Assembly: GCA_018267825.1 (NCBI GenBank)
Contig: JAFDXR010000001.1
Span: 234,286 to 298,285 of the forward strand
Direction of reading: 5' to 3'
Length of the DNA stretch: 64,000 nucleotides
Source of the DNA: Bacteroidota bacterium
Lineage (GTDB): Bacteria > Bacteroidota > Bacteroidia > B-17B0 > Aurantibacillaceae
Notes under the pieces: model-generated
The model's database searches: none
What the model was told of the DNA's origin: nothing
Seen by the model: only the letters and a program-made list of their open reading frames with translations
Part shown: in pieces, positions 1 to 64,000 of the stretch
How the letters are laid out: every line of letters starts with the position of its first letter
How positions within the stretch are numbered: position 1 is the stretch's first letter
Position numbers and translations under genes: made by a program

Positions 1-358
1 AAGAATAAGGCAAATGGAGGAAACCGGTATTATCAAAAGCCGTGTCACGATTTTAGATCCTTCCAAAATAGGCATGAGGCTTTTTGTTTACTGCAACATC
101 ACACTAAAGGAACAATCCAAAAAAAGTCTGCTGGATTTTGAAAAAGCCGCAGCCAAAATTCCGGAAATCATGAGTATTATCAGTCTTTCCGGCGTATATG
201 ACTACATGCTGAAAATTGCAACCACGGACATAGAAGCTTATAATAATTTTGTCATGAATAAACTGGCCAATATTCCGAATATTGCACAGTATCACAGCAA
301 TATCGTTATGAGTATAGTTAAAGACGATACAGCCTATATACTACCGGAAGGAAACTAA
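1..358 (+). CDS. Lrp/AsnC-family transcriptional regulator, C-terminal part (5' truncated by window)
   Basis: The frame is open to the left edge and reads RIRQMEETGIIKSRV, the usual link between the Lrp helix-turn-helix and its effector domain. The gene therefore starts before the window, and the in-frame ATG at 14 is internal. The remainder is a complete RAM/AsnC ligand-binding domain (beta-alpha-beta-beta-alpha-beta) with the family-typical segment ending SGVYDYMLKI. Such regulators form octamers or hexadecamers and sense amino acids. The DNA-binding domain is not visible, so the target cannot be read. The stop codon overlaps the end of argH by 4 bases on the opposite strand. Control of the neighbouring arginine operon is plausible from position only. 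Confidence 0.88.
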   Translation, partial: RIRQMEETGIIKSRVTILDPSKIGMRLFVYCNITLKEQSKKSLLDFEKAAAKIPEIMSIISLSGVYDYMLKIATTDIEAYNNFVMNKLANIPNIAQYHSNIVMSIVKDDTAYILPEGN

Positions 359-1668
359 CCTGCATTTATACGTCGGAAAACAGCATAAAAACTTTCACTG
401 ATCTTATCATTACAAAGGTTTCCCAGGCTTCCTTCATGTGTATGCCGAAGTTCTTTGTTGTATTCAAAAGTATTTTGCTTTACCACGTGTCCTACCTTAT
501 GGTAGGCATCTCTGAAGGGCATTCCTGAAAGCACCAGTTCATTTACATACTCCACTGTAAAGAGATGTTTGTAACGCTCATCCGACAAAATATCTTCTCT
601 TATTTTAATATGAAGAAGCATGAGGCCGGTCATTTCCAGGCAATCTTTCAACTCCTGTATTGCCGGAAAAAGGCAGGCTTTGGTGAGCTGCATATCGCGG
701 TGGTATCCTGAAGTAAGATTTGCCTGCAATAAGGTCAGCTCATTTGGCAATGCCTGTATTCTGTTGCATTTGGCGCGTATCAGTTCGAAGACATCGGGGT
801 TTTGCTTATGCGGCATGATACTGCTACCGGTGGTCAGTTCGCGCGGAAAAGATACAAACCCGAAATTCTGATTCATATACAAACAAACATCCATAGCCAG
901 TCGACCCAATGTAGAAGCAACAGCAGCAAGGGCCACCGCCGTCATTTTCTCCGATTTACCGCGAGTCATCTGGGCGTATACCACGTTGTAATTCATTTGC
1001 GAAAATCCAAGCAATTCAGTTGTCATACCACGGTTAAGCGGGAAAGAGGAACCGTAGCCTGCGCCGGAACCGAGGGGGTTCTTATTCACGATCCGGAATG
1101 CTGCCTCCACCATTTCCAGGTCATCGGCCAGGCTCTCGGCATAAGCGCCAAACCACAGACCAAATGAAGATGGCATAGCCAATTGGAGGTGTGTATAGCC
1201 CGGAAGCAGCGTTTTCTTATGCTTTTCACTTAATGAGATCAGACTTACAAAAAGTTTCTCCATGTCAAGAGACACATTCCTGAGCTGCTGTCTCAGAAAT
1301 AATTTTATATCCAGCAAAGCCTGGTCATTCCGTGAACGCCCACTGTGTATTTTCTTTCCCACTTCGCCGCAGCACCGGGTCAATGTAAGTTCTACCTGCG
1401 AGTGTATATCCTCAACACCATCTTCAATACAAAACTGCCCCCGACGTATTTCATCCATAATCCATGTTAAACCTGCTTCAAGTGTTTTCCATTCCTCATC
1501 AGTCAGCAAACCCACGGAGGCCAGCATCCTTGCATGAGCGAGAGAGCCCTGTACATCACAGATAGCCAGTTGCATATCGAATTGATTATCGTTTCCAATT
1601 GTAAACCGCTCTATTTTCCTGAGCAGTTCTGAATCGCTTATTGTTTCATTCTGTAACCAGAGTTTCAT
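355..1668 (-). CDS. argH: Argininosuccinate lyase
   Basis: Cytosolic enzyme that splits argininosuccinate into arginine and fumarate, the last step of arginine synthesis. The fumarase/aspartase-superfamily signature GSSIMPHKQNPD lies near residue 280, and HSGRSRNDQ near residue 108 is the substrate-binding segment of ArgH. At 437 residues it is close to the usual 440-460. It is the last gene of the eight-gene arg operon, with one base between it and the M20 deacylase gene. It converges with the Lrp-like gene, overlapping by 4 bases, and no terminator hairpin is obvious at the junction. Confidence 0.96.
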   Translation of the reverse strand: MKLWLQNETISDSELLRKIERFTIGNDNQFDMQLAICDVQGSLAHARMLASVGLLTDEEWKTLEAGLTWIMDEIRRGQFCIEDGVEDIHSQVELTLTRCCGEVGKKIHSGRSRNDQALLDIKLFLRQQLRNVSLDMEKLFVSLISLSEKHKKTLLPGYTHLQLAMPSSFGLWFGAYAESLADDLEMVEAAFRIVNKNPLGSGAGYGSSFPLNRGMTTELLGFSQMNYNVVYAQMTRGKSEKMTAVALAAVASTLGRLAMDVCLYMNQNFGFVSFPRELTTGSSIMPHKQNPDVFELIRAKCNRIQALPNELTLLQANLTSGYHRDMQLTKACLFPAIQELKDCLEMTGLMLLHIKIREDILSDERYKHLFTVEYVNELVLSGMPFRDAYHKVGHVVKQNTFEYNKELRHTHEGSLGNLCNDKISESFYAVFRRINAG

Positions 1669-1669
1669 C

Positions 1670-2734
1670 TTATTTCAAATTATTGTAAAGGGTCAGCATC
1701 TGTATATACCGATCTATTCCATCTTCTATTTCCTTAACATAAATAAATTCATCGGCTGTATGGGATCTTGCAGAATCACCCGGCCCCATCTTAAACGTAT
1801 AAAACGGCATGAGGGCCTGATCGGATGTGGTAGGTGAACCATATAGGGCAGCTCCTGTGGCAACAGCGGCCTTCACCATGGCATGATCTGACGGCACCGA
1901 CGACGGGTTAAGACGTACTGAACGGGGCTCAACACGGCATTTTACTTCTGTTCGGATTATATCAAGAATTTCCTGGTTTGAGTATGCATCTGTTGTTCTT
2001 ACATCCACAGTGAACCGGCAGGTATCCGGAATCATGTTGTGTTGCGAACCGGCCTCAATCATACTCACGGTCATTTTAACGGGTCCCAGTGTATCTGAGA
2101 CATTTGCAAAACGAAATGACCTGAACCACTCAATATCAGGCAATGCTTTGTAAATGGCATTAATACCCTCTTCACGGGCTGCATGTCCGGCCTTACCATG
2201 CGTTTCGCAATCCAGTACCATGAGTCCTTTTTCCGAAACAGCTACATCCATTTTTGTTGGCTCGCCCACAATTCCAAAGGAAACAGGCCCGAGCACGGGT
2301 AATAGCCGCTCAATACCGTCATGGCCCGAAATTTCTTCTTCGGCAGTAGCCGCAAACACAACATTGAAATTCAAAGCCGGCATATCATAAAAATGCAGGA
2401 AACATGCCAGCAATGAAACCAGGGCTCCGCCGGCATCGTTGCTCCCAAGGCCGAAGAGTTTACCATCTTCCAGGGAAGGTAAGAAAGGATCTCTTGTATA
2501 TTTCGCATTCGGTTTTACAGTATCGTGATGGGAATTCAAAAGAATAGTTGGTTTCAATGGGTCGGCATAACGATTGATCACCCAGACATTATTCATGTCG
2601 CGGTTTACAGGAATACCTTTTTGTTCAAGAAACGCTCCCAGCAATGCCGCCGTCTGATCTTCCTCTTTACTATAAGATGGGGTTGCAACAAGCTGTCTCA
2701 GTAATTGAATTATTTCCGCTTTGTCTGTTTTCAT
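1670..2734 (-). CDS. M20-family acyl-ornithine/acyl-citrulline deacylase (ArgE-like)
   Basis: Zinc-dependent M20 peptidase-family amidohydrolase, 354 residues. Metal-binding motifs are visible: NSHHDTV (about residue 87), GLGSNDAGGAL (about 116, with the bridging Asp) and TAEEEISGHDG (about 150, with the catalytic Glu pair). The dimerisation insert follows (GKAGHAAREEGINAIYKAL). In an operon with a carbamoyltransferase of the ArgF' type, the expected job is removal of the N-acetyl or N-succinyl group from citrulline rather than from ornithine. That is inference from context; sequence alone does not fix the acyl group. It overlaps argB by 4 bases, suggesting translational coupling. Confidence 0.88.
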   Translation of the reverse strand: MKTDKAEIIQLLRQLVATPSYSKEEDQTAALLGAFLEQKGIPVNRDMNNVWVINRYADPLKPTILLNSHHDTVKPNAKYTRDPFLPSLEDGKLFGLGSNDAGGALVSLLACFLHFYDMPALNFNVVFAATAEEEISGHDGIERLLPVLGPVSFGIVGEPTKMDVAVSEKGLMVLDCETHGKAGHAAREEGINAIYKALPDIEWFRSFRFANVSDTLGPVKMTVSMIEAGSQHNMIPDTCRFTVDVRTTDAYSNQEILDIIRTEVKCRVEPRSVRLNPSSVPSDHAMVKAAVATGAALYGSPTTSDQALMPFYTFKMGPGDSARSHTADEFIYVKEIEDGIDRYIQMLTLYNNLK

Positions 2735-3522
2735 TCTACTTTCAATTTAGTGCCGGCTCTTCCGCTCAATGCACTTTGCAATGAGGCGGCCCCGCATATA
2801 CATACTTCCTGAGAACCAGATGCCAATGCCCTGAAAGCATTGTCGAGTTTGGGTAACATGCCACCATACAAAACTCCTTCCGATTTCAGCCTTCGGTAAT
2901 CTGTTTCTGATAGTTCCCGGATACAGGAATTCTCATTATCCGGATTCAACATAACGCCTGGCTTTTCGAAGCAATAAAATAAATCTACTTTGAAATGCGG
3001 TCTCAAAGCAATGGCAATGACAGAGGCAATACTATCCGCATTGGTATTCAACAGCTGACCTTCTCCGTTGTGTGTAATAGCGCATATAACAGGTGTAACG
3101 CCAGACTGTAACTGAGCATTTAAGAATTTTGTATTTACAGCACCAGGTTTTACATCGCCTACGTAACCATAATCGACCGGCTCTGCTACGCGTCGCGAAG
3201 CACATAATAATCCCCCATCTGCACCTGAAAACCCTGCTGCCTGGCAACCCAGCTTCTGCAGTAAAGCTACGATCCGTTTATTGATCAGGCCTGCGTAAAC
3301 CATCACAGCAATATCAAGCGTAGGAGCATCGGTCATACGACGTCCCTCGATCACTTTCTGTTCTACACCAAGTAAAGAAGCAAGTCTATCGGTTAGTTTT
3401 CCACCACCGTGCACCAGTATCTTAGGCCCCGGGATTGCACAAAAGGATACCAGAAATTCATGAAGTGCAGCCTCATCGTCGATAACATGCCCTCCTATTT
3501 TCACTACTTTTATTGTTTCCAT
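2731..3522 (-). CDS. argB: Acetylglutamate kinase
   Basis: Amino-acid-kinase-fold enzyme that phosphorylates the gamma-carboxylate of N-acylglutamate, second step of arginine synthesis. Visible motifs are VKIGGHVIDDE (residues 6-16, nucleotide loop), LVHGGGKLTD (about 36-45, substrate loop) and a late NTNADSIASVIA segment that corresponds to the family NxNAD signature. Length 263 is normal. It lacks the long N-terminal helix of arginine-inhibited hexameric forms, so feedback inhibition by arginine is less likely; this is inference from length. It sits between argF' (5-base gap) and the deacylase (4-base overlap). Confidence 0.95.
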   Translation of the reverse strand: METIKVVKIGGHVIDDEAALHEFLVSFCAIPGPKILVHGGGKLTDRLASLLGVEQKVIEGRRMTDAPTLDIAVMVYAGLINKRIVALLQKLGCQAAGFSGADGGLLCASRRVAEPVDYGYVGDVKPGAVNTKFLNAQLQSGVTPVICAITHNGEGQLLNTNADSIASVIAIALRPHFKVDLFYCFEKPGVMLNPDNENSCIRELSETDYRRLKSEGVLYGGMLPKLDNAFRALASGSQEVCICGAASLQSALSGRAGTKLKVE

Positions 3523-3527
3523 CCTTT

Positions 3528-4475
3528 TTAAATTGTCTGAAGCATTCTGAACAATACGGCCTGGGCGGCATATATTCTGTTTTCAGCCTGTTTCATGATC
3601 AGTGAGTATGCGTTATCCAGCAGAGCATCAGGCACCTCGAGGTTTCTCCGCACCGGCATGCAATGCATCAGTTTTGCCTGACTGGTAAGTTTCATTTTTT
3701 CGTCGTTGAGCATCCAGTTCTGTTCAACTGATGGCATATCCCCATAAGCATTATAGGCAGACCAGTTCTTCACATACACAACATCGGCGTCTTTCAGGGC
3801 TTTTTCCTGATCGTATTCGATATCAGCACCCCTGGTAAAGTCTTCGCATAATTCATAACCAGCTGGCTGCGTTATTGTAAGTTTATAATCGCAATGCAAG
3901 GCCCACTCTGCAAATGAATTGGCCACGACCTGCGGCAAAGGCTTCATATGAGGAGCCCATGTCAACACGACTTTTGGCTGTTTTACATCCACACACTCCC
4001 TTATAGTCATTATATCTGCCAGGCTCTGCAGAGGATGGAGCGTTGCTGACTCAAGGCTTATAAGCGGCGCCCTGCTGTATTTCATAAACTGCAGTAAAAC
4101 AGATTCACTGTAATCGGCCTGCTTATCGATGAGTGTCGGGAAACAACGTACGCCAATAATGTCGCAATACAATCCCATAACTGCTGCGGCATCTCTGATG
4201 TGTTCAACTGTTTTACCGTTCATTACTGCACCGTCATGAAATTCCAGGGCCCATCCTTCGTTACCTATATTCATAACCATGCAAGTCATGCCCAGATTCA
4301 TGGCCGCGCGTTGCGTGCTCATCCGGGTCCGCAGACTGGCGTTAAAAAATATAAGACCAAGCACTTTATTCCTTCCGATATCCGGTGAGGCAAAGGGAGA
4401 GTGTTTCCATTGCAAAGCCTCATGTACGAGGTCGTTTGCATCGGCAACATCATTTACTGTTGTAAAATATTTCAT
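3528..4475 (-). CDS. argF': N-acyl-ornithine carbamoyltransferase (ArgF', acetyl- or succinylornithine type)
   Basis: Transfers the carbamoyl group from carbamoyl phosphate to an N-acylated ornithine. The carbamoyl-phosphate loop reads SLRTRMSTQ rather than the STRT of ordinary ornithine transcarbamylase, and the later loop reads HCMPVRRN rather than HCLP followed by alanine. Both are marks of the Bacteroidetes/Xanthomonas N-acyl subfamily. I place the start at ATG 4475 (MKYFTTVNDV, 315 residues). The frame is open up to 4757, but the extra 94 residues lie antiparallel to nothing useful inside argD and match no family. The start overlaps the end of argD by 26 bases. Acetyl versus succinyl preference depends on a few pocket residues I cannot assign with certainty. 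Confidence 0.92.
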   Translation of the reverse strand: MKYFTTVNDVADANDLVHEALQWKHSPFASPDIGRNKVLGLIFFNASLRTRMSTQRAAMNLGMTCMVMNIGNEGWALEFHDGAVMNGKTVEHIRDAAAVMGLYCDIIGVRCFPTLIDKQADYSESVLLQFMKYSRAPLISLESATLHPLQSLADIMTIRECVDVKQPKVVLTWAPHMKPLPQVVANSFAEWALHCDYKLTITQPAGYELCEDFTRGADIEYDQEKALKDADVVYVKNWSAYNAYGDMPSVEQNWMLNDEKMKLTSQAKLMHCMPVRRNLEVPDALLDNAYSLIMKQAENRIYAAQAVLFRMLQTI

Positions 4476-5604
4476 CTTCTTTAATAAGCATTGGGCTGAG
4501 TGCGTGAATAAACAAATCAATTTCCCTGTTACTGATAGCCAGTGATGGCAAAAGGCGGATGGTATTTTTATCTGCTGAACTACCTGTAAATATGCGGTGT
4601 ACAAAAAGTAACTGCCGGCGTATTTCGGCACAGGGTTCTTCCAGTTCGATTCCGGCCATAAGGCCCCTGATACGCAGATCACGAATCCCGGTAAAGTGCG
4701 ACAGTTTTTCCCCGAGGTAAACCCCCAGATTGGCAGCATTCCCGATAAGATTTTCATCGCGGATCACATCCAGAACTGCTATAGCCGCTGCGCAGGCCAG
4801 GTAATTCCCTCCAAAGGTTGTCCCAAGCATTTCTTTATGCACTTTAAGATCTGGGCTTACCAATACACCGGCAATAGGGAATCCATTTCCCATACCTTTT
4901 GCTACTGTAATAAGTTGTGGGCGAATGCCAGCATATTGATGTGCAAAAAACTTTCCACTGCGACCATACCCCGACTGTACTTCATCCAGGATGAGAATAA
5001 TACCATATTTCAGGCAGCGTCTTTCGATATGTTTCAGAAAATCCGGATCGGGTATTATCACCCCTCCAACACCCTGGATTCCTTCAATAATAACGGCGCA
5101 TACATCATCCCCCGCGACAGCATCAAATGCTTCCATATCGTTCAGCGGCAAAAAAACCACCTGTGCATTCTGATTAACAGGCGAAACAATTGAAGGATTA
5201 TCCGTTGCGGCTACAGCAAGCGATGTTCTTCCGTGGAATGACCCTTTGAATGCAATAATTTTTTTCCGTTTATTATTAAATGATGCCAGCTTAAAAGCAT
5301 TCTCATTGGCTTCGGCACCGGAGTTACATAAAAAAAGATTATAATCCGTATAGCCCGACAATTCTCCGAGTTTGAAGGCCAATTCTTCCTGCAACGGCAT
5401 TTTAATAGCGTTAGAATAAAAACCAATCTTCCTGATTTGTTCAGACAGAGCCTTCAAATACACAGGATGACTATGTCCGATCGAAATAACGGCATGTCCG
5501 CCATAAAGGTCCAGGTATTTATTACCAAAAGAATCCCAAAGGTCGCAGCCACGTGCTTTGACAATATCTATGTCGAATGTTGAATATACATCAAGTGGTT
5601 TCAT
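4450..5604 (-). CDS. argD: Acetylornithine/succinylornithine aminotransferase
   Basis: Class III pyridoxal-phosphate aminotransferase, 384 residues, converting N-acylglutamate semialdehyde to N-acylornithine. Motifs in order: LYGGHAVISIGHSHP (about 33-47), NSGAEANENAFKLA (about 94, phosphate cup), FHGRTSLAVAAT (about 123), ILDEVQSGYGRSGKFFAHQ (about 205, cofactor Asp) and TVAKGMGNGFPIAG (about 233, Schiff-base Lys). Start MKPLDVYSTFDIDIV is typical of the family. It is 11 bases after argC, and its 3' end overlaps the start of argF'. Confidence 0.95.
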   Translation of the reverse strand: MKPLDVYSTFDIDIVKARGCDLWDSFGNKYLDLYGGHAVISIGHSHPVYLKALSEQIRKIGFYSNAIKMPLQEELAFKLGELSGYTDYNLFLCNSGAEANENAFKLASFNNKRKKIIAFKGSFHGRTSLAVAATDNPSIVSPVNQNAQVVFLPLNDMEAFDAVAGDDVCAVIIEGIQGVGGVIIPDPDFLKHIERRCLKYGIILILDEVQSGYGRSGKFFAHQYAGIRPQLITVAKGMGNGFPIAGVLVSPDLKVHKEMLGTTFGGNYLACAAAIAVLDVIRDENLIGNAANLGVYLGEKLSHFTGIRDLRIRGLMAGIELEEPCAEIRRQLLFVHRIFTGSSADKNTIRLLPSLAISNREIDLFIHALSPMLIKEDEIFYNSK

Positions 5605-5615
5605 ATTTATTCTAT

Positions 5616-6590
5616 TTAAAATACACTGGCTTTTAATTTCAATCCGCTGGTCTCTTCCAACCCAAACATAATGTTCATATTTTGTAACGCCTGCCCTGAA
5701 GCGCCTTTCAGCAGATTATCAATTATACTGATCACCATCAATTGATCGCCGGCCTTCTCGATATACAGGATACACTTATTCGTATTGACCACCTGCTTAA
5801 GATCAATGGCAGACCTGCTGAGTTTTACGAACGGATGTTTCATGTAATAGCGTTCATATAAGTCCATGAGTTCGGAAACCTTCCATTCACATTTCAACAC
5901 CTGCACCGCCATGATTCCCCTGGTAAAACTCCCCCTTTGAGGAACCATTGTTAACTCCGGACTTGTCCCATCCATAAGCTGTTCCAGGCTCTGGCGAATT
6001 TCCGATAAATGCTGGTGCGTAAACGCTTTATAGACAGATAGGTTATTCTGCCGCCAGCTGAAATGCGAACTCTCTGTGAGCTCCCGGCCAGCGCCTGTAG
6101 AGCCAGTTGTACAGTTAATCTGCACGGGTCCCTGTATTATTTTCTCCGTTGCCAGTGGCAGCAATCCGAGTTGTATAGCTGTTGCAAAACATCCCGGGTT
6201 TGCCACATAAAATGCTTTGCTGATCAACCCGCCATTTAATTCCGGCAAGCCGTAGACAAATGGCTTTGACCCGCTCCCGGCCACGCGGTGATCCTGGCTC
6301 ATATCAATAATCCTGGCCGATGCCGGAATTTTTTCTTCCGTCATTATTTTTTTTGCTTCGCCATGCGATACACATAGAAAAACAACGTCAACATCCAAAT
6401 CCATCCTGTGATGAAAAGTGAGAGGGGTATCGCCAAGCAGATCGGTATGAATATCGGAAACATAACGGCCGGCAAACTGACGACTGTGTGCATATACAAT
6501 CTCAGCCAAAGGATGATTCAGTAACAGGCGGATCAGTTCTCCACCCGTATAGCCAGCTGCGCCAACAATTCCGACTTTAATTCTCTTCAT
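5616..6590 (-). CDS. argC: N-acetyl-gamma-glutamyl-phosphate reductase
   Basis: NADPH-dependent reductase making N-acylglutamate semialdehyde from the acyl phosphate. The N-terminal Rossmann motif is VGIVGAAGYTGGELIRLL (residues 7-24). The catalytic cysteine lies in YVANPGCFATAIQLG (about residue 153), followed by TGSTGAGRELTESSHFSWR. Length 324 is normal for the short bacterial type. It overlaps the end of argG by 14 bases, consistent with one operon. Confidence 0.96.
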   Translation of the reverse strand: MKRIKVGIVGAAGYTGGELIRLLLNHPLAEIVYAHSRQFAGRYVSDIHTDLLGDTPLTFHHRMDLDVDVVFLCVSHGEAKKIMTEEKIPASARIIDMSQDHRVAGSGSKPFVYGLPELNGGLISKAFYVANPGCFATAIQLGLLPLATEKIIQGPVQINCTTGSTGAGRELTESSHFSWRQNNLSVYKAFTHQHLSEIRQSLEQLMDGTSPELTMVPQRGSFTRGIMAVQVLKCEWKVSELMDLYERYYMKHPFVKLSRSAIDLKQVVNTNKCILYIEKAGDQLMVISIIDNLLKGASGQALQNMNIMFGLEETSGLKLKASVF

Positions 6591-7794
6591 AAAATTCTGT
6601 CTGGTTTACCTGGTGATAAATACTTGTTTGGTTACCGAAGATTTTAATAAACCCTTTCACGTCTTCTCCACTCCAGGCCTTGTTCATTTCGCCATAACTC
6701 CCGAATTGCGCCGACATGAGATCATGAGGACTTTGAATACCGTTCAGGACAAACCGGTACGGCATAAGTGTCACAAACACTTTCCCACTGACTTTTGCCT
6801 GAGTGCTTTCCATAAACGCCTCCAGATCACGCATCACCGGGTCCAGCATTTGCCCCTCGTGCAACCAGTTGCCATACCAGGAAGCAAGCTGATCTTTCCA
6901 GTAGAGTTGCCACTTTGTAAGCACGTGCTTTTCGAGGAGGTGATGTGCTTTGATACAAATGAGGGGGGCTGCCGCCTCAAATCCGACTCGGCCTTTGATA
7001 CCGATAATGGTATCGCCTACGTGTATATCTCTTCCTATGCCATAGGGCTGAGCCAGGGAATGCATGTATTCGATGGCATCCACGGGATGTTCAAAAGTTT
7101 GTTCATCTACAGACAACAACCTTCCATGTTCAAATTCCAGGGTCATTTCACGGGTTTCGTGTGTTGATAAAGGAGTTGGCCAGGCTGATTCCGGCAGATA
7201 CTGATCAGAGGTCAGGGTTTCTTTACCTCCAACAGAGGTCCCCCAAATCCCTTTATTGATGCTATAAACAGCTTTTTCAAAATTAAATGCCACCCCCTGT
7301 GACTGCAAAAAAAGAATTTCTTCTTTCCTGCTCAACCTTTGATCTCTGACCGGAGTTACAATTTCAACCGATGGAATAAGCTGCCTGAAAATCATATCAA
7401 ACCTGACCTGATCATTGCCAGCACCGGTACTGCCATGTGCAATAGCATTTATACCGAGGGATTTGGTGTATTGTGCTATTTTAATTGCCTGCACGATACG
7501 TTCGGCACTTACACTCAGGGGATAGGTTCCGTTTTTTAAAATATTTCCATAAATAAGAAAACGGATGCATTCGTCGTAATATGTATAGCGCACATCCAGG
7601 CATTTGAATGATGCCATTCCCAACTGGTTTGCTTTTTCATGCAATTCGGTAATATCTGCATCAGAAAACGCTCCCGTATTGATGGTTACACCGTGTACCT
7701 CATACCCGCATACTTTTTTTAAATACGCTGCGCAATAGGTTGTATCGAGTCCGCCGCTGTATGCCAGGACAATTTTTTTTGTAGGCTGTGTCAT
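6577..7794 (-). CDS. argG: Argininosuccinate synthase
   Basis: ATP-pyrophosphatase-fold enzyme joining citrulline and aspartate. The P-loop AYSGGLDTTYCA (residues 11-22) and the aspartate/citrulline-binding segment AHGSTGAGNDQVRF (about 120-133) are both present. Length 405 is normal. It overlaps the upstream GNAT gene by 4 bases (start and stop codons interlocked) and the downstream argC by 14 bases. In the N-acyl variant route it still acts on free citrulline, after the M20 deacylase. Confidence 0.96.
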   Translation of the reverse strand: MTQPTKKIVLAYSGGLDTTYCAAYLKKVCGYEVHGVTINTGAFSDADITELHEKANQLGMASFKCLDVRYTYYDECIRFLIYGNILKNGTYPLSVSAERIVQAIKIAQYTKSLGINAIAHGSTGAGNDQVRFDMIFRQLIPSVEIVTPVRDQRLSRKEEILFLQSQGVAFNFEKAVYSINKGIWGTSVGGKETLTSDQYLPESAWPTPLSTHETREMTLEFEHGRLLSVDEQTFEHPVDAIEYMHSLAQPYGIGRDIHVGDTIIGIKGRVGFEAAAPLICIKAHHLLEKHVLTKWQLYWKDQLASWYGNWLHEGQMLDPVMRDLEAFMESTQAKVSGKVFVTLMPYRFVLNGIQSPHDLMSAQFGSYGEMNKAWSGEDVKGFIKIFGNQTSIYHQVNQTEFYEEN

Positions 7795-8435
7795 ATAAAA
7801 AATTTCGTTTTTTTAAATAATGATGATTTTATTCTGCTGACCATTTGTTTCTTTTTTACCGCGGGTATTGAGCCGGTCTTTTCGTTCTCCGGATTCTTCG
7901 CCTTATGTTCGGCCGGATCATAAAGCATAGCGGTGCACAAACAATTCCTGAATTGTTTGCTGCAAAGAATTTCATAGTTCACACAACTTTTACAACCACT
8001 CCAGAAAACCTCATCATGCGTAAGCTCCGAATAAGTTACAGGTACGTAGCCCAATGCCGAATTAATTTTCATGACCGCTAAACCGGTAGTGAGCCCAAAA
8101 ATTTTAGCATCGGGGTACTTGGTTCTTGAAAGTTGAAATATCTGTTTTTTGATAGCAGCTGCCACACCATGCATTCTGAATTCAGGAGATACAATAAGGC
8201 CTGAATTAGCGACATACGCGCCATTCTGCCATGTTTCGATATAACAAAATCCTGCCCACTGTCCATCGTCGGATAAGGCAATGACGGCCTTACCTTCAAG
8301 CATTTTCTGCTCGATATAATCTTCAGAACGCCTGGCTATACCGGTTCCGCGCACTTTTGCTGATGCCTGCATCTCTTCACAGATCTGCGTTGCATATTTC
8401 ACATGCGCTTTATTCGCTATTTGTACGACTATCAT
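7791..8435 (-). CDS. GNAT acyltransferase heading the arginine operon, with Cys-rich C-terminal segment
   Basis: Residues 1-150 are a GNAT fold. The acetyl-CoA loop region is SPEFRMHGVAAAIKKQIF (about 84-101), a slightly divergent R/Q-x-x-G-x-G/A. As first gene of the operon it is the best candidate for the missing N-acylglutamate synthase (step 1), since no ArgJ or classical ArgA is seen here. The end of the domain has an unusual cysteine cluster: WSGCKSCVNYEILCS and then FRNCLCTAMLYDP (about 135-170), five Cys in about 22 residues. That pattern could bind a metal. A basic, low-complexity tail of about 45 residues follows. Function is inference from family and operon position. Confidence 0.82.
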   Translation of the reverse strand: MIVVQIANKAHVKYATQICEEMQASAKVRGTGIARRSEDYIEQKMLEGKAVIALSDDGQWAGFCYIETWQNGAYVANSGLIVSPEFRMHGVAAAIKKQIFQLSRTKYPDAKIFGLTTGLAVMKINSALGYVPVTYSELTHDEVFWSGCKSCVNYEILCSKQFRNCLCTAMLYDPAEHKAKNPENEKTGSIPAVKKKQMVSRIKSSLFKKTKFFI

Positions 8436-8451
8436 TGAAAATATTTTTTGA

Positions 8452-8493
8452 CAAAAATAACACTTTATTAGTTTTTTTATCTTTAAAAAGATA
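8452..8493 (-). promoter_or_regulatory. Candidate promoter and operator of the arginine operon
   Basis: On the minus strand TATTTTTG (8459-8452) matches the Bacteroidetes -7 element TAnnTTTG, 16 bases ahead of the first arg codon. No good -33 TTG lies at the expected distance. Just upstream is a 16-base inverted repeat, TATCTTT-AA-AAAGATA (8478-8493), in the place where a regulator could block or assist polymerase. It does not resemble the ArgR box well. Promoter call moderate, operator call weak. Confidence 0.4.
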
Positions 8494-8544
8494 CAATATT
8501 AGATAAATATTAATAATGAGGCAAAAAAAACAGACAAAAAAACG

Positions 8545-8575
8545 AAATAAAAAAAGCAGCCCTTTTGGAGCTGCT
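8545..8575 (-). terminator. Rho-independent terminator of lysA
   Basis: Read on the minus strand, AGCAGC and GCTGCT form a 6-bp stem around a 9-base loop (8575-8555), followed by a run of seven T. It lies 22 bases after the lysA stop and separates lysA from the arginine operon promoter. Confidence 0.85.
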
Positions 8576-8596
8576 CAATATATCATGAGAAAAAAA

Positions 8597-9751
8597 TTAC
8601 ACTGAGTATACCGCACGCGTTTCGTCCCGCAGGTTATAACGGCTGCTCATTACTTCACCATAAGCACCGGCACTCCGTATCACCATGAGATCGCCGCGTT
8701 TTGTCAAGGGCAGGTTTACAGCTTTACCGAAACAATCACTGCTCTCGCAGATAGGCCCCACCACATCATATTTCATATCAGCAAATGCTGTGTTGGAGAT
8801 GTTCTCTATTTTATGAAAAGCCTGATATAAAGCAGGTCGAATAAGTTCTGTCATACCGGCATCCAGAATGGCAAAATTGGTATTGATTCCATTTTTAACG
8901 TACAGCACCCGGCTTACGAGGCTGCCGCACTGTGCTACAACCGCACGCCCCAGTTCAAAATGCAGCTGCTGGCCCGGGCGCAATTGAATAAAATCATGAA
9001 ACACTTTAAAATATGCTTCAAAGTCTATGATGGCTTCCTTGTCGGGCTCGCGGTAATTAATTCCCACTCCACCACCCACATTGATAACGGGCAAGTCGTA
9101 GCCTTTCTGTAAAAACCAATGGTTGATCTCGTTTACACGCAGGCAAAGGTTTTTGAACGGTGTTAAATCGGTAATCTGGGACCCTATATGAAAATGCAAT
9201 CCATTTAAACGAATATGTTCCAGGTCTTTCACGCGGGTCAACACCTCTTCAAATTCATAAGGATTAATACCGAACTTATTTTCTTCCAGTCCCGTGGTTA
9301 TATATTTATGTGTATGTGCATCTACATTTGGATTAATACGTAAGGCTATTGAGGCAACCAGGCCTCTTGCAGCCGCCAGTTCATTTATCACTTCTATTTC
9401 AGGAAGGCTTTCACAGTTAAAGCAGAAAATACCAAATTCCAGGGCCGCGATAATTTCCTCATCACTTTTCCCGACACCTGCGAATACCACCTGTTTGGGA
9501 TCAAAGCCCAGCTGAATGGCTTTTTTCACTTCGTTACCGCTTACACAATCTGCGCCCAACCCGGCTGCCCGGATCATCTCCAGGATTCGGTCGTTGGCAT
9601 TGGCTTTAAAAGCATAATGTACATGATAACCATATTTTTGCCGGGCCTTGTTTAAGGCCTCCAGGGTTTTACCAAGCAAAGCCAGGTCGTAATAATAAAA
9701 TGGTGTTTTCTCTGCGGCAAAGCGCGAAACGTCAAATACTGTTCCCATCAT
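8597..9751 (-). CDS. lysA: Diaminopimelate decarboxylase
   Basis: Group IV PLP decarboxylase that makes L-lysine from meso-diaminopimelate. The cofactor Lys is in HYAFKANAND (about residue 48). HFHIGSQ (about 190), NVGGGVGINY (about 225) and the CESSDCFGK segment near the C terminus (active-site Cys from the partner subunit) are all present. At 384 residues it is slightly shorter than many homologues but complete. ATG at 9751 is preceded by 7 bases separating it from lysC, so lysC-lysA are one transcript, ended by the hairpin at 8545-8575. Confidence 0.95.
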   Translation of the reverse strand: MMGTVFDVSRFAAEKTPFYYYDLALLGKTLEALNKARQKYGYHVHYAFKANANDRILEMIRAAGLGADCVSGNEVKKAIQLGFDPKQVVFAGVGKSDEEIIAALEFGIFCFNCESLPEIEVINELAAARGLVASIALRINPNVDAHTHKYITTGLEENKFGINPYEFEEVLTRVKDLEHIRLNGLHFHIGSQITDLTPFKNLCLRVNEINHWFLQKGYDLPVINVGGGVGINYREPDKEAIIDFEAYFKVFHDFIQLRPGQQLHFELGRAVVAQCGSLVSRVLYVKNGINTNFAILDAGMTELIRPALYQAFHKIENISNTAFADMKYDVVGPICESSDCFGKAVNLPLTKRGDLMVIRSAGAYGEVMSSRYNLRDETRAVYSV

Positions 9752-9758
9752 GCTGCTA

Positions 9759-11078
9759 TTAATAATTAAACACGCCGCTGTTCAATGCCTGCAGGGCTTT
9801 GGCTTTCATGCCCGAATCGATAAGCACCGAAATATTATTGGCACTTCCGCCGTAGGAAACCATGCGCAATGGAATATCACGCAGCGATTCAAGTACCTTA
9901 TGAGCATAGCCGGGTTTATTTTTCGGCAGATTCCCCACAATACAAATAATGCTTTGATCGGTGTCTACCTCAACATTGGCGATCTCTTCGAGTTCTTTTA
10001 CAATCTCTTTGAGAAAGCGTGTATTATCGATCGTCAGAGAAACAGCTACCTCCGACGTAGTGATCATATCGATGGGTGTTTTATAGCGTTCGAATATTTC
10101 AAATACAGCGCGCAGAAAACCGTGGGCCAGTAACATGCGATCGCTTTTTATACTGATGGCGCAGATACCATCTTTGGCTGCAACAGCCTTAATACCTTCG
10201 GCACTTTCGATATTGGCAATGCGTGTGCCGCGCGCCTCAGGCTGCATGGTATTTTTGAGCAATACCGGGATATTTCTTTTCTGGGCAGGCAGGATACAGG
10301 TAGGGTGCAGAATTTTAGCACCAAAATACGCAAGCTCGGCTGCTTCGTCGAAGCTGAGTTCCTGGATAGGGTGTGTTTTATTGACCACACGCGGATCGTT
10401 GTTGTGCATACCGTCAATATCCGTCCAGATCTGAATTTCGGGACTACGGATAGCCGCTCCGATAATAGATGCGGTATAATCACTCCCTCCGCGTTTCAGA
10501 TTATCGATCTCCCCGAAGGCATTGCGACAAATGTATCCCTGTGTAATAAATAACTTATGACCGTTGTGTTTTTTAAGCTCCAGATTGATGTTCTGCTCAA
10601 TGTAAGCCATATCGGGCTCTTCATTCTCATCGATCCGCATAAAATTGAGGGCCGGTAGTAATACCGAATCAATACCCAACTCCTGCAGGTGAAAATGGAA
10701 CATGGCCGTGCTCAGTAATTCGCCCTGTGCCAGCACCGCTTTTTCTTCATTGGCTGTAAACATATCGAGGGTGAACGAACGGAGGTAATTAAAATGGCCG
10801 GCAATCAGGTCTTTGCCTTTCTGCAGAAAAGCCTCTGTTTTATAGAGATCGGCAATAACTTCACTATACTTATTTTCGAGTGCCAGGATAAGGGCTGCAG
10901 CTTTTGCGGTGTCCTTTTGATACAAGGCATTGGAAATTTCGACCAGGGCATTGGTGGTGCCGCTCATGGCCGACAATACAACTATTCTGGGATCACTGTT
11001 ATGAACAAGGCTTACCAGGGACCGCATACGCTCTGCGCTTCCAACACTGGTGCCTCCGAATTTTAAAACTAACATCAT
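9759..11078 (-). CDS. lysC: Aspartate kinase (monofunctional)
   Basis: Phosphorylates aspartate at the head of the lysine/threonine/methionine pathway. KFGGTSVGSAERM (residues 6-18) is the aspartokinase signature. LKRGGSDYTASIIGAAI (about 195-211) is the aspartate/ATP site. Two ACT domains occupy about residues 300-439 (SIKSDRML and VSYGGSANNISVLI are their first strands), so allosteric feedback is expected. Length 439 with no homoserine dehydrogenase fused. The start codon is one of two adjacent ATGs. Joined to lysA in one operon. Confidence 0.95.
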   Translation of the reverse strand: MMLVLKFGGTSVGSAERMRSLVSLVHNSDPRIVVLSAMSGTTNALVEISNALYQKDTAKAAALILALENKYSEVIADLYKTEAFLQKGKDLIAGHFNYLRSFTLDMFTANEEKAVLAQGELLSTAMFHFHLQELGIDSVLLPALNFMRIDENEEPDMAYIEQNINLELKKHNGHKLFITQGYICRNAFGEIDNLKRGGSDYTASIIGAAIRSPEIQIWTDIDGMHNNDPRVVNKTHPIQELSFDEAAELAYFGAKILHPTCILPAQKRNIPVLLKNTMQPEARGTRIANIESAEGIKAVAAKDGICAISIKSDRMLLAHGFLRAVFEIFERYKTPIDMITTSEVAVSLTIDNTRFLKEIVKELEEIANVEVDTDQSIICIVGNLPKNKPGYAHKVLESLRDIPLRMVSYGGSANNISVLIDSGMKAKALQALNSGVFNY

Positions 11079-11299
11079 GGTTTATGATTATGAATAATAC
11101 TGATTTCTTTTTGAATAAAACTAAGGATCGTATTGTTGATTACCCCATCCCGGGGTATGGCCAACAGAAATATCAAAGGCTTGAGCAAGCCTTAAACTGA
11201 CGTTTTCGCTTATATGTAAATGGAGTGGCCATAAAAGCGTGACAAAGAAAATGATATTTTTCGGTTTGGCAAAACCTGTTTGAAATAATTTGAAAATGA
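11079..11299 (-). promoter_or_regulatory. lysC 5' leader region with two inverted repeats
   Basis: The 278 bases between lysC and the next gene contain two clean inverted repeats upstream of lysC: TACCCC-5-GGGGTA (11141-11157) and AAGGCTTG-2-CAAGCCTT (11176-11193). Neither is followed by a T-run on the minus strand. I see no TAnnTTTG element and no L-box lysine riboswitch core. They may be protein sites or leader hairpins. No gene is visible in this stretch. Confidence 0.3.
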
Positions 11300-11333
11300 A
11301 AACGGGGATGCTGACTCATCAACACCCCCGTTT
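11300..11333 (-). terminator. Terminator hairpin after the DoxX-like gene
   Basis: On the minus strand AAACGGGG pairs with CCCCGTTT, and the interior TGTTGA...TCAGCA extends the helix around a TGAG loop. A short T-rich tract follows. It lies 23 bases past the stop of the 11357-12745 gene. Confidence 0.7.
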
Positions 11334-11356
11334 CTTAAAGTAAGCACTACAGCCGG

Positions 11357-12745
11357 TTATTTCATGTATTTCTGCTTCACATCGCTGTATGTCGGGAAAT
11401 TGTGGTAATGCCAGTTCATAACGACCGTCGACCCGTTCATGAGGATAAGGCCGGGGTTGGAACGGATCATGGTTTTAAGCACAATACCATCCACGTTGGC
11501 AAAATCATAAAGAGCCTGGTGTGCATGCTTATAGTTATCGATCATTTTGGCATCGCTGGCTGTGAGTGCCAGGAATGGGATTTTTTCAGAAGCTGCCAGT
11601 TTATAGAGGTCATTCATTTTGGCGTGCAGGGTTTCATCATCGTCTGTTTTATTGAGGTCGTAGCATACGAGCAGGAAATGATAACCCTTGATGTTCAGGA
11701 TACTATCCGTGATCGGGTTTCCATCCAGATCGTTAATCGAAAAGTCTACGATCTTAGGCGGATCAATAGCATCGTGCACAAGAATATTCAGCGTTGAATC
11801 GTGTGCCCAGTGCAGGGTATCCTGCCACGGGTAATTTTTCATATCAAACTCTTTTATCTCGTTGGTTTGCAGATTGCGATACCAGAAGCGGGTTTCATAC
11901 ACAGGCGGTTTATAGGTCGGAGGTGTCTCCATGTTCTTTTTGATGTCCATACCAATGGCATAAGGTCTGAAATCGAGCGGAGGCAGGTTACGGTATGCAT
12001 ATACAGGGAATACGATCGAGGCAATAAGTGCCAGAACAACCAGCGAATTGGTGATCATATATGTAAATATTTCATTAATGTGATCGCGGCCGGTGAACAG
12101 AATGGCAATCGAAATCATAAGTACAATGTCCTTCCAGAAACTTTCCCATGGCTTCAGTTTAAGGAAATCGCCGAAGCAACCACAGTGTGTAACTTTATTA
12201 TAGCAGGCCGAATAGAATGTGAGGAACGTAAAGAATACAATCTGCGCCAGGAGCAGCCATAGCGTCAGGTTACGCTTATAACCAACAAGGAGCATGAAGC
12301 CCAGGATCATTTCGCTGACGCAAAGCAGAATGGCCAGAATAAGGGCCTGACCATGAAAGAATTCAAAAAAATGAATAGACATGCGTGAGAACAGTCCTAA
12401 ACTTTCGATATTATGCCCACCCTTAACTGCCTCTACAAATACATCAAAATACTCTTCCAGTTTATAAGAGAATCCCAGGGGGTCATTGGATTTTATGAAA
12501 CCCGAGAAAATAAAGAGCCCGCCCACGCCTACTCTGAAAATCTGGATCTTCCAGAACCAGAGTGTATGGATAACACCTTTGGTATTATTGAAAAACGGAA
12601 AAATATTCACGATGATCAGCAGACCTGACAGTATCCAGGTCAGTGTTGTTTTACTAAAGCATGGTGGACATACATAATAAAACAAAGCAGCCAGTCCGGC
12701 AGACCAGATGAGGCGGAATAGTTTTGAACTGAAAAATTTTTTCAT
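11357..12745 (-). CDS. DoxX/MauE-like membrane protein with C-terminal thioredoxin-like domain (BT_3928 type)
   Basis: The N-terminal half has about seven hydrophobic helices in a DoxX/MauE arrangement. It includes the quinone-oxidoreductase-like segment GGLFIFSGFIKSNDPLGF (about 78-95) and the MauE-type cysteine motif THCGCFGDFL (about 185). After a last membrane helix (about 230-250) comes a periplasmic part of about 210 residues whose C-terminal end resembles a thioredoxin/peroxiredoxin fold (FLALTASDAKMIDNY, then NPGLILMNGSTVV), without an obvious CxxC. Proteins of this shape are conserved beside DUF1599 and folP in Bacteroidetes. A redox role at the membrane is likely; the substrate is unknown. 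Confidence 0.78.
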   Translation of the reverse strand: MKKFFSSKLFRLIWSAGLAALFYYVCPPCFSKTTLTWILSGLLIIVNIFPFFNNTKGVIHTLWFWKIQIFRVGVGGLFIFSGFIKSNDPLGFSYKLEEYFDVFVEAVKGGHNIESLGLFSRMSIHFFEFFHGQALILAILLCVSEMILGFMLLVGYKRNLTLWLLLAQIVFFTFLTFYSACYNKVTHCGCFGDFLKLKPWESFWKDIVLMISIAILFTGRDHINEIFTYMITNSLVVLALIASIVFPVYAYRNLPPLDFRPYAIGMDIKKNMETPPTYKPPVYETRFWYRNLQTNEIKEFDMKNYPWQDTLHWAHDSTLNILVHDAIDPPKIVDFSINDLDGNPITDSILNIKGYHFLLVCYDLNKTDDDETLHAKMNDLYKLAASEKIPFLALTASDAKMIDNYKHAHQALYDFANVDGIVLKTMIRSNPGLILMNGSTVVMNWHYHNFPTYSDVKQKYMK

Positions 12746-12805
12746 ACAGCAATATCGTTTTTAATCCTCATAGTTTCTTCGGGAGGCTGAGGGGTTTAAC
12801 ATATT

Positions 12806-13339
12806 TTAAGCCAATTTAATGAGGGCAAATACCGAATAGTTGAGCATATCCATGTAATTGGCATCTACACCTTCGGAAATGATGGTCTGACCTTTATTAT
12901 CTTCAATCTGTTTCACCCTGAATATTTTCATCAGGATCAGGTCGGTCAGAGAACTCATACGCATATCGCGCCAGGCTTCGCCATAATCGTGATTTTTATC
13001 TTCCATCAGTTTTTTGGTCTGCCTCACGTATTTATCGTAGAGGGTTTCCACTTCATCGTAAGGAAGATCAATGCGGCTATCGCCGGCCAGTTCCAGCTGA
13101 ATGAGGGCTATCACACAATAATTAATAATTCCTATGTATTCTCCCTTAATATCGTCACCCACTTTCTGGGTACCTTTCTCCTCGATACTCTTAATCCGCT
13201 GGGCCTTGATGAAAATCTGGTCGGTGAGCGAGCGCAGGCGAAGGTTTCGCCAGGCCGTTCCATAGTCCTTCATCTTCTTTAAAAATATATCTTTGCATTG
13301 CTTAACTGCAGCGTCGTATTGTTGGGATGTATTGTTCAT
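12806..13339 (-). CDS. DUF1599 (Nmad1-type) protein with internal duplication
   Basis: All-helical 177-residue protein built of two copies of one unit. KKMKDYGTAWRNLRLRSLTD (about 21-40) and KNHDYGEAWRDMRMSSLTD (about 115-133) align almost position for position, each followed by an I-K-x-x-R-x-K-x-I-E segment. DUF1599/Nmad1 domains also occur in phage nucleotide-modification contexts; the housekeeping function in Bacteroidetes is not known to me. The repeated D-Y-G-x-A-W and R-x-x-S-L-T-D residues look like a conserved pocket. Start codons of this gene and the divergent folP are only 25 bases apart. Confidence 0.8.
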   Translation of the reverse strand: MNNTSQQYDAAVKQCKDIFLKKMKDYGTAWRNLRLRSLTDQIFIKAQRIKSIEEKGTQKVGDDIKGEYIGIINYCVIALIQLELAGDSRIDLPYDEVETLYDKYVRQTKKLMEDKNHDYGEAWRDMRMSSLTDLILMKIFRVKQIEDNKGQTIISEGVDANYMDMLNYSVFALIKLA

Positions 13340-13364
13340 AAACGTATGCGCTAATTTAATAAAA

Positions 13365-14201
13365 ATGTTGAAGAGTATTGAGATAAACGGGAGGCAGCTG
13401 ACATTCGAAAAAGCCAGGGTTATGGGTATTGTGAACCTGACTCCGGATAGTTTTTATGACGGTGGAAAATTGCAGCATATCCCTGAAATTCTTGGGGCTG
13501 CAGAGCGTATGATTCAGGATGGGGCTTCCATTCTTGACATAGGGGCCGTATCAACACGACCTGGAGCCACCAATGTTCCGGAAGCCGAAGAACTCAGGCG
13601 CCTGCTCCCTGCACTGGCTGCCTTGCGGAAAGCATTTCCGGAAACCTGGATCTCGGTCGACACCTACCGCCATCGTGTAGCAGAAGCGGTGCTGGATAAC
13701 GGTGCCGATATCATCAACGATATTTCAGGCGGCAACCTGGATGAGGCTATGCTGGCCAGTGTAGCCCGTTATAAAGCGCCTTATATCCTGATGCACATGC
13801 AGGGTACGCCACAGACCATGCAGCAGGCTCCGCATTACGACGATGTTTTCAGGGAAGTATATATCTTTTTTGAAGAACGCCTGCAGCAGCTCAGGCAGCT
13901 TGGCCATACACAGGTGATTCTGGATCCCGGATTCGGATTTGGAAAAACGCAGGAACACAACTACACATTGCTCCACCGGCTCAACCTGTTCAATACACTT
14001 GGTTACCCGGTGCTGGCAGGTGTATCACGCAAATCCATGATCAATAAACTGTTGCATACCAAACCCGAAAATGCACTCAACGGAACCACCGTGGTAAACA
14101 CCATAGCCCTGTTGAATAATGCCAGGATACTGAGGGTTCATGATGTCAAAGAAGCCATCCAGGCTATTGAGGTGGTGGAATTTTACAAGGGAATTCAATA
14201 A
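13365..14201 (+). CDS. folP: Dihydropteroate synthase
   Basis: TIM-barrel enzyme that condenses p-aminobenzoate with hydroxymethyl-dihydropterin diphosphate in folate synthesis. Signatures: VMGIVNLTPDSFYDGGK (about 18-34, diphosphate loop), DIGAVSTRPGA (about 60), DPGFGFGKTQEHN (about 187) and AGVSRKSMI (about 220). I start at ATG 13365 (MLKSIEINGRQL, 278 residues); the frame extends 24 codons upstream into the divergent DUF1599 gene, but those residues match nothing. Its promoter must lie inside that neighbouring gene; TATCTTTG at 13288-13295 is a possible -7 element. Confidence 0.95.
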   Translation: MLKSIEINGRQLTFEKARVMGIVNLTPDSFYDGGKLQHIPEILGAAERMIQDGASILDIGAVSTRPGATNVPEAEELRRLLPALAALRKAFPETWISVDTYRHRVAEAVLDNGADIINDISGGNLDEAMLASVARYKAPYILMHMQGTPQTMQQAPHYDDVFREVYIFFEERLQQLRQLGHTQVILDPGFGFGKTQEHNYTLLHRLNLFNTLGYPVLAGVSRKSMINKLLHTKPENALNGTTVVNTIALLNNARILRVHDVKEAIQAIEVVEFYKGIQ

Positions 14202-14202
14202 A

Positions 14203-14234
14203 AAAAGTCCCCCGCTTTCGGAGGACTTTTCTTT
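14203..14234. terminator. Bidirectional terminator between folP and the SPOR gene
   Basis: AAAAGTCC (14203-14210) pairs with GGACTTTT (14223-14230); an inner CCG/CGG extends the stem past one mismatch. T-rich on the right and A-rich on the left, so it can stop both converging transcripts. Confidence 0.8.
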
Positions 14235-14251
14235 AAAAAAACGTACTGAAT

Positions 14252-15148
14252 TTATTTTACACGCTGACCATTTTTAAAGGTCACGATAAATCCGTTGTTA
14301 AAGCCTTTATCTTTCAGGGCATCACGGTATTTAACCGCTTCATCCCTGGTTTTAAAATTACCGGTAGTTACTTTGTAAAGGCCGTCGATCATATCGATAG
14401 ATACTGTACCTGCCCCTGAGAATTTACTTTTGGATGGCTGGGTACTGTAGGCACCGATCTGCACTTTGTAGGTTACACCTTCCACCACCGCACTTCCGGC
14501 CGATGACGACGACGATGTTGTAGAAACTCTTGATGTAGAACCGCTTTCTACAGGCGTTGATTTTACGGTTTCGACCGGGGTCGTTTTAACAGTTTCAACC
14601 GGCGTGGATTTCACGGTTTCCACAGGTGTAGACTTTACTGTTTCTACCGGTGTTGAGCCTGTAGAAGACGAAGTGCTTTCTGAAGAAGAAGAAGATGATG
14701 ATGATGTTACAGGTGTTGTATTAGACGCCATGGAACCGCCGCCGCCAAGTGTGACGGTATTGCCTTCCACTTCTTTTTTCTCGCTGTTTTCGAGGTAAAA
14801 GAATTTCTGAACGATGGTGCCCTGGTTGGAGGCTGTTGCATCTGCCTGGATTTTCAGCTGAATGGTGAATTCCTGGTCGCCGGGTACTGATACCCAAACG
14901 ATTTTAGCCCGTTGATTTTCAAACGTGAAATTTCCACTTTTCACATCCAGTCCGCTTACCGTGTAGCCCGGAGGGACGTCCATCTGGTATTTGGCAAAAT
15001 TCCCTATATTTCCTTTGTTGATTTTCACATCAGCTGTTACAGACGTACCCGCTGGGATGCTGGATGGAATATTACCATTGATTGTTATTTGGGCAGTTGT
15101 GTAGAGGTAGGTGCCCAAAGCAAAAAGTAGTGTTAGTGTTTTGTTCAT
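14252..15148 (-). CDS. Secreted SPOR-domain protein with TPVETVK repeats
   Basis: I start at ATG 15148 (MNKTLTLLFALGTYLYTTAQ, a clear signal peptide); an in-frame ATG 24 bases upstream would only prepend MFSLFHAV. Mature residues of about 20-130 form a beta-sandwich-like domain rich in alternating hydrophobics. A Ser-rich linker comes next, then about five tandem units of (S/T)TPVETVK (14548-14658), then a C-terminal SPOR domain of about 75 residues (VTYKVQIGAYS to the end). SPOR domains bind denuded septal peptidoglycan. The likely place is the periplasm with a flexible spacer that lets the SPOR domain reach the cell wall. Partner unknown. Confidence 0.82.
   Translation of the reverse strand: MNKTLTLLFALGTYLYTTAQITINGNIPSSIPAGTSVTADVKINKGNIGNFAKYQMDVPPGYTVSGLDVKSGNFTFENQRAKIVWVSVPGDQEFTIQLKIQADATASNQGTIVQKFFYLENSEKKEVEGNTVTLGGGGSMASNTTPVTSSSSSSSSESTSSSTGSTPVETVKSTPVETVKSTPVETVKTTPVETVKSTPVESGSTSRVSTTSSSSSAGSAVVEGVTYKVQIGAYSTQPSKSKFSGAGTVSIDMIDGLYKVTTGNFKTRDEAVKYRDALKDKGFNNGFIVTFKNGQRVK
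14548..14658 (-). repeat. 24-bp in-frame tandem repeat encoding (S/T)TPVETVK
   Basis: About four and a half units of 24 bases. The codons differ between units (ACAGGCGTTGATTTTAC, ACCGGGGTCGTTTTAAC and ACCGGCGTGGATTTCAC on the plus strand) while the peptide is kept. This indicates selection on the protein rather than a fresh slippage array. Confidence 0.85.
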
Positions 15149-15169
15149 AACGGCATGAAATAGTGAAAA

Positions 15170-15200
15170 CAAATATATAGATATTCAGGATATTAACAAA
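15170..15200 (-). promoter_or_regulatory. Promoter of the SPOR gene
   Basis: On the minus strand TTTG (15200-15197), 19-base spacer, TATATTTG (15177-15170): a full match to the Bacteroidetes TTG-N17-23-TAnnTTTG promoter, 21 bases before the start at 15148. It overlaps a direct repeat of ATATTAACAAA in the short gap shared with the divergent glycosylase gene. Confidence 0.7.
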
Positions 15201-15214
15201 ATATTAACAAAATA

Positions 15215-15808
15215 ATGAAAAAGAGGCTTCAAAAAGCTTATTTCCGGAATCCGGATACTCTTTTCCTGGCCCGTGACCTTCTCGGTAAAGTGCTTTGCAC
15301 CCGCATCGACGATGTAATAACAAAAGGGATTATTTGCGAAACAGAAGCTTATCTCGGTGTTACGGATAAGGCCTCGCATGCCTACGGCGGTCTGAAATCG
15401 GCCCGTACACAAACCATGTACAAAAGCGGCGGGGTTTCTTATGTGTACCTCTGCTATGGCATTCATCACCTCATGAATATTGTAACACATCAGCAGGATG
15501 TGCCTCATGCCGTGCTTATACGCGGCATCAAAGCCTTTGAAGGAGTGCCGTATATGCTGAAACGGCGCGGGCTCAGCAAACTGAAACCCGACAGCCTCAT
15601 CGGGCCCGGCAAAGTAAGCCAGGCCCTGGGCATTAAAACCGCACACGATGCCGAAGACCTGACGAGGCAAACCATCTGGCTGGAGGATCATGGAATCCAT
15701 GTGCCTGAAATCCTCATCAGTGTGGGTCCCCGCATCGGGGTCGACTATGCCGGTGAAGATGCCAAGCTCCCCTATCGCTTCCGGATCAATGATTTATCAA
15801 AGATTTAA
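15215..15808 (+). CDS. mpg: 3-methyladenine DNA glycosylase, AAG/MPG type
   Basis: Monofunctional base-excision-repair glycosylase for alkylated purines. Visible are FLARDLLGKVL (about 18-28), the catalytic Glu motif CETEAYLGVTDKASHA (about 46-61), YVYLCYGIHHLMNIV (about 75-89), VLIRGIKAFEG (about 100) and GPGKVSQALGI (about 130). Length 197 is standard. It is 17 bases before the rRNA methyltransferase gene and diverges from the SPOR gene. A long minus-strand frame over it is a shadow. Confidence 0.95.
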   Translation: MKKRLQKAYFRNPDTLFLARDLLGKVLCTRIDDVITKGIICETEAYLGVTDKASHAYGGLKSARTQTMYKSGGVSYVYLCYGIHHLMNIVTHQQDVPHAVLIRGIKAFEGVPYMLKRRGLSKLKPDSLIGPGKVSQALGIKTAHDAEDLTRQTIWLEDHGIHVPEILISVGPRIGVDYAGEDAKLPYRFRINDLSKI

Positions 15809-15810
15809 TC

Positions 15811-15818
15811 TACTTTTG
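15811..15818 (+). promoter_or_regulatory. Possible -7 element ahead of the RlmI-like gene
   Basis: TACTTTTG matches TAnnTTTG and lies 7 bases before the ATG at 15826, so transcripts would have almost no leader. There is no TTG at the -33 position, so this is a weak call; read-through from the glycosylase gene is the alternative. Confidence 0.3.
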
Positions 15819-15825
15819 CAGCCGC

Positions 15826-17007
15826 ATGAGTTACAGGAAAATTATTTTACATAAAGGCAAGGAGCAATCCCTGCAACGCTTTCATCCATGGGTATTTTCA
15901 GGAGCCATTAAAGTAATGGACTCCGATATGAAAGACGGTGAAGTGGTTGAAATCTATTCGGCCAATGACCAGTTTCTGGGCATGGCGCATTATCAGAAAG
16001 GCAGTATTTCGGGGCGGGTCCTTTCGTATCGCAAAGCCACGATCGATACCACTTTCTGGATTCAGAAAATCCAGAAAGCCTTTGATTACCGGCGTTTTTT
16101 AAACCTGACTGATAACCCGCATACCAATGTATACCGCCTGCTGTTTGGTGAAGGCGATGGACTTCCGGGATTGGTACTCGACTATTATGCGGGGCATGTG
16201 GTATTCCAGGCCCACAGCATTGGCATGCACATGCAACGCCAGGATATTTGCCTGGCCCTGCAGGAAGTGCTCAAAGACCGTCTGCTATCGGTATACGATA
16301 AGAGCAGTGAAACCCTGCCCTCGCAATACGCTGCCGGCATTCAGAACGGGCTGCTCTGGGGCAAGGCAGAAGATGAAGTAATTGTAAAGGAAAACGATGC
16401 GCAGTTTTATATTGACTGGATACATGGCCAGAAAACCGGTTTCTTTATCGACCAGCGCGATAACCGCGAGCTTGTCGGAAAATACGCATCGGGTAAACGG
16501 GTTCTGAATACCTTTTCGTATACAGGAGGCTTCTCCGTATATGCAGGTCTCAAAGGCGCTACAGCTGTACATTCTGTCGATTCTTCGGCCAAAGCCGTTG
16601 ATTTCTGCAACCGCAATGCCGTGCTCAACAACATCAGTAACCATGAGGGGTTTGCAGTCGATACCTTTGATTTTCTGAAAGAAAAAGCCACAGAATACGA
16701 CCTGGTTATCCTCGATCCTCCGGCCTTTGCCAAAAGCCGCGACGTGAAACACAATGCCGTTATTGGTTACAAACGCCTGAATGAAATGGCGCTACGGAAA
16801 ATCAAAAAAGGCGGAATTCTGTTTACATTCTCCTGCTCACAGGTGATCGACAAATACCTGTTTTACAATACCATTACGGCTGCCGCCATCGAAGCCCGGC
16901 GCAATATTAAATTGCTTCACTTCCTGTCGCAACCGGCCGACCATACCATTGTTCCGACATTTCCCGAAGGAGAATACCTGAAAGGATTGGCATTTTACGT
17001 GGACTGA
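15826..17007 (+). CDS. RlmI-like 23S rRNA (cytosine-5) methyltransferase
   Basis: N-terminal PUA domain (about 1-75, with HPWVFSGAI), a linker domain, then a Rossmann methyltransferase domain. FFIDQRDNRELV (about 205-216) and TFSYTGGFSVYAG (about 231-243) form the SAM-binding region. The catalytic motif is VILDPPAFAKSR (about 293), and TFSCSQVID (about 333) carries the second conserved Cys. Length 393 fits the RlmI/YccW family, which modifies 23S rRNA. Whether it targets the same base as E. coli RlmI cannot be told. It ends 14 bases from the converging YfhO-like gene with no hairpin between. Confidence 0.88.
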   Translation: MSYRKIILHKGKEQSLQRFHPWVFSGAIKVMDSDMKDGEVVEIYSANDQFLGMAHYQKGSISGRVLSYRKATIDTTFWIQKIQKAFDYRRFLNLTDNPHTNVYRLLFGEGDGLPGLVLDYYAGHVVFQAHSIGMHMQRQDICLALQEVLKDRLLSVYDKSSETLPSQYAAGIQNGLLWGKAEDEVIVKENDAQFYIDWIHGQKTGFFIDQRDNRELVGKYASGKRVLNTFSYTGGFSVYAGLKGATAVHSVDSSAKAVDFCNRNAVLNNISNHEGFAVDTFDFLKEKATEYDLVILDPPAFAKSRDVKHNAVIGYKRLNEMALRKIKKGGILFTFSCSQVIDKYLFYNTITAAAIEARRNIKLLHFLSQPADHTIVPTFPEGEYLKGLAFYVD

Positions 17008-17021
17008 TCGGGACCTGAATG

Positions 17022-19895
17022 TTATGGTACCTCGCAAACCCAGTCGGCTATAAGCACCTGGGCATCCTTGTCGTTCATCACGAATAATTTGACGACATCG
17101 TCTTTCTGAACTTTGTCTTTGAGATTGAAGTAATACGGTATTTTCTGTGTCTGCGAATCGTATACCAGGTATTTATTCAAAGGATAGTATAAAACCTCCT
17201 CGTTACCATCGGTATGCTTCACCGAACACACCACCAATGGTTGGGCACGCTGCGAAGCTGAAACCCACAGGGAGCCGTATATCGCATCTTTGATATACGA
17301 CACAGGCACTTCACGGGCCTGGGTATAAGGATTGTGCCTGTCAAGTATACATTCGCGTATGGTGTCGAGGTGCTGGTTTACCACATGAAATACAAATTCT
17401 TTTGGTACCGTTCTGAAATCTTCGGTAAACACACGCCGAAATTTACCCGGTGTAAAGCTGAGCTTCCCGTTTAAATCCGCACTATACTCCGCACCTGTGT
17501 AACCCAGCGCATACCAGAGTTCCGGCGCATTATAAAAATTACGCCAGGTGTAAGAAATACCTTTACCATACCTGCCTGGCACATGTTTCTGCTCTTCTTT
17601 TTGTTCCATCAGCAGGCGGAAACCTTCCTTATTGCCAAGATCATAATCGCGGGCAGCATACTGGCCGAATGCAACCGTATTCCTGACGGCACCGGCTCCA
17701 TGGAAGGTGTGTATGTGGAACACCACTACACAGCATACAACTGTGCCAAGTACCAGCATTGCGTATAAATACTTATGTTTTGCTTTAAGATGTGAGCGGA
17801 AGATCAGTACCAGGAGCAGAACGAGGAGTAAGGCATAGCTCAGCAGCAGGCTTCTTTCGAACCATGGATTTTCGAAACGAAACTCCACCTGGTGTGTCCC
17901 GGGACTAAGTGCCACAGACATTAGCAAGCCGGCATTCCAGAGAAACACAGCAGGCTTGCCGTCGATGGTGGCTGTCCAACCGCTGAAATAGCTCTGCTGC
18001 AGGTTCAGCACAGCAGCCGTATCTGTTTTACATTCGAAACAGAATGCATTGGGCGTATAGCTTTTGTAATGCACCGATCCCTTTGCATTGTTGTGATGAA
18101 ATGTAGCGGTGATAAAACGTGCGCTCGTATCAACAGGTAAAGCAATGGCTGTTTCGGATGCCATGAGTTTCGAGAAATAAATAAAGGGATAGTTGTTCAG
18201 GCTGTCGCGCAGATAAGCCAGGTGATTCACGATGAAATCGAAATTGGTGAAATAATAGGAGGTCCATTCATCACCGAGTGACAATTGTTTTTTATAACAG
18301 CCCGTATTCCGCCAGAACCCGTGAATATCATTAAACTTATCGTTATTGTCCATCACAGCATCCTGCGATGGTACCGGAAATTTCTTTGGCATGATGGCAA
18401 AAGCATCCTGGAAGTGCGCCGGTTTCAGATCGGTGAACGCCGTAAACTGCCCGTATACGGTAATCATCACGGCCAGTTCCACACAGGTAGCCAGCATCAG
18501 CGTATTTATGAATCTTGAAATAAGACGCACCTTATTCGATACAACAAAAACAAGGAAAAGGAGCAGGAATTGGAAAACAGACATGTAAAGCGCCAGTTCG
18601 AAAGGCGAACAGCGCGTGACACGATGGCTGAACATATCGGCCGCTTTGAAGAACTGAAAAGCGTTTGTATAAATCCCGGCGATCACTGCAATTAGCGCAC
18701 ACAAAAGCATTCCTGCAAGCAATAATATTTTCCGCAGCCCGGCCCGGTTAAACAGGCGAATCACCACATCCTGCATATTCAACGAGAGGTAACACAACAG
18801 GCATACAAATACAATAACCCTCAGTAAGGCCGGAAAGCGGAACAGTTTGAAACCCGGGAGTAAATGATACATCCAGGCCCGCACCGGCAGGGCATCGCCA
18901 AAAGAACCAAGAAGATAGATTGCAGCAAAAATAAGAAGCGTCCATTCAAATACTGTTTTTCCTTTTTTGAAAAAAGACACAACCAGTAACATCAACGGAA
19001 TGATACCGAAAAACAGGTTGCGCATGGTGGTATCGGTCTGAAAAAAATCATCGTGTCCAAGTGTCAGCAGCGGATTTACCACCGAAGCCATGGCTGCGGG
19101 CGGAAAAGGATTTGACATTACCTCCCGTAAAGGCATGCCATTGAGCCGCGATACAAATGGCCTCGATTGCCACTGCGTAACCAGCACCGGCGACAGCACA
19201 AGTAACATGATAAACAAAGCAACACCACTCCAGAGAAACAGTTGCTTGATGGCTGCCATATTCTGATGGCGGTAATAAGTGATGCAGCGTTGCGCAAACA
19301 AAACCACAAAAACCGGCAGGATCATGAAAGCGAAAGCCTGGTACCCCAGGAGCAGCGCGAGGTACGCGAAGATACACAAACGTATGGTATTAACCAGGTT
19401 GGGTTTATCGAGCAGGCGCAGAAAATGCAGGATAAGGTATGGGATCCATACCAGGCCAAGGATGGTCACCAGCGATTGCACATGTCCTGTAATAACGCCG
19501 CTGAGCATATAAATACAGGCAATCCAGAAAGCGATACGCTCCTGTTTGCTCAGGTAACGGGCCAGCAGATACATACCCAAACCTGCCAAAAACAAATAGC
19601 CCAGAAATAAGACGTGAAGCACCGTGTAGTTATACCCAAAGAGGGTTCCTACAAGCATCACCTCCGGACTCCAGTTGGTATATTGCAAATCGGCATGTGC
19701 CGGAGAACCCCAGATCTGAAAGGGATTCCAGAGGGGCAGAATCCCATTCTGGTAACACTCGCCGGCAAAATATTTTGTAGGCAAAGCCACATCAATATCG
19801 TCGCACAGCAGGGTACTTTGATAAAACGTCAGCGGCCAGTAGCAGATCAATGCTACCAGTAATAGGTAAACCTGGTATTTATATTTGCCCAACAT
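17022..19895 (-). CDS. YfhO-family large membrane protein (probable GT-C type)
   Basis: 957 residues with about 11-13 membrane helices in the first 500 residues. A large extracytoplasmic beta-rich part follows, then one helix around residue 685, a short loop, another helix and a final soluble domain. The first loop, PLWNPFQIWGSPAHADLQ (about 54-71), and the later YFSGWTATIDGKPA (about 630) are the classic YfhO marks. YfhO proteins are proposed lipid-linked-sugar glycosyltransferases of cell-surface polymers. Its start overlaps the GT9 gene by 17 bases, which supports a joint role in surface glycans. The acceptor is unknown. Confidence 0.82.
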   Translation of the reverse strand: MLGKYKYQVYLLLVALICYWPLTFYQSTLLCDDIDVALPTKYFAGECYQNGILPLWNPFQIWGSPAHADLQYTNWSPEVMLVGTLFGYNYTVLHVLFLGYLFLAGLGMYLLARYLSKQERIAFWIACIYMLSGVITGHVQSLVTILGLVWIPYLILHFLRLLDKPNLVNTIRLCIFAYLALLLGYQAFAFMILPVFVVLFAQRCITYYRHQNMAAIKQLFLWSGVALFIMLLVLSPVLVTQWQSRPFVSRLNGMPLREVMSNPFPPAAMASVVNPLLTLGHDDFFQTDTTMRNLFFGIIPLMLLVVSFFKKGKTVFEWTLLIFAAIYLLGSFGDALPVRAWMYHLLPGFKLFRFPALLRVIVFVCLLCYLSLNMQDVVIRLFNRAGLRKILLLAGMLLCALIAVIAGIYTNAFQFFKAADMFSHRVTRCSPFELALYMSVFQFLLLFLVFVVSNKVRLISRFINTLMLATCVELAVMITVYGQFTAFTDLKPAHFQDAFAIMPKKFPVPSQDAVMDNNDKFNDIHGFWRNTGCYKKQLSLGDEWTSYYFTNFDFIVNHLAYLRDSLNNYPFIYFSKLMASETAIALPVDTSARFITATFHHNNAKGSVHYKSYTPNAFCFECKTDTAAVLNLQQSYFSGWTATIDGKPAVFLWNAGLLMSVALSPGTHQVEFRFENPWFERSLLLSYALLLVLLLVLIFRSHLKAKHKYLYAMLVLGTVVCCVVVFHIHTFHGAGAVRNTVAFGQYAARDYDLGNKEGFRLLMEQKEEQKHVPGRYGKGISYTWRNFYNAPELWYALGYTGAEYSADLNGKLSFTPGKFRRVFTEDFRTVPKEFVFHVVNQHLDTIRECILDRHNPYTQAREVPVSYIKDAIYGSLWVSASQRAQPLVVCSVKHTDGNEEVLYYPLNKYLVYDSQTQKIPYYFNLKDKVQKDDVVKLFVMNDKDAQVLIADWVCEVP

Positions 19896-20871
19896 CCGTC
19901 AGCGATATTGTATGACCACATTTGAAATGACCTTTGGGACATTGTTTAAATCCGTGTAATCCGCAGGGGCGACAATCCAGCGGTTCATGTGTTTCCACAA
20001 TCCGCGAATCGTCGGAAAGCGGTGTAAATCCGAATGCAGGAACCGTAGAACAGAAAAAAGCCGTTACCGGTGCATTCACCGATGACGCCAGGTGAAGCGG
20101 TGCACTGTCGTTGACATAGTTCATCGCGGCATCTTTCATGAGGGCGCAGGATTGGAGGAGCGACAATTTACCGGCCAGACTCCGGATATTTTTATTGGAT
20201 GAACTGTTCAGAATGGTTTCGCAGAGCTTTTGATCGGAAGGCGCTCCAAGCAGGTAAATACGGGTATTCCCGAGCTGATTGCAAAGTTCTATCCATTTTT
20301 CCTGCGGCAGCTGTTTGGTGAACCACACCGAGGATGGCGCCATGCAGACGTATTTCTCTGTTTTGTAGCTCTGCACATGATCCATATCAGCCGTTGAAGG
20401 ATACAGGCGGGGTTTGAAAACCTCGCGGCCTGTCATGTCTTCGATAAGCTGGTTGTAGCGATCCACCTCGTGGCTGCCATTACCGATCACATGCTTCACC
20501 GTAACATTAAACAAAAACGAAAAAGGGTTCTGCTTATAGCCGGTAATATGACTGGCGCCTGAAAATCCGCTCAGAATGCCCGAACTGGCATGCCGGTGGC
20601 AATTGACAACCAGATCGAATTTTTGTTTGCGGATAAATCCAAGCAACGAAAACAGGTTGCGGAGTTTGTGTTCCTTTTTATTCCAGACCAGGGTTTGTTT
20701 CAGAAACGGGTGATTGGCATACAGGTGTTCATTGCCATTACGCACCAGCATGCTGATCTCCGCTTCAGGAAAATGATGGTGAAGTTTTTCGGCTACCGAC
20801 GAAGCCAGGATGGCATCGCCGATAAACGCGGTTTGAATAACAAGAATGCGTTTATATTGATTATAGCTCAA
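19879..20871 (-). CDS. Glycosyltransferase family 9 (heptosyltransferase-like)
   Basis: GT-B fold transferase of 330 residues. The N-terminal domain starts RILVIQTAFIGDAILASS (about 8-25). The C-terminal nucleotide-sugar-binding half contains VCMAPSSVWFTKQLPQEKW (about 178), SLAGKLSLLQSCALM (about 230) and YVNDSAPLHLASS (about 252), which are GT9 hallmarks. GT9 enzymes add heptose or related sugars to LPS core. Overlaps by 11 bases with the upstream small secreted gene and by 17 with the YfhO-like gene, so the four genes from dapD down form a tight run. Confidence 0.9.
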   Translation of the reverse strand: MSYNQYKRILVIQTAFIGDAILASSVAEKLHHHFPEAEISMLVRNGNEHLYANHPFLKQTLVWNKKEHKLRNLFSLLGFIRKQKFDLVVNCHRHASSGILSGFSGASHITGYKQNPFSFLFNVTVKHVIGNGSHEVDRYNQLIEDMTGREVFKPRLYPSTADMDHVQSYKTEKYVCMAPSSVWFTKQLPQEKWIELCNQLGNTRIYLLGAPSDQKLCETILNSSSNKNIRSLAGKLSLLQSCALMKDAAMNYVNDSAPLHLASSVNAPVTAFFCSTVPAFGFTPLSDDSRIVETHEPLDCRPCGLHGFKQCPKGHFKCGHTISLTDVGQI

Positions 20872-21520
20872 TAATGTTGGTAATTACTTTAACCGGTTGG
20901 TATGCTTTTGTTTTAGCTTGATAAACCGACGTTATGCGGTATTCTATACGGCAGCGGATATTTTTCTTACCGCCGAGGTAGCTTTCGAGCAACTCCGAAC
21001 CAGGACATTTATCAAGCCACATGAGGCGCATGGTTTCGCCATCATCATTTTTTACAAATACAAAATTCACATCGGTTCCTTCTATTTTCTCAATGTTGCC
21101 TGCCACCGATTCGGTACCTGCCGGTGGTGTTGCAGGAGTCTCGTCTTTCTCCATGATCTGCTCGCGGAATTTATCATCGCCTGCCAGCTGAAATGCGAGC
21201 TTCTGGAACTTCGGGCATTTGTATACCATCACTGCACCAAGCTTCTCCCCTACTTTCTTGGCATCGTCGGGGTTGTTGACATCAAGACCCCATACCGATT
21301 TAATTTCGTCTTTATTATTGCTGAAGGATGGCAGCAGGGCCATGCCGAGCTTCACTTCTATATCCGACAGCTTGTCCTTTTTGGAATAATCCTGTTTCTC
21401 AATTTCGGCACAGGCTTCGCTGCACATTTTATCGAGCAGTTTGGTTTCGCGTGCATTCTGGGCATAGAGCCCTTGTCCTGTAAGTATTACACAAAGTGCA
21501 ATGATAAGCGATCGGATCAT
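20861..21520 (-). CDS. Secreted protein of unknown function
   Basis: 219 residues with a signal peptide (MIRSLIIALCVILTGQGLYA|QN). The mature part has a helical first half with conserved-looking cysteines (KMCSEACAEIEKQ and YKCPKFQK). An acidic Pro/Thr-rich linker (DETPATPPAGTES) follows, then a small beta domain reading VAGNIEKIEGTDVNFVFV. I recognise no family. It lies between dapD and the GT9 gene, probably co-transcribed. Confidence 0.75.
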   Translation of the reverse strand: MIRSLIIALCVILTGQGLYAQNARETKLLDKMCSEACAEIEKQDYSKKDKLSDIEVKLGMALLPSFSNNKDEIKSVWGLDVNNPDDAKKVGEKLGAVMVYKCPKFQKLAFQLAGDDKFREQIMEKDETPATPPAGTESVAGNIEKIEGTDVNFVFVKNDDGETMRLMWLDKCPGSELLESYLGGKKNIRCRIEYRITSVYQAKTKAYQPVKVITNIIEL

Positions 21521-21546
21521 TTCGTTTTTTTTTATCGGTTTATAAT

Positions 21547-22356
21547 TTAAATAGCGACGTTATGCTCCCGCAGGGCATCGTTCAGCGAGGTTTTCAGGTC
21601 TGTACTTTCTTTTCGCTTACCGATAATAAGCGCGCAAGGCACCTGGTAATCACCGGCCGGGAATGATTTGGTATAGGAACCGGGAATCACCACGCTGCGT
21701 TCGGGCACATAGCCTTTTGTTTCAACGGGACTTGATCCGGTGACATCTATTATTTTGGTGGATTGCGTCAGTACCACGTTGGCGCCAAGCACAGCCTGTT
21801 TCCCTACACGCACACCTTCTACCACAATACAACGTGAACCTATAAAGCAATCGTCTTCGATAATAACCGGCGCCGCCTGCACAGGCTCCAGCACACCACC
21901 GATTCCCACGCCACCACTCAGGTGCACATGCTTACCGATTTGCGCACAGCTTCCTACCGTAGCCCAGGTATCAACCATGGTACCGCTGTCGACATAGGCA
22001 CCGATATTTACAAAACCAGGCATCATGATGACACCGCTGGCGATATAGCTTCCGTAGCGGGCTATAGCACCCGGCACTACACGTACGCCCATAGCGGCAT
22101 AATTTGTTTTCAGGGCCATTTTATCATGAAACTCGAAGGGTTTCAGTTCCATTACTTCCATCTGGCGGATCGGGAAATACAGGATAACGGCTTTCTTCAC
22201 CCAATCGTTTACCTGCCAGTTTCCATCTGCTTTGGGCTCTGCTACACGCAGGCTGCCGGCATCCAGGCTGGCAATCACGTCATCGATCGTGCTGCGGGTT
22301 TTCGTATCTTTCAACAGCTCCCGGTTGTTCCAGGCTGCTTCTATAATCTCTTGCAT
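21547..22356 (-). CDS. dapD: Tetrahydrodipicolinate N-succinyltransferase
   Basis: Left-handed beta-helix acyltransferase of the succinylase branch of lysine and diaminopimelate synthesis, 269 residues. Hexapeptide-repeat turns run from about residue 100 to 200: GAYVDSGTMVDTWATVGSCAQ, then HLSGGVGIGGVLEP, IEDDCFIGSRCIVVEGV and VLGANVVL. The N-terminal helical domain and C-terminal strand are typical of DapD rather than of the acetyl form. It complements lysA and lysC at 8.6-11 kb but is in a separate transcript with surface-glycan genes. Confidence 0.95.
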   Translation of the reverse strand: MQEIIEAAWNNRELLKDTKTRSTIDDVIASLDAGSLRVAEPKADGNWQVNDWVKKAVILYFPIRQMEVMELKPFEFHDKMALKTNYAAMGVRVVPGAIARYGSYIASGVIMMPGFVNIGAYVDSGTMVDTWATVGSCAQIGKHVHLSGGVGIGGVLEPVQAAPVIIEDDCFIGSRCIVVEGVRVGKQAVLGANVVLTQSTKIIDVTGSSPVETKGYVPERSVVIPGSYTKSFPAGDYQVPCALIIGKRKESTDLKTSLNDALREHNVAI

Positions 22357-22442
22357 AGGTTTAAAAGCGCAAGGTAATAAATATTTAGGTTGGGGGGATA
22401 TACCAATTTACCGTTTGAAATTGATAATATTGCCCGGTGTAC

Positions 22443-23327
22443 ATGCGCTATCTGCTAAGCACATACCTCTTCCTGCTCGCATCGGGGCTTTTTGCCCAGA
22501 CGCTTGTGATTGCGCACCGCGGGGCCAGTGCCTGGTCACCGGAGAACAGCCTTGAGGCTTTTCAGAAAGCGATCGATATGCATGCCGATATTATTGAAAC
22601 GGATGTGCATCAGACGGCCGACAGTGTACTGGTGCTGATGCACGATCTTTCGGTAAACCGGACCTGCGATATACCGGATAGTATTGCTGCCCGTCATCCG
22701 GGAAAAAAACTACTGATCCGGAATCTGACTTATGCCGAATTCGCGGCCCTGCGTATTCATCAGCGTCAGGTAGCTCCACCCAGTCTCGATGCGGCTATTA
22801 AGCTGATCAAAGGGCATTGCAAACTGCTTATCGAAATAAAAAGAGGCAGCGATTATTACCCGGGTATAGAGGCGCGGATTCTGCGGGTGATTCATGAAAA
22901 CCAGGCTGAAGACTGGGTCAGCGTGATCCATTCTTTCGATAAAAAAGCCCTGCTGGAGCTCAACAGGCAGCATACAGGCATTACCCTGCAGAAACTTATT
23001 GTATTTAAGCTACCTCTGAGCAGTCTGACCTATGCCAAACGTTTCAGCAAAGACGATTTTGAATGCTGGAAAGGGGTGAATGTGTATTACAGGTTTATAT
23101 CGCGGCGGCTTGTCCGCAAATTGCATAAATCGGGCAAAACGGTGTATGCCTGGACGGTGAATAAGCCCCGGGCAGCCCGGCGACTGGTGAAACGGGGGGT
23201 TGACGGCATTATTTCAAATAAACCGGATATGATAAAAAAATTCTTGCAGGAAAATAGAAAATCCGTATATTTGCAACCTCAAATCGGTTACGTAGCTCAA
23301 CTGGATAGAGCATCTCACTACGGATGA
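22443..23327 (+). CDS. Secreted glycerophosphodiester phosphodiesterase
   Basis: GDPD TIM-barrel enzyme releasing glycerol phosphate from lipid head groups. I start at ATG 22443 (MRYLLSTYLFLLASGLFAQ, signal peptide); a GTG 6 bases upstream is also in frame. Motifs: IAHRGASAWSPENS (catalytic His and Arg), ETDVHQTADSVLVLMHD (metal Glu/Asp and second His), IEIKRG. The domain ends naturally at about GIISNKPDMIKKFLQE. The frame then runs another 20 or so residues across the promoter and first 42 bases of a tRNA gene before a stop. Confidence 0.9.
   Translation: MRYLLSTYLFLLASGLFAQTLVIAHRGASAWSPENSLEAFQKAIDMHADIIETDVHQTADSVLVLMHDLSVNRTCDIPDSIAARHPGKKLLIRNLTYAEFAALRIHQRQVAPPSLDAAIKLIKGHCKLLIEIKRGSDYYPGIEARILRVIHENQAEDWVSVIHSFDKKALLELNRQHTGITLQKLIVFKLPLSSLTYAKRFSKDDFECWKGVNVYYRFISRRLVRKLHKSGKTVYAWTVNKPRAARRLVKRGVDGIISNKPDMIKKFLQENRKSVYLQPQIGYVAQLDRASHYG
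23244..23273 (+). promoter_or_regulatory. Promoter of tRNA-Arg, inside the phosphodiesterase gene
   Basis: TTG (23244-23246), 19-base spacer, TATATTTG (23266-23273): full match to the Bacteroidetes vegetative promoter. Transcription would start some 5-7 bases before the mature tRNA 5' end at 23286. Confidence 0.75.
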
Positions 23328-23359
23328 GAAGGTTTGGGGTTCGACTCCCTACGTGACCA
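23286..23359 (+). tRNA. tRNA-Arg (anticodon ACG)
   Basis: Complete cloverleaf of 74 bases. The acceptor GGTTACG/CGTGACC has one G-U pair, the D stem is GCTC/GAGC, and the anticodon stem TCTCA/TGAGA encloses the loop CTACGGA with ACG at 34-36. The T stem is TGGGG/CCCTA around TTCGACT. The 3' CCA is not encoded: the discriminator A is followed by CGA. A34 is expected to be edited to inosine to read CGU, CGC and CGA. It overlaps the tail of the phosphodiesterase frame by 42 bases. Confidence 0.96.
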
Positions 23360-23368
23360 CGAAAAGCC
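23357..23368. repeat. Left copy of 12-bp repeat CCACGAAAAGCC (tRNA 3' end)
   Basis: The last two acceptor bases and discriminator of tRNA-Arg plus the start of its terminator. Same 12 bases recur at 25680-25691, so the AT-rich stretch with the ATPase/RloB pair is bracketed. Candidate attachment-site repeat, left end. Confidence 0.5.
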
Positions 23369-23390
23369 ACTCATACGAGTGGCTTTTTTT
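23364..23390 (+). terminator. Terminator of tRNA-Arg
   Basis: AAGCCACTC (23364-23372) pairs with GAGTGGCTT (23377-23385) around ATAC, followed by seven T. Ends the tRNA transcript. Confidence 0.92.
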
Positions 23391-23518
23391 AATACTAGTG
23401 CTATTAGAATTAAAATGCGTGGTAAATTACTCGCACAATGAGCTTTCCTAAAACTATTAAGGACGATTAATTACTAATAACTGAATTCTCTTGAATTTAA
23501 AAAATTAAGCGAATAAGA

Positions 23519-24208
23519 TTAAGGGTTAATATCACAATACGACAAAAGCTTTTCAATAAGTTCATGAACTTTAGTTGACGGACAAGATTGCGAGGGGCTT
23601 TTCCCTATGTGCATTTCTTCAAGACGTTTTGCCCATGCAATTGCCTGCTTAATGTTGCATTTTTGAAATAAATGATTCACGACCTGGGTATCATTCTTTT
23701 CATATTTAAATCCAAGATTTTTTGAAAGTAATTTGATGTAATCCCCTCGATGAAGAGCGCTGGTTAAATATTGAAAATGCAAAAGATACCATAATTCGAA
23801 AGATTGATTTGAGTGCCCGCTTTTTATATTCTCACGTTTGGCAAGTGAAACTGCACTATCAAATCTATTATCAGGAAAATCATCTTTGTCATAAATAGCC
23901 CAGACCTCATCATACTTTGGTTTGAAAGACGCATTTCTTAAATTACGTAATTCAATTGCCTTTTTAACAACATTAATGGTATTATCCCCTTCTCCACTTA
24001 TCTCTATAGTTTCCAGTAATTCTTTTGGCAAGTAACTCTTAAAATGATTAAAATATATGGGTTCAGTTCTTTCTCCTTCTGTAACAATCAAGAAATATCT
24101 TCGTTCCTCGAACTTATCAATTTGCTTCGGCTCCAAAACCGTTTTTGATTTAAGTTCATTAAGAAAATCTTTAAATGAAGCTTGTTTATGTTTTTGTTTA
24201 TTACCCAT
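23519..24208 (-). CDS. RloB-like protein (TOPRIM-type nuclease candidate)
   Basis: 229 residues of the RloB family. A basic N terminus is followed by FLIVTEGERTEPIYFNHF (about 50-67) with the conserved acidic Glu, then VWAIYDKDDFPDNRF (about 105) with the D-x-D-like acidic pair, then the SFELWYLLHF motif (about 137). These acidic positions resemble a TOPRIM metal site. RloB accompanies an ATPase and is found in restriction and abortive-infection loci. It overlaps the ATPase gene by 8 bases, so the two are translated together. Composition is AT-richer than the surrounding core genes. The nuclease role is inferred. Confidence 0.8.
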   Translation of the reverse strand: MGNKQKHKQASFKDFLNELKSKTVLEPKQIDKFEERRYFLIVTEGERTEPIYFNHFKSYLPKELLETIEISGEGDNTINVVKKAIELRNLRNASFKPKYDEVWAIYDKDDFPDNRFDSAVSLAKRENIKSGHSNQSFELWYLLHFQYLTSALHRGDYIKLLSKNLGFKYEKNDTQVVNHLFQKCNIKQAIAWAKRLEEMHIGKSPSQSCPSTKVHELIEKLLSYCDINP

Positions 24209-25472
24209 TTATAATTAAACTCTCTAAATCTTCTATAAAAGGGATTCCTCCATACTTACCTTCCAAATAGTTTTTATCAAATGGAGAATCTTTTCTGGGC
24301 TTATATTCAACAAGTGAAGTAGCTCTCGTTGCACCATACTCGTTTTTTTCAACAAAGTAAATTTGATCTCTTCTTAATAGATTTCTATCCAATAAAGCAG
24401 TATCATGACTTGCAACAAGTAATTGAGCGTTTGACTTAACTTTCTGTGAGTTGAATAGTTTTATAATAGCTTTAGACAGCAACGTGTGCAATCTCGCGTC
24501 AAATTCATCAATCACAACTAATCTTCCTTCTAAAATAGCCTTTACAAATAAACCGATTAAGTTGAAATATTTTTTTGTTCCTTCTGACTCTGACCTATCA
24601 AGAATAAAAGGAACACTTCCAATTATTTTCCTTTTATCATCAAACTTACTATGAATCGCTAAAACCGCAGTTTCAGAACGTTCTTTAAATTTTTCTTTAA
24701 AAACTCCCTTTAACTCATCAGGAACCTGTTTTAAAATATCTTCTAATTTAATTGGAACATCAACAACATCAATTGAGCTAATACCTAAGTCGGCTTTCTG
24801 AATGAATTTATTAATTAGTTGTTTATATCTATCATTCTTAAGTAAATCTAAAGTGTATTCTCTATATTTTTCATCTGCAAGACCATGGACAGTAAATATA
24901 CTTTCTATCCAATTATCAATTTTCTGCGCTTTCTGAACATTCCATTGAGATGCAACTGAAAGAAATAACGCGTTCTTCCTGGTTCTTTTTTCTAACTCTT
25001 CGGAATTCTCAAATCGTTTAAAATCTATTTCAAAATCTTGGCCTATCCTAAGAAAAACTGGATATTCTTTAGTTGCTTTAGATTCTAATAACCATTCCCT
25101 ATGAATAATCTTCTTATCTGCCTCAAAGCCATATCGATATCTTTGTTTACCCAATAAAAAACTAATTTCAAAAAAGCTCGGTTTTTTAGATGAAGACTGT
25201 AGTAACTCAAATGGTTCAACATCAATTTCTTCAGAACTATGCTTTTCTGTTGCGGAATTATTAATGAACCATCTAAAATATACTAGTGCTTCTAATATCT
25301 TAGATTTACCACTTGCATTGTGCCCATAGAGCATCATAGACTTTAATAATGAAAACTTGTCTGTTTCTATAACATTTGACTCAGTATGTTCTCCAATAGA
25401 TGCTGCATTAAAGTTCAATGTAACTTCTTCGTTTATTGATTTATAATTAGAAGTCTTAAAATAAATTATCAT
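24201..25472 (-). CDS. AAA-family ATPase, RloA/AbiLi-like, partner of RloB
   Basis: ABC/SMC-related ATPase. The start domain is IIYFKTSNYKSINEEVTL; Walker A is MLYGHNASGKSKIL (about residue 53); the late half has LVVIDEFDARLHTLLS (Walker B) and LLVASHDTALLD (switch His). The signature is typical of AAA15/21-type proteins. I choose ATG 25472 (423 residues) instead of the GTG at 25490, because the GTG lies within the likely -7 element. First gene of a two-gene operon. In AbiL and PARIS-like systems such ATPases hold a toxic partner in check and release it on phage sensing; that mode here is inference. Confidence 0.85.
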   Translation of the reverse strand: MIIYFKTSNYKSINEEVTLNFNAASIGEHTESNVIETDKFSLLKSMMLYGHNASGKSKILEALVYFRWFINNSATEKHSSEEIDVEPFELLQSSSKKPSFFEISFLLGKQRYRYGFEADKKIIHREWLLESKATKEYPVFLRIGQDFEIDFKRFENSEELEKRTRKNALFLSVASQWNVQKAQKIDNWIESIFTVHGLADEKYREYTLDLLKNDRYKQLINKFIQKADLGISSIDVVDVPIKLEDILKQVPDELKGVFKEKFKERSETAVLAIHSKFDDKRKIIGSVPFILDRSESEGTKKYFNLIGLFVKAILEGRLVVIDEFDARLHTLLSKAIIKLFNSQKVKSNAQLLVASHDTALLDRNLLRRDQIYFVEKNEYGATRATSLVEYKPRKDSPFDKNYLEGKYGGIPFIEDLESLIING

Positions 25473-25489
25473 TTTATGCAGATTTTCCA

Positions 25490-25497
25490 CAAAAATA
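25490..25497 (-). promoter_or_regulatory. -7 element of the ATPase/RloB operon
   Basis: Minus-strand TATTTTTG fits TAnnTTTG, 18 bases before ATG 25472. No TTG at the usual -33 distance, so perhaps weak or activator-dependent. Confidence 0.45.
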
Positions 25498-25655
25498 GGA
25501 AAATTCTATTTAAAAATGCGAAAATATGACCATTTCATGCGATTACATGTTATAGATTAAAAGTTGTACTTTGATAAATTGCTTACTTTATATAGATCTA
25601 TTAAATAAAATATAGTCTTTTAGCCGGTAGATTAATTTCAAATCTCTCAAAAACT

Positions 25656-25691
25656 GGTTCGATTTTTCTTCGGTAGAGCCCACGAAAAGCC
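25656..25691 (+). other. tRNA 3'-end-like remnant with right copy of CCACGAAAAGCC
   Basis: GGTTCGA (25656-25662) matches the T-loop of tRNA genes, and 17 bases later comes CCCACGAAAAGCC, whose last 12 bases equal the tRNA-Arg 3' end and terminator start at 23357-23368. The stems no longer pair, so this is not a working tRNA. It looks like a decayed tRNA tail or attachment site marking the right edge of the insert. The rest of 25491-25873 holds the ATPase promoter, this remnant, a terminator and one hairpin repeat, and no gene. Confidence 0.45.
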
Positions 25692-25714
25692 TCACAGACA
25701 TGTGAGGCTTTTTT
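25687..25714 (+). terminator. Orphan terminator hairpin
   Basis: AAGCCTCAC (25687-25695) and GTGAGGCTT (25702-25710) form a 9-bp stem around AGACAT, then six T. It faces the plus strand, yet no plus-strand gene precedes it for over 2 kb. This fits a tRNA or gene lost by decay or moved by insertion. Confidence 0.85.
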
Positions 25715-25760
25715 GTTTTCTGCTGTTCCGACCGAAGTGAATGAGCCATCTCCATTTCCT

Positions 25761-25782
25761 GTTAGTGATAACACCAACAGGG
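25761..25782 (+). repeat. Dispersed hairpin repeat GTTRGTGATAACACCAAYAGGG, copy 1
   Basis: Contains TTAGTG-ATAA-CACCAA (one mispair). The same 22 bases, with two changes, recur at 27681-27702. Both lie in gaps on the plus strand, at either end of the methyltransferase-lipoprotein-FKBP group. Confidence 0.7.
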
Positions 25783-25873
25783 GCGAAAATTACTTTTTTG
25801 CAGATCAATCATAACCTTCAGAGGCTGACTTGGATTTTTTATATATTTAAGATGATATAGTCCATACTATCTG

Positions 25874-26527
25874 ATGAAAAAAACACTTTACCTACTCCTC
25901 ATTTCCATATTAAGCCTGCAGGCAAGTGCCAGCTTGCATTACCCGCAAACCGATAGCCTGAAAGCTTCTAAAAAATGGGGAAAATGGCTGACACAGTTTG
26001 ATCTCAGGGCTCATGATACCATCATCAGCCTCGGTTGCGGGAATGGCTGGCGCGAGTTTGAACTGTCTCTGCTCACCAATGACCTGAACTTTTACCTCGA
26101 GGATCTGGATTCACTTTCCCTGAATCAGCGAAACATTACCAGGGCAAAAACCGAATTTGCAGGCGAACGCAAAAGCCCACTGACCAACACCTTTCGCGCT
26201 GTATACGGTACAAGCCAAACCATCCCGCTCCGCGATGCATTTGCCGATAAGGTCATGATCATGAATGCCTATCACCACTTCGACAACAAGGATATCATGC
26301 TGAAAGAAATATACCGCGTGCTGTTGCCGCATGGCAAACTGATCATCACAGACCATGTTTCCCTTACCGAATCCAAAGAATCGAGCTACGGCTGCGACAG
26401 AACATATTTCCTGCTGAATGAAAAAGACCTGGTTGACCAAATTGAAAAGGCCGGACTTAAACTGCTTTCGGTAAGCCGCATGGAAAAACGAACCCGGGTT
26501 TTTGTATTTGAAAAACAAGGGCCTTAA
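25874..26527 (+). CDS. Class I SAM-dependent methyltransferase-like protein with signal peptide
   Basis: 217 residues. The N terminus MKKTLYLLLISILSLQASAS is a typical Sec signal. The rest is a Rossmann methyltransferase: TIISLGCGNGWREFE (motif I), YLEDLDSLSLNQRNI (acidic end of strand 2), then MIMNAYHHFDNKDIM and LKEIYRVLLPHGKLIITDH (motifs IV-VI). SAM is not expected outside the cytoplasm, so the signal is odd for an active enzyme. It may be an anchored or cytoplasm-retained form, or use another ligand. No recognised operon partner; a lipoprotein gene follows after 83 bases. Confidence 0.8.
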   Translation: MKKTLYLLLISILSLQASASLHYPQTDSLKASKKWGKWLTQFDLRAHDTIISLGCGNGWREFELSLLTNDLNFYLEDLDSLSLNQRNITRAKTEFAGERKSPLTNTFRAVYGTSQTIPLRDAFADKVMIMNAYHHFDNKDIMLKEIYRVLLPHGKLIITDHVSLTESKESSYGCDRTYFLLNEKDLVDQIEKAGLKLLSVSRMEKRTRVFVFEKQGP

Positions 26528-26610
26528 CCTTTTGGTTTATCTTTATAAAAAACATGCTCAAAAAAATCACCAGATTCAGTACATTCATATTCAATCTCAA
26601 AACCAAAAAC

Positions 26611-26994
26611 ATGAAACAGATCAGTATATTATTATTAGCCCTGTTTACCGTATTTCTGATAAGCTGCGCCGGCTCCGACACCTACAGAGGTGCCTGGAAG
26701 GCCATGGATGCCGATGGTGCCAAATACGATCTGGTGTTTGATGCCAAAAGCCTCATTATTAAAGACAGTACAGGCAACAGCTCCACCATAGGCTATACCC
26801 AGAACTCGGTACATATTGAAAACTCCGTAGAAACCTATGGTATCCAGTTAAGCGATGGCAGAACTTACCAGATCAATTTCCCGATTGCCCACGACGAAAG
26901 CCTGGGACTTATCAAAGACGGCAACGGTGTACCCATGTATACCATCAGCCGCAAAGCTTATACAACTTATGACGAGGCATTCCGGTTGAAGTAA
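26611..26994 (+). CDS. Small predicted lipoprotein
   Basis: Start at ATG 26611 gives MKQISILLLALFTVFLISC, a lipoprotein signal with lipobox LISC, then about 108 residues of beta-rich sequence (RGAWKAMDADGAKYDLVFDA and similar strands), resembling lipocalin-like or META-type small folds. An in-frame ATG at 26554 would put 19 basic residues before the signal and is less likely. Family unknown. Confidence 0.75.
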   Translation: MKQISILLLALFTVFLISCAGSDTYRGAWKAMDADGAKYDLVFDAKSLIIKDSTGNSSTIGYTQNSVHIENSVETYGIQLSDGRTYQINFPIAHDESLGLIKDGNGVPMYTISRKAYTTYDEAFRLK

Positions 26995-27068
26995 GACTCC
27001 TGACAATGGCAAAGTTCATGAACGGCATCATCAATAATAAAGAACAAACCAAATTGTATTCATCAAAA

Positions 27069-27629
27069 ATGAAAAAACTACTTAGCGCGCTATTCTTTAT
27101 CACTATATCCATTTATGGGCAAGAAGTTAAAAAATTCTCTTACCCCAACGGGCAGATAAAGTCAGAGGTAGCCTATGACAAAGACCATGTCATAACAAAA
27201 TATTCTCAATGGGATCAATATGGAAATTTGCTCTCTATTGAGGATTTTTCTAAGCTTTATAAAGAGTACCCGAAAAAGGATTTCTCAAAAATAAACTGGA
27301 AGAGTGTAACGGATGGTGTGTTTATATATCAATTCAATAAAAAAGACACTAACGTTGTTGTAAATGACAGTTCTTTTGTTGTCCTGAATTACCAGTGTTA
27401 CTTCGCTAATGGCCAAATGCTCGACAATTCCTTTGCAAGAGGCTGTCCAATGCAAACTCAGTTAAATTATATGATGAAAGGCTTTATTATTGGTATTAAG
27501 CAAATGAAACCAGGAGAAACTGCCCTTATAAAAATAGATCCGAAAATGGCTTATGGAGATAGCCCTTCAGGCAATGTCCCTGCTAATTCAACACTAATAT
27601 ACCTCGTTGAATTACTTTCGGTAAACTAA
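27069..27629 (+). CDS. Exported FKBP-type peptidyl-prolyl isomerase
   Basis: 186 residues from ATG 27069 (MKKLLSALFFITISIYGQ, signal peptide); an upstream in-frame ATG at 27006 has no signal-like start. Residues of about 20-55 contain a MORN/wall-associated style unit (FSYPNGQIKSEVAYDK). Residues of about 85-186 are an FKBP domain with MMKGFIIGIKQMKPGETALI and AYGDSPSGNVPANSTLIYLVELL. Several classical active-site aromatics are kept. Expected to catalyse proline isomerisation during folding of exported proteins. Confidence 0.85.
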   Translation: MKKLLSALFFITISIYGQEVKKFSYPNGQIKSEVAYDKDHVITKYSQWDQYGNLLSIEDFSKLYKEYPKKDFSKINWKSVTDGVFIYQFNKKDTNVVVNDSSFVVLNYQCYFANGQMLDNSFARGCPMQTQLNYMMKGFIIGIKQMKPGETALIKIDPKMAYGDSPSGNVPANSTLIYLVELLSVN

Positions 27630-27680
27630 AAACACTCTGCGTTTTTCTTTATGTTTATCATTTCTGTTATCAAAAAAATT

Positions 27681-27702
27681 GTTGGTGATAACACCAATAG
27701 GG
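27681..27702 (+). repeat. Dispersed hairpin repeat GTTRGTGATAACACCAAYAGGG, copy 2
   Basis: Perfect stem TTGGTG-ATAA-CACCAA. Sits between the FKBP and ATP-grasp genes. See copy 1 at 25761-25782. Confidence 0.7.
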
Positions 27703-27742
27703 ATTAAATACAACACAAATCTATTTTGGTTAATTTTACAGA

Positions 27743-28477
27743 ATGATCCTTTATCTGGAAAAAATAAAAACCGGTCACTTTTCAAACCTAAGCTTTTACG
27801 CAGCTCTGGAAGCTTATTACAATATGGGATTCGAAGTTCGTGAAGTGGAAAGTTTTGATAAACTCACAGAAGTAGAAGAGTCAAACATATTCCTCGGGAG
27901 CATTCAGTTCATTCATCAGGCTTTGCATAAACTTAACAAGCCCATTCCGGAACCGCTCGACTACCCGGAAAGCTTAACTCCATTTCTTGGCAGGAAACTC
28001 TTTGCATCCACCATTAACGATATTGCAAATAATCCTTCCTCATGGAATGTATTTGTCAAACCAAAAGGGATTTCCAAAAAATTTACCGGTCGGGTTATAA
28101 GAGGCACCAAAGACCTGATTGGCTGCGGCGATGTCAATCTCAATACTCCCGTGTGGGTTTCTGAACCTGTAGAATTCGTTGCCGAATGGCGCACTTTTGT
28201 AAGACACAAGCAAATACTTGGAGTCAAACAATATAAAGGAGACTGGAAAGCACACTTTGATGCCGATATTATTGAACAGGCTGTAGGCACTTATCAGGAT
28301 CAACCCGCCGGATTTGCTCTTGACTTTGGCCTCACAAAAGATGGAAAATTACTGCTTGTAGAAGCAAATGATGGCTATTCTCTTGGTAATTACGGCCTTT
28401 TCTATATTGACTATGCTAAATTGTTAGCGTCCAGATGGGCAGAACTATCCGGACAGAAAGACTTGTGCGATTTCTAG
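27743..28477 (+). CDS. ATP-grasp domain protein (R2K/DUF4343-like)
   Basis: 244 residues, cytosolic. The short N-terminal domain is followed by the ATP-grasp core: WNVFVKPKGISKKFTGRVI (phosphate-loop Lys), PVWVSEPVEFVAEWRTFV (hinge), GFALDFGLTKDGKLLLVEAND (metal-binding Asp/Glu/Asn). This spacing is that of the R2K clade, which ligates amino or peptide groups to carboxylates. No neighbour identifies the substrate. Confidence 0.78.
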   Translation: MILYLEKIKTGHFSNLSFYAALEAYYNMGFEVREVESFDKLTEVEESNIFLGSIQFIHQALHKLNKPIPEPLDYPESLTPFLGRKLFASTINDIANNPSSWNVFVKPKGISKKFTGRVIRGTKDLIGCGDVNLNTPVWVSEPVEFVAEWRTFVRHKQILGVKQYKGDWKAHFDADIIEQAVGTYQDQPAGFALDFGLTKDGKLLLVEANDGYSLGNYGLFYIDYAKLLASRWAELSGQKDLCDF

Positions 28478-28514
28478 TGAATCCCGAAAAAGCTTTCGAT
28501 TATTCATCACAACA

Positions 28515-30737
28515 TCACCGGCTTACAATCACCTTAAAGCGCTGCTGTGTTTCCTGCCTGGTAATGATGACATAATAAATCCCATTGCTTTGTGAGGATA
28601 TGTCGAGTGGCATTTGTCCGACCTCTAGTGGTGCTTCTGTAATTACATTACCCAGCACATCTACCACCGATACCCTGTAATGGCCCTGCGGTGCATAACT
28701 GCTGATCGTAAACTGCCCGGCATTCGGGTTCGGATAAATGGCTACCTGCAATTGCTGATTTAAAGGCTCCACCCCGGTTACAGTGGCTACATATTTCTGA
28801 CCATCCGATGTTACCACCGACGACTTCATCAAAGCACCGTCCTGTGCCTGCACGCTTACATAATAGGTTTGGAGTGGCACCAGCGATAAGCCTGTAACCG
28901 TTACCGCCGTATTATTGCCATTACTGGTCCAGTTCACCACGTTGCCGGCACCGGGCGCAGTGCCTATAGCATAGTAATACGTGGTAACAGCCGAATTGGG
29001 ATCACTCGCAGAAGTCCAGTTAGCCTGCAATTGCGAACCATTATACGTTGTATCTATATCACCTCCGGTTCCGTCTTTTATTACCGTCATCGCCACAGGG
29101 TGCGTGTAATCGATATTAAGCGTTTGTGTAGCAACACTGCTGATATTTCCGTTAGGATCAGTTACCAGTGAATTGACGTGCCCTGAAGGTGTCGCCGGGT
29201 TAGGGTTCTGATACCTGACATCATACGTATTTCCCGCACCCACGGTAATGGATGCCGTTGCATTTCGCGAGCGATATACCTTAAAATTATCGACCGTATA
29301 GGTACAGGATGCACTCCGGAACGAAACGTAGCCACCGCCACTGATTGGTGTAGCATCTGTCCATTCAGCCGATTTCACATTATTGACATACACGCGGATC
29401 AGGCCCGTGATGCGATCATAAAGCACTTTAAAATCATATGTCTGGTTTGCCGTGAAATTATAGGCTGTGTCTTTTACCGGCCCGGAACCCCATGAGTTAT
29501 TGGTAACTTCATAAATCTGGATTTTATCATCATCGAGCCTGAACCACACAAAATAAGAGTTTCCACGGTTGCTCGAATCCGGCTGATCCACAAAAAAGTG
29601 AAAACCCGCACGCCTCGTAGTACCTGTTCCACCCATTGTACCTGCCCAATTGTAGAGGTATGTATTTGAGAGCGTTTGTGTAAGCGATGCATACAGGTTC
29701 GTATTTGATGAAACCTGATCGCTTTGCACAAGCGCCTGGCCGGCATTAATACTCCAGGTGCCTGCAGCTTGCGTCCAGTCACTGTTTATGGAAGGTCCGT
29801 TAAAATCATCATTAAAAAAACCATGCGTGCTATTGGCCCGCCAGTCGTTAGAAGCATTGAGATCACTCACCTGGTAAAAGCGACGCTCAATACCCAGGCA
29901 ATTATTATCGGCATCGGTAAACGAAGCTGTAAAAGCGGTTGTATCCCATCCGGCGGGTGTGGTTACCTGCGTGGTTGGCGCTGTCTGATCGAACATAGGA
30001 CCAAGGCACGACACAATGCACGGGCCACCCACTGTAGCCCCATAAAGGCGTGCATTGCCGATACTATCAATTTGCGCGATGGTAGGAATGTATCCCTGGC
30101 CAAAACCAGAATGCGGAAACACCACATAGTCGATAATTCCGGCCGAAGTGCCGCCGGTGCGTACATTGGGATTGACGCCGACGAGGCTGGCAGTGAGAAT
30201 AGATGCTTCGCCGATACTGGTAGTATTTCCGGCGTCTGCATAAATAGCAAAACACGATTGCCCGGTGGTTGTATTGTATACATAAGCCACATCGCCTACA
30301 ATAATATTGCCCGAAGCCAGTACATTGGTTGGCATAGCAATAAAAGGTACCGTTTCTGAATTCACATATCGTAATGGATTGGCAGAAGCATAGTGCGAAT
30401 TGACAAGCGACGTAGTAGATACGTACATTCCGGGATAAGGATCTGAAGCCCCCTGCAGGATAGGATTTCCGCTGGCATCGGTAACGAGCGCCCACCAGTT
30501 ACCAGTGTAACCGGCATTTGCTGTATAATCAAGTCCACTGTTGTTTGGCCCATAAGCACGCGGGCTTCCATCGGCATCAATATACATTTTGGCCCTGTAC
30601 ATCGTCGCGCCGGAGGGATTATGAATATAAACATCAAAGCCCTGAAGTGTACGCTCGTATGTTAAACTGCATGAAACCTGTGACTGACCGAAATAAAGGA
30701 TCCCTAAAAACAAAAGTGTATATATTTTCTTCATCAT
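28515..30737 (-). CDS. T9SS-secreted multidomain protein with type A sorting domain
   Basis: Start at ATG 30737 (MMKKIYTLLFLGILYFGQSQ signal); the frame opens 69 bases earlier but that extension carries no better signal. The 740 residues include a beta-rich N-terminal domain and a cluster about residue 300-500 with a concanavalin/LamG-like sandwich (FNDDFNGPSINSDWTQAAG to VDNFKVY). A fibronectin type III-like domain follows (about 560-650), then a C-terminal type A sorting domain (VAIYPNPNAGQFTIS to the end). Exported by T9SS and probably cell-surface or soluble. Substrate-binding or adhesive role; enzyme residues not recognised. Confidence 0.82.
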   Translation of the reverse strand: MMKKIYTLLFLGILYFGQSQVSCSLTYERTLQGFDVYIHNPSGATMYRAKMYIDADGSPRAYGPNNSGLDYTANAGYTGNWWALVTDASGNPILQGASDPYPGMYVSTTSLVNSHYASANPLRYVNSETVPFIAMPTNVLASGNIIVGDVAYVYNTTTGQSCFAIYADAGNTTSIGEASILTASLVGVNPNVRTGGTSAGIIDYVVFPHSGFGQGYIPTIAQIDSIGNARLYGATVGGPCIVSCLGPMFDQTAPTTQVTTPAGWDTTAFTASFTDADNNCLGIERRFYQVSDLNASNDWRANSTHGFFNDDFNGPSINSDWTQAAGTWSINAGQALVQSDQVSSNTNLYASLTQTLSNTYLYNWAGTMGGTGTTRRAGFHFFVDQPDSSNRGNSYFVWFRLDDDKIQIYEVTNNSWGSGPVKDTAYNFTANQTYDFKVLYDRITGLIRVYVNNVKSAEWTDATPISGGGYVSFRSASCTYTVDNFKVYRSRNATASITVGAGNTYDVRYQNPNPATPSGHVNSLVTDPNGNISSVATQTLNIDYTHPVAMTVIKDGTGGDIDTTYNGSQLQANWTSASDPNSAVTTYYYAIGTAPGAGNVVNWTSNGNNTAVTVTGLSLVPLQTYYVSVQAQDGALMKSSVVTSDGQKYVATVTGVEPLNQQLQVAIYPNPNAGQFTISSYAPQGHYRVSVVDVLGNVITEAPLEVGQMPLDISSQSNGIYYVIITRQETQQRFKVIVSR

Positions 30738-30951
30738 ATCAGAGGAGAATAACAGGCAATTTACAAAAAATAAAAAACCTGCCATGCCGGTTATATTATA
30801 TTTCACAGGGATTTCAAGGCTTTTTATACCATTATCGATTTAGTTATTCCAATGAAGCAAATCACATTTGTGTTTTCTAATCACAATGTAAATCCGTAAT
30901 TTCATATAACACGATCGCTATTTATTATTTAACCCCAGAAATATTTTTCTC

Positions 30952-32862
30952 ATGAAAAAAACATACGCTGTTTTCTGTTTCTTCCTCGCTTCTTGTTTTT
31001 CCTCACTGCTGGCGCAGGTTGTGAACATACAGGTAAATGCCCTGCAGGGGCGTAAGCCTATTTCACCATACATCTATGGCAAGAATAACAATGTTTCCAA
31101 TGATCCCGGATCTCCGACGTCCGCTGCAGAATGGAAACTGATGCGGGATGCAGGTTTACATTTCACCCGCGAGAACGGCGGCAACAATGCTACAAAATAC
31201 AACTGGCGCTTAAAAATCACGAGCCATCCCGACTGGTACAATAATGTATATGCCACCAACTGGGATTACCAGGCCCAGAAACTCAAAGACAGCCTGCCTT
31301 CAGCACAGGGCATGTGGGCCTTTCAGTTATTGGGTAAGGCGGCGAGCAATACCACGCATAACTTCGACGATTGGTCATACAACATGTCGCAATGGTGGTC
31401 GGGTGTACAGCAAAACCTGGCAGGCGGCGGTACGCCCAACAATGGCGGCGGAAGCGTGGCGCAGGTGCAGGGAAATCCAAATCTTTATCTTGAAAACTGG
31501 ACACCCGATTCTACCACTGGCATTCTGAATCACTGGTTCGGCACCGGCGGTCTTAACCTCGACAGCACCAAAATAAGGTACTGGAGCATGGACAATGAAG
31601 TGGATATCTGGAGCGGCACACACGATGATGTATTGAGTGCACAGCCAAATGCCGAAGCTTTTATGCAGCTGTATTTTGCCGTAGCCAAAAAAGCGAGGGC
31701 CAAATACCCGGGCATTAAACTCGTAGGTCCTGTTCCGGCAAGCGAGTGGCAATGGTATGCCTGGGATAACAACAAGATAACGGTAGGTGGCCAGAGTTAT
31801 GTATGGCTCGAGTTTTTCATCAAGCGCATTTCCGAAGAGGAAGCTGCCACCGGTATCCGTCTGCTCGATGTGATAGACATTCACAACTACCCCAATGAGA
31901 CTAATAACAGCGATATCGTGCAATTGCACAGGATCTATTTTGATACAACCTACAATTATCCGGGGGCCAATGGTGTAAAAACCACAAGCCCTTCGGGCTG
32001 GGATCCATCGATTACCAAGGAATATATCTTCGGACGCTGCAACCAGTGGCTCAATCAATACATGGGCCCCAACCATGGTGTCAGATTAAGTGTTTCTGAA
32101 TTTGGTATTACAAACAACAATGCAAATGTTACGGCCTCATGTTATGGATCAACGCTTGGTACATTTGCCGATAATGGTGTGGAGTTTTTCTCGCCCTGGG
32201 ATTGGTATCCGGGCATGTGGGAAACCATGCACCTTTTCAGCCGCTATGGTAAAAACATCCGTGTGCAATCCGGCTCGAGCGAGGAACTCAATGTATCGGC
32301 CTACTCATCGGTAAATACACCCGGCGACTCCATGACTGTGATTCTTGTAAACCGATCGCTCAGTGCTGCTAAAACAGCCAGCATTTCATTATCCAACTTC
32401 CCTGTGCCGAATGGAACCTATACCTACAAACGATTATACCAGCTGCCTTCACAGGAAACATTCGTATCGCACACAAATAATGCACTCACAACCGGCACCG
32501 TACTCACTGCGGGAAACACCTTTACCGCCTCGCTCCCACCCCTGTCGATCACAGCTGTAATATTGGCTAATCCTATGGCAACAGGTATCAAGGCAAATTC
32601 CGAAACAAGCTGCCAGGCTAAACTGTATCCAAACCCGGTTTCAGGTTCCGGCTTTTACATTGAGCTGGCAGACCAGAAATGGCGTGACCTGCGCGTAACC
32701 TGTTACGATGCCCTGGGCCATATTGTGTATTCGGAACTGCATGCCGGGTTAAATGCAACGGTGATTGAAGTGCCCTGCAAAACCATGCCGCAGGGTGTTT
32801 ATACGGTTCAGCTTTCCTGTGGTGATCAGAAAATCTGGACCTCCAGGTTTGTAAAACTGTAA
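30952..32862 (+). CDS. T9SS-secreted glycoside hydrolase, GH44-like
   Basis: 636 residues with signal MKKTYAVFCFFLASCFSSLLAQ. The catalytic part (about 22-460) starts PISPYIYGKNNNVSN and has FTRENGGNNATKYNW. RYWSMDNEVDIWSGTH (about 205) places the acid/base Glu as in GH44; DVIDIHNYP (about 305) follows, and LSVSEFGI (about 378) carries the probable nucleophile Glu. A beta-sandwich follows, then a type A sorting domain from CQAKLYPNPVSGSGFYIEL. GH44 enzymes cut beta-1,4-glucan or xyloglucan; here the fit is good but some GH44 residues differ (NEVD in place of NEPD). Divergent from the other T9SS cargo gene. Confidence 0.85.
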   Translation: MKKTYAVFCFFLASCFSSLLAQVVNIQVNALQGRKPISPYIYGKNNNVSNDPGSPTSAAEWKLMRDAGLHFTRENGGNNATKYNWRLKITSHPDWYNNVYATNWDYQAQKLKDSLPSAQGMWAFQLLGKAASNTTHNFDDWSYNMSQWWSGVQQNLAGGGTPNNGGGSVAQVQGNPNLYLENWTPDSTTGILNHWFGTGGLNLDSTKIRYWSMDNEVDIWSGTHDDVLSAQPNAEAFMQLYFAVAKKARAKYPGIKLVGPVPASEWQWYAWDNNKITVGGQSYVWLEFFIKRISEEEAATGIRLLDVIDIHNYPNETNNSDIVQLHRIYFDTTYNYPGANGVKTTSPSGWDPSITKEYIFGRCNQWLNQYMGPNHGVRLSVSEFGITNNNANVTASCYGSTLGTFADNGVEFFSPWDWYPGMWETMHLFSRYGKNIRVQSGSSEELNVSAYSSVNTPGDSMTVILVNRSLSAAKTASISLSNFPVPNGTYTYKRLYQLPSQETFVSHTNNALTTGTVLTAGNTFTASLPPLSITAVILANPMATGIKANSETSCQAKLYPNPVSGSGFYIELADQKWRDLRVTCYDALGHIVYSELHAGLNATVIEVPCKTMPQGVYTVQLSCGDQKIWTSRFVKL

Positions 32863-33282
32863 GGTCCATGGGCCTGATTTCCTTTTGATTTGACGAAATT
32901 CTTTCATTTTAAGAACCTTCATTCCCATTATATCGAAAAAAAGGGACATACAGGGTATTAAGTCCGGAATAGGTTTCGGATTGATTTCATAACGACCCTG
33001 GAAAAGCAAAGATTATCGCGAATGGTTTGAACAACGTGTCATTGTATTTATTTTCAGGCAGCATCTGAAATATGCTCCCGCTGCATTTTTCGGTTAAAAA
33101 AAATTCGTCTAGTTTTTCATGCAACTCGTCTAGGTATTTCAACCTTCTCAAACGGCCATTTATCCAAAAACCATTGATTATCAAGAACCTAAGCAACAAT
33201 ATTTCATGTAAAAATAAAAGTCCGCCTGTAACTTTTTTTAACATTTCGCGTAAACCCATTCAGATCCCGAAAACTCCCATAT
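32863..33282. other. Intergenic region before the giant adhesin
   Basis: 420 bases with no supportable gene; a 90-codon minus-strand frame inside it matches nothing. No exact TAnnTTTG is seen (TAGGTTTC at 32971 is one base off). A direct repeat TCGTCTAG is listed separately. Confidence 0.6.
33105..33133 (+). promoter_or_regulatory. Direct repeat TCGTCTAG, 21-bp spacing, upstream of the adhesin
   Basis: TCGTCTAG at 33105-33112 and again at 33126-33133, both followed by a similar T-rich TTTC. The 21-base period equals two helical turns, a common layout for regulator pairs. It lies 150-178 bases ahead of the adhesin start. Confidence 0.3.
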
Positions 33283-36200
33283 ATGAATAAACTCTACCTG
33301 CTTTTATTTAACAGGAACTTTTCTATTTTCAAAAAACACGTCCTAATCCGAGTTGTGCCATTTGGTTCCTGTACTGCTTCCGGCAATCGTTTTCAAACGA
33401 CACGCTGGAAATATTTTGGCATCATGATGCCTTTACTTATTTTGCTTACCGGACTCCAGAAATTATCTGCCCAGATTGCTTCTTTTCCATACACAACAGC
33501 CGGTACCTATACCTGGAGTTGTCCTTCGGGTATCACAACGCTTACTGTTGAATGTTGGGGCGGCGGCGGCGGCGGCGGCGGTGTGGCTACGACCAGTGGT
33601 GCTGCCAGCGGCGGCGGCGCTGGTGGAGCATATGCACTGAATATCATTTCCGTAACACCAGGCACCTCCTACATTATTGTTGTAGGTGCAGGCGGAACGG
33701 GTGGCGCAAACACTGGCGGTAATGGGGGGGCCGGTGGAAATTCATCATTTAATAATACAACAGTACTTGCCGTTGGCGGTACGGGTGGAACAGGGGCCAC
33801 AACGCTCGTAGGTGCCGCAGGCGCTACAGGATCAAGCAGCGGGAGTATAGGAAGTTCTATTTTTGCAGGCGGTAACGGCGCAGCCGGAACGGTTTCGAGT
33901 ATCGGTGGCGGCGGAGGTGGTGGTGCCGGAAATACTGCTAATGGTGGCAATGCCAGCGGTTCAACGGCCGGTACAGGTGGGACAACCGGTGGTGGTGCCG
34001 GTGCTACCGGGGTTAGCAATGCAGTACCTGCGGCTGCCACTGCTCCAGGAGGGGGAGGCGCCGGTACCCGTCGTACAACTACCAACCGCGCCGGTGGAGC
34101 CGGTGGAGCCGGCAAAGTTGTGCTCACCTATGTAAACCCCGCTCCTACTATCGAGAATTTCCTGAATCAAACGTTCTGTACAACTACATATCCGTCCGGA
34201 TACAATACAGTTACTTTCTCTTTAATAGAAACAACCGCCACAAATTTTGATGCCAACCAAACCAATCAAACGCTGGTGCTCACACTGCCGGCTGGTTTTG
34301 CATTTAATACAGCTGCGGGATCTACTGTAACACGTAATACAGCTGCCGCGGCACAGGACATTACCATCGTCGGTTTCAGCATGACTACTTCAGCCATTAC
34401 AGTAACTCTTACAACTGCAGCAACCCAGGCCAATGTAGACGCAATTAACTTTAATAATTTTCAAATACGTGCTACGGCTGCGGGCAGTGGCGATCTGGTG
34501 AGAACCGGAGGCACATTCAGCATCAATACCAGCTCGGCTGTTCCTACATCCACGCAGTCATTCGGGCATCTTGCCACAAGCAGTCCCTCTACATACAGCA
34601 GTAGTGCTGTTAGTCAATACACTACATCCAGCATCATTAAAGGTTGTACGAGTACAAGCAATCCTATCCTCGAAATTAAAGTCAACATTAACGGTGGCTA
34701 TTGCACTCCAAACGACGCGATTTCACAATTTGTATTTAACACAACCGGCGATGCAGGTTCTACAAACCCTGCCACTGATATCAGTAAAGCCGAAGTGTAT
34801 TATGCAGATACAACACGCGGGTTTACAAATGCCAATTATTTCGGATCGGTTAACAGTCCAAGCGGAACCTTTACAGTAACGGGCTCACAGCCACTTAATA
34901 AAGGTCCCGGGCCGTATTATTTTTATCTGACCTATACAATTCCTGGCACGGCCACTTCGGGTAATATGGTGGATGCGCAAATGAATTCTTTTACATTCAA
35001 CGGATCTGTTGTCACAACAAGCATCAGCACACCGAATCCAACTGGCGGCAGACAGATCATATCCGGAACCTGCCCTCCTTCGGCCGATTTAACACCACCG
35101 ACTACAAACACACAAACCATTACAGCAGGCTCACTGATTATTCCCATGGATAATACGCACCAGGCCCTGGTAGCACCATTTAACCTGAAAGCTTATGGAC
35201 TGGTTCATGCCTTATTGCAAAACGACATTCCTGTAAAATGGATCATTAAATCCGGGAAAGCCAAGGATGCCGCCGACTTTGTTGCAACAGCAGGGCAAAT
35301 ATATCCTACAACTTCGGCTGCAGCATCGCAGACTTTCATTGCCAGTGCTTTTGCCGTTGACAGTTTCTGGACCGACCATGCATATTATCCCGGCGGCTTA
35401 ACAGCCACCCAGGTCATGACTTCATTTGCTATAACAAACAGCGTTTCAGTTTATCAATTAACCGCCGATGTTGCTGTAGATGTACGTTACACGTTAAATC
35501 ACCGCCCGAAAATTGCTGTATTTAGTAATGGTGGTAACGAGGCCATTCAAACTACAATGCTCGACGCAGCCGGTGTTACAAATTATTTTGTTCAGGATGC
35601 GGGCGACTTTGCAGGGCTGGCGGCCTGTTATACATTCTGTTCAGAGTCGCACTGGGACTACTCCAAAAACCCCGATACACGGCCTGTACAGCGGGTTATG
35701 GATTTTGTGAGCCAGGGCGGTAACTTCCTTGCTCAATGTGCAGGGATCGATCTTTATGAAAATCACCAGCCAACGAGCGGGCACTTTCAAAGCACGAACG
35801 GTGTAAGCTTTGCCAATACCACATTGACCAATACCGACTATAATCCTGACATGGCATATTTCCAGTACCAGGGAACAGTAACTTCTCAAAATGGTACCAT
35901 TGCCAGCTTCTGGCCTGCGGCAAGTTCTGTATTTAAGCCGCAAACTTATAAAGGTGTTAGCACGCCTGCCGTGACCAATACGGTTGTTGCAACAGCTGTA
36001 CACCTGGCAGATCCTGATTCTGTCGGATCAAACGTATTTTACCTGGGCGGTCACCAGTATGCTGCCGGAACCATCGGTAACGACAACGGGATCAGGATGT
36101 ATCTGAATGCAACATTAATTCCGGCACACCGCCCGACAGCATTCCCGATTGCATTACCTGCCAACCCGACCATTTGTTCGGGTTCCAGTGTTACGATCGG

Positions 36201-39200
36201 CCCTGTTTGCGCCTCAGGAGCCACTTATGTGTGGTCGCCTGCGACTGGATTAACTAACACGACCGTTTGCACACCTATAGCCTCACCATCTGTTACCACC
36301 ACATATACGGTAACCGGCTTTAATGGCGGTTGTATCATGGGGCCATCGACAATGACGGTTGTTGTGAATCCAACACCGGTGATGACCAATACAAGTTCTG
36401 CGACTATTTGCAGTGGTGCTGTTGCCAGCATTCCATTAACCAGCAACCTGGCATCTACATACAGCTGGATTGCCGCCGATAATCCAAACACTACCGGCGA
36501 GAGTTTAACGGCACAATCGACTGGCACACTTAATAACACGATTGTGAATACCAGTACAAGTGTGCAAACCGTTATTTACACGGTCACACCAACTTCAACA
36601 CTCGGTAGCTGCGCAGGCACTCCTCAAACGGTTACCATTACTGTGAATCCGGCTCCAAGCATGACCAGTACCAGTACATCAACCATTTGTGCAGGTTCCA
36701 GCGTAAACATTCCTTTAAGTTCCAATATTGCAGGGGCCACATTCACATGGATTGCTACAGACAATACAAATACAAGCGGTGAAAGTTTAACCGCACAAAA
36801 TACCGCTACACTTAGCAATACCATTACAAACGGCACAACCATCGCACAGAATGTTATCTATACGGTAACGCCTGGTGCCGGAGGTTGTACCGGCAGCGGA
36901 CAAACGGTAACCGTGACTGTAAATCCGACACCGGCCATGACCAATACCAATGCAGCTACCATCTGCAGTGCCGGTTCTGTCAATATTCCGCTGACCAGCA
37001 ATATCAGTTCTTCCTATTCCTGGATTGCAGCCGATAACACCAACACAACCGGTGAAAGTTTAACAGCACAAAGCACAGGCACTATTAACAATACCATCAA
37101 TAACAGTTCTGCCAGTGCACAAAATATTATCTATACCGTGACGCCAACGGCAGGAGGATGCCCGGGCACAGCACAAACGGTTACGGTTACAGTGAATCCT
37201 ACACCTGCCATGACCAGCACGAATGCAGCTGTGATCTGTACAGGGGCAACCGTTAATATTCCGCTCACGAACAATGTCGGAAGCACGACATTCAACTGGA
37301 TCGCAACAGACAATACCAATACGACCGGGGAAAGTCTGACAACACAAAGTACTTCTTCTATAAATAATACGATTACCAATGCCACAACCAATGCCCAAAG
37401 CGTTGTATATACTGTAACGCCATTTGCAGGTGCCTGTCCGGGTACTCCGCAAACCGTGACAGTGACTGTAAATCCAACACCAGCCATGACCAGTGCCGGA
37501 TCGGCTACCATTTGTAGTGCCGGTGCTGTGAATATTGCATTAAGCAGCAATGTGGCATCCAGTTATTCGTGGATTGCCGCCGACAATGTGAATACAACCG
37601 GAGAGAGCCTAAGCGCACAAAGCACCGGCACGATCAATAATACCATCACCAACAGCAGTGCTTCGGTTCAGAATGTTATTTATACGGTAACACCGACATC
37701 AAGCGGCGGAAGTTGTGCAGGAACTGCACAAACCGTTACGGTAAGTGTAAACCCGCAACCGGCTATGACCAGTGCGTCTTCTGCAACTATCTGCAGCGGC
37801 AATTCAACAGCTATTGTATTCAGCAGCAACGTCGCATCCGGTTACAGCTGGCTCGCCACAGATAATGTGAATACGACCGGTGAGAGTATAACTGCACAAA
37901 CAACTGCCACACTCAACAACACGATTACCAATAGCAGCACAAGCACACAGAATGTGGTTTATACGGTAACGCCTACATCTACCGCAGGAAGTTGTATCGG
38001 TACACCTCAAACCATTACGGTATCTGTAAATCCAGCACCGGCTATGACCAGCGCAGGTAATGCCACGATTTGCAGCGGCAATACAACCAGCCTGGCATTC
38101 ACGAGCAATGTGCCATCAACGTACACCTGGATTGCAACAGACAATACGAATACAACCGGTGAAAGCTTAACAGCGCAAAGCACGGCCACCTTAAGCAATA
38201 CTATTACCAATAACAGTACCAGTTCACAGATTGTGACCTACACAGTAACGCCGACCTCAAGTACCGGAAGTTGCCCGGGAACGGCACAAACCATTTCAGT
38301 AACTGTGAACCCGGTACCATCAGCTACGGCAACACCTAATTCACAAAGCATCTGTTCGGGCAATGCCAGCTCTATTGCATTAAGCAGCAATGTAGCAGGA
38401 ACAACATTCTCATGGACCGTAACGCAAACCGGCGTGAGCGGCGCTTCTGCCAGCTCCGGAACCAACATTGCACAAACGCTTACAACTACAGGCAGTGCCA
38501 CAGGAACTGTTGTTTATACAATCACACCAACGGCCGGCGGTTGCACGGGTTCACCGATTACAGCAACTGTTACGGTAAGCCCAATTCCTTCTGCCACTGC
38601 AACACCTGCATCGCAGAGCCTTTGCTCAGGCAACACAAGTACTATAGCATTGACAAGCAACGTAGCCGGCACAACGTTCTCATGGACGGTTGCCCAAACC
38701 GGCGTGAGTGGTGCCAGCAACGGATCAGGCACTTCCATTTCACAGGCTCTTACAGCAACCGGCGCCAGCACTGGTACGGCCACCTACTCTATTACACCAA
38801 CCGCAGGCGCCTGTCCGGGTACACCCATTGTGGTGACGATTACTGTAAACCCGACACCAAGCGCCACTATCACACCAGGCTCACAAACTATTTGTTCGGG
38901 TAGCACCAGTTCACTTAGCTTAACAAGCAATGTAACCGGTACTACATTCAACTGGACTGTTAACCAAACCGGTGTGAGTGGAGCATCAGCAAGTTCGGGC
39001 ACCATTATCTCACAAGCCTTAACCACCACAGGAGTTACTGCAGGTACAGCCATTTATACAATAACTCCAAGGGTAGGTTTATGTGCGGGCAGCAATATTA
39101 CTGCCACAGTGAATGTGAATCCGGCACCGACTGCATCTGCCACTCCGGCTACACAAAGTATCTGTTCAGGAAATACAACATCCATTGCGCTCAGCAGTAA

Positions 39201-42200
39201 TGTGGGTGGAGCCGCTTTTTCATGGACCGTTGCCCAGAGTGGTGTGAGTGGAGGCTCAAACAATTCGGGCACCAGCATTGCACAAACATTATCTGCTACC
39301 GGCTCTACTCCGGGAACAGCTACCTATACCATTGTACCATCCGCCGGAGGATGTAACGGTACAGCCATCGTAGCAACAGTGACTGTCAACCCGATTCCAA
39401 CGACGACAGCCACTCCATCTTCTCAAAGTTTCTGTTCTGGTGGTGCTACATCCATCGCATTAACCAGTAATGTGGCAGGTGCTACATTCTCATGGACAAC
39501 CTCACAAAGCGGTGTAAGTGGCGCCAGCAACAGTTCCGGCACCAGTATTACACAAACACTGACCACCACAGGTGCTACATCCGGTACAGCAAATTATACG
39601 ATTACACCAGGTGCATCAGGCTGTAATGGTTCTCCGCTGGTGGTTACCGTAACCGTGAACCCGATTCCGACGGCCACTGCTACACCTGCATCGCAGGCGT
39701 TCTGCTCAGGTGGAACAACAGCCATTGCCTTATCCAGTAATGTGGCTGGTGCTACATTCTCATGGACCACCACACAAACAGGCATTACAGGAGCATCTAA
39801 CAGTTCTGGTACAAGCATCGCTCAAACATTAAGTACAACAGGTGCAAGCACCGGTACTGCTACCTACTCCATTACACCAACGGCAGGAAGCTGTTCGGGT
39901 ACTGCTATTACAGCCAGTGTAACCGTGTATCCGGCACCGGTAATGACCAGTGCCGGTTCCGCAACAATCTGCGGTGGTGGCACGGTCAATATTCCTTTCA
40001 CCTCCAATGTACCTTCTACATATACATGGATTGCCACAAACAATCCGAATACAAGCGGTGAAAGCATCACCACACAAAGCTCCAACACGCTTAACAATAC
40101 CATTACAAGCAGTACAGGAACTACAGAGATTGTGGTTTATACGGTAACACCAACATCCACACTCGGTAGCTGTCCGGGCACGTCACAAACCATCAATGTA
40201 ACGATCAGCCCGACTCCTGTATTAACGATTACACCGACATCACAAACACTTTGCTCAGGAAACCAGGCTTCTATTGGCTTGAATAGTAATGTAAGTGGCA
40301 CAACCTACACATGGACAGTGGCACAAAGCGGCGTCAGTGGTGCCAGTGCAGGCACCGGAACAACCATTGCTCAAACACTTAATTCAACAGGAACGGCTAC
40401 CGGTTCAGTAGTTTATACTATCACTCCTACTATCGGTACCTGTTCCGGCAGCGCATCTACTGCTACTGTATTTGTAAACCCTGTTCCGACGGCTACAGCA
40501 ACTCCGTCTTCGCAAAGCTTCTGTTCGGGCGGCACCACGGCTATTGCATTAACAAGCAATGTTGGCAGCACGACATTCTCATGGACAACCTCTCAGGCAG
40601 GTGTTAATGGTGCCTCTAACGGTGCAGGTACAAGCATTGCCCAAATGCTGACAACAGCTGGTACAAGTTCCGGAACAGCCACGTACAGCATTATTCCAAC
40701 AGCTAACAGCTGTTCGGGTACACCAGTTGCGGTGACAATTACTGTAAATCCTGTACCATCGGTTACTGCCACACCTTCATCACAGGCCTTTTGTTCCGGT
40801 GGTGCAACGTCTATTGCTTTAACCAGCAATGTAACAGGTGCTACATTCTCATGGACTTCGGCACAATCGGGCGTGAGTGGCGCATCCAATAGTTCAGGAA
40901 GCACCATCTCTCAAACACTAACAGCTACTACGAGCAGTAATGGTACTGCATCCTATACAATTACACCAACAGCAGGCACCTGCTCCGGAAGTCCGGTTGT
41001 GGTGACTGTAACAGTATATCCTATTCCTGCTGCCCCGACAGCATCTGTAAACAGTCCTGTATGTATCACCAATACAATTAACTTATCGGCTGGCACTGTG
41101 GGAGGCGCTACCTATTCGTGGAGTGGTCCGAACAGTTTCAGTTCATCTTTACAAAACCCGTCAATCACCAATGCAGCACTTACCGATGCAGGCACGTATT
41201 CCGTACATGTTACTGTAAATGGTTGTACAGGTCCAAACCAAACGGTGAATGTGGTGGTGAATACGCCTCCTCCTTCTACCTTATCTCCGGCATCCAACAG
41301 TCCTGTATGTACCGGGCAGACGCTCAGTTTAAGTATTGCTGCTATTCCTGCAGCAAGCTACAGCTGGTCTGGCCCGAATAGTTTCGGTTCAGCACTGCAG
41401 AACCCAAGCATTACGAATGTTACACTTCCTGCTGCTGGTGTTTATACGCTCAATGCAACTGTACCAGGTTGCAGCGCCAGTGGAAGCGGCACTGTAGCTG
41501 TTGTTATAAATGCAACACCTTCAGCCCCGGCAGCATCCAACAACGGACCTGTTTGTGCGGGTGCCACACTCAGCCTCACGGCCAGCAATGCCGGCACAAG
41601 CTTTAACTGGAGTGGCCCGAATACATTTACCTCTTCAGTACAGAATCCGACTCTGTCAAATATCAGCCTGGCGGATGCAGGTGTTTATTCGGTAACAGCA
41701 ACTTCCAATGGTTGTACAGGTCCTGCCGGTACAACCACGGTGATTGTAAATCCTATTCCGGCGACACCGACCGTCACCAGCAATAGCCCGCTTTGTGTTA
41801 ACCAGACCCTGAACCTGAGCACATCTGCAGTAGCCGGTGGAACTTATTCATGGAATGGTCCGAATACATTTACATCTTCGATACAGAACCCATCTGTGCC
41901 TAACGTATCTGTTGCTAATGCCGGTACTTATTCATTGAATGTCACTGTGAGCAACTGTACAAGTGCTACAGGAACTGTGAATGTTGTCATTAACTCTTCA
42001 CCATCCACACCAACGGCAAGTGCCAACAGCCCTGTGTGTACAGGCGATACATTATTCCTCAGCACCAATACCGTTGGCGGCGCAACCTATAGCTGGACCG
42101 GCCCGGGCGGATTTACTTCCACCAGCCAGACACCAAGCATTACACCGGTTGCACTGAGCCATGCAGGTACCTATACTGTCATTGCCAATAACGGATGTGC

Positions 42201-45200
42201 CAGTGCCCCTGCAACTGTTTCAGTAGCAGTGAATCAAACACCATCATCACCTGTTGCCGGCAACAACTCTCCTTTCTGCCAGGGTTCAACACTGAATCTG
42301 ACTGCATCCAATGTAGCCGGAGCCAGTTATAACTGGTCGGGACCAAACAGTTTCACAGCCACAATACAGAATCCAAACATTCCGGCAGCTTCAGCAACAA
42401 ACGCTGGAACATACTCCGTAACGGTAACTCAAAACGGTTGTACAAGTCCAGCCGCTGTGACAACGGCCTCTGTGAACAACCCTGCTATTGCAGCAGCCGG
42501 TAGTGCGCAGACCGTATGTGCGAATAATGCTGTGGCGGTTTTAAGTGGTACAATCAGTGGCGGATCGACAACCGGTAACTGGACCAGTACAGGCACGGGC
42601 TCATTCAGCCCTTCGAGTTCAGTGCTCACCGCAAGCTATACACCAAGCAATACCGATACTGCTGCCGGCAGCGTTGTGTTAACCTTAACATCCACCAATA
42701 ACGGTGCCTGTGCTGCGGCCACATCATCTATCACATTAACCATCAGTGATGCACCACTTGTAAGCGCAGGCGCCAGTCAGTCGGTATGTGCCAATAATCC
42801 TAATGTTTCCTTAAATGGAAGTGTCAGCGGCGGAAGTACAACCGGCTTATGGACAACTTCGGGTACCGGCACTTTCACACCGGGTGCAAACGCGCTGAAC
42901 GCGACGTATGTACCAAGTGCTACTGACATTGCGGCCGGTAACGTAACATTTACACTGACATCTACCGGAAATGGTCAATGCCTTGCTGTAAGCTCGCAGA
43001 TGACTGTAAACATAACCGGTGCACCAACTGTAAATGCAGGAACTGACCAGATAAAATGTAAAGCATCTGTCAATGCTGCCCTGAGTGGAACAGTAACCGT
43101 TACCAATACAGGAATTTGGTCAACACTCGGAAGCGGAACATTTACACCGAATGCCAATACGCTGAACAGTACATACGTACCAAGCACTGCAGATACTTCG
43201 GCAGGCAGTGTACTGCTTGTACTCACGTCTTCAAATAATGGCGGTTGTATTGCCGTAACAGATACCGTAAAAATAAGTTATGCTGATATTCCGGCAGTTT
43301 ATGCCGGTTCAAGCCAGACTGTGTGTGCCAACAATGCAAACGTAGCATTGAGCGGTACTGTAACTGCAGGAGGTTCAGCGGGTATATGGAGCAGTTCCGG
43401 TACCGGAACATTTACTCCGAATGCAAGCTCACTCAATGCTACTTATATACCAAGTGCGGCAGATACGGCTTCAGGTAATGTCACCATCACCCTCAGTTCA
43501 ACCAATGGTTGTGTGGTTGTAACAGACAACCTCGGCATCACTATTACAGATGCTCCTGTAGCCAATGCCGGTGCCAACACATCGGTATGTGCCAACAATG
43601 CTGTAGCAAGCATCACCGGAACTGTCAGCGGTGCTACAACCACAGGCATCTGGTCGTCGAGCGGTACAGGTACATTCAGTCCATCCAACACCAGTATGAA
43701 TATCAATTATACAGCCAGCCCAGCAGATATTACAGCAGGCTCTGTGTACCTGATCCTTACATCTACGAACGCCGGTACCTGTAATGCTGCGATTGACACA
43801 CTTGTATTAAGCATTACTCCGCCACCGGTAGCCAATGCCGGTAATGATACCAGTTTCTGTGCCAACAACACACTCGTGCTTCATGGTACAATTACCGGCG
43901 GAAGCGGTTCCGGTATATGGACAAGCAATGGCAGTGGCTCATTCAGTCCGAATGCCAATACCCTGAATGCGACCTATATTCCAAGCAATGCGGATACAGC
44001 TGCTCACCAGGTTGTGCTTACACTGACATCATCCAATAACGGTGGTTGCCTGGCAGCAACAGATCAGATGACAGTGAACATTACGCCTGCTCCGACTATT
44101 TATGCCGGTGCCGATCAGGCCATTTGTGCCAATACAACTTCGGTAAGTCTTAACGGAACCGAAAGTATTGCCAGTGGTGCACAATGGACCAGCCCTGGCG
44201 ATGGGACATTTACAAATGCAGGTTCACTGAATGCCAGCTATACACCAGGCACAAACGATATCACTGCCGGTACGGCCACGCTGATCATAACATCGACCGG
44301 AAACGGAGGTTGTCGTGCCGCTACCGATACCATGCATATACAGATCCAGGCGCTTCCGGTTGTGAATGCCGGCAGTAACCAGTTTATCTGCTCAAGCATT
44401 ACTTCTGTAAATATAAATGGTACTGTAAGCGGAGGAAGTTCAACAGGCAGCTGGACAACACTGGGCAGTGGCTCCTTTGGCAATCCTTCAAATCTAAGCA
44501 GCACGTATACACTCAGTACAGCCGACACAACAGCAGGCAGTGTATCGCTCGTTCTGACATCTACCAATAATGGTAACTGTAATGCCATAACCGATACCGT
44601 ATTAATTACAGTAACCCCTGCAGGTTTTGCCAATGCCGGAAACGATACAACGATTTGTGCCAGTGTAAGCGCAGTTCACTTATCGGGTATTATCCTGGGC
44701 GGTACCGGTACCGGTCAATGGAGCAGTACAGGTACAGGAACCTTCACGCCATCCACAACATCGCTTACTGTAGATTATGCACCAAGTGCAGCTGATATAA
44801 GCGCAGGTTCAGTGGGCATTAAATTATCGCCGATAAACAGTTGTATGCCAACAGCCGATTCTATTGTTGTTACAATTGCTCCTGCGCCTGTTGTTGACGC
44901 TGGTACCAATATCGGCATCTGTGCCTCCACGCAGACAGTAGCCCTTAATGGAACTGTAAGCGGTGGCAGTACAACCGGGCAATGGACGACAACCGGCAGC
45001 GGAACCTTCCTGCCTTCGGCAACGACACTGAATGCCATCTACCAACTGAGCACTGCAGATTCAACAGCCGGCGCTGTGAAACTGATACTGACATCTACCA
45101 ATAATGGTTCCTGCGGTGGTGCCGCAGATTCGATTACCGTAACTATCACTGCACCTGCTACAGCAAATGCAGGTAATAATGTAACCGTGTGTGCTAATCA

Positions 45201-46923
45201 CAGCGCTGTGAATCTTGCTGGTGTTATTACCGGCGGCACAGGGCAAGGCCAGTGGACCAGTCATGGTAACGGAACATTTGCTCCGACTGATACTACATTG
45301 GGCGCAACCTACACACCGGGTTCTGCGGATATTTCGGGCGGACAGGTTGTATTGGTATTATCGCCGATAAATGCCTGCGCACCATCATCAGATTCGATTG
45401 TGGTAACAATTACGCCATCACCTACAGTGAGTGCAGGCAGTGATGTTACGATGTGCGGAGGTTTATCTCCGATCAATTTGTCAGGAAGCATCAATACTGT
45501 ACCAACCGGTGCGGTGTGGACAACAAATGGTAACGGCACATTCAGTCCTACAGACTCGACCATGAATGCCATTTATACTCCGGTAGCCGGCGACAATGAC
45601 ACGCTTGTGTTTGTGCTCACAACCACAGGAAACGGTTTATGCTATGCAGTAAACGACACTGTCGTTATTTTCCGCAATGCACAGCCAATTGCCAATTTCG
45701 GATACTCGCCGCTCTGTACAGGTAAAGCCGTTGCTTTTACCGACAGCTCAGCTGCAAGCACCGGAACTATTACAAGCTGGAACTGGGATTTCGGCGGTGG
45801 TAATACGGCTACCGTTCAAAACCCAAGCTATACATACAGTACAACAGGCACCTATACTGTCAGCCTGCATGTATCCACAGGCAACGGTTGCAGTGATTCT
45901 ATCACAAAAATTATCCATGTGCATCCAAGCCCGGTGAGCACTTTCAGCTACACCAGCAGTTGTTTGCATGATACGCTTCATTTCAATAACGGATCCAGTA
46001 TCTCAGGAGGCAGCATTACAGGCTGGAACTGGAGCTTTGGTGACGGAGGTTCATCTACGCAACAAAATCCGGGACATGTATATGACAGTTTAAAAGTTTA
46101 CACAGTAAGCTTAACCGTAACATCGGATTCAGGCTGTACGGCTTTATCAACACAAACTGTTGACATACATCCTACACCAAATGCCGGATTCAGTCTTCAA
46201 TCGAATTGCGGTTCACTGTCTGTAAGCTTCCACGACACCTCTTCTGTTGGCCCTGTGGTGTGGAACTGGAGCTTTGGTGATGGTAATACATCGACACAAC
46301 AGAATCCGACGAATGTATACGGTATTGCAGGTACATACACCGTTTCATTGATGGTAACATCAGCATACGGTTGTAAGGATACTGTATCGCATATTGTAAA
46401 CCCAGGACAATCTGTAACTGCCGATTATATACCGCATGGCGGAACTTATAATGTGAATCAAAGCATCTCATTCACCAACCAGTCGACGGGAGCTTCTTCT
46501 TATAACTGGACTTTTGGAGATAACACCACACTAGGTTCTACCGATCCATCGCACGCCTACTCTCAACCCGGCACTTATACAGTTGTACTGGTTGCTGACA
46601 ATGGCCTTGGATGCAGCGATACAGCCAGCTATGTATTCACCATCAACACAACAGGATATACCGTTCCAACAGGCTTCACACCTAATGGCGATGGTCTGAA
46701 CGATTACTTCTACGTGATGGGTGGTCCGTTTGATGAATACGATCTGCATGTATTCAATGAATGGGGTAACGAAGTTTTCTCATCCGGTCTGCAAAGCAAC
46801 AAATGGGACGGAACATTCAAGCTGACCGATCAGCCGTCAGGTACGTATATCTACGTATTCAACGGAAAAACGGCTGATGGCCAGATCATTAAATTAAAAG
46901 GAGAAGTAAACATAATCCGATAA
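33283..46923 (+). CDS. Giant T9SS-secreted repeat adhesin (SprB-like), gliding-motility type C-terminal domain
   Basis: 4,546 residues, single frame. Order: long leader (1-64; core MMPLLILLTGLQKLSAQ at 48-64); Gly-rich domain (65-285); two beta-rich domains (287-440 and about 447-590, the latter BNR-associated-like); an alpha/beta domain with QCAGI around Cys819 (600-955); one Ig-like domain; 17 repeats of 82-95 residues of family A (1033-2583); 6 of family B (2583-3066); 12 of family C (3067-4132); four PKD domains with WNWSFGDG (4133-4457); and VPTGFTPNGDGLNDYF (4459 on), the CHU_C/type B sorting domain. Each repeat has two cysteines placed alike. The next gene is PorP/SprF-like, the usual partner. 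Probably a cell-surface filament for adhesion or gliding. The start could also be M48 at 33424. Confidence 0.93.
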   Translation: MNKLYLLLFNRNFSIFKKHVLIRVVPFGSCTASGNRFQTTRWKYFGIMMPLLILLTGLQKLSAQIASFPYTTAGTYTWSCPSGITTLTVECWGGGGGGGGVATTSGAASGGGAGGAYALNIISVTPGTSYIIVVGAGGTGGANTGGNGGAGGNSSFNNTTVLAVGGTGGTGATTLVGAAGATGSSSGSIGSSIFAGGNGAAGTVSSIGGGGGGGAGNTANGGNASGSTAGTGGTTGGGAGATGVSNAVPAAATAPGGGGAGTRRTTTNRAGGAGGAGKVVLTYVNPAPTIENFLNQTFCTTTYPSGYNTVTFSLIETTATNFDANQTNQTLVLTLPAGFAFNTAAGSTVTRNTAAAAQDITIVGFSMTTSAITVTLTTAATQANVDAINFNNFQIRATAAGSGDLVRTGGTFSINTSSAVPTSTQSFGHLATSSPSTYSSSAVSQYTTSSIIKGCTSTSNPILEIKVNINGGYCTPNDAISQFVFNTTGDAGSTNPATDISKAEVYYADTTRGFTNANYFGSVNSPSGTFTVTGSQPLNKGPGPYYFYLTYTIPGTATSGNMVDAQMNSFTFNGSVVTTSISTPNPTGGRQIISGTCPPSADLTPPTTNTQTITAGSLIIPMDNTHQALVAPFNLKAYGLVHALLQNDIPVKWIIKSGKAKDAADFVATAGQIYPTTSAAASQTFIASAFAVDSFWTDHAYYPGGLTATQVMTSFAITNSVSVYQLTADVAVDVRYTLNHRPKIAVFSNGGNEAIQTTMLDAAGVTNYFVQDAGDFAGLAACYTFCSESHWDYSKNPDTRPVQRVMDFVSQGGNFLAQCAGIDLYENHQPTSGHFQSTNGVSFANTTLTNTDYNPDMAYFQYQGTVTSQNGTIASFWPAASSVFKPQTYKGVSTPAVTNTVVATAVHLADPDSVGSNVFYLGGHQYAAGTIGNDNGIRMYLNATLIPAHRPTAFPIALPANPTICSGSSVTIGPVCASGATYVWSPATGLTNTTVCTPIASPSVTTTYTVTGFNGGCIMGPSTMTVVVNPTPVMTNTSSATICSGAVASIPLTSNLASTYSWIAADNPNTTGESLTAQSTGTLNNTIVNTSTSVQTVIYTVTPTSTLGSCAGTPQTVTITVNPAPSMTSTSTSTICAGSSVNIPLSSNIAGATFTWIATDNTNTSGESLTAQNTATLSNTITNGTTIAQNVIYTVTPGAGGCTGSGQTVTVTVNPTPAMTNTNAATICSAGSVNIPLTSNISSSYSWIAADNTNTTGESLTAQSTGTINNTINNSSASAQNIIYTVTPTAGGCPGTAQTVTVTVNPTPAMTSTNAAVICTGATVNIPLTNNVGSTTFNWIATDNTNTTGESLTTQSTSSINNTITNATTNAQSVVYTVTPFAGACPGTPQTVTVTVNPTPAMTSAGSATICSAGAVNIALSSNVASSYSWIAADNVNTTGESLSAQSTGTINNTITNSSASVQNVIYTVTPTSSGGSCAGTAQTVTVSVNPQPAMTSASSATICSGNSTAIVFSSNVASGYSWLATDNVNTTGESITAQTTATLNNTITNSSTSTQNVVYTVTPTSTAGSCIGTPQTITVSVNPAPAMTSAGNATICSGNTTSLAFTSNVPSTYTWIATDNTNTTGESLTAQSTATLSNTITNNSTSSQIVTYTVTPTSSTGSCPGTAQTISVTVNPVPSATATPNSQSICSGNASSIALSSNVAGTTFSWTVTQTGVSGASASSGTNIAQTLTTTGSATGTVVYTITPTAGGCTGSPITATVTVSPIPSATATPASQSLCSGNTSTIALTSNVAGTTFSWTVAQTGVSGASNGSGTSISQALTATGASTGTATYSITPTAGACPGTPIVVTITVNPTPSATITPGSQTICSGSTSSLSLTSNVTGTTFNWTVNQTGVSGASASSGTIISQALTTTGVTAGTAIYTITPRVGLCAGSNITATVNVNPAPTASATPATQSICSGNTTSIALSSNVGGAAFSWTVAQSGVSGGSNNSGTSIAQTLSATGSTPGTATYTIVPSAGGCNGTAIVATVTVNPIPTTTATPSSQSFCSGGATSIALTSNVAGATFSWTTSQSGVSGASNSSGTSITQTLTTTGATSGTANYTITPGASGCNGSPLVVTVTVNPIPTATATPASQAFCSGGTTAIALSSNVAGATFSWTTTQTGITGASNSSGTSIAQTLSTTGASTGTATYSITPTAGSCSGTAITASVTVYPAPVMTSAGSATICGGGTVNIPFTSNVPSTYTWIATNNPNTSGESITTQSSNTLNNTITSSTGTTEIVVYTVTPTSTLGSCPGTSQTINVTISPTPVLTITPTSQTLCSGNQASIGLNSNVSGTTYTWTVAQSGVSGASAGTGTTIAQTLNSTGTATGSVVYTITPTIGTCSGSASTATVFVNPVPTATATPSSQSFCSGGTTAIALTSNVGSTTFSWTTSQAGVNGASNGAGTSIAQMLTTAGTSSGTATYSIIPTANSCSGTPVAVTITVNPVPSVTATPSSQAFCSGGATSIALTSNVTGATFSWTSAQSGVSGASNSSGSTISQTLTATTSSNGTASYTITPTAGTCSGSPVVVTVTVYPIPAAPTASVNSPVCITNTINLSAGTVGGATYSWSGPNSFSSSLQNPSITNAALTDAGTYSVHVTVNGCTGPNQTVNVVVNTPPPSTLSPASNSPVCTGQTLSLSIAAIPAASYSWSGPNSFGSALQNPSITNVTLPAAGVYTLNATVPGCSASGSGTVAVVINATPSAPAASNNGPVCAGATLSLTASNAGTSFNWSGPNTFTSSVQNPTLSNISLADAGVYSVTATSNGCTGPAGTTTVIVNPIPATPTVTSNSPLCVNQTLNLSTSAVAGGTYSWNGPNTFTSSIQNPSVPNVSVANAGTYSLNVTVSNCTSATGTVNVVINSSPSTPTASANSPVCTGDTLFLSTNTVGGATYSWTGPGGFTSTSQTPSITPVALSHAGTYTVIANNGCASAPATVSVAVNQTPSSPVAGNNSPFCQGSTLNLTASNVAGASYNWSGPNSFTATIQNPNIPAASATNAGTYSVTVTQNGCTSPAAVTTASVNNPAIAAAGSAQTVCANNAVAVLSGTISGGSTTGNWTSTGTGSFSPSSSVLTASYTPSNTDTAAGSVVLTLTSTNNGACAAATSSITLTISDAPLVSAGASQSVCANNPNVSLNGSVSGGSTTGLWTTSGTGTFTPGANALNATYVPSATDIAAGNVTFTLTSTGNGQCLAVSSQMTVNITGAPTVNAGTDQIKCKASVNAALSGTVTVTNTGIWSTLGSGTFTPNANTLNSTYVPSTADTSAGSVLLVLTSSNNGGCIAVTDTVKISYADIPAVYAGSSQTVCANNANVALSGTVTAGGSAGIWSSSGTGTFTPNASSLNATYIPSAADTASGNVTITLSSTNGCVVVTDNLGITITDAPVANAGANTSVCANNAVASITGTVSGATTTGIWSSSGTGTFSPSNTSMNINYTASPADITAGSVYLILTSTNAGTCNAAIDTLVLSITPPPVANAGNDTSFCANNTLVLHGTITGGSGSGIWTSNGSGSFSPNANTLNATYIPSNADTAAHQVVLTLTSSNNGGCLAATDQMTVNITPAPTIYAGADQAICANTTSVSLNGTESIASGAQWTSPGDGTFTNAGSLNASYTPGTNDITAGTATLIITSTGNGGCRAATDTMHIQIQALPVVNAGSNQFICSSITSVNINGTVSGGSSTGSWTTLGSGSFGNPSNLSSTYTLSTADTTAGSVSLVLTSTNNGNCNAITDTVLITVTPAGFANAGNDTTICASVSAVHLSGIILGGTGTGQWSSTGTGTFTPSTTSLTVDYAPSAADISAGSVGIKLSPINSCMPTADSIVVTIAPAPVVDAGTNIGICASTQTVALNGTVSGGSTTGQWTTTGSGTFLPSATTLNAIYQLSTADSTAGAVKLILTSTNNGSCGGAADSITVTITAPATANAGNNVTVCANHSAVNLAGVITGGTGQGQWTSHGNGTFAPTDTTLGATYTPGSADISGGQVVLVLSPINACAPSSDSIVVTITPSPTVSAGSDVTMCGGLSPINLSGSINTVPTGAVWTTNGNGTFSPTDSTMNAIYTPVAGDNDTLVFVLTTTGNGLCYAVNDTVVIFRNAQPIANFGYSPLCTGKAVAFTDSSAASTGTITSWNWDFGGGNTATVQNPSYTYSTTGTYTVSLHVSTGNGCSDSITKIIHVHPSPVSTFSYTSSCLHDTLHFNNGSSISGGSITGWNWSFGDGGSSTQQNPGHVYDSLKVYTVSLTVTSDSGCTALSTQTVDIHPTPNAGFSLQSNCGSLSVSFHDTSSVGPVVWNWSFGDGNTSTQQNPTNVYGIAGTYTVSLMVTSAYGCKDTVSHIVNPGQSVTADYIPHGGTYNVNQSISFTNQSTGASSYNWTFGDNTTLGSTDPSHAYSQPGTYTVVLVADNGLGCSDTASYVFTINTTGYTVPTGFTPNGDGLNDYFYVMGGPFDEYDLHVFNEWGNEVFSSGLQSNKWDGTFKLTDQPSGTYIYVFNGKTADGQIIKLKGEVNIIR
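33557..33582 (+). repeat. (GGC)n run in the Gly-rich domain
   Basis: About seven consecutive GGC codons give eight or more glycines. As a three-base unit it can change length without shifting frame. Confidence 0.7.
36380..41020 (+). repeat. Family A Ig-like repeat array, 17 units in two subtypes
   Basis: Units of about 250-285 bases. Subtype A1 (x-M-T-S...ATICSG, then DNxNTTGESLTAQ) makes units 1-7 (36380-38310) and 14 (39931-40214). Subtype A2 (ATPxSQSxCSG, then SWTxxQxGVSGAS) makes 8-13 (38311-39930) and 15-17 (40215-41020). DNA stretches such as GGTGCTACATTCTCATGGAC recur almost unchanged, for example near 39479, 39745 and 40836. Confidence 0.9.
41030..42480 (+). repeat. Family B repeat array, 6 units
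   Basis: Six units of about 76-82 residues with the pattern NSPVCxGxTLxLS followed by YSWSGPNSFxSxxQNPSI and DAGTYSVxVT. Ig-like, two Cys per unit. Confidence 0.88.
42481..45680 (+). repeat. Family C repeat array, 12 units
   Basis: Twelve units of about 85-92 residues: NAGxxxxVCANN, then LxGTVSGGxTTGxW, then SxGTGTFxPxxxxLNAxYxPS, then LTSTNNGxC. Two Cys per unit. Confidence 0.88.
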
Positions 46924-46926
46924 ACT

Positions 46927-47940
46927 ATGAAAGCTAAATTATATATCACTTCGCTGATCTGTGGCCTTGCCTGTTTACAGGCACATGCACAGGATTTTCA
47001 CCTGGCACAGTACGATGCTTTCCCTTTGTACCTGAACCCTTCTCTTACCGGGAATTACCTGGGTGAACAGGGCGACTACAGGGTTTCGTCGGTTTACCGT
47101 ACCCAATGGAAAGCCCTTACGCCAAAACCCTATACAACCTATGGTATTGCCTATGATATGCCTTATAAGCGTTTTGGAGTGGGTGGTTATTTACTGGACA
47201 ATAAATCAGGGGTTGGAAATTTCAATACACTCGATTTTCAATTATCGGGGTCGTATTTCATTACTGACCCTAAAACCTCTCCACACCTGTTGAGCACAGG
47301 CATTCAGCTTGGGCTTTTTTATAAAAGCTATAATCCGCAAAAATACCTGTTCGAAAGCCAGTACGATTATTCTTCGGGCACACTCAATCAGGATATTGCC
47401 AGTGGCGAAAACCTGAACCGGATGAATCGCACCAATTTTGATGCAAACATGGGTATTTTCTATAAATACCGTGACAAGCAGAAAAAATACTGGCCGTTCA
47501 TAGGAGTAGCCTTGTACCACGTCAACAGACCAACGGAGAATTTCTACGCTTATAAAAGCCGTCTTCCTATTCGTTTCAACATACAGGGTGGCTGCGATTT
47601 CCAGGTGAATGAAAAACTCAAACTCACGCCGCAGATTTTATACATGACGCAGGCCAAAGCCTGGGAGTGTAACATCGGGGCATTGGCCTATTACAGGCTT
47701 AATGACAGCAAAGAATCAGATGTGCATTACGATCTTATCGGCGGATTGAATTACCGTGTGAAAGATGCCTGCATTGTTCAGCTTGGTGTAAAGAAAGACA
47801 ATCTGGCGGTGAGAATGAGTTATGATTTTAACACATCATACCTGAATAGTTATACCGGCGGGCGCGGTGGTTTTGAGATCACGCTTCAGGTTATTGGCAT
47901 CAAGGGTCGCCCGGTGTTCAAAACTATGGCTAAATTCTGA
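46927..47940 (+). CDS. PorP/SprF-family T9SS outer membrane protein
   Basis: 337 residues with signal peptide (MKAKLYITSLICGLACLQAHAQ). The opening of the mature chain, DFHLAQYDAFPLYLNPSLTGN, is the PorP/SprF signature, and the rest is alternating amphipathic strands of a beta-barrel ending in a short FKTMAKF strand. SprF-type proteins are needed to export or attach their adjacent SprB-like adhesin. Only 3 bases separate it from the giant gene, so this is an operon and a functional pair. Confidence 0.93.
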   Translation: MKAKLYITSLICGLACLQAHAQDFHLAQYDAFPLYLNPSLTGNYLGEQGDYRVSSVYRTQWKALTPKPYTTYGIAYDMPYKRFGVGGYLLDNKSGVGNFNTLDFQLSGSYFITDPKTSPHLLSTGIQLGLFYKSYNPQKYLFESQYDYSSGTLNQDIASGENLNRMNRTNFDANMGIFYKYRDKQKKYWPFIGVALYHVNRPTENFYAYKSRLPIRFNIQGGCDFQVNEKLKLTPQILYMTQAKAWECNIGALAYYRLNDSKESDVHYDLIGGLNYRVKDACIVQLGVKKDNLAVRMSYDFNTSYLNSYTGGRGGFEITLQVIGIKGRPVFKTMAKF

Positions 47941-47998
47941 AACACAGACTATTTGAACGCATCGTAAAAAATCATACTACAAACCTCACACAATAAAA

Positions 47999-48022
47999 AA
48001 AAGGCTGCATAACAGCCTTTTT
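47999..48022. terminator. Bidirectional terminator after the adhesin operon
   Basis: AAAGGCTG (48000-48007) pairs with CAGCCTTT (48013-48020) around CATAA, with an A-run before and a T-run after. Serves the adhesin operon and the converging gene at 48052-48507. Confidence 0.9.
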
Positions 48023-48051
48023 TTATTAATAATAGATAAAAATAAACCGGA

Positions 48052-48507
48052 TTACTTTCCGGGTTTCTGATCGCCATAAATTTCTTTGCTGTATAAGGTA
48101 ATTACCGCATCATTACTATCGGCTGTTTTCTCAAAACTAAGCTGCACTTTACTTCCATTCCACTCCGCACTCTTTTTTAACTGCAAGGGTTTCCCGAAAT
48201 TATCGATCAGGTACTGGTACATTTTAAACCCGCTTTTATCCTTAGTACCCATGGCAATCGCTGCCAGTTTGTTTTTGATAAACGTCACGCGTACATAATC
48301 GAATTTGACGCCGTCTACTTTAATGTAATCTTCATCGGAGCTGTACAGGGTGGTATTTCCCTCCTGTATTTCGAGGTAAAGATCTTTATAGGTATTTGGG
48401 CTACTGCCAAAAATATAAATACCAAATCCGTTTTTCTGATCCAGGTTTTCGATAGACGTCCAGAGCACCAGAACCGGAGTAAGCAATGTAAATAGGAGTG
48501 CTTTCAT
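48052..48507 (-). CDS. Small exported protein of unknown function
   Basis: 151 residues with an N-terminal hydrophobic segment (MKALLFTLLTPVLVLWTSI) that may be cleaved or remain as an anchor, then a compact alpha/beta domain (YDYVRVTFIKNKLAAIAM is its central strand region). No family recognised. Converges with the adhesin operon; its own promoter is not clear. Confidence 0.65.
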   Translation of the reverse strand: MKALLFTLLTPVLVLWTSIENLDQKNGFGIYIFGSSPNTYKDLYLEIQEGNTTLYSSDEDYIKVDGVKFDYVRVTFIKNKLAAIAMGTKDKSGFKMYQYLIDNFGKPLQLKKSAEWNGSKVQLSFEKTADSNDAVITLYSKEIYGDQKPGK

Positions 48508-48965
48508 AGCTTTCTAATTGTTTATTTACGCATGGGTGTGAAGTAACATTTCGGGAGTAAAGATGCTGCGTTTGGTGCGGAAAATACAATCAAATTTCGG
48601 CTAAATCTTACACATGTCAACACTTAACCAAGTTATTAAAAAGAAAAGAAAATCCTAATTAATCTGAAAGGAAAATGCTCCGAATGCCTTTGAAATTAAG
48701 GAAAATAGTCAATTCGTTGCATTATACAGATCAATCACCTTATCATATAACTTTTCCCGTTTTTTCTTGAGGATTTTGGAAGTCACCGGAAAAGCTGATT
48801 CCGGCATTGAAGTAAGGAGATAATATAATACATACGCATTTTCCGCAAAAAAAAGAGGCTTAAAGGAATGAATTGTTCCTCACGATCAGGTTTCTCTGAG
48901 TATAAGTCATTGAATCCTTTTTTGTATTTTCAGGTGCTATTTTAACATAAGTACTGATTGCCATT
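48508..48965. other. 458-base gap, no gene seen
   Basis: Moderately AT-rich. It holds the 5' regions of the small exported gene (minus) and chrA (plus). No TAnnTTTG element, tRNA, or coding frame with family resemblance is visible. Confidence 0.6.
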
Positions 48966-50063
48966 TTGAAAAACTCTTTACGTCATATTGCCCTTCTGTT
49001 CCTGAAGCTTGGCTTCATCAGTTTTGGCGGACCTGCCGTGCATATTGCCATGATGGAAGAAGAGGTCGTGAGAAAACGAAAATGGATGAGTCACGAACAT
49101 TTCCTGGATCTCATCAGTGCAACAAATCTGATTCCGGGGCCCAATTCAACGGAAATGAGTATGCATTGTGGCCGCGAACAAGCCGGCTGGAAAGGGCTTA
49201 TCGTTGCCGGGTTTTGTTTTATCACACCGGCCGTATTGCTTACGGCGCTGTTTGCCTGGTTTTATGCAAACTATGGCCAGCTGCCTTCTGTAAAGCCCTT
49301 TATATATGGCATCAAACCGGCTATCATCGCCGTGGTCATTGCTGCTATTATCCCGCTCGCTAAAAAATCCGTTACCGGCTGGTTTTATGCTCTTTTGGGA
49401 TTTGCCGTATTAGCAGCTTGTTTCTGCGGGCTTCCCGAAATACTGGTTCTCTTCGGAGCAGGATTCCTTGGCATGCTGTTTCATGCATTGACAATAAACA
49501 GGAATACCCCGGTTTTATTTGCACCTATGGGGAGTATTGCTCTTTCAAATACAAAACTGTTTCTGACGTTCCTTAAAATTGGTTCTATATTGTATGGAAG
49601 TGGCTACGTTCTTTTTTCTTTTCTCGACACAGAGCTTGTTCAAAAGGGTTACCTGAGCCGTGAGCAACTCGCCGATGCCATTGCTGTAGGTCAGTTTACG
49701 CCAGGCCCGGTATTTTCTTCAGCTACGTTTATCGGCTGGCAGATCAATGGCTGTTATGGCGCACTGGCTGCAACTATTGGCATTTTTCTACCTTCCTTCT
49801 TATTGGTAGCACTTCTTAATCCTTTGATTCCTGCTTTAAGAAAATCAAGAATCATGTCTGCTTTTCTGAATGCCGTCAATGTTGCCTCGGTTGCTCTTAT
49901 CCTGTTTACCTGTATCCAGATGGGTCGTGATACCATGACCAGCTGGCAGGGCCTATGCATAGGCAGCATCAGCATATTTCTACTGCTCTTTCTGAAAAAA
50001 ATCAATTCAGCCTGGATTGTTATCGGCGGTGGAATATCAGGATATATCCTTCAGTTATTCTGA
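48966..50063 (+). CDS. chrA: Chromate transporter (ChrA, CHR family)
   Basis: 365-residue inner-membrane protein with two homologous halves. Half 1 begins LKLGFISFGGPAVHIAMMEE (about 14-33), with SATNLIPGPNSTEMSMH next. Half 2 repeats the theme in LKIGSILYGSGYVLFSFL (about 201) and AVGQFTPGPVFSSATFIGW (about 238). The start is TTG; the FGGP motif lies at its usual distance from that start, which an internal ATG would delete. CHR proteins export chromate, though many members are uncharacterised. It lies 133 bases before tetR, without clear link. Confidence 0.88.
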   Translation: MKNSLRHIALLFLKLGFISFGGPAVHIAMMEEEVVRKRKWMSHEHFLDLISATNLIPGPNSTEMSMHCGREQAGWKGLIVAGFCFITPAVLLTALFAWFYANYGQLPSVKPFIYGIKPAIIAVVIAAIIPLAKKSVTGWFYALLGFAVLAACFCGLPEILVLFGAGFLGMLFHALTINRNTPVLFAPMGSIALSNTKLFLTFLKIGSILYGSGYVLFSFLDTELVQKGYLSREQLADAIAVGQFTPGPVFSSATFIGWQINGCYGALAATIGIFLPSFLLVALLNPLIPALRKSRIMSAFLNAVNVASVALILFTCIQMGRDTMTSWQGLCIGSISIFLLLFLKKINSAWIVIGGGISGYILQLF

Positions 50064-50145
50064 GTAAAACCCAATAATTACCTATAGTATCCAAACAAAA
50101 GCACACAACCCTGTGTTCCATAAAATAAATACCATTAAAATAAAT

Positions 50146-50159
50146 ATACCAATTGGTAT
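50146..50159. promoter_or_regulatory. Operator 1 for the TetR repressor: ATACCAATTGGTAT
   Basis: Perfect 14-base palindrome 38 bases before the tetR start, just upstream of a possible -7 element. The same palindrome with one change is at 50809-50822. Predicted autorepression site. Confidence 0.75.
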
Positions 50160-50168
50160 TTTTTTTAT

Positions 50169-50176
50169 TACCTTTG
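50169..50176 (+). promoter_or_regulatory. -7 element of tetR (TACCTTTG)
   Basis: Matches TAnnTTTG, 20 bases before ATG 50197. Operator 1 lies in the -33 area (the only TTG is within the palindrome, spacing 13), so a bound repressor would block polymerase. Confidence 0.45.
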
Positions 50177-50196
50177 GTAAGGATTTTAAACTACCG

Positions 50197-50790
50197 ATGT
50201 CAAAAGCTGAAAAAACCAGACAATTCATTATTGAAAAATCGGCTCCGATTTTCAATATGAAAGGCTATGCAGGCACCTCTCTTGCAGACCTGGTAGAAGC
50301 TACAGGACTGACCAAAGGCGCCATATACGGTAACTTTGAAAATAAAGATGAAGTAGCAACGGCTGTTTACAAATACCATGTATATGTATTGAATAAACGT
50401 ATTGCAAATTTTCTGCGTGAGCGGGAAAGCATGACCGAAAAATTAAAAGGCCTGGCAGATTATTACCGGGTAAACTGGAAAAGCGTATTTGAACACGGGG
50501 GCTGCCCGATTCAGAATGCATCGGTAGAAGCCGACGATAATGCTGCTTTTCTGAAGAGGCATGTACAACACAGCATTTCCGGCTGGACAAAAGGAATTGC
50601 CGGGCTCATTGAAGAAGGTCAGAAAAAAGGAGAGTTCAGAAAAAATATTTCACCCGAAGAGTATGCTTATACGATCATTATGCTGCTGGAGGGTGGCATG
50701 ATGCTCGGCAAAATCATGAATAATCATAAACTTCTCTACTCTGCCCTCGACAGAATTGATGCCATTATTGAAACTGAAATGAAAAAATAG
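50197..50790 (+). CDS. TetR/AcrR-family repressor of the acyl-CoA operon
   Basis: 197 residues from ATG 50197 (MSKAEKTRQFIIEKSAPIF); the frame extends 28 codons upstream, but those bases contain the operator and -7 element. The N-terminal HTH reads FNMKGYAGTSLADLVEATGLTKG then AIYGNFENKDEV (about 19-53). The C-terminal domain has EHGGCPIQNASVEADDN (about 106-122), typical of TetR members binding acyl-CoA or small aldehydes. Identical palindromes before this gene and before the thiolase gene 38 bases downstream predict control of both. Confidence 0.9.
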   Translation: MSKAEKTRQFIIEKSAPIFNMKGYAGTSLADLVEATGLTKGAIYGNFENKDEVATAVYKYHVYVLNKRIANFLRERESMTEKLKGLADYYRVNWKSVFEHGGCPIQNASVEADDNAAFLKRHVQHSISGWTKGIAGLIEEGQKKGEFRKNISPEEYAYTIIMLLEGGMMLGKIMNNHKLLYSALDRIDAIIETEMKK

Positions 50791-50808
50791 TTTTTTTTGC
50801 TTTAAAAT

Positions 50809-50822
50809 ATACCGATTGGTAT
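50809..50822. promoter_or_regulatory. Operator 2 for the TetR repressor: ATACCGATTGGTAT
   Basis: Differs from operator 1 at a single centre position. Ends 6 bases before the thiolase ATG and overlaps a TATAAT-like sequence (50820-50825), so binding would block transcription start of the thiolase operon. Confidence 0.72.
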
Positions 50823-50828
50823 AATATC

Positions 50829-52028
50829 ATGAGAACAATATATATTACAGACTATCAGAGAACCCCTTATGGCAAATATGCCGGCGCTCTGAGCCATATC
50901 CGACCAGACGATCTGGCGGCCATGGTGATTAAATCCATTGCAGAGCGCAATCCCACCATTGATCCGGCATCGGTAGACGATGTGATCCTCGGATGCGCGA
51001 ATCAGGCCGGAGAAGACAACCGTAACATTGGCCGGTTTGCAGCATTGCTGGCCGGCCTGCCCATCAACGTTCCGGGCACAACGGTGAATCGCTTGTGTGC
51101 ATCAGGCATGCAGTCGGTGATGGATGCCACAGCCAGAATCCAGGCCGGAATGGATAACCTGATCCTGGCTGGTGGTGTCGAAAGCATGAGTCGTGCTCCT
51201 TATGTATTACCAAAATCCCAAAAAGGTTTTGATCGTTCTGTGGAACTGTACGACACCACCCTTGGCTGGCGGTTTATCAATAAAGCTTTTGAAGCTGTTT
51301 ACAAAACCTACTCCATGGGAGAAACTGCCGAGAATATTGCTGAGCGGTGGTCGTGGAGCCGTGAGCAACAGGATCATTTTGCCCTGCAATCGCATCAGAA
51401 ATATATACAGGCCACTCAAAAAAGTGTTTTCCGCGACGAGCTCATAATACTGAAATCGGCAACAGGCATGCTCATTGAAACCGACGAGGCTGCACGTAAA
51501 GATACATCTATGGAAAAACTGCGTGCATTGAAACCTGCTTTCAGGCAGGGAGGTTCTGTAACAGCTGGCAATGCTTCCGGCCTTAATGATGGTGCTGCTG
51601 CGATGCTTATTGCTTCCGAAGAATCTATAAAAAAACACGACCTGAAACCACTGGCAAGAATCGTGAGCTTTGCTGTGGCCGGCGTACACCCTGATATTAT
51701 GGGCACAGGTCCAATACTGGCCGTTCAGAAATTACTGGCTAAAACCGGGCTTCAGTTAAAAGATATCGACTTGTTCGAAATCAATGAAGCCTACGCTGTA
51801 CAGGTTATTCATTGCATAAAAGAACTTGCTATTAACCCGGAGATTGTAAATGTTAACGGCGGTGCCATTGCCATCGGACATCCTCTGGGCAGTTCGGGAA
51901 CACGCATTACAGGACACCTTGCACTTGAGCTTATCCGGCGGAACAAACGCTATGGCATTGCCACCATGTGCGTGGGAGTTGGCCAGGGCACTGCTATATT
52001 AATCGAAAACATAAACCAAACCATATGA
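50829..52028 (+). CDS. Thiolase, PcaF/PaaJ-like (3-oxoadipyl-CoA or acyl-CoA)
   Basis: 399 residues. Active-site Cys in VNRLCASGMQSV (about 89); FEINEAYAVQ (about 318), GGAIAIGHPLGSSGTR (about 346, catalytic His) and MCVGVGQG (about 380, second Cys). The early segment CANQAGEDNRNIGRFAALLA is typical of the PcaF/PaaJ clade, which cleaves 3-oxoadipyl-CoA. No other aromatic-degradation genes are here, so a general fatty-acid or ketoacid role is also possible. First structural gene of the operon; its stop interlocks with the next ATG. Confidence 0.9.
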   Translation: MRTIYITDYQRTPYGKYAGALSHIRPDDLAAMVIKSIAERNPTIDPASVDDVILGCANQAGEDNRNIGRFAALLAGLPINVPGTTVNRLCASGMQSVMDATARIQAGMDNLILAGGVESMSRAPYVLPKSQKGFDRSVELYDTTLGWRFINKAFEAVYKTYSMGETAENIAERWSWSREQQDHFALQSHQKYIQATQKSVFRDELIILKSATGMLIETDEAARKDTSMEKLRALKPAFRQGGSVTAGNASGLNDGAAAMLIASEESIKKHDLKPLARIVSFAVAGVHPDIMGTGPILAVQKLLAKTGLQLKDIDLFEINEAYAVQVIHCIKELAINPEIVNVNGGAIAIGHPLGSSGTRITGHLALELIRRNKRYGIATMCVGVGQGTAILIENINQTI

Positions 52029-53197
52029 AAGAAGTATTCATCATTTCAGCAAAACGAACTCCGATCGGAGGATTCCTCGGAAGTTTATCATCTCTGACAG
52101 CCACTGAATTGGGGGCAATTGCTATACGCGAAGCCTGTCAGCAGGCCGGTATTAATCCGGGCATTGTTGATTCAGTATACATGGGCAATGTTTTAAGTGC
52201 CAACCTCGGGCAGTCGCCTGCCAGGCAAAGTGCCAAGTTTGCAGGTATTCCCGACGAAACAGATGCGACCACCATTAACAAAGTATGCGCTTCGGGTATG
52301 AAAGCGGTGATGCTTGGCGCACAACAGATTCAGCTTGGTTTGGAAAACCTTGTTGTGGCAGGCGGTATGGAAAGCATGAGCAACGTACCACACTATAGCT
52401 ACCAGCGCCAGGGTGTAAAAATGGGTCATCTCCAATTTACCGATGGACTCTTAAAAGACGGGCTTACCGATGTGTACAATAAATACCACATGGGCAGTGC
52501 TGCTGAGCTTTGTGCTCGTAAATTCAGTCTTTCGCGTGAACAACAAGACGAGTATGCAATCCAGTCGTATAAAAAAGCCATCAAGGCTACGGAGTCCGGT
52601 AAATTTAAACAGGAAATAATCCCGGTGCTGGTTTCTCAGAAAAAAGGTTCACTGGTTATTGATAAAGACGAAGATCTGTCTAAAATTATTTTTGAAAAAG
52701 TACCGGGTCTGAAACCCAGCTTTGAGGAAGGAGGAACTGTAACAGCAGCTAATGCCAGTAATTTAAATGACGGTGCTGCAGTTGTGATACTGGCTTCAGC
52801 AGAGGCTGTAAAAAAATACGGTTTAACACCGATCGCAAAAATTACAGGCTACGCCGATGCTGCGCAGGCTCCGGAATGGTTTACGACAGCCCCGTCAAAG
52901 GCTATTCCCAAAGCACTACAGATGGCGGGATTAAGTATCGATGCAGTCGATTACTTTGAGATCAATGAAGCATACGCGGCGGTAATCCTTGCCAACCAGA
53001 AACTATTATCACTCGACTCCAAAAAAATAAATATCTATGGTGGGGCCGTAGCTATGGGCCATCCAATCGGTGCTTCGGGTGCAAGAATTATAGCGACTCT
53101 CTGTTCGGTTCTTACCCAGGAAAATGGCCGCATCGGTGTGGCATCGATCTGTAATGGCGGTGGCGGTGCATCTGCGATCGTCATTGAAAAATTATAA
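52025..53197 (+). CDS. Acetyl-CoA C-acetyltransferase (AtoB/PhaA-type thiolase)
   Basis: Start at ATG 52025 (MKEVFIISAKRTPIGGFLGS, 390 residues), overlapping the previous stop as ATGA; an upstream frame of 19 codons is a shadow within the first thiolase. Motifs: INKVCASGMKAVML (about 85), GGMESMSNVPHY (about 112), YFEINEAYAAV (about 315), GGAVAMGHPIGASGAR (about 344), CNGGGGASA (about 378). Reversible condensation of two acetyl-CoA. Together with the first thiolase this gives chain lengthening or cleavage at two substrate lengths. Confidence 0.93.
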   Translation: MKEVFIISAKRTPIGGFLGSLSSLTATELGAIAIREACQQAGINPGIVDSVYMGNVLSANLGQSPARQSAKFAGIPDETDATTINKVCASGMKAVMLGAQQIQLGLENLVVAGGMESMSNVPHYSYQRQGVKMGHLQFTDGLLKDGLTDVYNKYHMGSAAELCARKFSLSREQQDEYAIQSYKKAIKATESGKFKQEIIPVLVSQKKGSLVIDKDEDLSKIIFEKVPGLKPSFEEGGTVTAANASNLNDGAAVVILASAEAVKKYGLTPIAKITGYADAAQAPEWFTTAPSKAIPKALQMAGLSIDAVDYFEINEAYAAVILANQKLLSLDSKKINIYGGAVAMGHPIGASGARIIATLCSVLTQENGRIGVASICNGGGGASAIVIEKL

Positions 53198-53209
53198 ATT
53201 ATCAGTATC

Positions 53210-54616
53210 ATGAACACAACTTTTGATATCATCGTTATAGGCTCCGGACCCGGCGGATATGCCGCAGCCATAAGAGCCTCGCAGCTGGGCTATAACACAG
53301 CCATTGTCGAAAAATACAGTGCGCTCGGCGGCACATGCACCAACGTTGGATGCATTCCTTCGAAAGCACTCCTCGACAGCACAGAGCATTATTATACAGC
53401 GAAGCATAAATTCGCCAATCATGGGATCGCTATACATAGTATGGAATTGAACTTCGGTCAGCTCATGAAACGCAAACAGGAGGTTGTCAAACAGAATGTG
53501 TCCGGTCTGAATTTCCTGATGAAGAAAAATAAAATCACTGTCATCGAAGGCAAAGCCTCTTTCATAAATAATAAATCGATCCGTGTGCACACAAAAAGCG
53601 GGGAAGAGAAACAGTATAATTCCAGCTACTTCATTATCGCAACCGGTTCCAAACCGGTTTCATTACCTGGCATCAACATCGACAAAAACCGCATTATAAC
53701 GTCCACAGAAGCCCTATCGCTTACTGAAAAACCGGCTAGCATGATCATTATCGGTGGTGGTGTTATCGGCGTAGAAATGGCATCCGTGTTTTCACGGGTC
53801 GGGACACAGACCAGTATTATTGAATATGCCGACAGTCTGATCCCGGCCATGGACAAGGAGCTTGGCCGTGAGCTTAAAAAAATACTCAGCAAACAGGGAA
53901 TTGACATTATGCTGAATCATAAGCTTCAGGCGGTAACAAACATGGGCGATCATGTTCATGTTTCTTATATTGACAAAGACGGAAGTGTTATTGAAAGAGA
54001 AGCTGATTACTGCCTTATTACTGTGGGTCGTAAAGCCTATACGAAAGGACTTGATCTTGAATACACGAAAATAGCATTGAACGAAAAAGGCCAGATTCAA
54101 ACAAACGAATTTCTGCAAACTGCTGAAGAAAATATTTATGCGATTGGTGATGTGATACAGGGACCTATGCTCGCACATAAAGCCGAGGAAGAAGCTATAT
54201 TTGCAGCGGAACACATTCATGGGCAAAAACCGCATATACATTACGAATTGATTCCGGGTGTTGTATATACATGGCCCGAAGTTGCTTCTGTGGGAAAAAG
54301 TGAAGAACAACTGAAATCGGACAATATCCCTTACCGTATTGGTAAATTTCCGTTTATTGCCAGCGGGCGAGCCAGGGCAGCTATGGAAGCGGACGGTTTT
54401 GTAAAAGTGCTTACAGGAACAAAATATGGTGAAGTACTCGGCGTTCATATAATAGGCCCAAGAGCGGCAGATCTTATAGCACAGGCGGTGCTTGGCATGC
54501 ACTATGAAACAACCGATGAAGATATGTTCCGGATGCCATATGCGCATCCGACATATTCTGAAGCATTAAAAGAATCATTCCTGGTGGCTTCCGGACAGGG
54601 AGCTATAAACTTATAG
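53210..54616 (+). CDS. lpdA: Dihydrolipoyl dehydrogenase
   Basis: 468 residues, FAD/NAD disulfide oxidoreductase. GSGPGGYAAAIRASQLG (FAD), GGTCTNVGCIPSK (redox Cys pair), GGGVIGVEMASVF (NAD), YAIGDVIQGPMLAHKAEEE (second FAD contact) and YAHPTYSEALKE (catalytic His). E3 component of 2-oxo-acid dehydrogenase or glycine cleavage complexes. No E1 or E2 gene is nearby; in this operon it likely serves a branched-chain 2-oxo-acid complex encoded elsewhere (inference). 12 bases after the second thiolase. Confidence 0.93.
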   Translation: MNTTFDIIVIGSGPGGYAAAIRASQLGYNTAIVEKYSALGGTCTNVGCIPSKALLDSTEHYYTAKHKFANHGIAIHSMELNFGQLMKRKQEVVKQNVSGLNFLMKKNKITVIEGKASFINNKSIRVHTKSGEEKQYNSSYFIIATGSKPVSLPGINIDKNRIITSTEALSLTEKPASMIIIGGGVIGVEMASVFSRVGTQTSIIEYADSLIPAMDKELGRELKKILSKQGIDIMLNHKLQAVTNMGDHVHVSYIDKDGSVIEREADYCLITVGRKAYTKGLDLEYTKIALNEKGQIQTNEFLQTAEENIYAIGDVIQGPMLAHKAEEEAIFAAEHIHGQKPHIHYELIPGVVYTWPEVASVGKSEEQLKSDNIPYRIGKFPFIASGRARAAMEADGFVKVLTGTKYGEVLGVHIIGPRAADLIAQAVLGMHYETTDEDMFRMPYAHPTYSEALKESFLVASGQGAINL

Positions 54617-54619
54617 ATC

Positions 54620-55453
54620 ATGACATTAAAAAAACAATACATTCGCCTGCTGTTTTCGGTTGCACCAGGCTATGCTACTAAAAAAGCATTTTCTCGTTTT
54701 GCAACACCCAACCGGTTAGCACCGAGGCCAAAAGAAGCGGAGGCCATGCAAAACTCACGCACCGAAACCAGGAATATAAATGGTACACAAATTCAGATTT
54801 ACCGCTGGGGAAACGGTACGCGAAAGGCCTTGCTGGTTCATGGCTGGGAAGGAAACGGAGGAAGTCTCGGGTATTTTGCCGGCCCCCTGATACAAAATCA
54901 TTATGAGGTTGTATCATTTGATGGTCCCGGGCATTTTCAAAGTGCCGGCAAACAAACCAACCTGTTTGAGTATGCCGAATTGCTAAGGCATTTTATAGAA
55001 TCTGAAAAGCCCGACACAATTATTGCTCACTCCTTTGGTTGTGCGGCATCAGTCGTTGCCCTGCATGACTATACGTTTGCGAATACACCAAAAAAATTCA
55101 TCATGATCGGCACACCCAATAAACTGACCGATATCCTGAATGGTTTCACTTCGCTGGCAGGCATTGGCAGAAGCGGTTACCATAGCATCCTGCATTATAT
55201 GAACAACAGATTCAAACGGGATATGAGAAGCGTTCAGTTAGAACATTACCTGAAGAATACCGGGCTGGAAAGGGTTTTACTTATACACGACGAAAAAGAC
55301 AAGATACTCCCCTGCTCTAATGCGCGAGCCATTCACGAGGCCAATCCAGGCTCCACCCTTCATGTTACGCAGGGGCTGGGGCATCAACGGATTCTCTGGG
55401 ATAAATCGGTTTCTGATACCATAATGAATTTTATTTTCAATATAGCGCCGTGA
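54620..55453 (+). CDS. Alpha/beta hydrolase
   Basis: 277 residues. Oxyanion region LLVHGWEGNGGS (about 73); nucleophile elbow AHSFGCAAS (Ser about residue 137); Asp in LLIHDEKDKILP (about 220); His in GLGHQRIL (about 253). A hydrophobic N-terminal stretch of about 25 residues may bind the membrane. 3 bases after lpdA, co-transcribed. Could be a thioesterase or esterase for acyl-CoA products; not determinable from sequence. Confidence 0.85.
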   Translation: MTLKKQYIRLLFSVAPGYATKKAFSRFATPNRLAPRPKEAEAMQNSRTETRNINGTQIQIYRWGNGTRKALLVHGWEGNGGSLGYFAGPLIQNHYEVVSFDGPGHFQSAGKQTNLFEYAELLRHFIESEKPDTIIAHSFGCAASVVALHDYTFANTPKKFIMIGTPNKLTDILNGFTSLAGIGRSGYHSILHYMNNRFKRDMRSVQLEHYLKNTGLERVLLIHDEKDKILPCSNARAIHEANPGSTLHVTQGLGHQRILWDKSVSDTIMNFIFNIAP

Positions 55454-55519
55454 AAAAAATAACACCGGTATTTTTAAAAGAAAGAGATATATTAGAATCT
55501 GAATTATAAACACACCATC

Positions 55520-56770
55520 ATGAAACGAGTAGTTATTACTGGCCTGGGTGCCATTACACCACTTGGCAATACGGTTTCCGAATTCTGGGACAATATAGTT
55601 GCCGGTAAAAGCGGAGCCGGGCCGATCACCAAATTTGATGCATCTAAATTCAAAACGCGCTTCGCCTGCGAAGTAAAGAACTTTGATCCGGAAGCTTATT
55701 CGGAGAGAAAAGAAGTCCGGAAATATGACCTTTTCACGCATTATGCTATTGCCGCTGCCGATCAGGCCATTGCCGATTCGGGTCTGCATCCTGAAACCAT
55801 GAGCCTGGAAGAGCGTATCGAATTCGGAGTCATCTGGTCGTCGGGCAATGGTGGAATCGGTACATTTGAAGATCAGCTAAGAGAATTTCATGCGGGCGAC
55901 GGCACACCGCGGTTTACACCTTTCTTTATCCCCAGAATTATTGTGGATATTGCTGCAGGCGTTATATCCATACGTCATAAACTCCATGGTCCTAATTATT
56001 GTGCGGTTTCTGCCTGTGCGTCATCCAATACGGCCATTATCAATGCATTTGACACGATACGGATGGGTAAAGCTACCATTATGCTGGCCGGTGGCTCTGA
56101 AGCGGCTATCACAAAGTCGGCTGCAGCCGGTTTCAGTTCAGCCCAAACCCTGTCCAAACGAAACGATGATCCGGAAAGGGCTTCGCGTCCGTTTGACCGT
56201 GACCGGGATGGATTTGTGATGGGCGAAGGTGCCGGGGCACTTATTCTGGAAGACCTGGAGCATGCGCAAAAACGCGGCGCGAAAATATATGCTGAAATTG
56301 TCGGTGGCGGTATGGCAGCCGATGCCTATCATTTAACAGGTACAGCGCCCGACGGAATCGGTGCTGCCATTGGAATCCGGAAAGCGATGAAGGAAGCCGG
56401 CATTACACCAGCTGAAATAAGCTATATTAATGCACATGCTACCTCGACTTCTGTAGGCGACATCAGTGAGCTTATTGGTATAAAGCAGGCTTTTGGGTCT
56501 CAACCGGTGGCTGTAAGTTCCACAAAATCGATGACCGGACATCTTTTAGGTGCTGCCGGTGCTATTGAGAGCCTCGTTTGTATCCTGGCCGTTCAGAACA
56601 ATATAATACCTCCTACTATAAATATTGAGAACCTGGATGAAACCATTCCGGAGGGTATTCATGTTGTTCATGGTCAGGCTCAACACATACCGGTTCAATA
56701 TGCATTGAATAATTCGTTCGGCTTTGGCGGTCATACAGCCAGTTCAATCTTTAAAAAATACACTTCCTAG
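55520..56770 (+). CDS. fabF: Beta-ketoacyl-ACP synthase II-like (KAS II)
   Basis: 416 residues. Active-site Cys in VSACASSNTAI (about 168), His in NAHATSTSVGD (about 309) and His in SSTKSMTGHLLGAAGA (about 345), Lys just ahead. Start MKRVVITGLGAITPLG is the family signature. It elongates acyl-ACP in fatty acid synthesis. Separated from the hydrolase by 66 bases holding a GGTAT half-site (ACCGGTATT) related to the TetR operator. May be a second, specialised KAS besides the housekeeping one. Confidence 0.92.
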   Translation: MKRVVITGLGAITPLGNTVSEFWDNIVAGKSGAGPITKFDASKFKTRFACEVKNFDPEAYSERKEVRKYDLFTHYAIAAADQAIADSGLHPETMSLEERIEFGVIWSSGNGGIGTFEDQLREFHAGDGTPRFTPFFIPRIIVDIAAGVISIRHKLHGPNYCAVSACASSNTAIINAFDTIRMGKATIMLAGGSEAAITKSAAAGFSSAQTLSKRNDDPERASRPFDRDRDGFVMGEGAGALILEDLEHAQKRGAKIYAEIVGGGMAADAYHLTGTAPDGIGAAIGIRKAMKEAGITPAEISYINAHATSTSVGDISELIGIKQAFGSQPVAVSSTKSMTGHLLGAAGAIESLVCILAVQNNIIPPTINIENLDETIPEGIHVVHGQAQHIPVQYALNNSFGFGGHTASSIFKKYTS

Positions 56771-56792
56771 TTCTTTTTGATGATTTATTTAA

Positions 56793-56821
56793 AATCCCCG
56801 GCAAAATCCGGGGATTTTTTT
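56793..56821 (+). terminator. Terminator of the thiolase-fabF operon
   Basis: AATCCCCGG (56793-56801) pairs with CCGGGGATT (56808-56816) around CAAAAT, followed by T-run. Ends the acyl-CoA operon. Confidence 0.93.
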
Positions 56822-56992
56822 ATTTTCCGAAAAATAAGTGAACCCCCCTGTAAATACTGAATCTCCGGAAGGATTCGGCATTTTTTTCTATTTACTATTT
56901 ATTTCAAAATCTTACATCCTTAATATAAAGCACATAAGCGGCTGGATAAGCCTTTTTAAATGGCGGTACTTTGACCCATAAAAACAAGCCAT

Positions 56993-57706
56993 ATGAAAAA
57001 CTTCAACTTCACAACAGCCACAGTATGTCAGCAAACAGAAATTGCAAAAGACAGCTTCAATAAAGCAAGTTTAGCTTTATTCTTTATCAGCATATTTATG
57101 TTGGTAACACTTCATGTTAAATCACAGGATTTTGTAAAAAGGAAACCTGTTTTCGGTGCAGGCCTTAATGCACAGATTTCAGGTGACGGACACGGAACCT
57201 TCTACACCGCTTATGGTCAGATTCGTACCGGAAACAATATCTTTTCTCTCGGTGCATGCCTCCAAAAACGCTCTTCCCAGTTATGTGGCGGTCGGTTTAC
57301 CTTTACCCGTGTGCTTACCGGCAAAGAGTTAAACGATTGCGATTCGTCGGACCTGGATGAGAACTATAATGTTTCAGACAATTTCAGACGCGTGCAGCTG
57401 ACTATTTTCGGCTACGTACAGTACGTAAATAACATTCCGTTAAGCTATCGCAGTGCTCAAACCGAAGATATAGCAACATCAGGAACAGATCGCGTGATGC
57501 CGAACTACTCCAAAGCTAAATTATCGACCGTGGAAGGTGGTGCAGGAATTGGTCTGAATTTCAAATTAAGTAAAAATCTTATCTGGGGAAATTACATTGG
57601 TGCCGGAACTTATTATTACACCAAATACACACAAGGCATGTATAAAGACCGCATTATGCCGATGGTAATTCTCGGAACATCATTTTCTTTCAGTTCATTA
57701 CGTTAA
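56993..57706 (+). CDS. Outer-membrane beta-barrel-like protein of unknown function
   Basis: 237 residues. A long N-terminal piece with a membrane segment (ASLALFFISIFMLVTLHVKSQ, cleavage likely near residue 45), then alternating strands with Gly/Tyr pattern (FGAGLNAQISGDGHGTFYTAY and GGAGIGLNFKLSKNLIWGNY) ending FSFSSLR. Pattern fits a small outer-membrane barrel. Family not recognised. Adjacent to sensor genes; possible partner unknown. Confidence 0.65.
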   Translation: MKNFNFTTATVCQQTEIAKDSFNKASLALFFISIFMLVTLHVKSQDFVKRKPVFGAGLNAQISGDGHGTFYTAYGQIRTGNNIFSLGACLQKRSSQLCGGRFTFTRVLTGKELNDCDSSDLDENYNVSDNFRRVQLTIFGYVQYVNNIPLSYRSAQTEDIATSGTDRVMPNYSKAKLSTVEGGAGIGLNFKLSKNLIWGNYIGAGTYYYTKYTQGMYKDRIMPMVILGTSFSFSSLR

Positions 57707-57728
57707 ACAATTTATAAATATATCCATC

Positions 57729-58139
57729 ATGCTTCAAACACTAAAAATGAGTCTTTCAAAACACATACTCATGATTCAACGGCCCGGTATTCTTTATCTG
57801 GATTTGCTATCGCAGCTTAAAAAAAGTGGTTATACTACAAGTTACTTCGCATCCATGCTCAACATCCGGGATATGGTTAAAACCCATGTTCCGGATCTGA
57901 TTATCCTTGAAACGGAGGCTCTGAAACATGAAAACAGTGCTAAGTACCTGCAAAAACAAAATCATGGACCTTTTGGTAAAATCATAACGGAAGCCCTGAT
58001 ATTGAAAAACGATATTCTGGTATTGGATAAACAGCTTACTATTGTTGGAGCTTATTCCAAACCATTTGATTCAAATATGGTCATCAATGCTCTTCGTGCT
58101 TATTTTCAGCAGGAAGAAAAAGCACTCACATTAACTTAG
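57729..58139 (+). CDS. Degenerate receiver-like protein
   Basis: 136 residues resembling a CheY fold: KHILMIQRPGILYLDLLSQL (strand 1 and helix), PDLIILETEAL at the place of the phospho-acceptor loop, GAYSKPFDSNMVINAL as the conserved Lys-Pro segment. The acceptor Asp appears replaced by Glu (LETE), and the acidic pair after strand 1 is missing. Such changes mimic a permanently switched state or a pseudo-receiver. Start may be M7 (57747). Converges with the REC-PAS kinase, overlapping 4 bases. Confidence 0.6.
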   Translation: MLQTLKMSLSKHILMIQRPGILYLDLLSQLKKSGYTTSYFASMLNIRDMVKTHVPDLIILETEALKHENSAKYLQKQNHGPFGKIITEALILKNDILVLDKQLTIVGAYSKPFDSNMVINALRAYFQQEEKALTLT

Positions 58140-60775
58140 TTCTTTTCTTTTTTAAATCTTAAAATAAAGGTTGTTCCGACATTTACCTGGCTTTCTACTT
58201 CAATTTTTCCGCCCAAAGCCTCCATCTGCGATTTCACCAGGAATAATCCAAGCCCTTTACTATCGGGGTGATCATGGAATTTCTGATAAAGTCCAAACAC
58301 CTTTTCCCGATATAACGCCAGGTTCATTCCAATACCATTATCCTGAACGGTCAGTACAACGCTGTCGCCCTCATCATAGCTCCGGATTTTCACCTCTAGT
58401 TTCCGAAGCGGCGATTTGTACTTCATCGCATTTGTAAGCAGATTCAGAAATATGCTCTCGAGGTAAGCTTTATTAAAACTCACCACCGGAGCCTCATCAA
58501 AATTGCTGTCGATAACAACGCCCGCCTCTTCAACCATCAAACTGACCTGGGCCAATATTTTGCTCAATACCTGATCGAGGTCAAGCTCTTCTTTCTGAAT
58601 GGAAAGATTGTCTTTTATAACAAGTACCTTGATCAGGTCCTTAATGGTTTCATCAAACATATTTGTAGCCTTTTTGATCCCTTTCATGATCATGCGTAAC
58701 GATTCATCAGCAATCTGTTTTTCGTCAATCAGATTGGTAAGTCCCAGTAAATTGGCTATTGGTCCGCGAAGGTTATGTGATGTGATGTAAGAGAACTGAC
58801 GGAGGTTTTCGTTGGTATGGGTTAGCTCCGTAATAAGATTCTCTTTCTCCTGCTCCAGCTTTTTACGTTCTGTGATATCGCGCTGAACGGATATCCAGTG
58901 GGTAAACCAGCCCTTACTATCTGCGATGGGCGTAATAGCCATATTTACCCAGAATTCTTCGCCATCTTTGCGATAGTTAATCAGTTCTATTTCAAATGAC
59001 TCCCAGCGATTCAGGGCTTGCCTCATAGCATCCAGATCTTTCCGGCTTGTTTTCTCGCCCTGCAAAAGACGGGGCGTTTTTCCGATAACATCTTCCGGCT
59101 GGTATCCTGTCATTTTTGTAAACGCCGGATTCACGTATACGATGCGGGGTCCGGGAGCATCGATCGGTTCTGCCTCTGTAATGAGTATAGCATCTGTTGT
59201 ATTTGTAACAACCGATTCGAGCAGTTTTAACCGGTGCTCTTCTTCTTTCTGCCTTGTAATATCCTGAATAGCGCCTAAGAGACGTACCGGGGTTTCACCT
59301 TCGTATACAACAGAAAAACGATTAAGCACATATGCATAATCTCCGTTCTCCCTTAAAAAGCGATATTCAACAGCGTGTTGTTTTTCATTTGGTTTTGACA
59401 CTGCCACTCTGAAAGTGTCCATAACACGTATTCTATCCTCCGGGTGCAATAATGATTCCTGCTGTTTATGATCCGTGTATTGATTGGCCAGATCGTAACC
59501 AAACATGTTTTTATAACCGGTGCCAAGCAGATATAATTTCTCAGCGGCAATATTATAGTCCCATATTGCATCGCTGGTCGCTCTTGCTACAGCTTCATAC
59601 CTTTCATTGCTTTCTTTCAGTATCTTTTCAAATCTGACATGTTGCGAAATATCCTTGGAGTTGGCAACAACGCCCCTTACTGCAGGGTCCCGGGTCAGAT
59701 TCGTGACAAATGTTTCTATCCAACGCCAGTTATCATCACGATCACGAAAGCGAAAAGGAGAAATATAAACGCGACGTTTCAATTCCAGTAAACTAAACTG
59801 TCTCATCACACGGCTCCGATCTTCGGGATGTATAAAATCAAACACATTTTTACCAGAGAAATCTTCGGCGGAATGCCCTAATACGGTTTTGGAGGTTGGA
59901 CTGACGTAAATGTAGTTGCCATTCATATCCAAAATAGAGATCAGATCCGAGCCGTCCTGCACAAGCGCTTTAAAGCGTTGTTCGCTTAGTTTCAGAGATT
60001 CCTCGGCCCGCAGTTTATCTGTAATATCAATAGCCAACAGCAACCGGGCTTTAACAGAGCCATATTCAATTTCATTACTTTGAATCTCTGTATGAATGAG
60101 ATCACCATTTTTCGTGACATGACGGGAAATTTCCTTGAAAAGTGTTTTAGCATCTGCATTTTTTTCAAATGCCTTTAATAAGCGGTTATGATCTGAGGCC
60201 GGCCACAGATCGAATACCGTCATGCTATTTATTTCTTCTTTGGTATATCCATAATGTTCAATGGCGGCGTGGTTTATGTCCAGGAAACGATATGTTGCCT
60301 CATCAAAAATCCAGGCCGGGATCGGACTGATCTGAAAGAGGCTTTTGTATTTTTCCTCGGAGCGTTTCAGTTCCAGGCTGCTTTTCTGCCGTTCCAGGCT
60401 ATAAGCAATACTTTTATAGAGCTGCGAAGAGGTCAGTTCATCTTTGAGAAGGTAATCGTCTACCCCCAGTGAGAGAGCTTTGATTCCGAAATCTTTATCC
60501 GAAAAGCCGGTTAATACGATCACCAGTGACTTTCCCCGATACTTCATAATCTCCTGCACCAGATCCAGACCACTTGAATCGGGTAAAGTCAGATCGAGGA
60601 TCACCGCGTCATAAAATTTTGCGGACCCCAGAAATTGCCTGGCCTCTTTGCAGGTTGTTGCCTGCTGAATTCCCACTCTGCCAATAGATTCCGTCAGGTA
60701 ATCGCGAATCAGCATAAAATCACCGGGATTATCCTCAACAACCAGAAACTCCAATTCCTTTTTCTGAATAACCAT
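58136..60775 (-). CDS. REC-PAS-histidine kinase hybrid
   Basis: 879 residues, soluble. N-terminal receiver (1-125: VVEDNPGDFMLI, phospho-Asp in DAVILDLTLPDSSG, then IVLTGFSDK). About four PAS/PAC domains (about 135-255, 262-385, 388-510 and 515-645; the last ends in GWFTHWISVQRDITERKKLE), a dimerisation helix with phospho-His in YITSHNLRGPIANLL (about 668), and a HATPase domain with NLLTNAMKYKS, VLTVQDNGIGMNL and GLGLFLVKSQ. No DNA-binding output. 2 bases after the stand-alone receiver gene. Ligands of the PAS domains unknown. Confidence 0.9.
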   Translation of the reverse strand: MVIQKKELEFLVVEDNPGDFMLIRDYLTESIGRVGIQQATTCKEARQFLGSAKFYDAVILDLTLPDSSGLDLVQEIMKYRGKSLVIVLTGFSDKDFGIKALSLGVDDYLLKDELTSSQLYKSIAYSLERQKSSLELKRSEEKYKSLFQISPIPAWIFDEATYRFLDINHAAIEHYGYTKEEINSMTVFDLWPASDHNRLLKAFEKNADAKTLFKEISRHVTKNGDLIHTEIQSNEIEYGSVKARLLLAIDITDKLRAEESLKLSEQRFKALVQDGSDLISILDMNGNYIYVSPTSKTVLGHSAEDFSGKNVFDFIHPEDRSRVMRQFSLLELKRRVYISPFRFRDRDDNWRWIETFVTNLTRDPAVRGVVANSKDISQHVRFEKILKESNERYEAVARATSDAIWDYNIAAEKLYLLGTGYKNMFGYDLANQYTDHKQQESLLHPEDRIRVMDTFRVAVSKPNEKQHAVEYRFLRENGDYAYVLNRFSVVYEGETPVRLLGAIQDITRQKEEEHRLKLLESVVTNTTDAILITEAEPIDAPGPRIVYVNPAFTKMTGYQPEDVIGKTPRLLQGEKTSRKDLDAMRQALNRWESFEIELINYRKDGEEFWVNMAITPIADSKGWFTHWISVQRDITERKKLEQEKENLITELTHTNENLRQFSYITSHNLRGPIANLLGLTNLIDEKQIADESLRMIMKGIKKATNMFDETIKDLIKVLVIKDNLSIQKEELDLDQVLSKILAQVSLMVEEAGVVIDSNFDEAPVVSFNKAYLESIFLNLLTNAMKYKSPLRKLEVKIRSYDEGDSVVLTVQDNGIGMNLALYREKVFGLYQKFHDHPDSKGLGLFLVKSQMEALGGKIEVESQVNVGTTFILRFKKEKN

Positions 60776-60777
60776 GA

Positions 60778-61215
60778 TCAGTTCTTATAAGATCCGGGAA
60801 GCTGAGCTATAGAGCCCCAGAAATTTTCAATACTCAATATAACGCCGGTGTAATCATCCGCATCAACCGGTTTGGTAATATAACAATTCGCATAATTCAG
60901 GTAAGCACTCTGAATATCAATATCTGAGGACGATGTTGTAAGCATAATAACAGGAATATGCCGGGTATGGAGATTTTCCTTCAACCGGTGTAATACTTCA
61001 TGTCCGTTCATCTTCGGTAGATTAATATCAAGCAGAATCAGGTCAGGAGCCTGAACATTCTCATATTTTCCCTGCTTCCATATATACTGTAGGGCCTCCC
61101 ACCCATCTTTAACGACTGAAGTATGGCAATTTATCATGCCCAGACTTAAAGCGTCCTGGGTCAGGATAATATCCCCGTCGTTATCTTCAACAAGCAAAAT
61201 ATTGATTGATTTCAT
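60778..61215 (-). CDS. Single-domain response regulator (Rcp1-type)
   Basis: 145 residues from ATG 61215 (MKSINILLVEDNDGDIIL); the frame opens 63 bases upstream inside the kinase gene. Acidic pair VEDNDGD, phospho-Asp in LILLDINLPKMNG (about residue 65), Thr in IMLTTSSSD, Lys in CYITKPVD. No output domain. Sits between two kinases and probably carries phosphate between them. Confidence 0.92.
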   Translation of the reverse strand: MKSINILLVEDNDGDIILTQDALSLGMINCHTSVVKDGWEALQYIWKQGKYENVQAPDLILLDINLPKMNGHEVLHRLKENLHTRHIPVIMLTTSSSDIDIQSAYLNYANCYITKPVDADDYTGVILSIENFWGSIAQLPGSYKN

Positions 61216-61237
61216 ATCATTTGGTCTTAGGCAATGT

Positions 61238-63679
61238 TCAGTTTTTACTGATTGTAAAATAAAAAGTACTTCCCGCATCAGGAGTTGATTCTACCCATAT
61301 TCTTCCTTTGTGAATTTCGACAATCTTTTTGCAGATAGCCAATCCAATTCCTGTTCCGGAGTATTCATCGCGGGTATGCAATCGCTGAAAGATAACAAAT
61401 ATTTTCTCAAAGAATTGGGGTTCAATACCAATACCATTGTCCGACACTGCAAACTGCCAATAACCCGGCGTTTCTGTGGCATGAATGTACACTTCAGGAT
61501 TCCTTCCCTTTTTCTGATACTTCAATGCATTCCCGATTAAATTCTGAAATACCTGCTGAATGGCGCTCTTCGATGCTTTAATTGTAGGCATCGGATCCCA
61601 CCTGACAACCGCTTCTTTTTCGGTGATACGATTTTTATTCAGCACAAGTACAGCTTCAATAATTTCATTTATATTAACGTCTTCGCGTTCAAATTCCTTT
61701 CTTCCAACCCGTGAGTATTCCAGCAAATCAAGTATTATCTTTCGCATTCGCAACGCTCCATCGGTAGCGAAATGAATATATTGGCGGGCTTTCTCATCCA
61801 GCTGCCCCTCGTATTTTTTCTCCAGCTGGGTTAAAAAACTGGTAACCATACGAAGCGGCTCCTGTAAATCGTGGGAAGCAACATAGGCAAACTGCTCCAG
61901 CTCAGCATTCGAAACAGATAATTCATGGGCACGTTGCTTTAATTCCTCCGTACGTTCATTGACTTTATTCTCCAGATCGCGGTTAAACCGGTGAATAACA
62001 TTCTCAAGGGCTTTCCGTTCTGTGAAATCAAACACGGTTGTTCTGCTACGGATATAGTTTCCGGTTTCATCATAAACAGCAGTACCGCTTAATAATACAG
62101 GGAACTCTGATCCATCGCTCCGCCGCATTTTTAATTCCAGATCATGAATAGTCCCTTCTCTTTTAAACTGTTCAAATGAATTAATGAAACGCTCCAGGTC
62201 GGGTCTGGAAACGATATTTGAGACATTCATTTTCCCGATAACTTCAGCCCGGGTATACCCCAGCCAACGGAGTTCCGTATCATTCATATCGACAATAATT
62301 CCGTTTGCATCCAGGGAATGGTAGCCGCAAGGAGCATTATTGTAAAGATCAAAAATCTCACGGGCAGACTCTTTCAAACGGCTATCCTTTTTCTTCTTTT
62401 CTGTAATATCTTCCGAAATTCCGACAATATAAAGCGGTACACCGTTGGTATCAAAAACCGGTATTTTCTTTGTGTGAAGAACCCGCTCACCCCGAGTTGT
62501 ATGAATAATTTCCTCATCTACCGTAACAGCACCTTTTTTTGAAAAGGCTTCCAGGTCTTTTTTCCGGAATTGCATAGATTGTTCGGCGGAAAAGAAATCA
62601 GCATCATTCTTTCCGATGAGATTTTGCCGTTTAAGTCCCAACAGATCCTCTCCGGCCTTATTAATCCTTACAAAGCGAAGTTGATCTGCCTCTTTCACAA
62701 AGATCATATTCGGAATATTGTCCAGTACCGTTTCGAGAAATCTATTGCTGGATTCCAGGCTCTCCTGAACTTTTTTACGTTCTGCAATTTCCAAAGCCAG
62801 GGCATGACTCGTCTTGTTTACATAAACGATAGACCGCCAGATCAGGTAAACAAAAACAACAATAATAATAGTAGCATATAAAGCAGTGCCGAATTCTGTC
62901 TGGTAATACCCCATACGTTCGCCATAGAGTCTGAAAAAACCAAGAACAACAGGTATGAGAATAGCCAGCGGCAAAAGTACACGGGCGAGTTTCCCCCCTC
63001 CATAAGGACTGAATACTTCTGACATAAAGCCCTCTTTTCCATCGAACAGCAGGATAGACACAGAAAGCATGAGAAAGCAGATAGCCGTGTGTACAGCCAT
63101 GGGAAAATAACTCAAAATACCATAAAACTGCACAACACCATAAGTGTAGCCAATGATTGAAAGCAGGGAGATAAAAACGCCAAAAAGCGTCAGCAATTGA
63201 GCCCAGAAATATTTTTTGTTCCAGACAAAAAGCAGGGATGCTCCCGTAAGCATAAAGCAAATTGCTGTATTGGTAGCCATCACATTGGGCCTGCCACCAA
63301 CTATATTTGCGTTCATTTTACTTTGAAAAAGCAATTTATCAACCCCAACGTCAAACCCTCCGAAATCAACCATAACACGAAAAAAACCGACGAAAACAAT
63401 CAAAATGGAGAGTAATTGCGGGAAATACGTATTTGTAGATTTCCTTCGTTCATACAAAATCAAAAGAAATGCCGTGCCCGCCATCATAAAACAAACAGCC
63501 GACATGGGGTTCATGGCCACGAGACCGGGGAATGGCTGGCGGAGCACTTCAATATCAAAACGCCAACCTAAAAGGACCAATAAAGCCATAAGAATCACCA
63601 GACTGTTGACCCAAACAATCCAGTGCTGTATGCGCACATGAATTCCCTGATTTTTGGGGGCTATAGGATTATCATTCAT
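61238..63679 (-). CDS. Membrane PAS-histidine kinase
   Basis: 813 residues. The first 300 hold about eight membrane helices resembling a MASE-type sensor region. Two PAS domains (about 310-440 and 445-570) follow, then a coiled coil (ENKVNERTEELKQRAHELS), phospho-His in YVASHDLQEPLRMV (about 605) and HATPase boxes NLIGNALKYQKKG, FAVSDNGIGIEP, GTGIGLAICKKIVE. The phospho-His region is like that of cyanobacterial and bacteriophytochrome kinases, which pair with Rcp1-type receivers; such a receiver is the next gene. Signal unknown. Confidence 0.9.
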   Translation of the reverse strand: MNDNPIAPKNQGIHVRIQHWIVWVNSLVILMALLVLLGWRFDIEVLRQPFPGLVAMNPMSAVCFMMAGTAFLLILYERRKSTNTYFPQLLSILIVFVGFFRVMVDFGGFDVGVDKLLFQSKMNANIVGGRPNVMATNTAICFMLTGASLLFVWNKKYFWAQLLTLFGVFISLLSIIGYTYGVVQFYGILSYFPMAVHTAICFLMLSVSILLFDGKEGFMSEVFSPYGGGKLARVLLPLAILIPVVLGFFRLYGERMGYYQTEFGTALYATIIIVVFVYLIWRSIVYVNKTSHALALEIAERKKVQESLESSNRFLETVLDNIPNMIFVKEADQLRFVRINKAGEDLLGLKRQNLIGKNDADFFSAEQSMQFRKKDLEAFSKKGAVTVDEEIIHTTRGERVLHTKKIPVFDTNGVPLYIVGISEDITEKKKKDSRLKESAREIFDLYNNAPCGYHSLDANGIIVDMNDTELRWLGYTRAEVIGKMNVSNIVSRPDLERFINSFEQFKREGTIHDLELKMRRSDGSEFPVLLSGTAVYDETGNYIRSRTTVFDFTERKALENVIHRFNRDLENKVNERTEELKQRAHELSVSNAELEQFAYVASHDLQEPLRMVTSFLTQLEKKYEGQLDEKARQYIHFATDGALRMRKIILDLLEYSRVGRKEFEREDVNINEIIEAVLVLNKNRITEKEAVVRWDPMPTIKASKSAIQQVFQNLIGNALKYQKKGRNPEVYIHATETPGYWQFAVSDNGIGIEPQFFEKIFVIFQRLHTRDEYSGTGIGLAICKKIVEIHKGRIWVESTPDAGSTFYFTISKN

Positions 63680-63694
63680 GATTATTTAGCTAAA

Positions 63695-64000
63695 TTATAG
63701 CTGGCTAAGCATCATTTCATTCAGGGGTTTATTCAGGAAAACAATTTCCTTATCAAGCTCTTCTGCTTTACGTCGATCCTCATCGTTAATAGACGATGTC
63801 AGTATTACAAAACGGCTTTTCAGAGGGGCTTTTTCCGTATTTTTCAGGTAATTGATGAATTGAAACCCATCCATCATCGGCATATTCAGATCCACAAAAA
63901 TAATCTCCGGGTAAAGATCCGTCATACCATTTTCAGGGATTCTGATATTACTGAGAAATTCCAACGCGCTCTTTCCACTTGTATTCTTATATATTTTTTC
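63695..64000 (-). CDS. Response regulator receiver, partial (start outside window)
   Basis: Open to the right edge on the minus strand; in-frame residues before the first internal start read EKIYKNTSGKSALEFL, typical of a receiver's second strand and helix. The phospho-Asp lies in IIFVDLNMPMMDG, the Thr/Ser in FVILTSSIND, and the Lys in VFLNKPL. The N terminus with the acidic pair is beyond the window. 15 bases ahead of the membrane kinase, so the first gene seen of the signalling operon. Confidence 0.88.
   Translation of the reverse strand, partial: EKIYKNTSGKSALEFLSNIRIPENGMTDLYPEIIFVDLNMPMMDGFQFINYLKNTEKAPLKSRFVILTSSINDEDRRKAEELDKEIVFLNKPLNEMMLSQL

Follow-up and report, generated by a model that had tools for sequence, protein, structure and literature searches.

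The window, by which we mean the whole 64,000-nucleotide stretch of DNA analysed, carries a tight arginine operon of eight genes, computed here as lying on one strand in the order GNAT-argG-argC-argD-argF'-argB-argE-argH. The GNAT gene comes first (7791..8435 on the (-) strand, complete, ATG start, 214 aa), and its stop overlaps the start of argG, the argininosuccinate synthase gene (6577..7794), as ATGA. Behind these lie, all on the (-) strand, argC for N-acyl-gamma-glutamyl-phosphate reductase (5616..6590), argD for N-acylornithine aminotransferase (4450..5604), argF' for a carbamoyltransferase of the N-succinylornithine type (3528..4475), argB for N-acylglutamate kinase (2731..3522), a deacylase gene of the argE/dapE type (1670..2734), and argH for argininosuccinate lyase (355..1668). 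The start of argF' is most likely at 4475, which is 26 nt inside argD. The argC, argB, and argH products score above the cut-offs of TIGR01850, TIGR00761, and TIGR00838, respectively. The argG and deacylase products were assigned through Pfam and NCBIfam models, and the NCBIfam scores of argG, argD, the carbamoyltransferase, and the deacylase are below the curated cut-offs (for argD, 338.7 bits against 410.05 for TIGR00707, with Pfam Aminotran_3 above its cut-off). The deacylase is the probable N-succinylcitrulline desuccinylase of the pathway, a role taken from what PMC7311316 reports.

Upstream of the operon, a terminator-like hairpin (8554..8576, (-)) stands between the end of lysA and the arginine genes; one such hairpin was found where shuffled sequences gave 0.3. 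A scan for sigma-70-type promoters alone found none in 8300-8700, and an Rfam search of the window found no arginine leader RNA, a tRNA being the sole match. Elsewhere in the window, a tRNA gene at 23286-23359 adjoins an RloB-like gene and an AAA ATPase gene (23519-25490, (-)) that are recognised by the AbiLii and AbiLi models and are likely a defence pair. The segment 24001-28000 has 36% GC, compared with about 46% on either side.

The missing first step and the GNAT at the operon head

An earlier note on this DNA had remarked that the operon encodes the steps of arginine synthesis without a recognisable ArgA or ArgJ, and the Pfam and NCBIfam gene models bear this out. The genome (4.8 Mb in 33 contigs, estimated 100% complete) was also searched for an N-acylglutamate synthase elsewhere, using PF01960 for ArgJ and TIGR01890 for ArgA, and no protein exceeded either cut-off. 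PF01960 matched neither the genome nor the GNAT of the window, and the sole TIGR01890 match in the genome was the ArgB of the operon (39.8 bits, where the cut-off is 202.85). At E 0.1, TIGR01890 does not match the GNAT itself, which is thus not a classical ArgA by that model, and Pfam and NCBIfam detect no amino-acid-kinase domain in it. Other GNATs exist in the genome, with 22 further matches to the general model PF00583, and it is the operon position together with the comparative data that singles out this one.

The Pfam GNAT match of the protein reaches 20.3 bits, just under the cut-off of 20.7, and therefore the family is a diverged GNAT. Two segments of the protein stand out for their conservation. 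The first, RxxGxA at residues 87-92 (8160..8177, (-)), was compared in 178 distinct relatives (180 loci minus two duplicates, ~48–100% identical to the window protein) and has R87 in 178/178, G90 in 173/178, and A92 in 173/178 of them, and we take it to be the acyl-CoA pyrophosphate loop of GNATs. The second, RGTGIARR at residues 29-36 (8328..8351, (-)), has R29, G30, G32, I33, and R36 invariant in a 34-sequence alignment (A1), and is, with the pattern RGTGI(A/S)xR, a candidate glutamate-binding segment.

The gene is closely tied to argG, which is its same-strand neighbour in 156 of the 180 loci fetched, a fraction that is not a phylum average, as 80 of these loci belong to the closest named relatives. 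Among those named loci adjacency is seen in 79 of 80, and the eightieth stops at a contig edge. Across the full set, a contig edge cuts off one locus and argG is not adjacent in 23; 12 of these were included on the ground that their carbamoyltransferase is elsewhere, and their downstream sequence was read for only about 1 kb. In six of the 23 cases the genome has another copy that does adjoin argG, which makes these second copies, and the remaining 17 are sole copies. The second copies (L053, L065, L067, L068, L062, and L063) keep all four of the motif cysteines described below but differ in other places; four of the six, for instance, have FISSW or FISAW instead of the YIETW of the window protein. 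Three genera, all from one family, have GNAT and ArgG in a single frame of 588 aa (L042:2860-4623, L043:2739-4502, and L044:2705-4468, each in frame on the (-) strand), and a fourth genus of the family (L016) encodes the two separately. A further candidate, L073, is interrupted by a stop between GNAT and argG and was left out of the fusion count.

Computed co-occurrence across 296 genomes of the phylum tells a similar story: GNAT alone is present in 123, ArgJ alone in 121, both in one, and neither in 51, so that GNAT and ArgJ nearly exclude each other. The single genome with both (G287) may represent a transition state or a transfer. Within the genome's own taxonomic family, GNAT occurs in 12 of 61 genomes and a strong ArgC (at least 338 bits) in 11, all among those 12; the GNAT carrier that falls outside the 11 (G038) is an 82% complete draft. 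None of the 49 family genomes that are free of GNAT, some of them incomplete drafts, has a strong ArgC, and six other genomes of the family have weak ArgC matches alone, under 24 bits. Arginine synthesis looks patchily lost in this family.

The fold was computed with AlphaFold2, for which the window protein and 44 named relatives (out of 80) made up the 45 input sequences. The model has a mean pLDDT of 83.1 and a pTM of 0.76, with moderate values over residues 141-170 (block means 82, 79, and 76). Its best PDB match by VIA-align is the N-acetylglutamate synthase (NAGS) of Neisseria gonorrhoeae (2r8v, Z 17.0, rmsd 2.9, 151 aligned), which is also ranked first by Foldseek, and ArgA of Mycobacterium tuberculosis with AcCoA and glutamate (5yge) follows at Z 16.3 (rmsd 2.4, 143 aligned). 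Other GNATs score Z 15-16, at most 1-2 Z units lower than the NAGS matches, and the ranking of NAGS on top of the predicted structure's matches is suggestive only. A sequence search of the PDB for a solved member of the family returned weak GNAT relatives alone, the best being PA4794. Taken together, the argG adjacency, the fusions, the near-exclusion with ArgJ, the joint loss with argC, and the NAGS-like structure support the identification of this GNAT as an N-acylglutamate synthase.

The family itself is already in print. According to PMC5317091, which cites its authors' unpublished data, Cabys_1732 of Caldithrix abyssi, encoded in an argAGCBEH locus, was newly characterised as an N-acetylglutamate synthase, of a kind known until then from Bacteroidetes and C. 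abyssi alone. PMC7311316 reports that BT3761 of Bacteroides thetaiotaomicron is >50% identical to Cabys_1732, that genetic data place it in arginine synthesis, and that it is probably an N-succinylglutamate synthase; the same pathway was identified there in Echinicola and a Pedobacter, and most of the candidate genes matter when arginine is lacking. PMC9026213 names the enzyme ArgA2 and places it in Bacteroidetes genomes that have no ArgA (194 genomes). Eight named Pedobacter relatives at operon heads share 61-71% identity with the window protein, and through these and the shared gene context the GNAT is very probably of the BT3761/Cabys_1732/ArgA2 kind. The first-step role is thus already recorded for the family (PMC7311316, PMC9026213, PMC5317091). 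The suggestion of the earlier note that the GNAT is the first arginine enzyme therefore very probably holds, from operon context, co-occurrence, structure, and the printed role of the family.

Proposed reaction and the acyl donor

We hold with good confidence that this GNAT catalyses the first step of a linear arginine pathway, with succinyl as its likely donor and with a four-cysteine insert that likely holds a structural zinc. Taking the chemistry from the family and from NAGS, and the motifs and the fold from the protein itself, we infer that the single-domain GNAT would acylate L-glutamate at its alpha-amino group, most likely with succinyl taken from succinyl-CoA; the acyl-CoA would be bound at the RxxGxA loop and the glutamate near the RGTGI(A/S)xR segment. 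The succinylated intermediates would then be processed by ArgB, ArgC, ArgD, the succinylornithine-type carbamoyltransferase, and the operon deacylase, with ArgG and ArgH acting last.

The donor is read indirectly, from a residue of a neighbouring enzyme. PMC7311316 states that position 90 of the carbamoyltransferase decides between succinyl and acetyl substrates, and that S, P, A, or V favour succinyl. The carbamoyltransferase of the window has Val at this position (codon 4206-4208), and it matches the Bacteroides fragilis succinyl enzyme (2fg6) at 2.1e-97, compared with 3e-53 for the acetylornithine enzyme 3kzc; succinyl-CoA therefore appears the likelier acyl donor. A carbamoyltransferase could be paired with the GNAT in 112 of the 180 loci (68 are unpaired), and site 90 is covered in 109 of these pairs, in which it is V in 65, A in 24, S in 10, T in five, Q in two, and G, P, and I in one each. 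Thus 100 of the 109 have V, A, S, or P, and the nine with T, Q, G, or I fall outside the published rule. A division of the GNAT genomes into those with acetyl and those with succinyl partners was considered and dropped, as Glu occurs at site 90 in none of the 109 pairs.

The same enzyme might instead use acetyl-CoA and feed a pathway of acetylated intermediates. Cabys_1732 is after all reported as an N-acetylglutamate synthase (PMC5317091), and the best NCBIfam model for the carbamoyltransferase of the window is that of N-acetylornithine carbamoyltransferase, whose score of 283.4 bits falls short of the cut-off of 288. We nevertheless consider an acetyl donor unlikely, as the carbamoyltransferase is far nearer to the B. 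fragilis succinyl enzyme and has Val90 instead of Glu, and as Glu is absent from site 90 throughout the covered GNAT loci.

A conserved four-cysteine motif

The window protein has cysteines at residues 19, 64, 148, 151, 158, 165, and 167, and five of these seven fall within 20 residues (148-167), a clustering with p = 0.0036 under random placement. The five-cysteine cluster described in the earlier note is thus present as such, but conservation divides it. C148, C151, C165, and C167, which form a CxxC-x13-CxC motif (residues 148-167; 7935..7994, (-)), are cysteine in 178/178 distinct relatives and likewise in 81 aligned sequences, an invariance computed directly from the alignments, and the 81 also share W145, N153, L157, and T168 without exception. 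At position 158, 154 of the 178 relatives have M, T, K, or Q, and C158 was accordingly rejected as a fifth motif cysteine. Of the other cysteines, C64 is kept in 169/178 and C19 in 104/178. In the predicted structure the motif appears to lie in an insert between a strand at 131-133 and the last core strand at 168-172.

Given the full invariance of the four cysteines, the proposal that they hold zinc or an iron-sulfur cluster survives as a plausible four-cysteine metal site, of which C158 is not part. Structural zinc is the likeliest occupant, with an iron-sulfur cluster as a possible alternative. An insert spanning residues 142-167 would separate the sixth GNAT strand from the seventh, and its four cysteines would most likely bind a single structural zinc ion and shape that side of the fold. 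No paper on a four-cysteine motif of this GNAT family turned up in the portion of the open-licence literature available, and a word search of PMC7311316 and PMC9026213 for ‘zinc’, ‘iron-sulfur’, and ‘metal-binding’ gave no occurrence. In the literature found, as far as its accessible text goes, the structure of the family, its donor kinetics, and the four invariant cysteines are not described.

A sensing role has also been proposed for these cysteines, in response to arginine or redox state, and nothing was found in its support. In its fuller form, the site would carry a labile metal or an iron-sulfur cluster, and redox state or metal supply would switch the enzyme and so gate arginine synthesis. 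The complete invariance of the four cysteines in 178 relatives agrees with such a switch, and the zinc/iron site of ATE1 offers a precedent (PMC10115844; PMC9884297). However, the motif is also kept in the six second copies away from argG, its position in an insert of the fold suits a structural role, and no regulatory evidence was found, so that we view the switch as unlikely. Retention of the cysteines both in operon copies and in second copies apart from argG is no less compatible with a structural role than with sensing. A more specific version, in which the four cysteines form a regulatory zinc or iron-sulfur centre beside the acceptor site and gate the entry of glutamate in Bacteroidota in place of the amino-acid-kinase domain of classical ArgA, seems to us rather improbable. 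Zinc as against iron-sulfur at this site would tell how much of a phylum controls entry into arginine synthesis.

Several observations do not fit easily with the GNAT being a synthase, namely the 17 sole copies that have no adjacent argG, genome G287 with both GNAT and ArgJ, and genome G090 with both GNAT and the P-loop gene described below. Even so, it is highly improbable that the GNAT is a modifying enzyme, such as a protein or ornithine acyltransferase, with the true synthase encoded elsewhere: any of the other PF00583 proteins of the genome could in principle acylate glutamate, but the genetics of BT3761 (PMC7311316), the position at the operon head, the near-exclusion with ArgJ, the co-loss with ArgC, and the genome search in which no ArgA or ArgJ exceeded the cut-off all speak against it.

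A further candidate synthase and comparison with known systems

The synthase reading of the GNAT leaves the 51 genomes with neither GNAT nor ArgJ, and in 20 of these we find a P-loop protein of ~360 residues. Strong homologues of this protein (at least 364.9 bits) occur in 22 of the 296 phylum genomes, and six more have weak matches only. Apart from the 20, the carriers are G090, which also has GNAT, and G283, which also has ArgJ. In all 22 the gene lies 2.2-3.1 kb from the carbamoyltransferase gene, and in the six loci read (L223, L224, L225, L226, L227, and L228) it stands between argG and argC, for example at L223:12589-13683 (-), L225:12408-13487 (-), and L224 about 5323-6327 (+). A diverged GNAT in the genomes with neither enzyme was also sought and rejected: profile A1, in a search with no positive control of its own, found none in 20 of them, and the single-sequence search of the same sample had 124 positives.

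Pfam gave sub-threshold matches to CbiA and DUF1611 alone for two of the P-loop proteins, in the manner of DUF1611/CobB-like proteins; NCBIfam gave nothing over cut-off for the two scanned, and a PDB sequence search with one of them had no match at E 0.1. PF07755 was tried as a marker for the gene and abandoned, as it occurs in 62 of 296 genomes, nearly always away from the arginine-linked gene, and a direct protein search was used instead. Of 20 carbamoyltransferases read, those of 19 P-loop carriers have Ala at position 90 in 17 cases, T in one, and Q in one; the twentieth, from a non-carrier (G232), is unaligned at this position. DgcN is a D-glutamate N-acetyltransferase of the DUF1611 kind, and by analogy with it a role of the P-loop protein in glutamate N-acylation is plausible. 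This uncharacterised protein is thereby a candidate N-acylglutamate synthase of yet another kind, which may fill the first-step slot of the succinyl pathway in genomes where GNAT and ArgJ are absent. The lead may be newer than the GNAT finding.

Among known systems, BT3761/ArgA2 and Cabys_1732 are the closest to the GNAT of the window. As presented in the papers cited above, they too are GNATs of arginine loci that fill the step left by a missing ArgA or ArgJ, are widespread in Bacteroidota, and are partnered with a succinyl-type carbamoyltransferase. The window protein is likened to them by context and relatives, and no feature that distinguishes it from them was found. ArgA of M. tuberculosis (Rv2747), an S-NAGS of the kind described in PMC4490483, resembles it as a stand-alone GNAT domain that makes N-acetylglutamate and as a structural match at Z 16.3; however, identity over the structural alignment is 15%, and its donor is acetyl. 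Classical ArgA, represented by the N. gonorrhoeae NAGS 2r8v, is the best structural match to the GNAT part (Z 17.0), but its amino-acid-kinase domain is absent from the window protein. The GNAT-ArgG fusions recall the H-NAGS of Moritella as described in PMC4490483, in which argH is fused to a NAT domain, since both join a first-step transferase to a late arginine enzyme; the partner is ArgH there and ArgG in the fusions here. For the cysteines, the nearest parallel is the arginyltransferase ATE1, another enzyme of the GNAT fold, in which four conserved cysteines (CX2CXnCC) make up a metal site that PMC10115844 describes as binding zinc, with iron also reported, as affecting stability, and as influencing the substrate cleft in simulation. 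The site of ATE1 lies in an N-terminal, putative substrate-binding domain, with other spacing and in an enzyme of another reaction, and the likeness to the four-cysteine insert of the arginine-operon GNAT is one of analogy only.

Follow-up and report, generated by a model that had tools for sequence, protein, structure and literature searches.

A giant T9SS type B protein with a conserved candidate Cys/His-enzyme head and an adjacent PorP/SprF-like carrier

The window, a 64,000-nucleotide stretch of a Bacteroidota genome, encodes a giant protein which we interpret, with a probability of roughly 60%, as a T9SS type B surface stalk that is held by a PorP anchor, carries a candidate Cys/His-enzyme head and is more probably fixed in place than used for gliding. 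According to this interpretation the giant would be exported by Sec, its CHU_C signal would direct it across the outer membrane via the SprA translocon, and the PorP/SprF-like carrier encoded next to it would pick it up and retain it in that membrane. Approximately 40 PKD/Ig modules would then form the stalk and, because the anchor is C-terminal, the glycine-rich, BNR_N-like and head domains at the N-terminus would be held far from the cell. The head would be a Cys/His enzyme, or else would derive from such an enzyme and bind a ligand. Type B display via a PorP carrier is already known; what is new is the unnamed and strongly conserved head, which in most cases is placed at the tip of a giant stalk or close to it. 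Additionally, the 2025 finding on the tail cysteines of SprF (PMC12635249) becomes testable here, because there is a whole group of giant-protein carriers without a tail cysteine.

Architecture and secretion signal of the giant

The giant is encoded by a single frame (33283-46923; 4,546 residues) uninterrupted by any stop, as the sequence-only reading had described; this frame and all of the features located within it, as well as the carrier gene, lie on the + strand. The frame is not a product of chance: the nearest relatives have similar giant frames, one of 4,980 residues and one of at least 4,585 residues (where the contig end is reached), and the former aligns with the window giant block by block with the order kept. 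Residues 1-63 (33283-33471) form a putative signal peptide region, read from the sequence as a long n-region and then a hydrophobic stretch. Consistent with the signal peptide proposed earlier, the nearest relatives have leaders of ~60 residues too. Such leaders, with a long stretch ahead of the hydrophobic part, are seen in the window giant and in L059, L060 and L053, where they often start with M-x-K-(L/I/F)-Y; other head-bearing giants show the same type of start with a short leader.

Two matches lie N-terminal to the head: a Gly_rich_2 domain (residues 71-283; 33493-34131; PF21722, 69.4 bits versus a cut-off of 24.3) and a BNR_assoc_N-like segment (34651-35004; PF14873, 24.1 bits, slightly below the cut-off of 25). 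Between them is an unnamed segment (residues 287-440; 34141-34602) which is conserved like the head. Compared with the nearest relative, L060, this segment is 79% and the head 78% identical, the highest values for any part of the protein, against 52-65% for the repeat blocks and 65% for the C-terminal domain (CTD). The head itself (residues ~602-956; 35086-36150) is supported by alignments of 4, 19 and 15 sequences and by a class-wide search. It is followed by the stalk (residues 957-4455; 36151-46647), in which Pfam finds 17 PKD_5, 11 Ig_7 and 4 PKD_4 matches. Core tryptophans are spaced ~80-92 residues apart between positions 984 and 4409, and this spacing gives ~40 modules, in line with the earlier estimate of about 40 beta-sandwich domains. 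Within the stalk, the PKD_5 block (36388-41082; residues 1036-2600) has a single Lys/Arg in its 1,565 residues and a Ser/Thr content of 39%, a composition that is extreme for a stalk.

The CTD (residues 4460-4530; 46660-46872) matches the CHU_C model PF13585 with 58.6 bits (cut-off 27) and TIGR04131 with 38.5 bits (cut-off 35), the matches covering residues 4460-4531; the sequence-only reading had staked its case on these models, and both score above cut-off. The genome (4.8 Mb, rated 100% complete) encodes SprA (2411 bits) and GldK (565 bits), both above cut-off, so a T9SS is present for such a signal to address. The best GldJ homologue scores 453.4 bits, slightly below the curated cut-off of 458.2. 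Judged by its signal, the window giant is a T9SS type B substrate, which is a known kind of protein, and from this we infer its secretion and display at the surface.

Upstream of the giant are two type A T9SS proteins; one of them, encoded just before it (30952-32862), has a GH44 glycoside hydrolase domain. Downstream of the pair come a gene on the reverse strand that matched no family and one resembling a chromate transporter gene. Among those flanking genes that were tested at the relatives' loci, where the flanks are short, PorP alone recurred.

Conservation and distribution of the head

The enzyme-like region suspected near the N-terminus proved to be real: residues ~602-956 are 77-78% identical in another genus, and between genera dN is ~0.14 with dS saturated, pointing to strong purifying selection. 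Neither Pfam nor NCBIfam gives a match to the head above cut-off, and no paper on it was found. When 86 other genomes of the taxonomic family were searched, just 2 contained a close relative, with 78% identity. Across the class, 395 Bacteroidia genomes were searched with a profile, and 41 gave a head match; nearly the whole head is found in 21 of the 395 (the window genome counted), the remaining matches being partial or weak. Viral contigs were also scanned and yielded no usable relatives. The class-wide search led us to reject the idea that the window locus is unique. The domain order, which had been described as unfamiliar, is likewise not peculiar to this protein: the same head occurs at or near the N-terminus of many Bacteroidia giants. 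Three architectures can be distinguished, namely giants of ~1,800-5,600 residues with CHU_C, proteins of 560-690 residues (a T9SS type A signal was demonstrated in three), and giants with the head immediately after the signal peptide. One locus (L063:2332-6045) holds a neighbouring gene pair, each member with a divergent head domain.

On profile comparison, the head is homologous to a stand-alone Bacteroidota family of ~430 residues (hhalign 98.3%, E 1.5e-14, 172 columns), which has no Pfam or NCBIfam name. Members of this family are secreted-looking and share the invariant Cys/His residues of the head; they differ from it in being only ~20% identical, in having no stalk, and in that no T9SS signal model matched. 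A joint alignment of the two shows as invariant His790 (codon 35650-35652), Cys819 (35737-35739, within GGNFLAQC), Gly923-His924 (His924 at 36052-36054, within LGGHQY), one Arg and one Asn. This genome has one copy of the stand-alone family, and in a wider sample of the phylum it was mostly this family alone that was found. The family (L106, L064-L075, L086-L093, L095) is widespread in Bacteroidota and has a conserved KKKKQKT-like C-terminus and a GGHDPEDY motif.

The PorP/SprF-like partner

The gene for the 337-residue carrier (46927-47940) starts at 46927, 3 bases past the giant's stop codon, and matches PF11751 PorP_SprF with 116 bits (cut-off 22.3) and TIGR03519 with 161 bits (cut-off 90.6), so that position and both family models agree with the PorP/SprF-like gene noted earlier. 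In F. johnsoniae, export of type B substrates requires the cognate PorP/SprF carrier (PMC12618676). In this genome, the surroundings of the PorP matches revealed eight additional CTD/PorP pairs. Across 21 pairs the CTD and PorP distances correlate with r = 0.80; among the 13 head-bearing pairs the value is 0.85, compared with 0.49 for CTD and head and 0.42 for PorP and head, and among this genome's 9 pairs it is 0.54 (Mantel permutation p = 0.0001 to 0.002 for these correlations, p-values that ignore shared ancestry). This co-divergence is consistent with cognate pairing. At the fetched loci of 15 head-bearing giants with a complete C-terminus, PorP is adjacent in 10 and separated by one gene in 4, and for the last it is absent from the fetched stretch. 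Adjacency, co-divergence and recurrence in relatives thus support the dedicated partner that had been proposed, and the giant is probably held by its own outer-membrane PorP.

The head also appears to have been combined with more than one kind of anchor. In L049, L052, L053 and L081 one gene separates the giant from PorP, with TPR/PD40 matches in the three of these four intervening genes that were checked by Pfam, and the CTDs and PorPs of these loci group apart from the window's. In the trees of head, CTD and PorP (13-21 sequences), the L053 head joins the window's head group (91/94 support) and its CTD and PorP do not, and so there are probably at least two anchor types.

Alternative readings of head, partner and anchor

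The invariant Cys/His pattern makes it plausible that the head is an enzyme. Its GGNFLAQC motif is similar to the turn that carries the nucleophile in class I amidotransferases, and the GG-x-x-x-x-x-C-like pattern aligns on the cysteine of class I glutamine amidotransferase-like proteins such as PurQ and BPL_N. Matches to BPL_N were obtained with 5 out of 19 heads (best E 0.033) and with 1 out of 18 stand-alone members, and in the window head the match covers the motif; a PurQ-like sequence matches the head and stand-alone profiles at the cysteine motif with E 0.015 and 0.16. The head shows no significant match to these proteins past ~25-30 residues. In profile-profile comparison (hhalign) PurQ aligns with the profiles over 23-24 columns around the cysteine, with a probability of about 1%, and because this alignment is so short and improbable the head was not placed in the amidotransferase superfamily. 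A class I amidotransferase-like fold is therefore suggested at the cysteine motif only. Comparison with BPL_N, ThuA and PurQ established no kinship past that motif, and PDB sequence searches with the head returned chance matches only (e.g. designed 'Cake' proteins over 29 residues). An AlphaFold2 model from four head sequences had a mean pLDDT of 35, too poor to show whether the head adopts the flavodoxin-like fold of that superfamily. Surface giants of the SprB-like type are usually adhesins, and the protein could accordingly be an ordinary adhesin whose head is a non-catalytic binding domain retaining an old enzyme fold. That the head matches no named or solved enzyme fits such an origin, as does the loss of the GG ahead of the cysteine in the most divergent members (L061, L063). 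Nevertheless, Cys819, His790 and His924 are retained even in the stand-alone family, at its low overall identity, and the head is conserved more than the repeats. We regard the binding domain as a real possibility, though at well below even odds, and keep the candidate enzyme in the preferred reading. A further proposal is offered tentatively: the head would be a cell-surface Cys/His enzyme of a new class, held out by Bacteroidia at the tip of very long T9SS stalks and joined to various CTD/PorP anchors, which would make the stalk a modular device for enzyme display and not an adhesin.

Turning to the carrier, it is quite improbable that the adjacent PorP is not dedicated and that the giant is served by another PorP, with the adjacency incidental. 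The genome does hold about a dozen PorP genes (11 matches and one more seen beside them), and crosstalk between similar type B CTDs occurs in F. johnsoniae (PMC12618676), but the nearest paralogue of the window PorP is just 37% identical, CTD and PorP co-diverge, and the 3-base spacing belongs to an arrangement repeated in relatives. An SprB-like gliding adhesin, in which the PorP would be coupled to the moving gliding track and the cell driven forward by the giant, is less remote, though still unlikely. SprB/SprF of F. johnsoniae is built in the same way, as a giant type B T9SS substrate with the carrier gene directly downstream (PMC12618676, PMC12635249), and GldK and the near-cut-off GldJ homologue are encoded in the genome. 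Furthermore, in F. johnsoniae an adjacent PorE-like gene goes with static anchoring, and moving substrates there have no such neighbour (PMC12618676); next to the window giant/PorP pair there is no PorE-like gene, which counts against static anchoring. This also separates the window pair from Fjoh_3952/Fjoh_3951, which otherwise resembles it in having a type B CTD and an adjacent cognate shuttle and for which static anchoring has been proposed (PMC12618676). Against gliding stands the carrier's tail. The tail Cys-x-Cys of F. johnsoniae SprF forms a disulfide with GldK, and these cysteines are needed for sustained movement and dispensable for export (PMC12635249), but the last 45 residues of the window PorP contain no cysteine and hence no SprF-type Cys-x-Cys. 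The tails of its five closest relatives (L060, L047, L048, L050 and L054, picked among carriers of head-bearing giants) are also without cysteine, and together with the window PorP they form one supported group (99/99). Tail cysteines do occur in 6 of the 12 compared PorP genes of this genome, including the neighbour of the GldJ homologue, and this genome's GldK has cysteines besides the lipidation site. A strict Cys-x-Cys was absent from all 26 PorP tails that were compared, and the rule from F. johnsoniae may therefore not hold unchanged in this lineage. The window giant further differs from SprB in its N-terminal glycine-rich, BNR_N-like and enzyme-like domains and in a stalk of PKD_5, Ig_7 and PKD_4 matches, with no SprB-repeat model among the Pfam matches.

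On balance, the tail-cysteine evidence argues moderately against a gliding role for the giant, which we do not favour, and we infer that a static anchor is more likely. It is the gliding half of the earlier 'gliding or adhesion' that gives way, on a PorP tail without cysteine, unlike that of F. johnsoniae SprF. The organism itself may glide, because it encodes SprA, GldK and the near-cut-off GldJ homologue. The PorP/SprF gene immediately upstream of that homologue (L101:11704-14391) has two tail cysteines.
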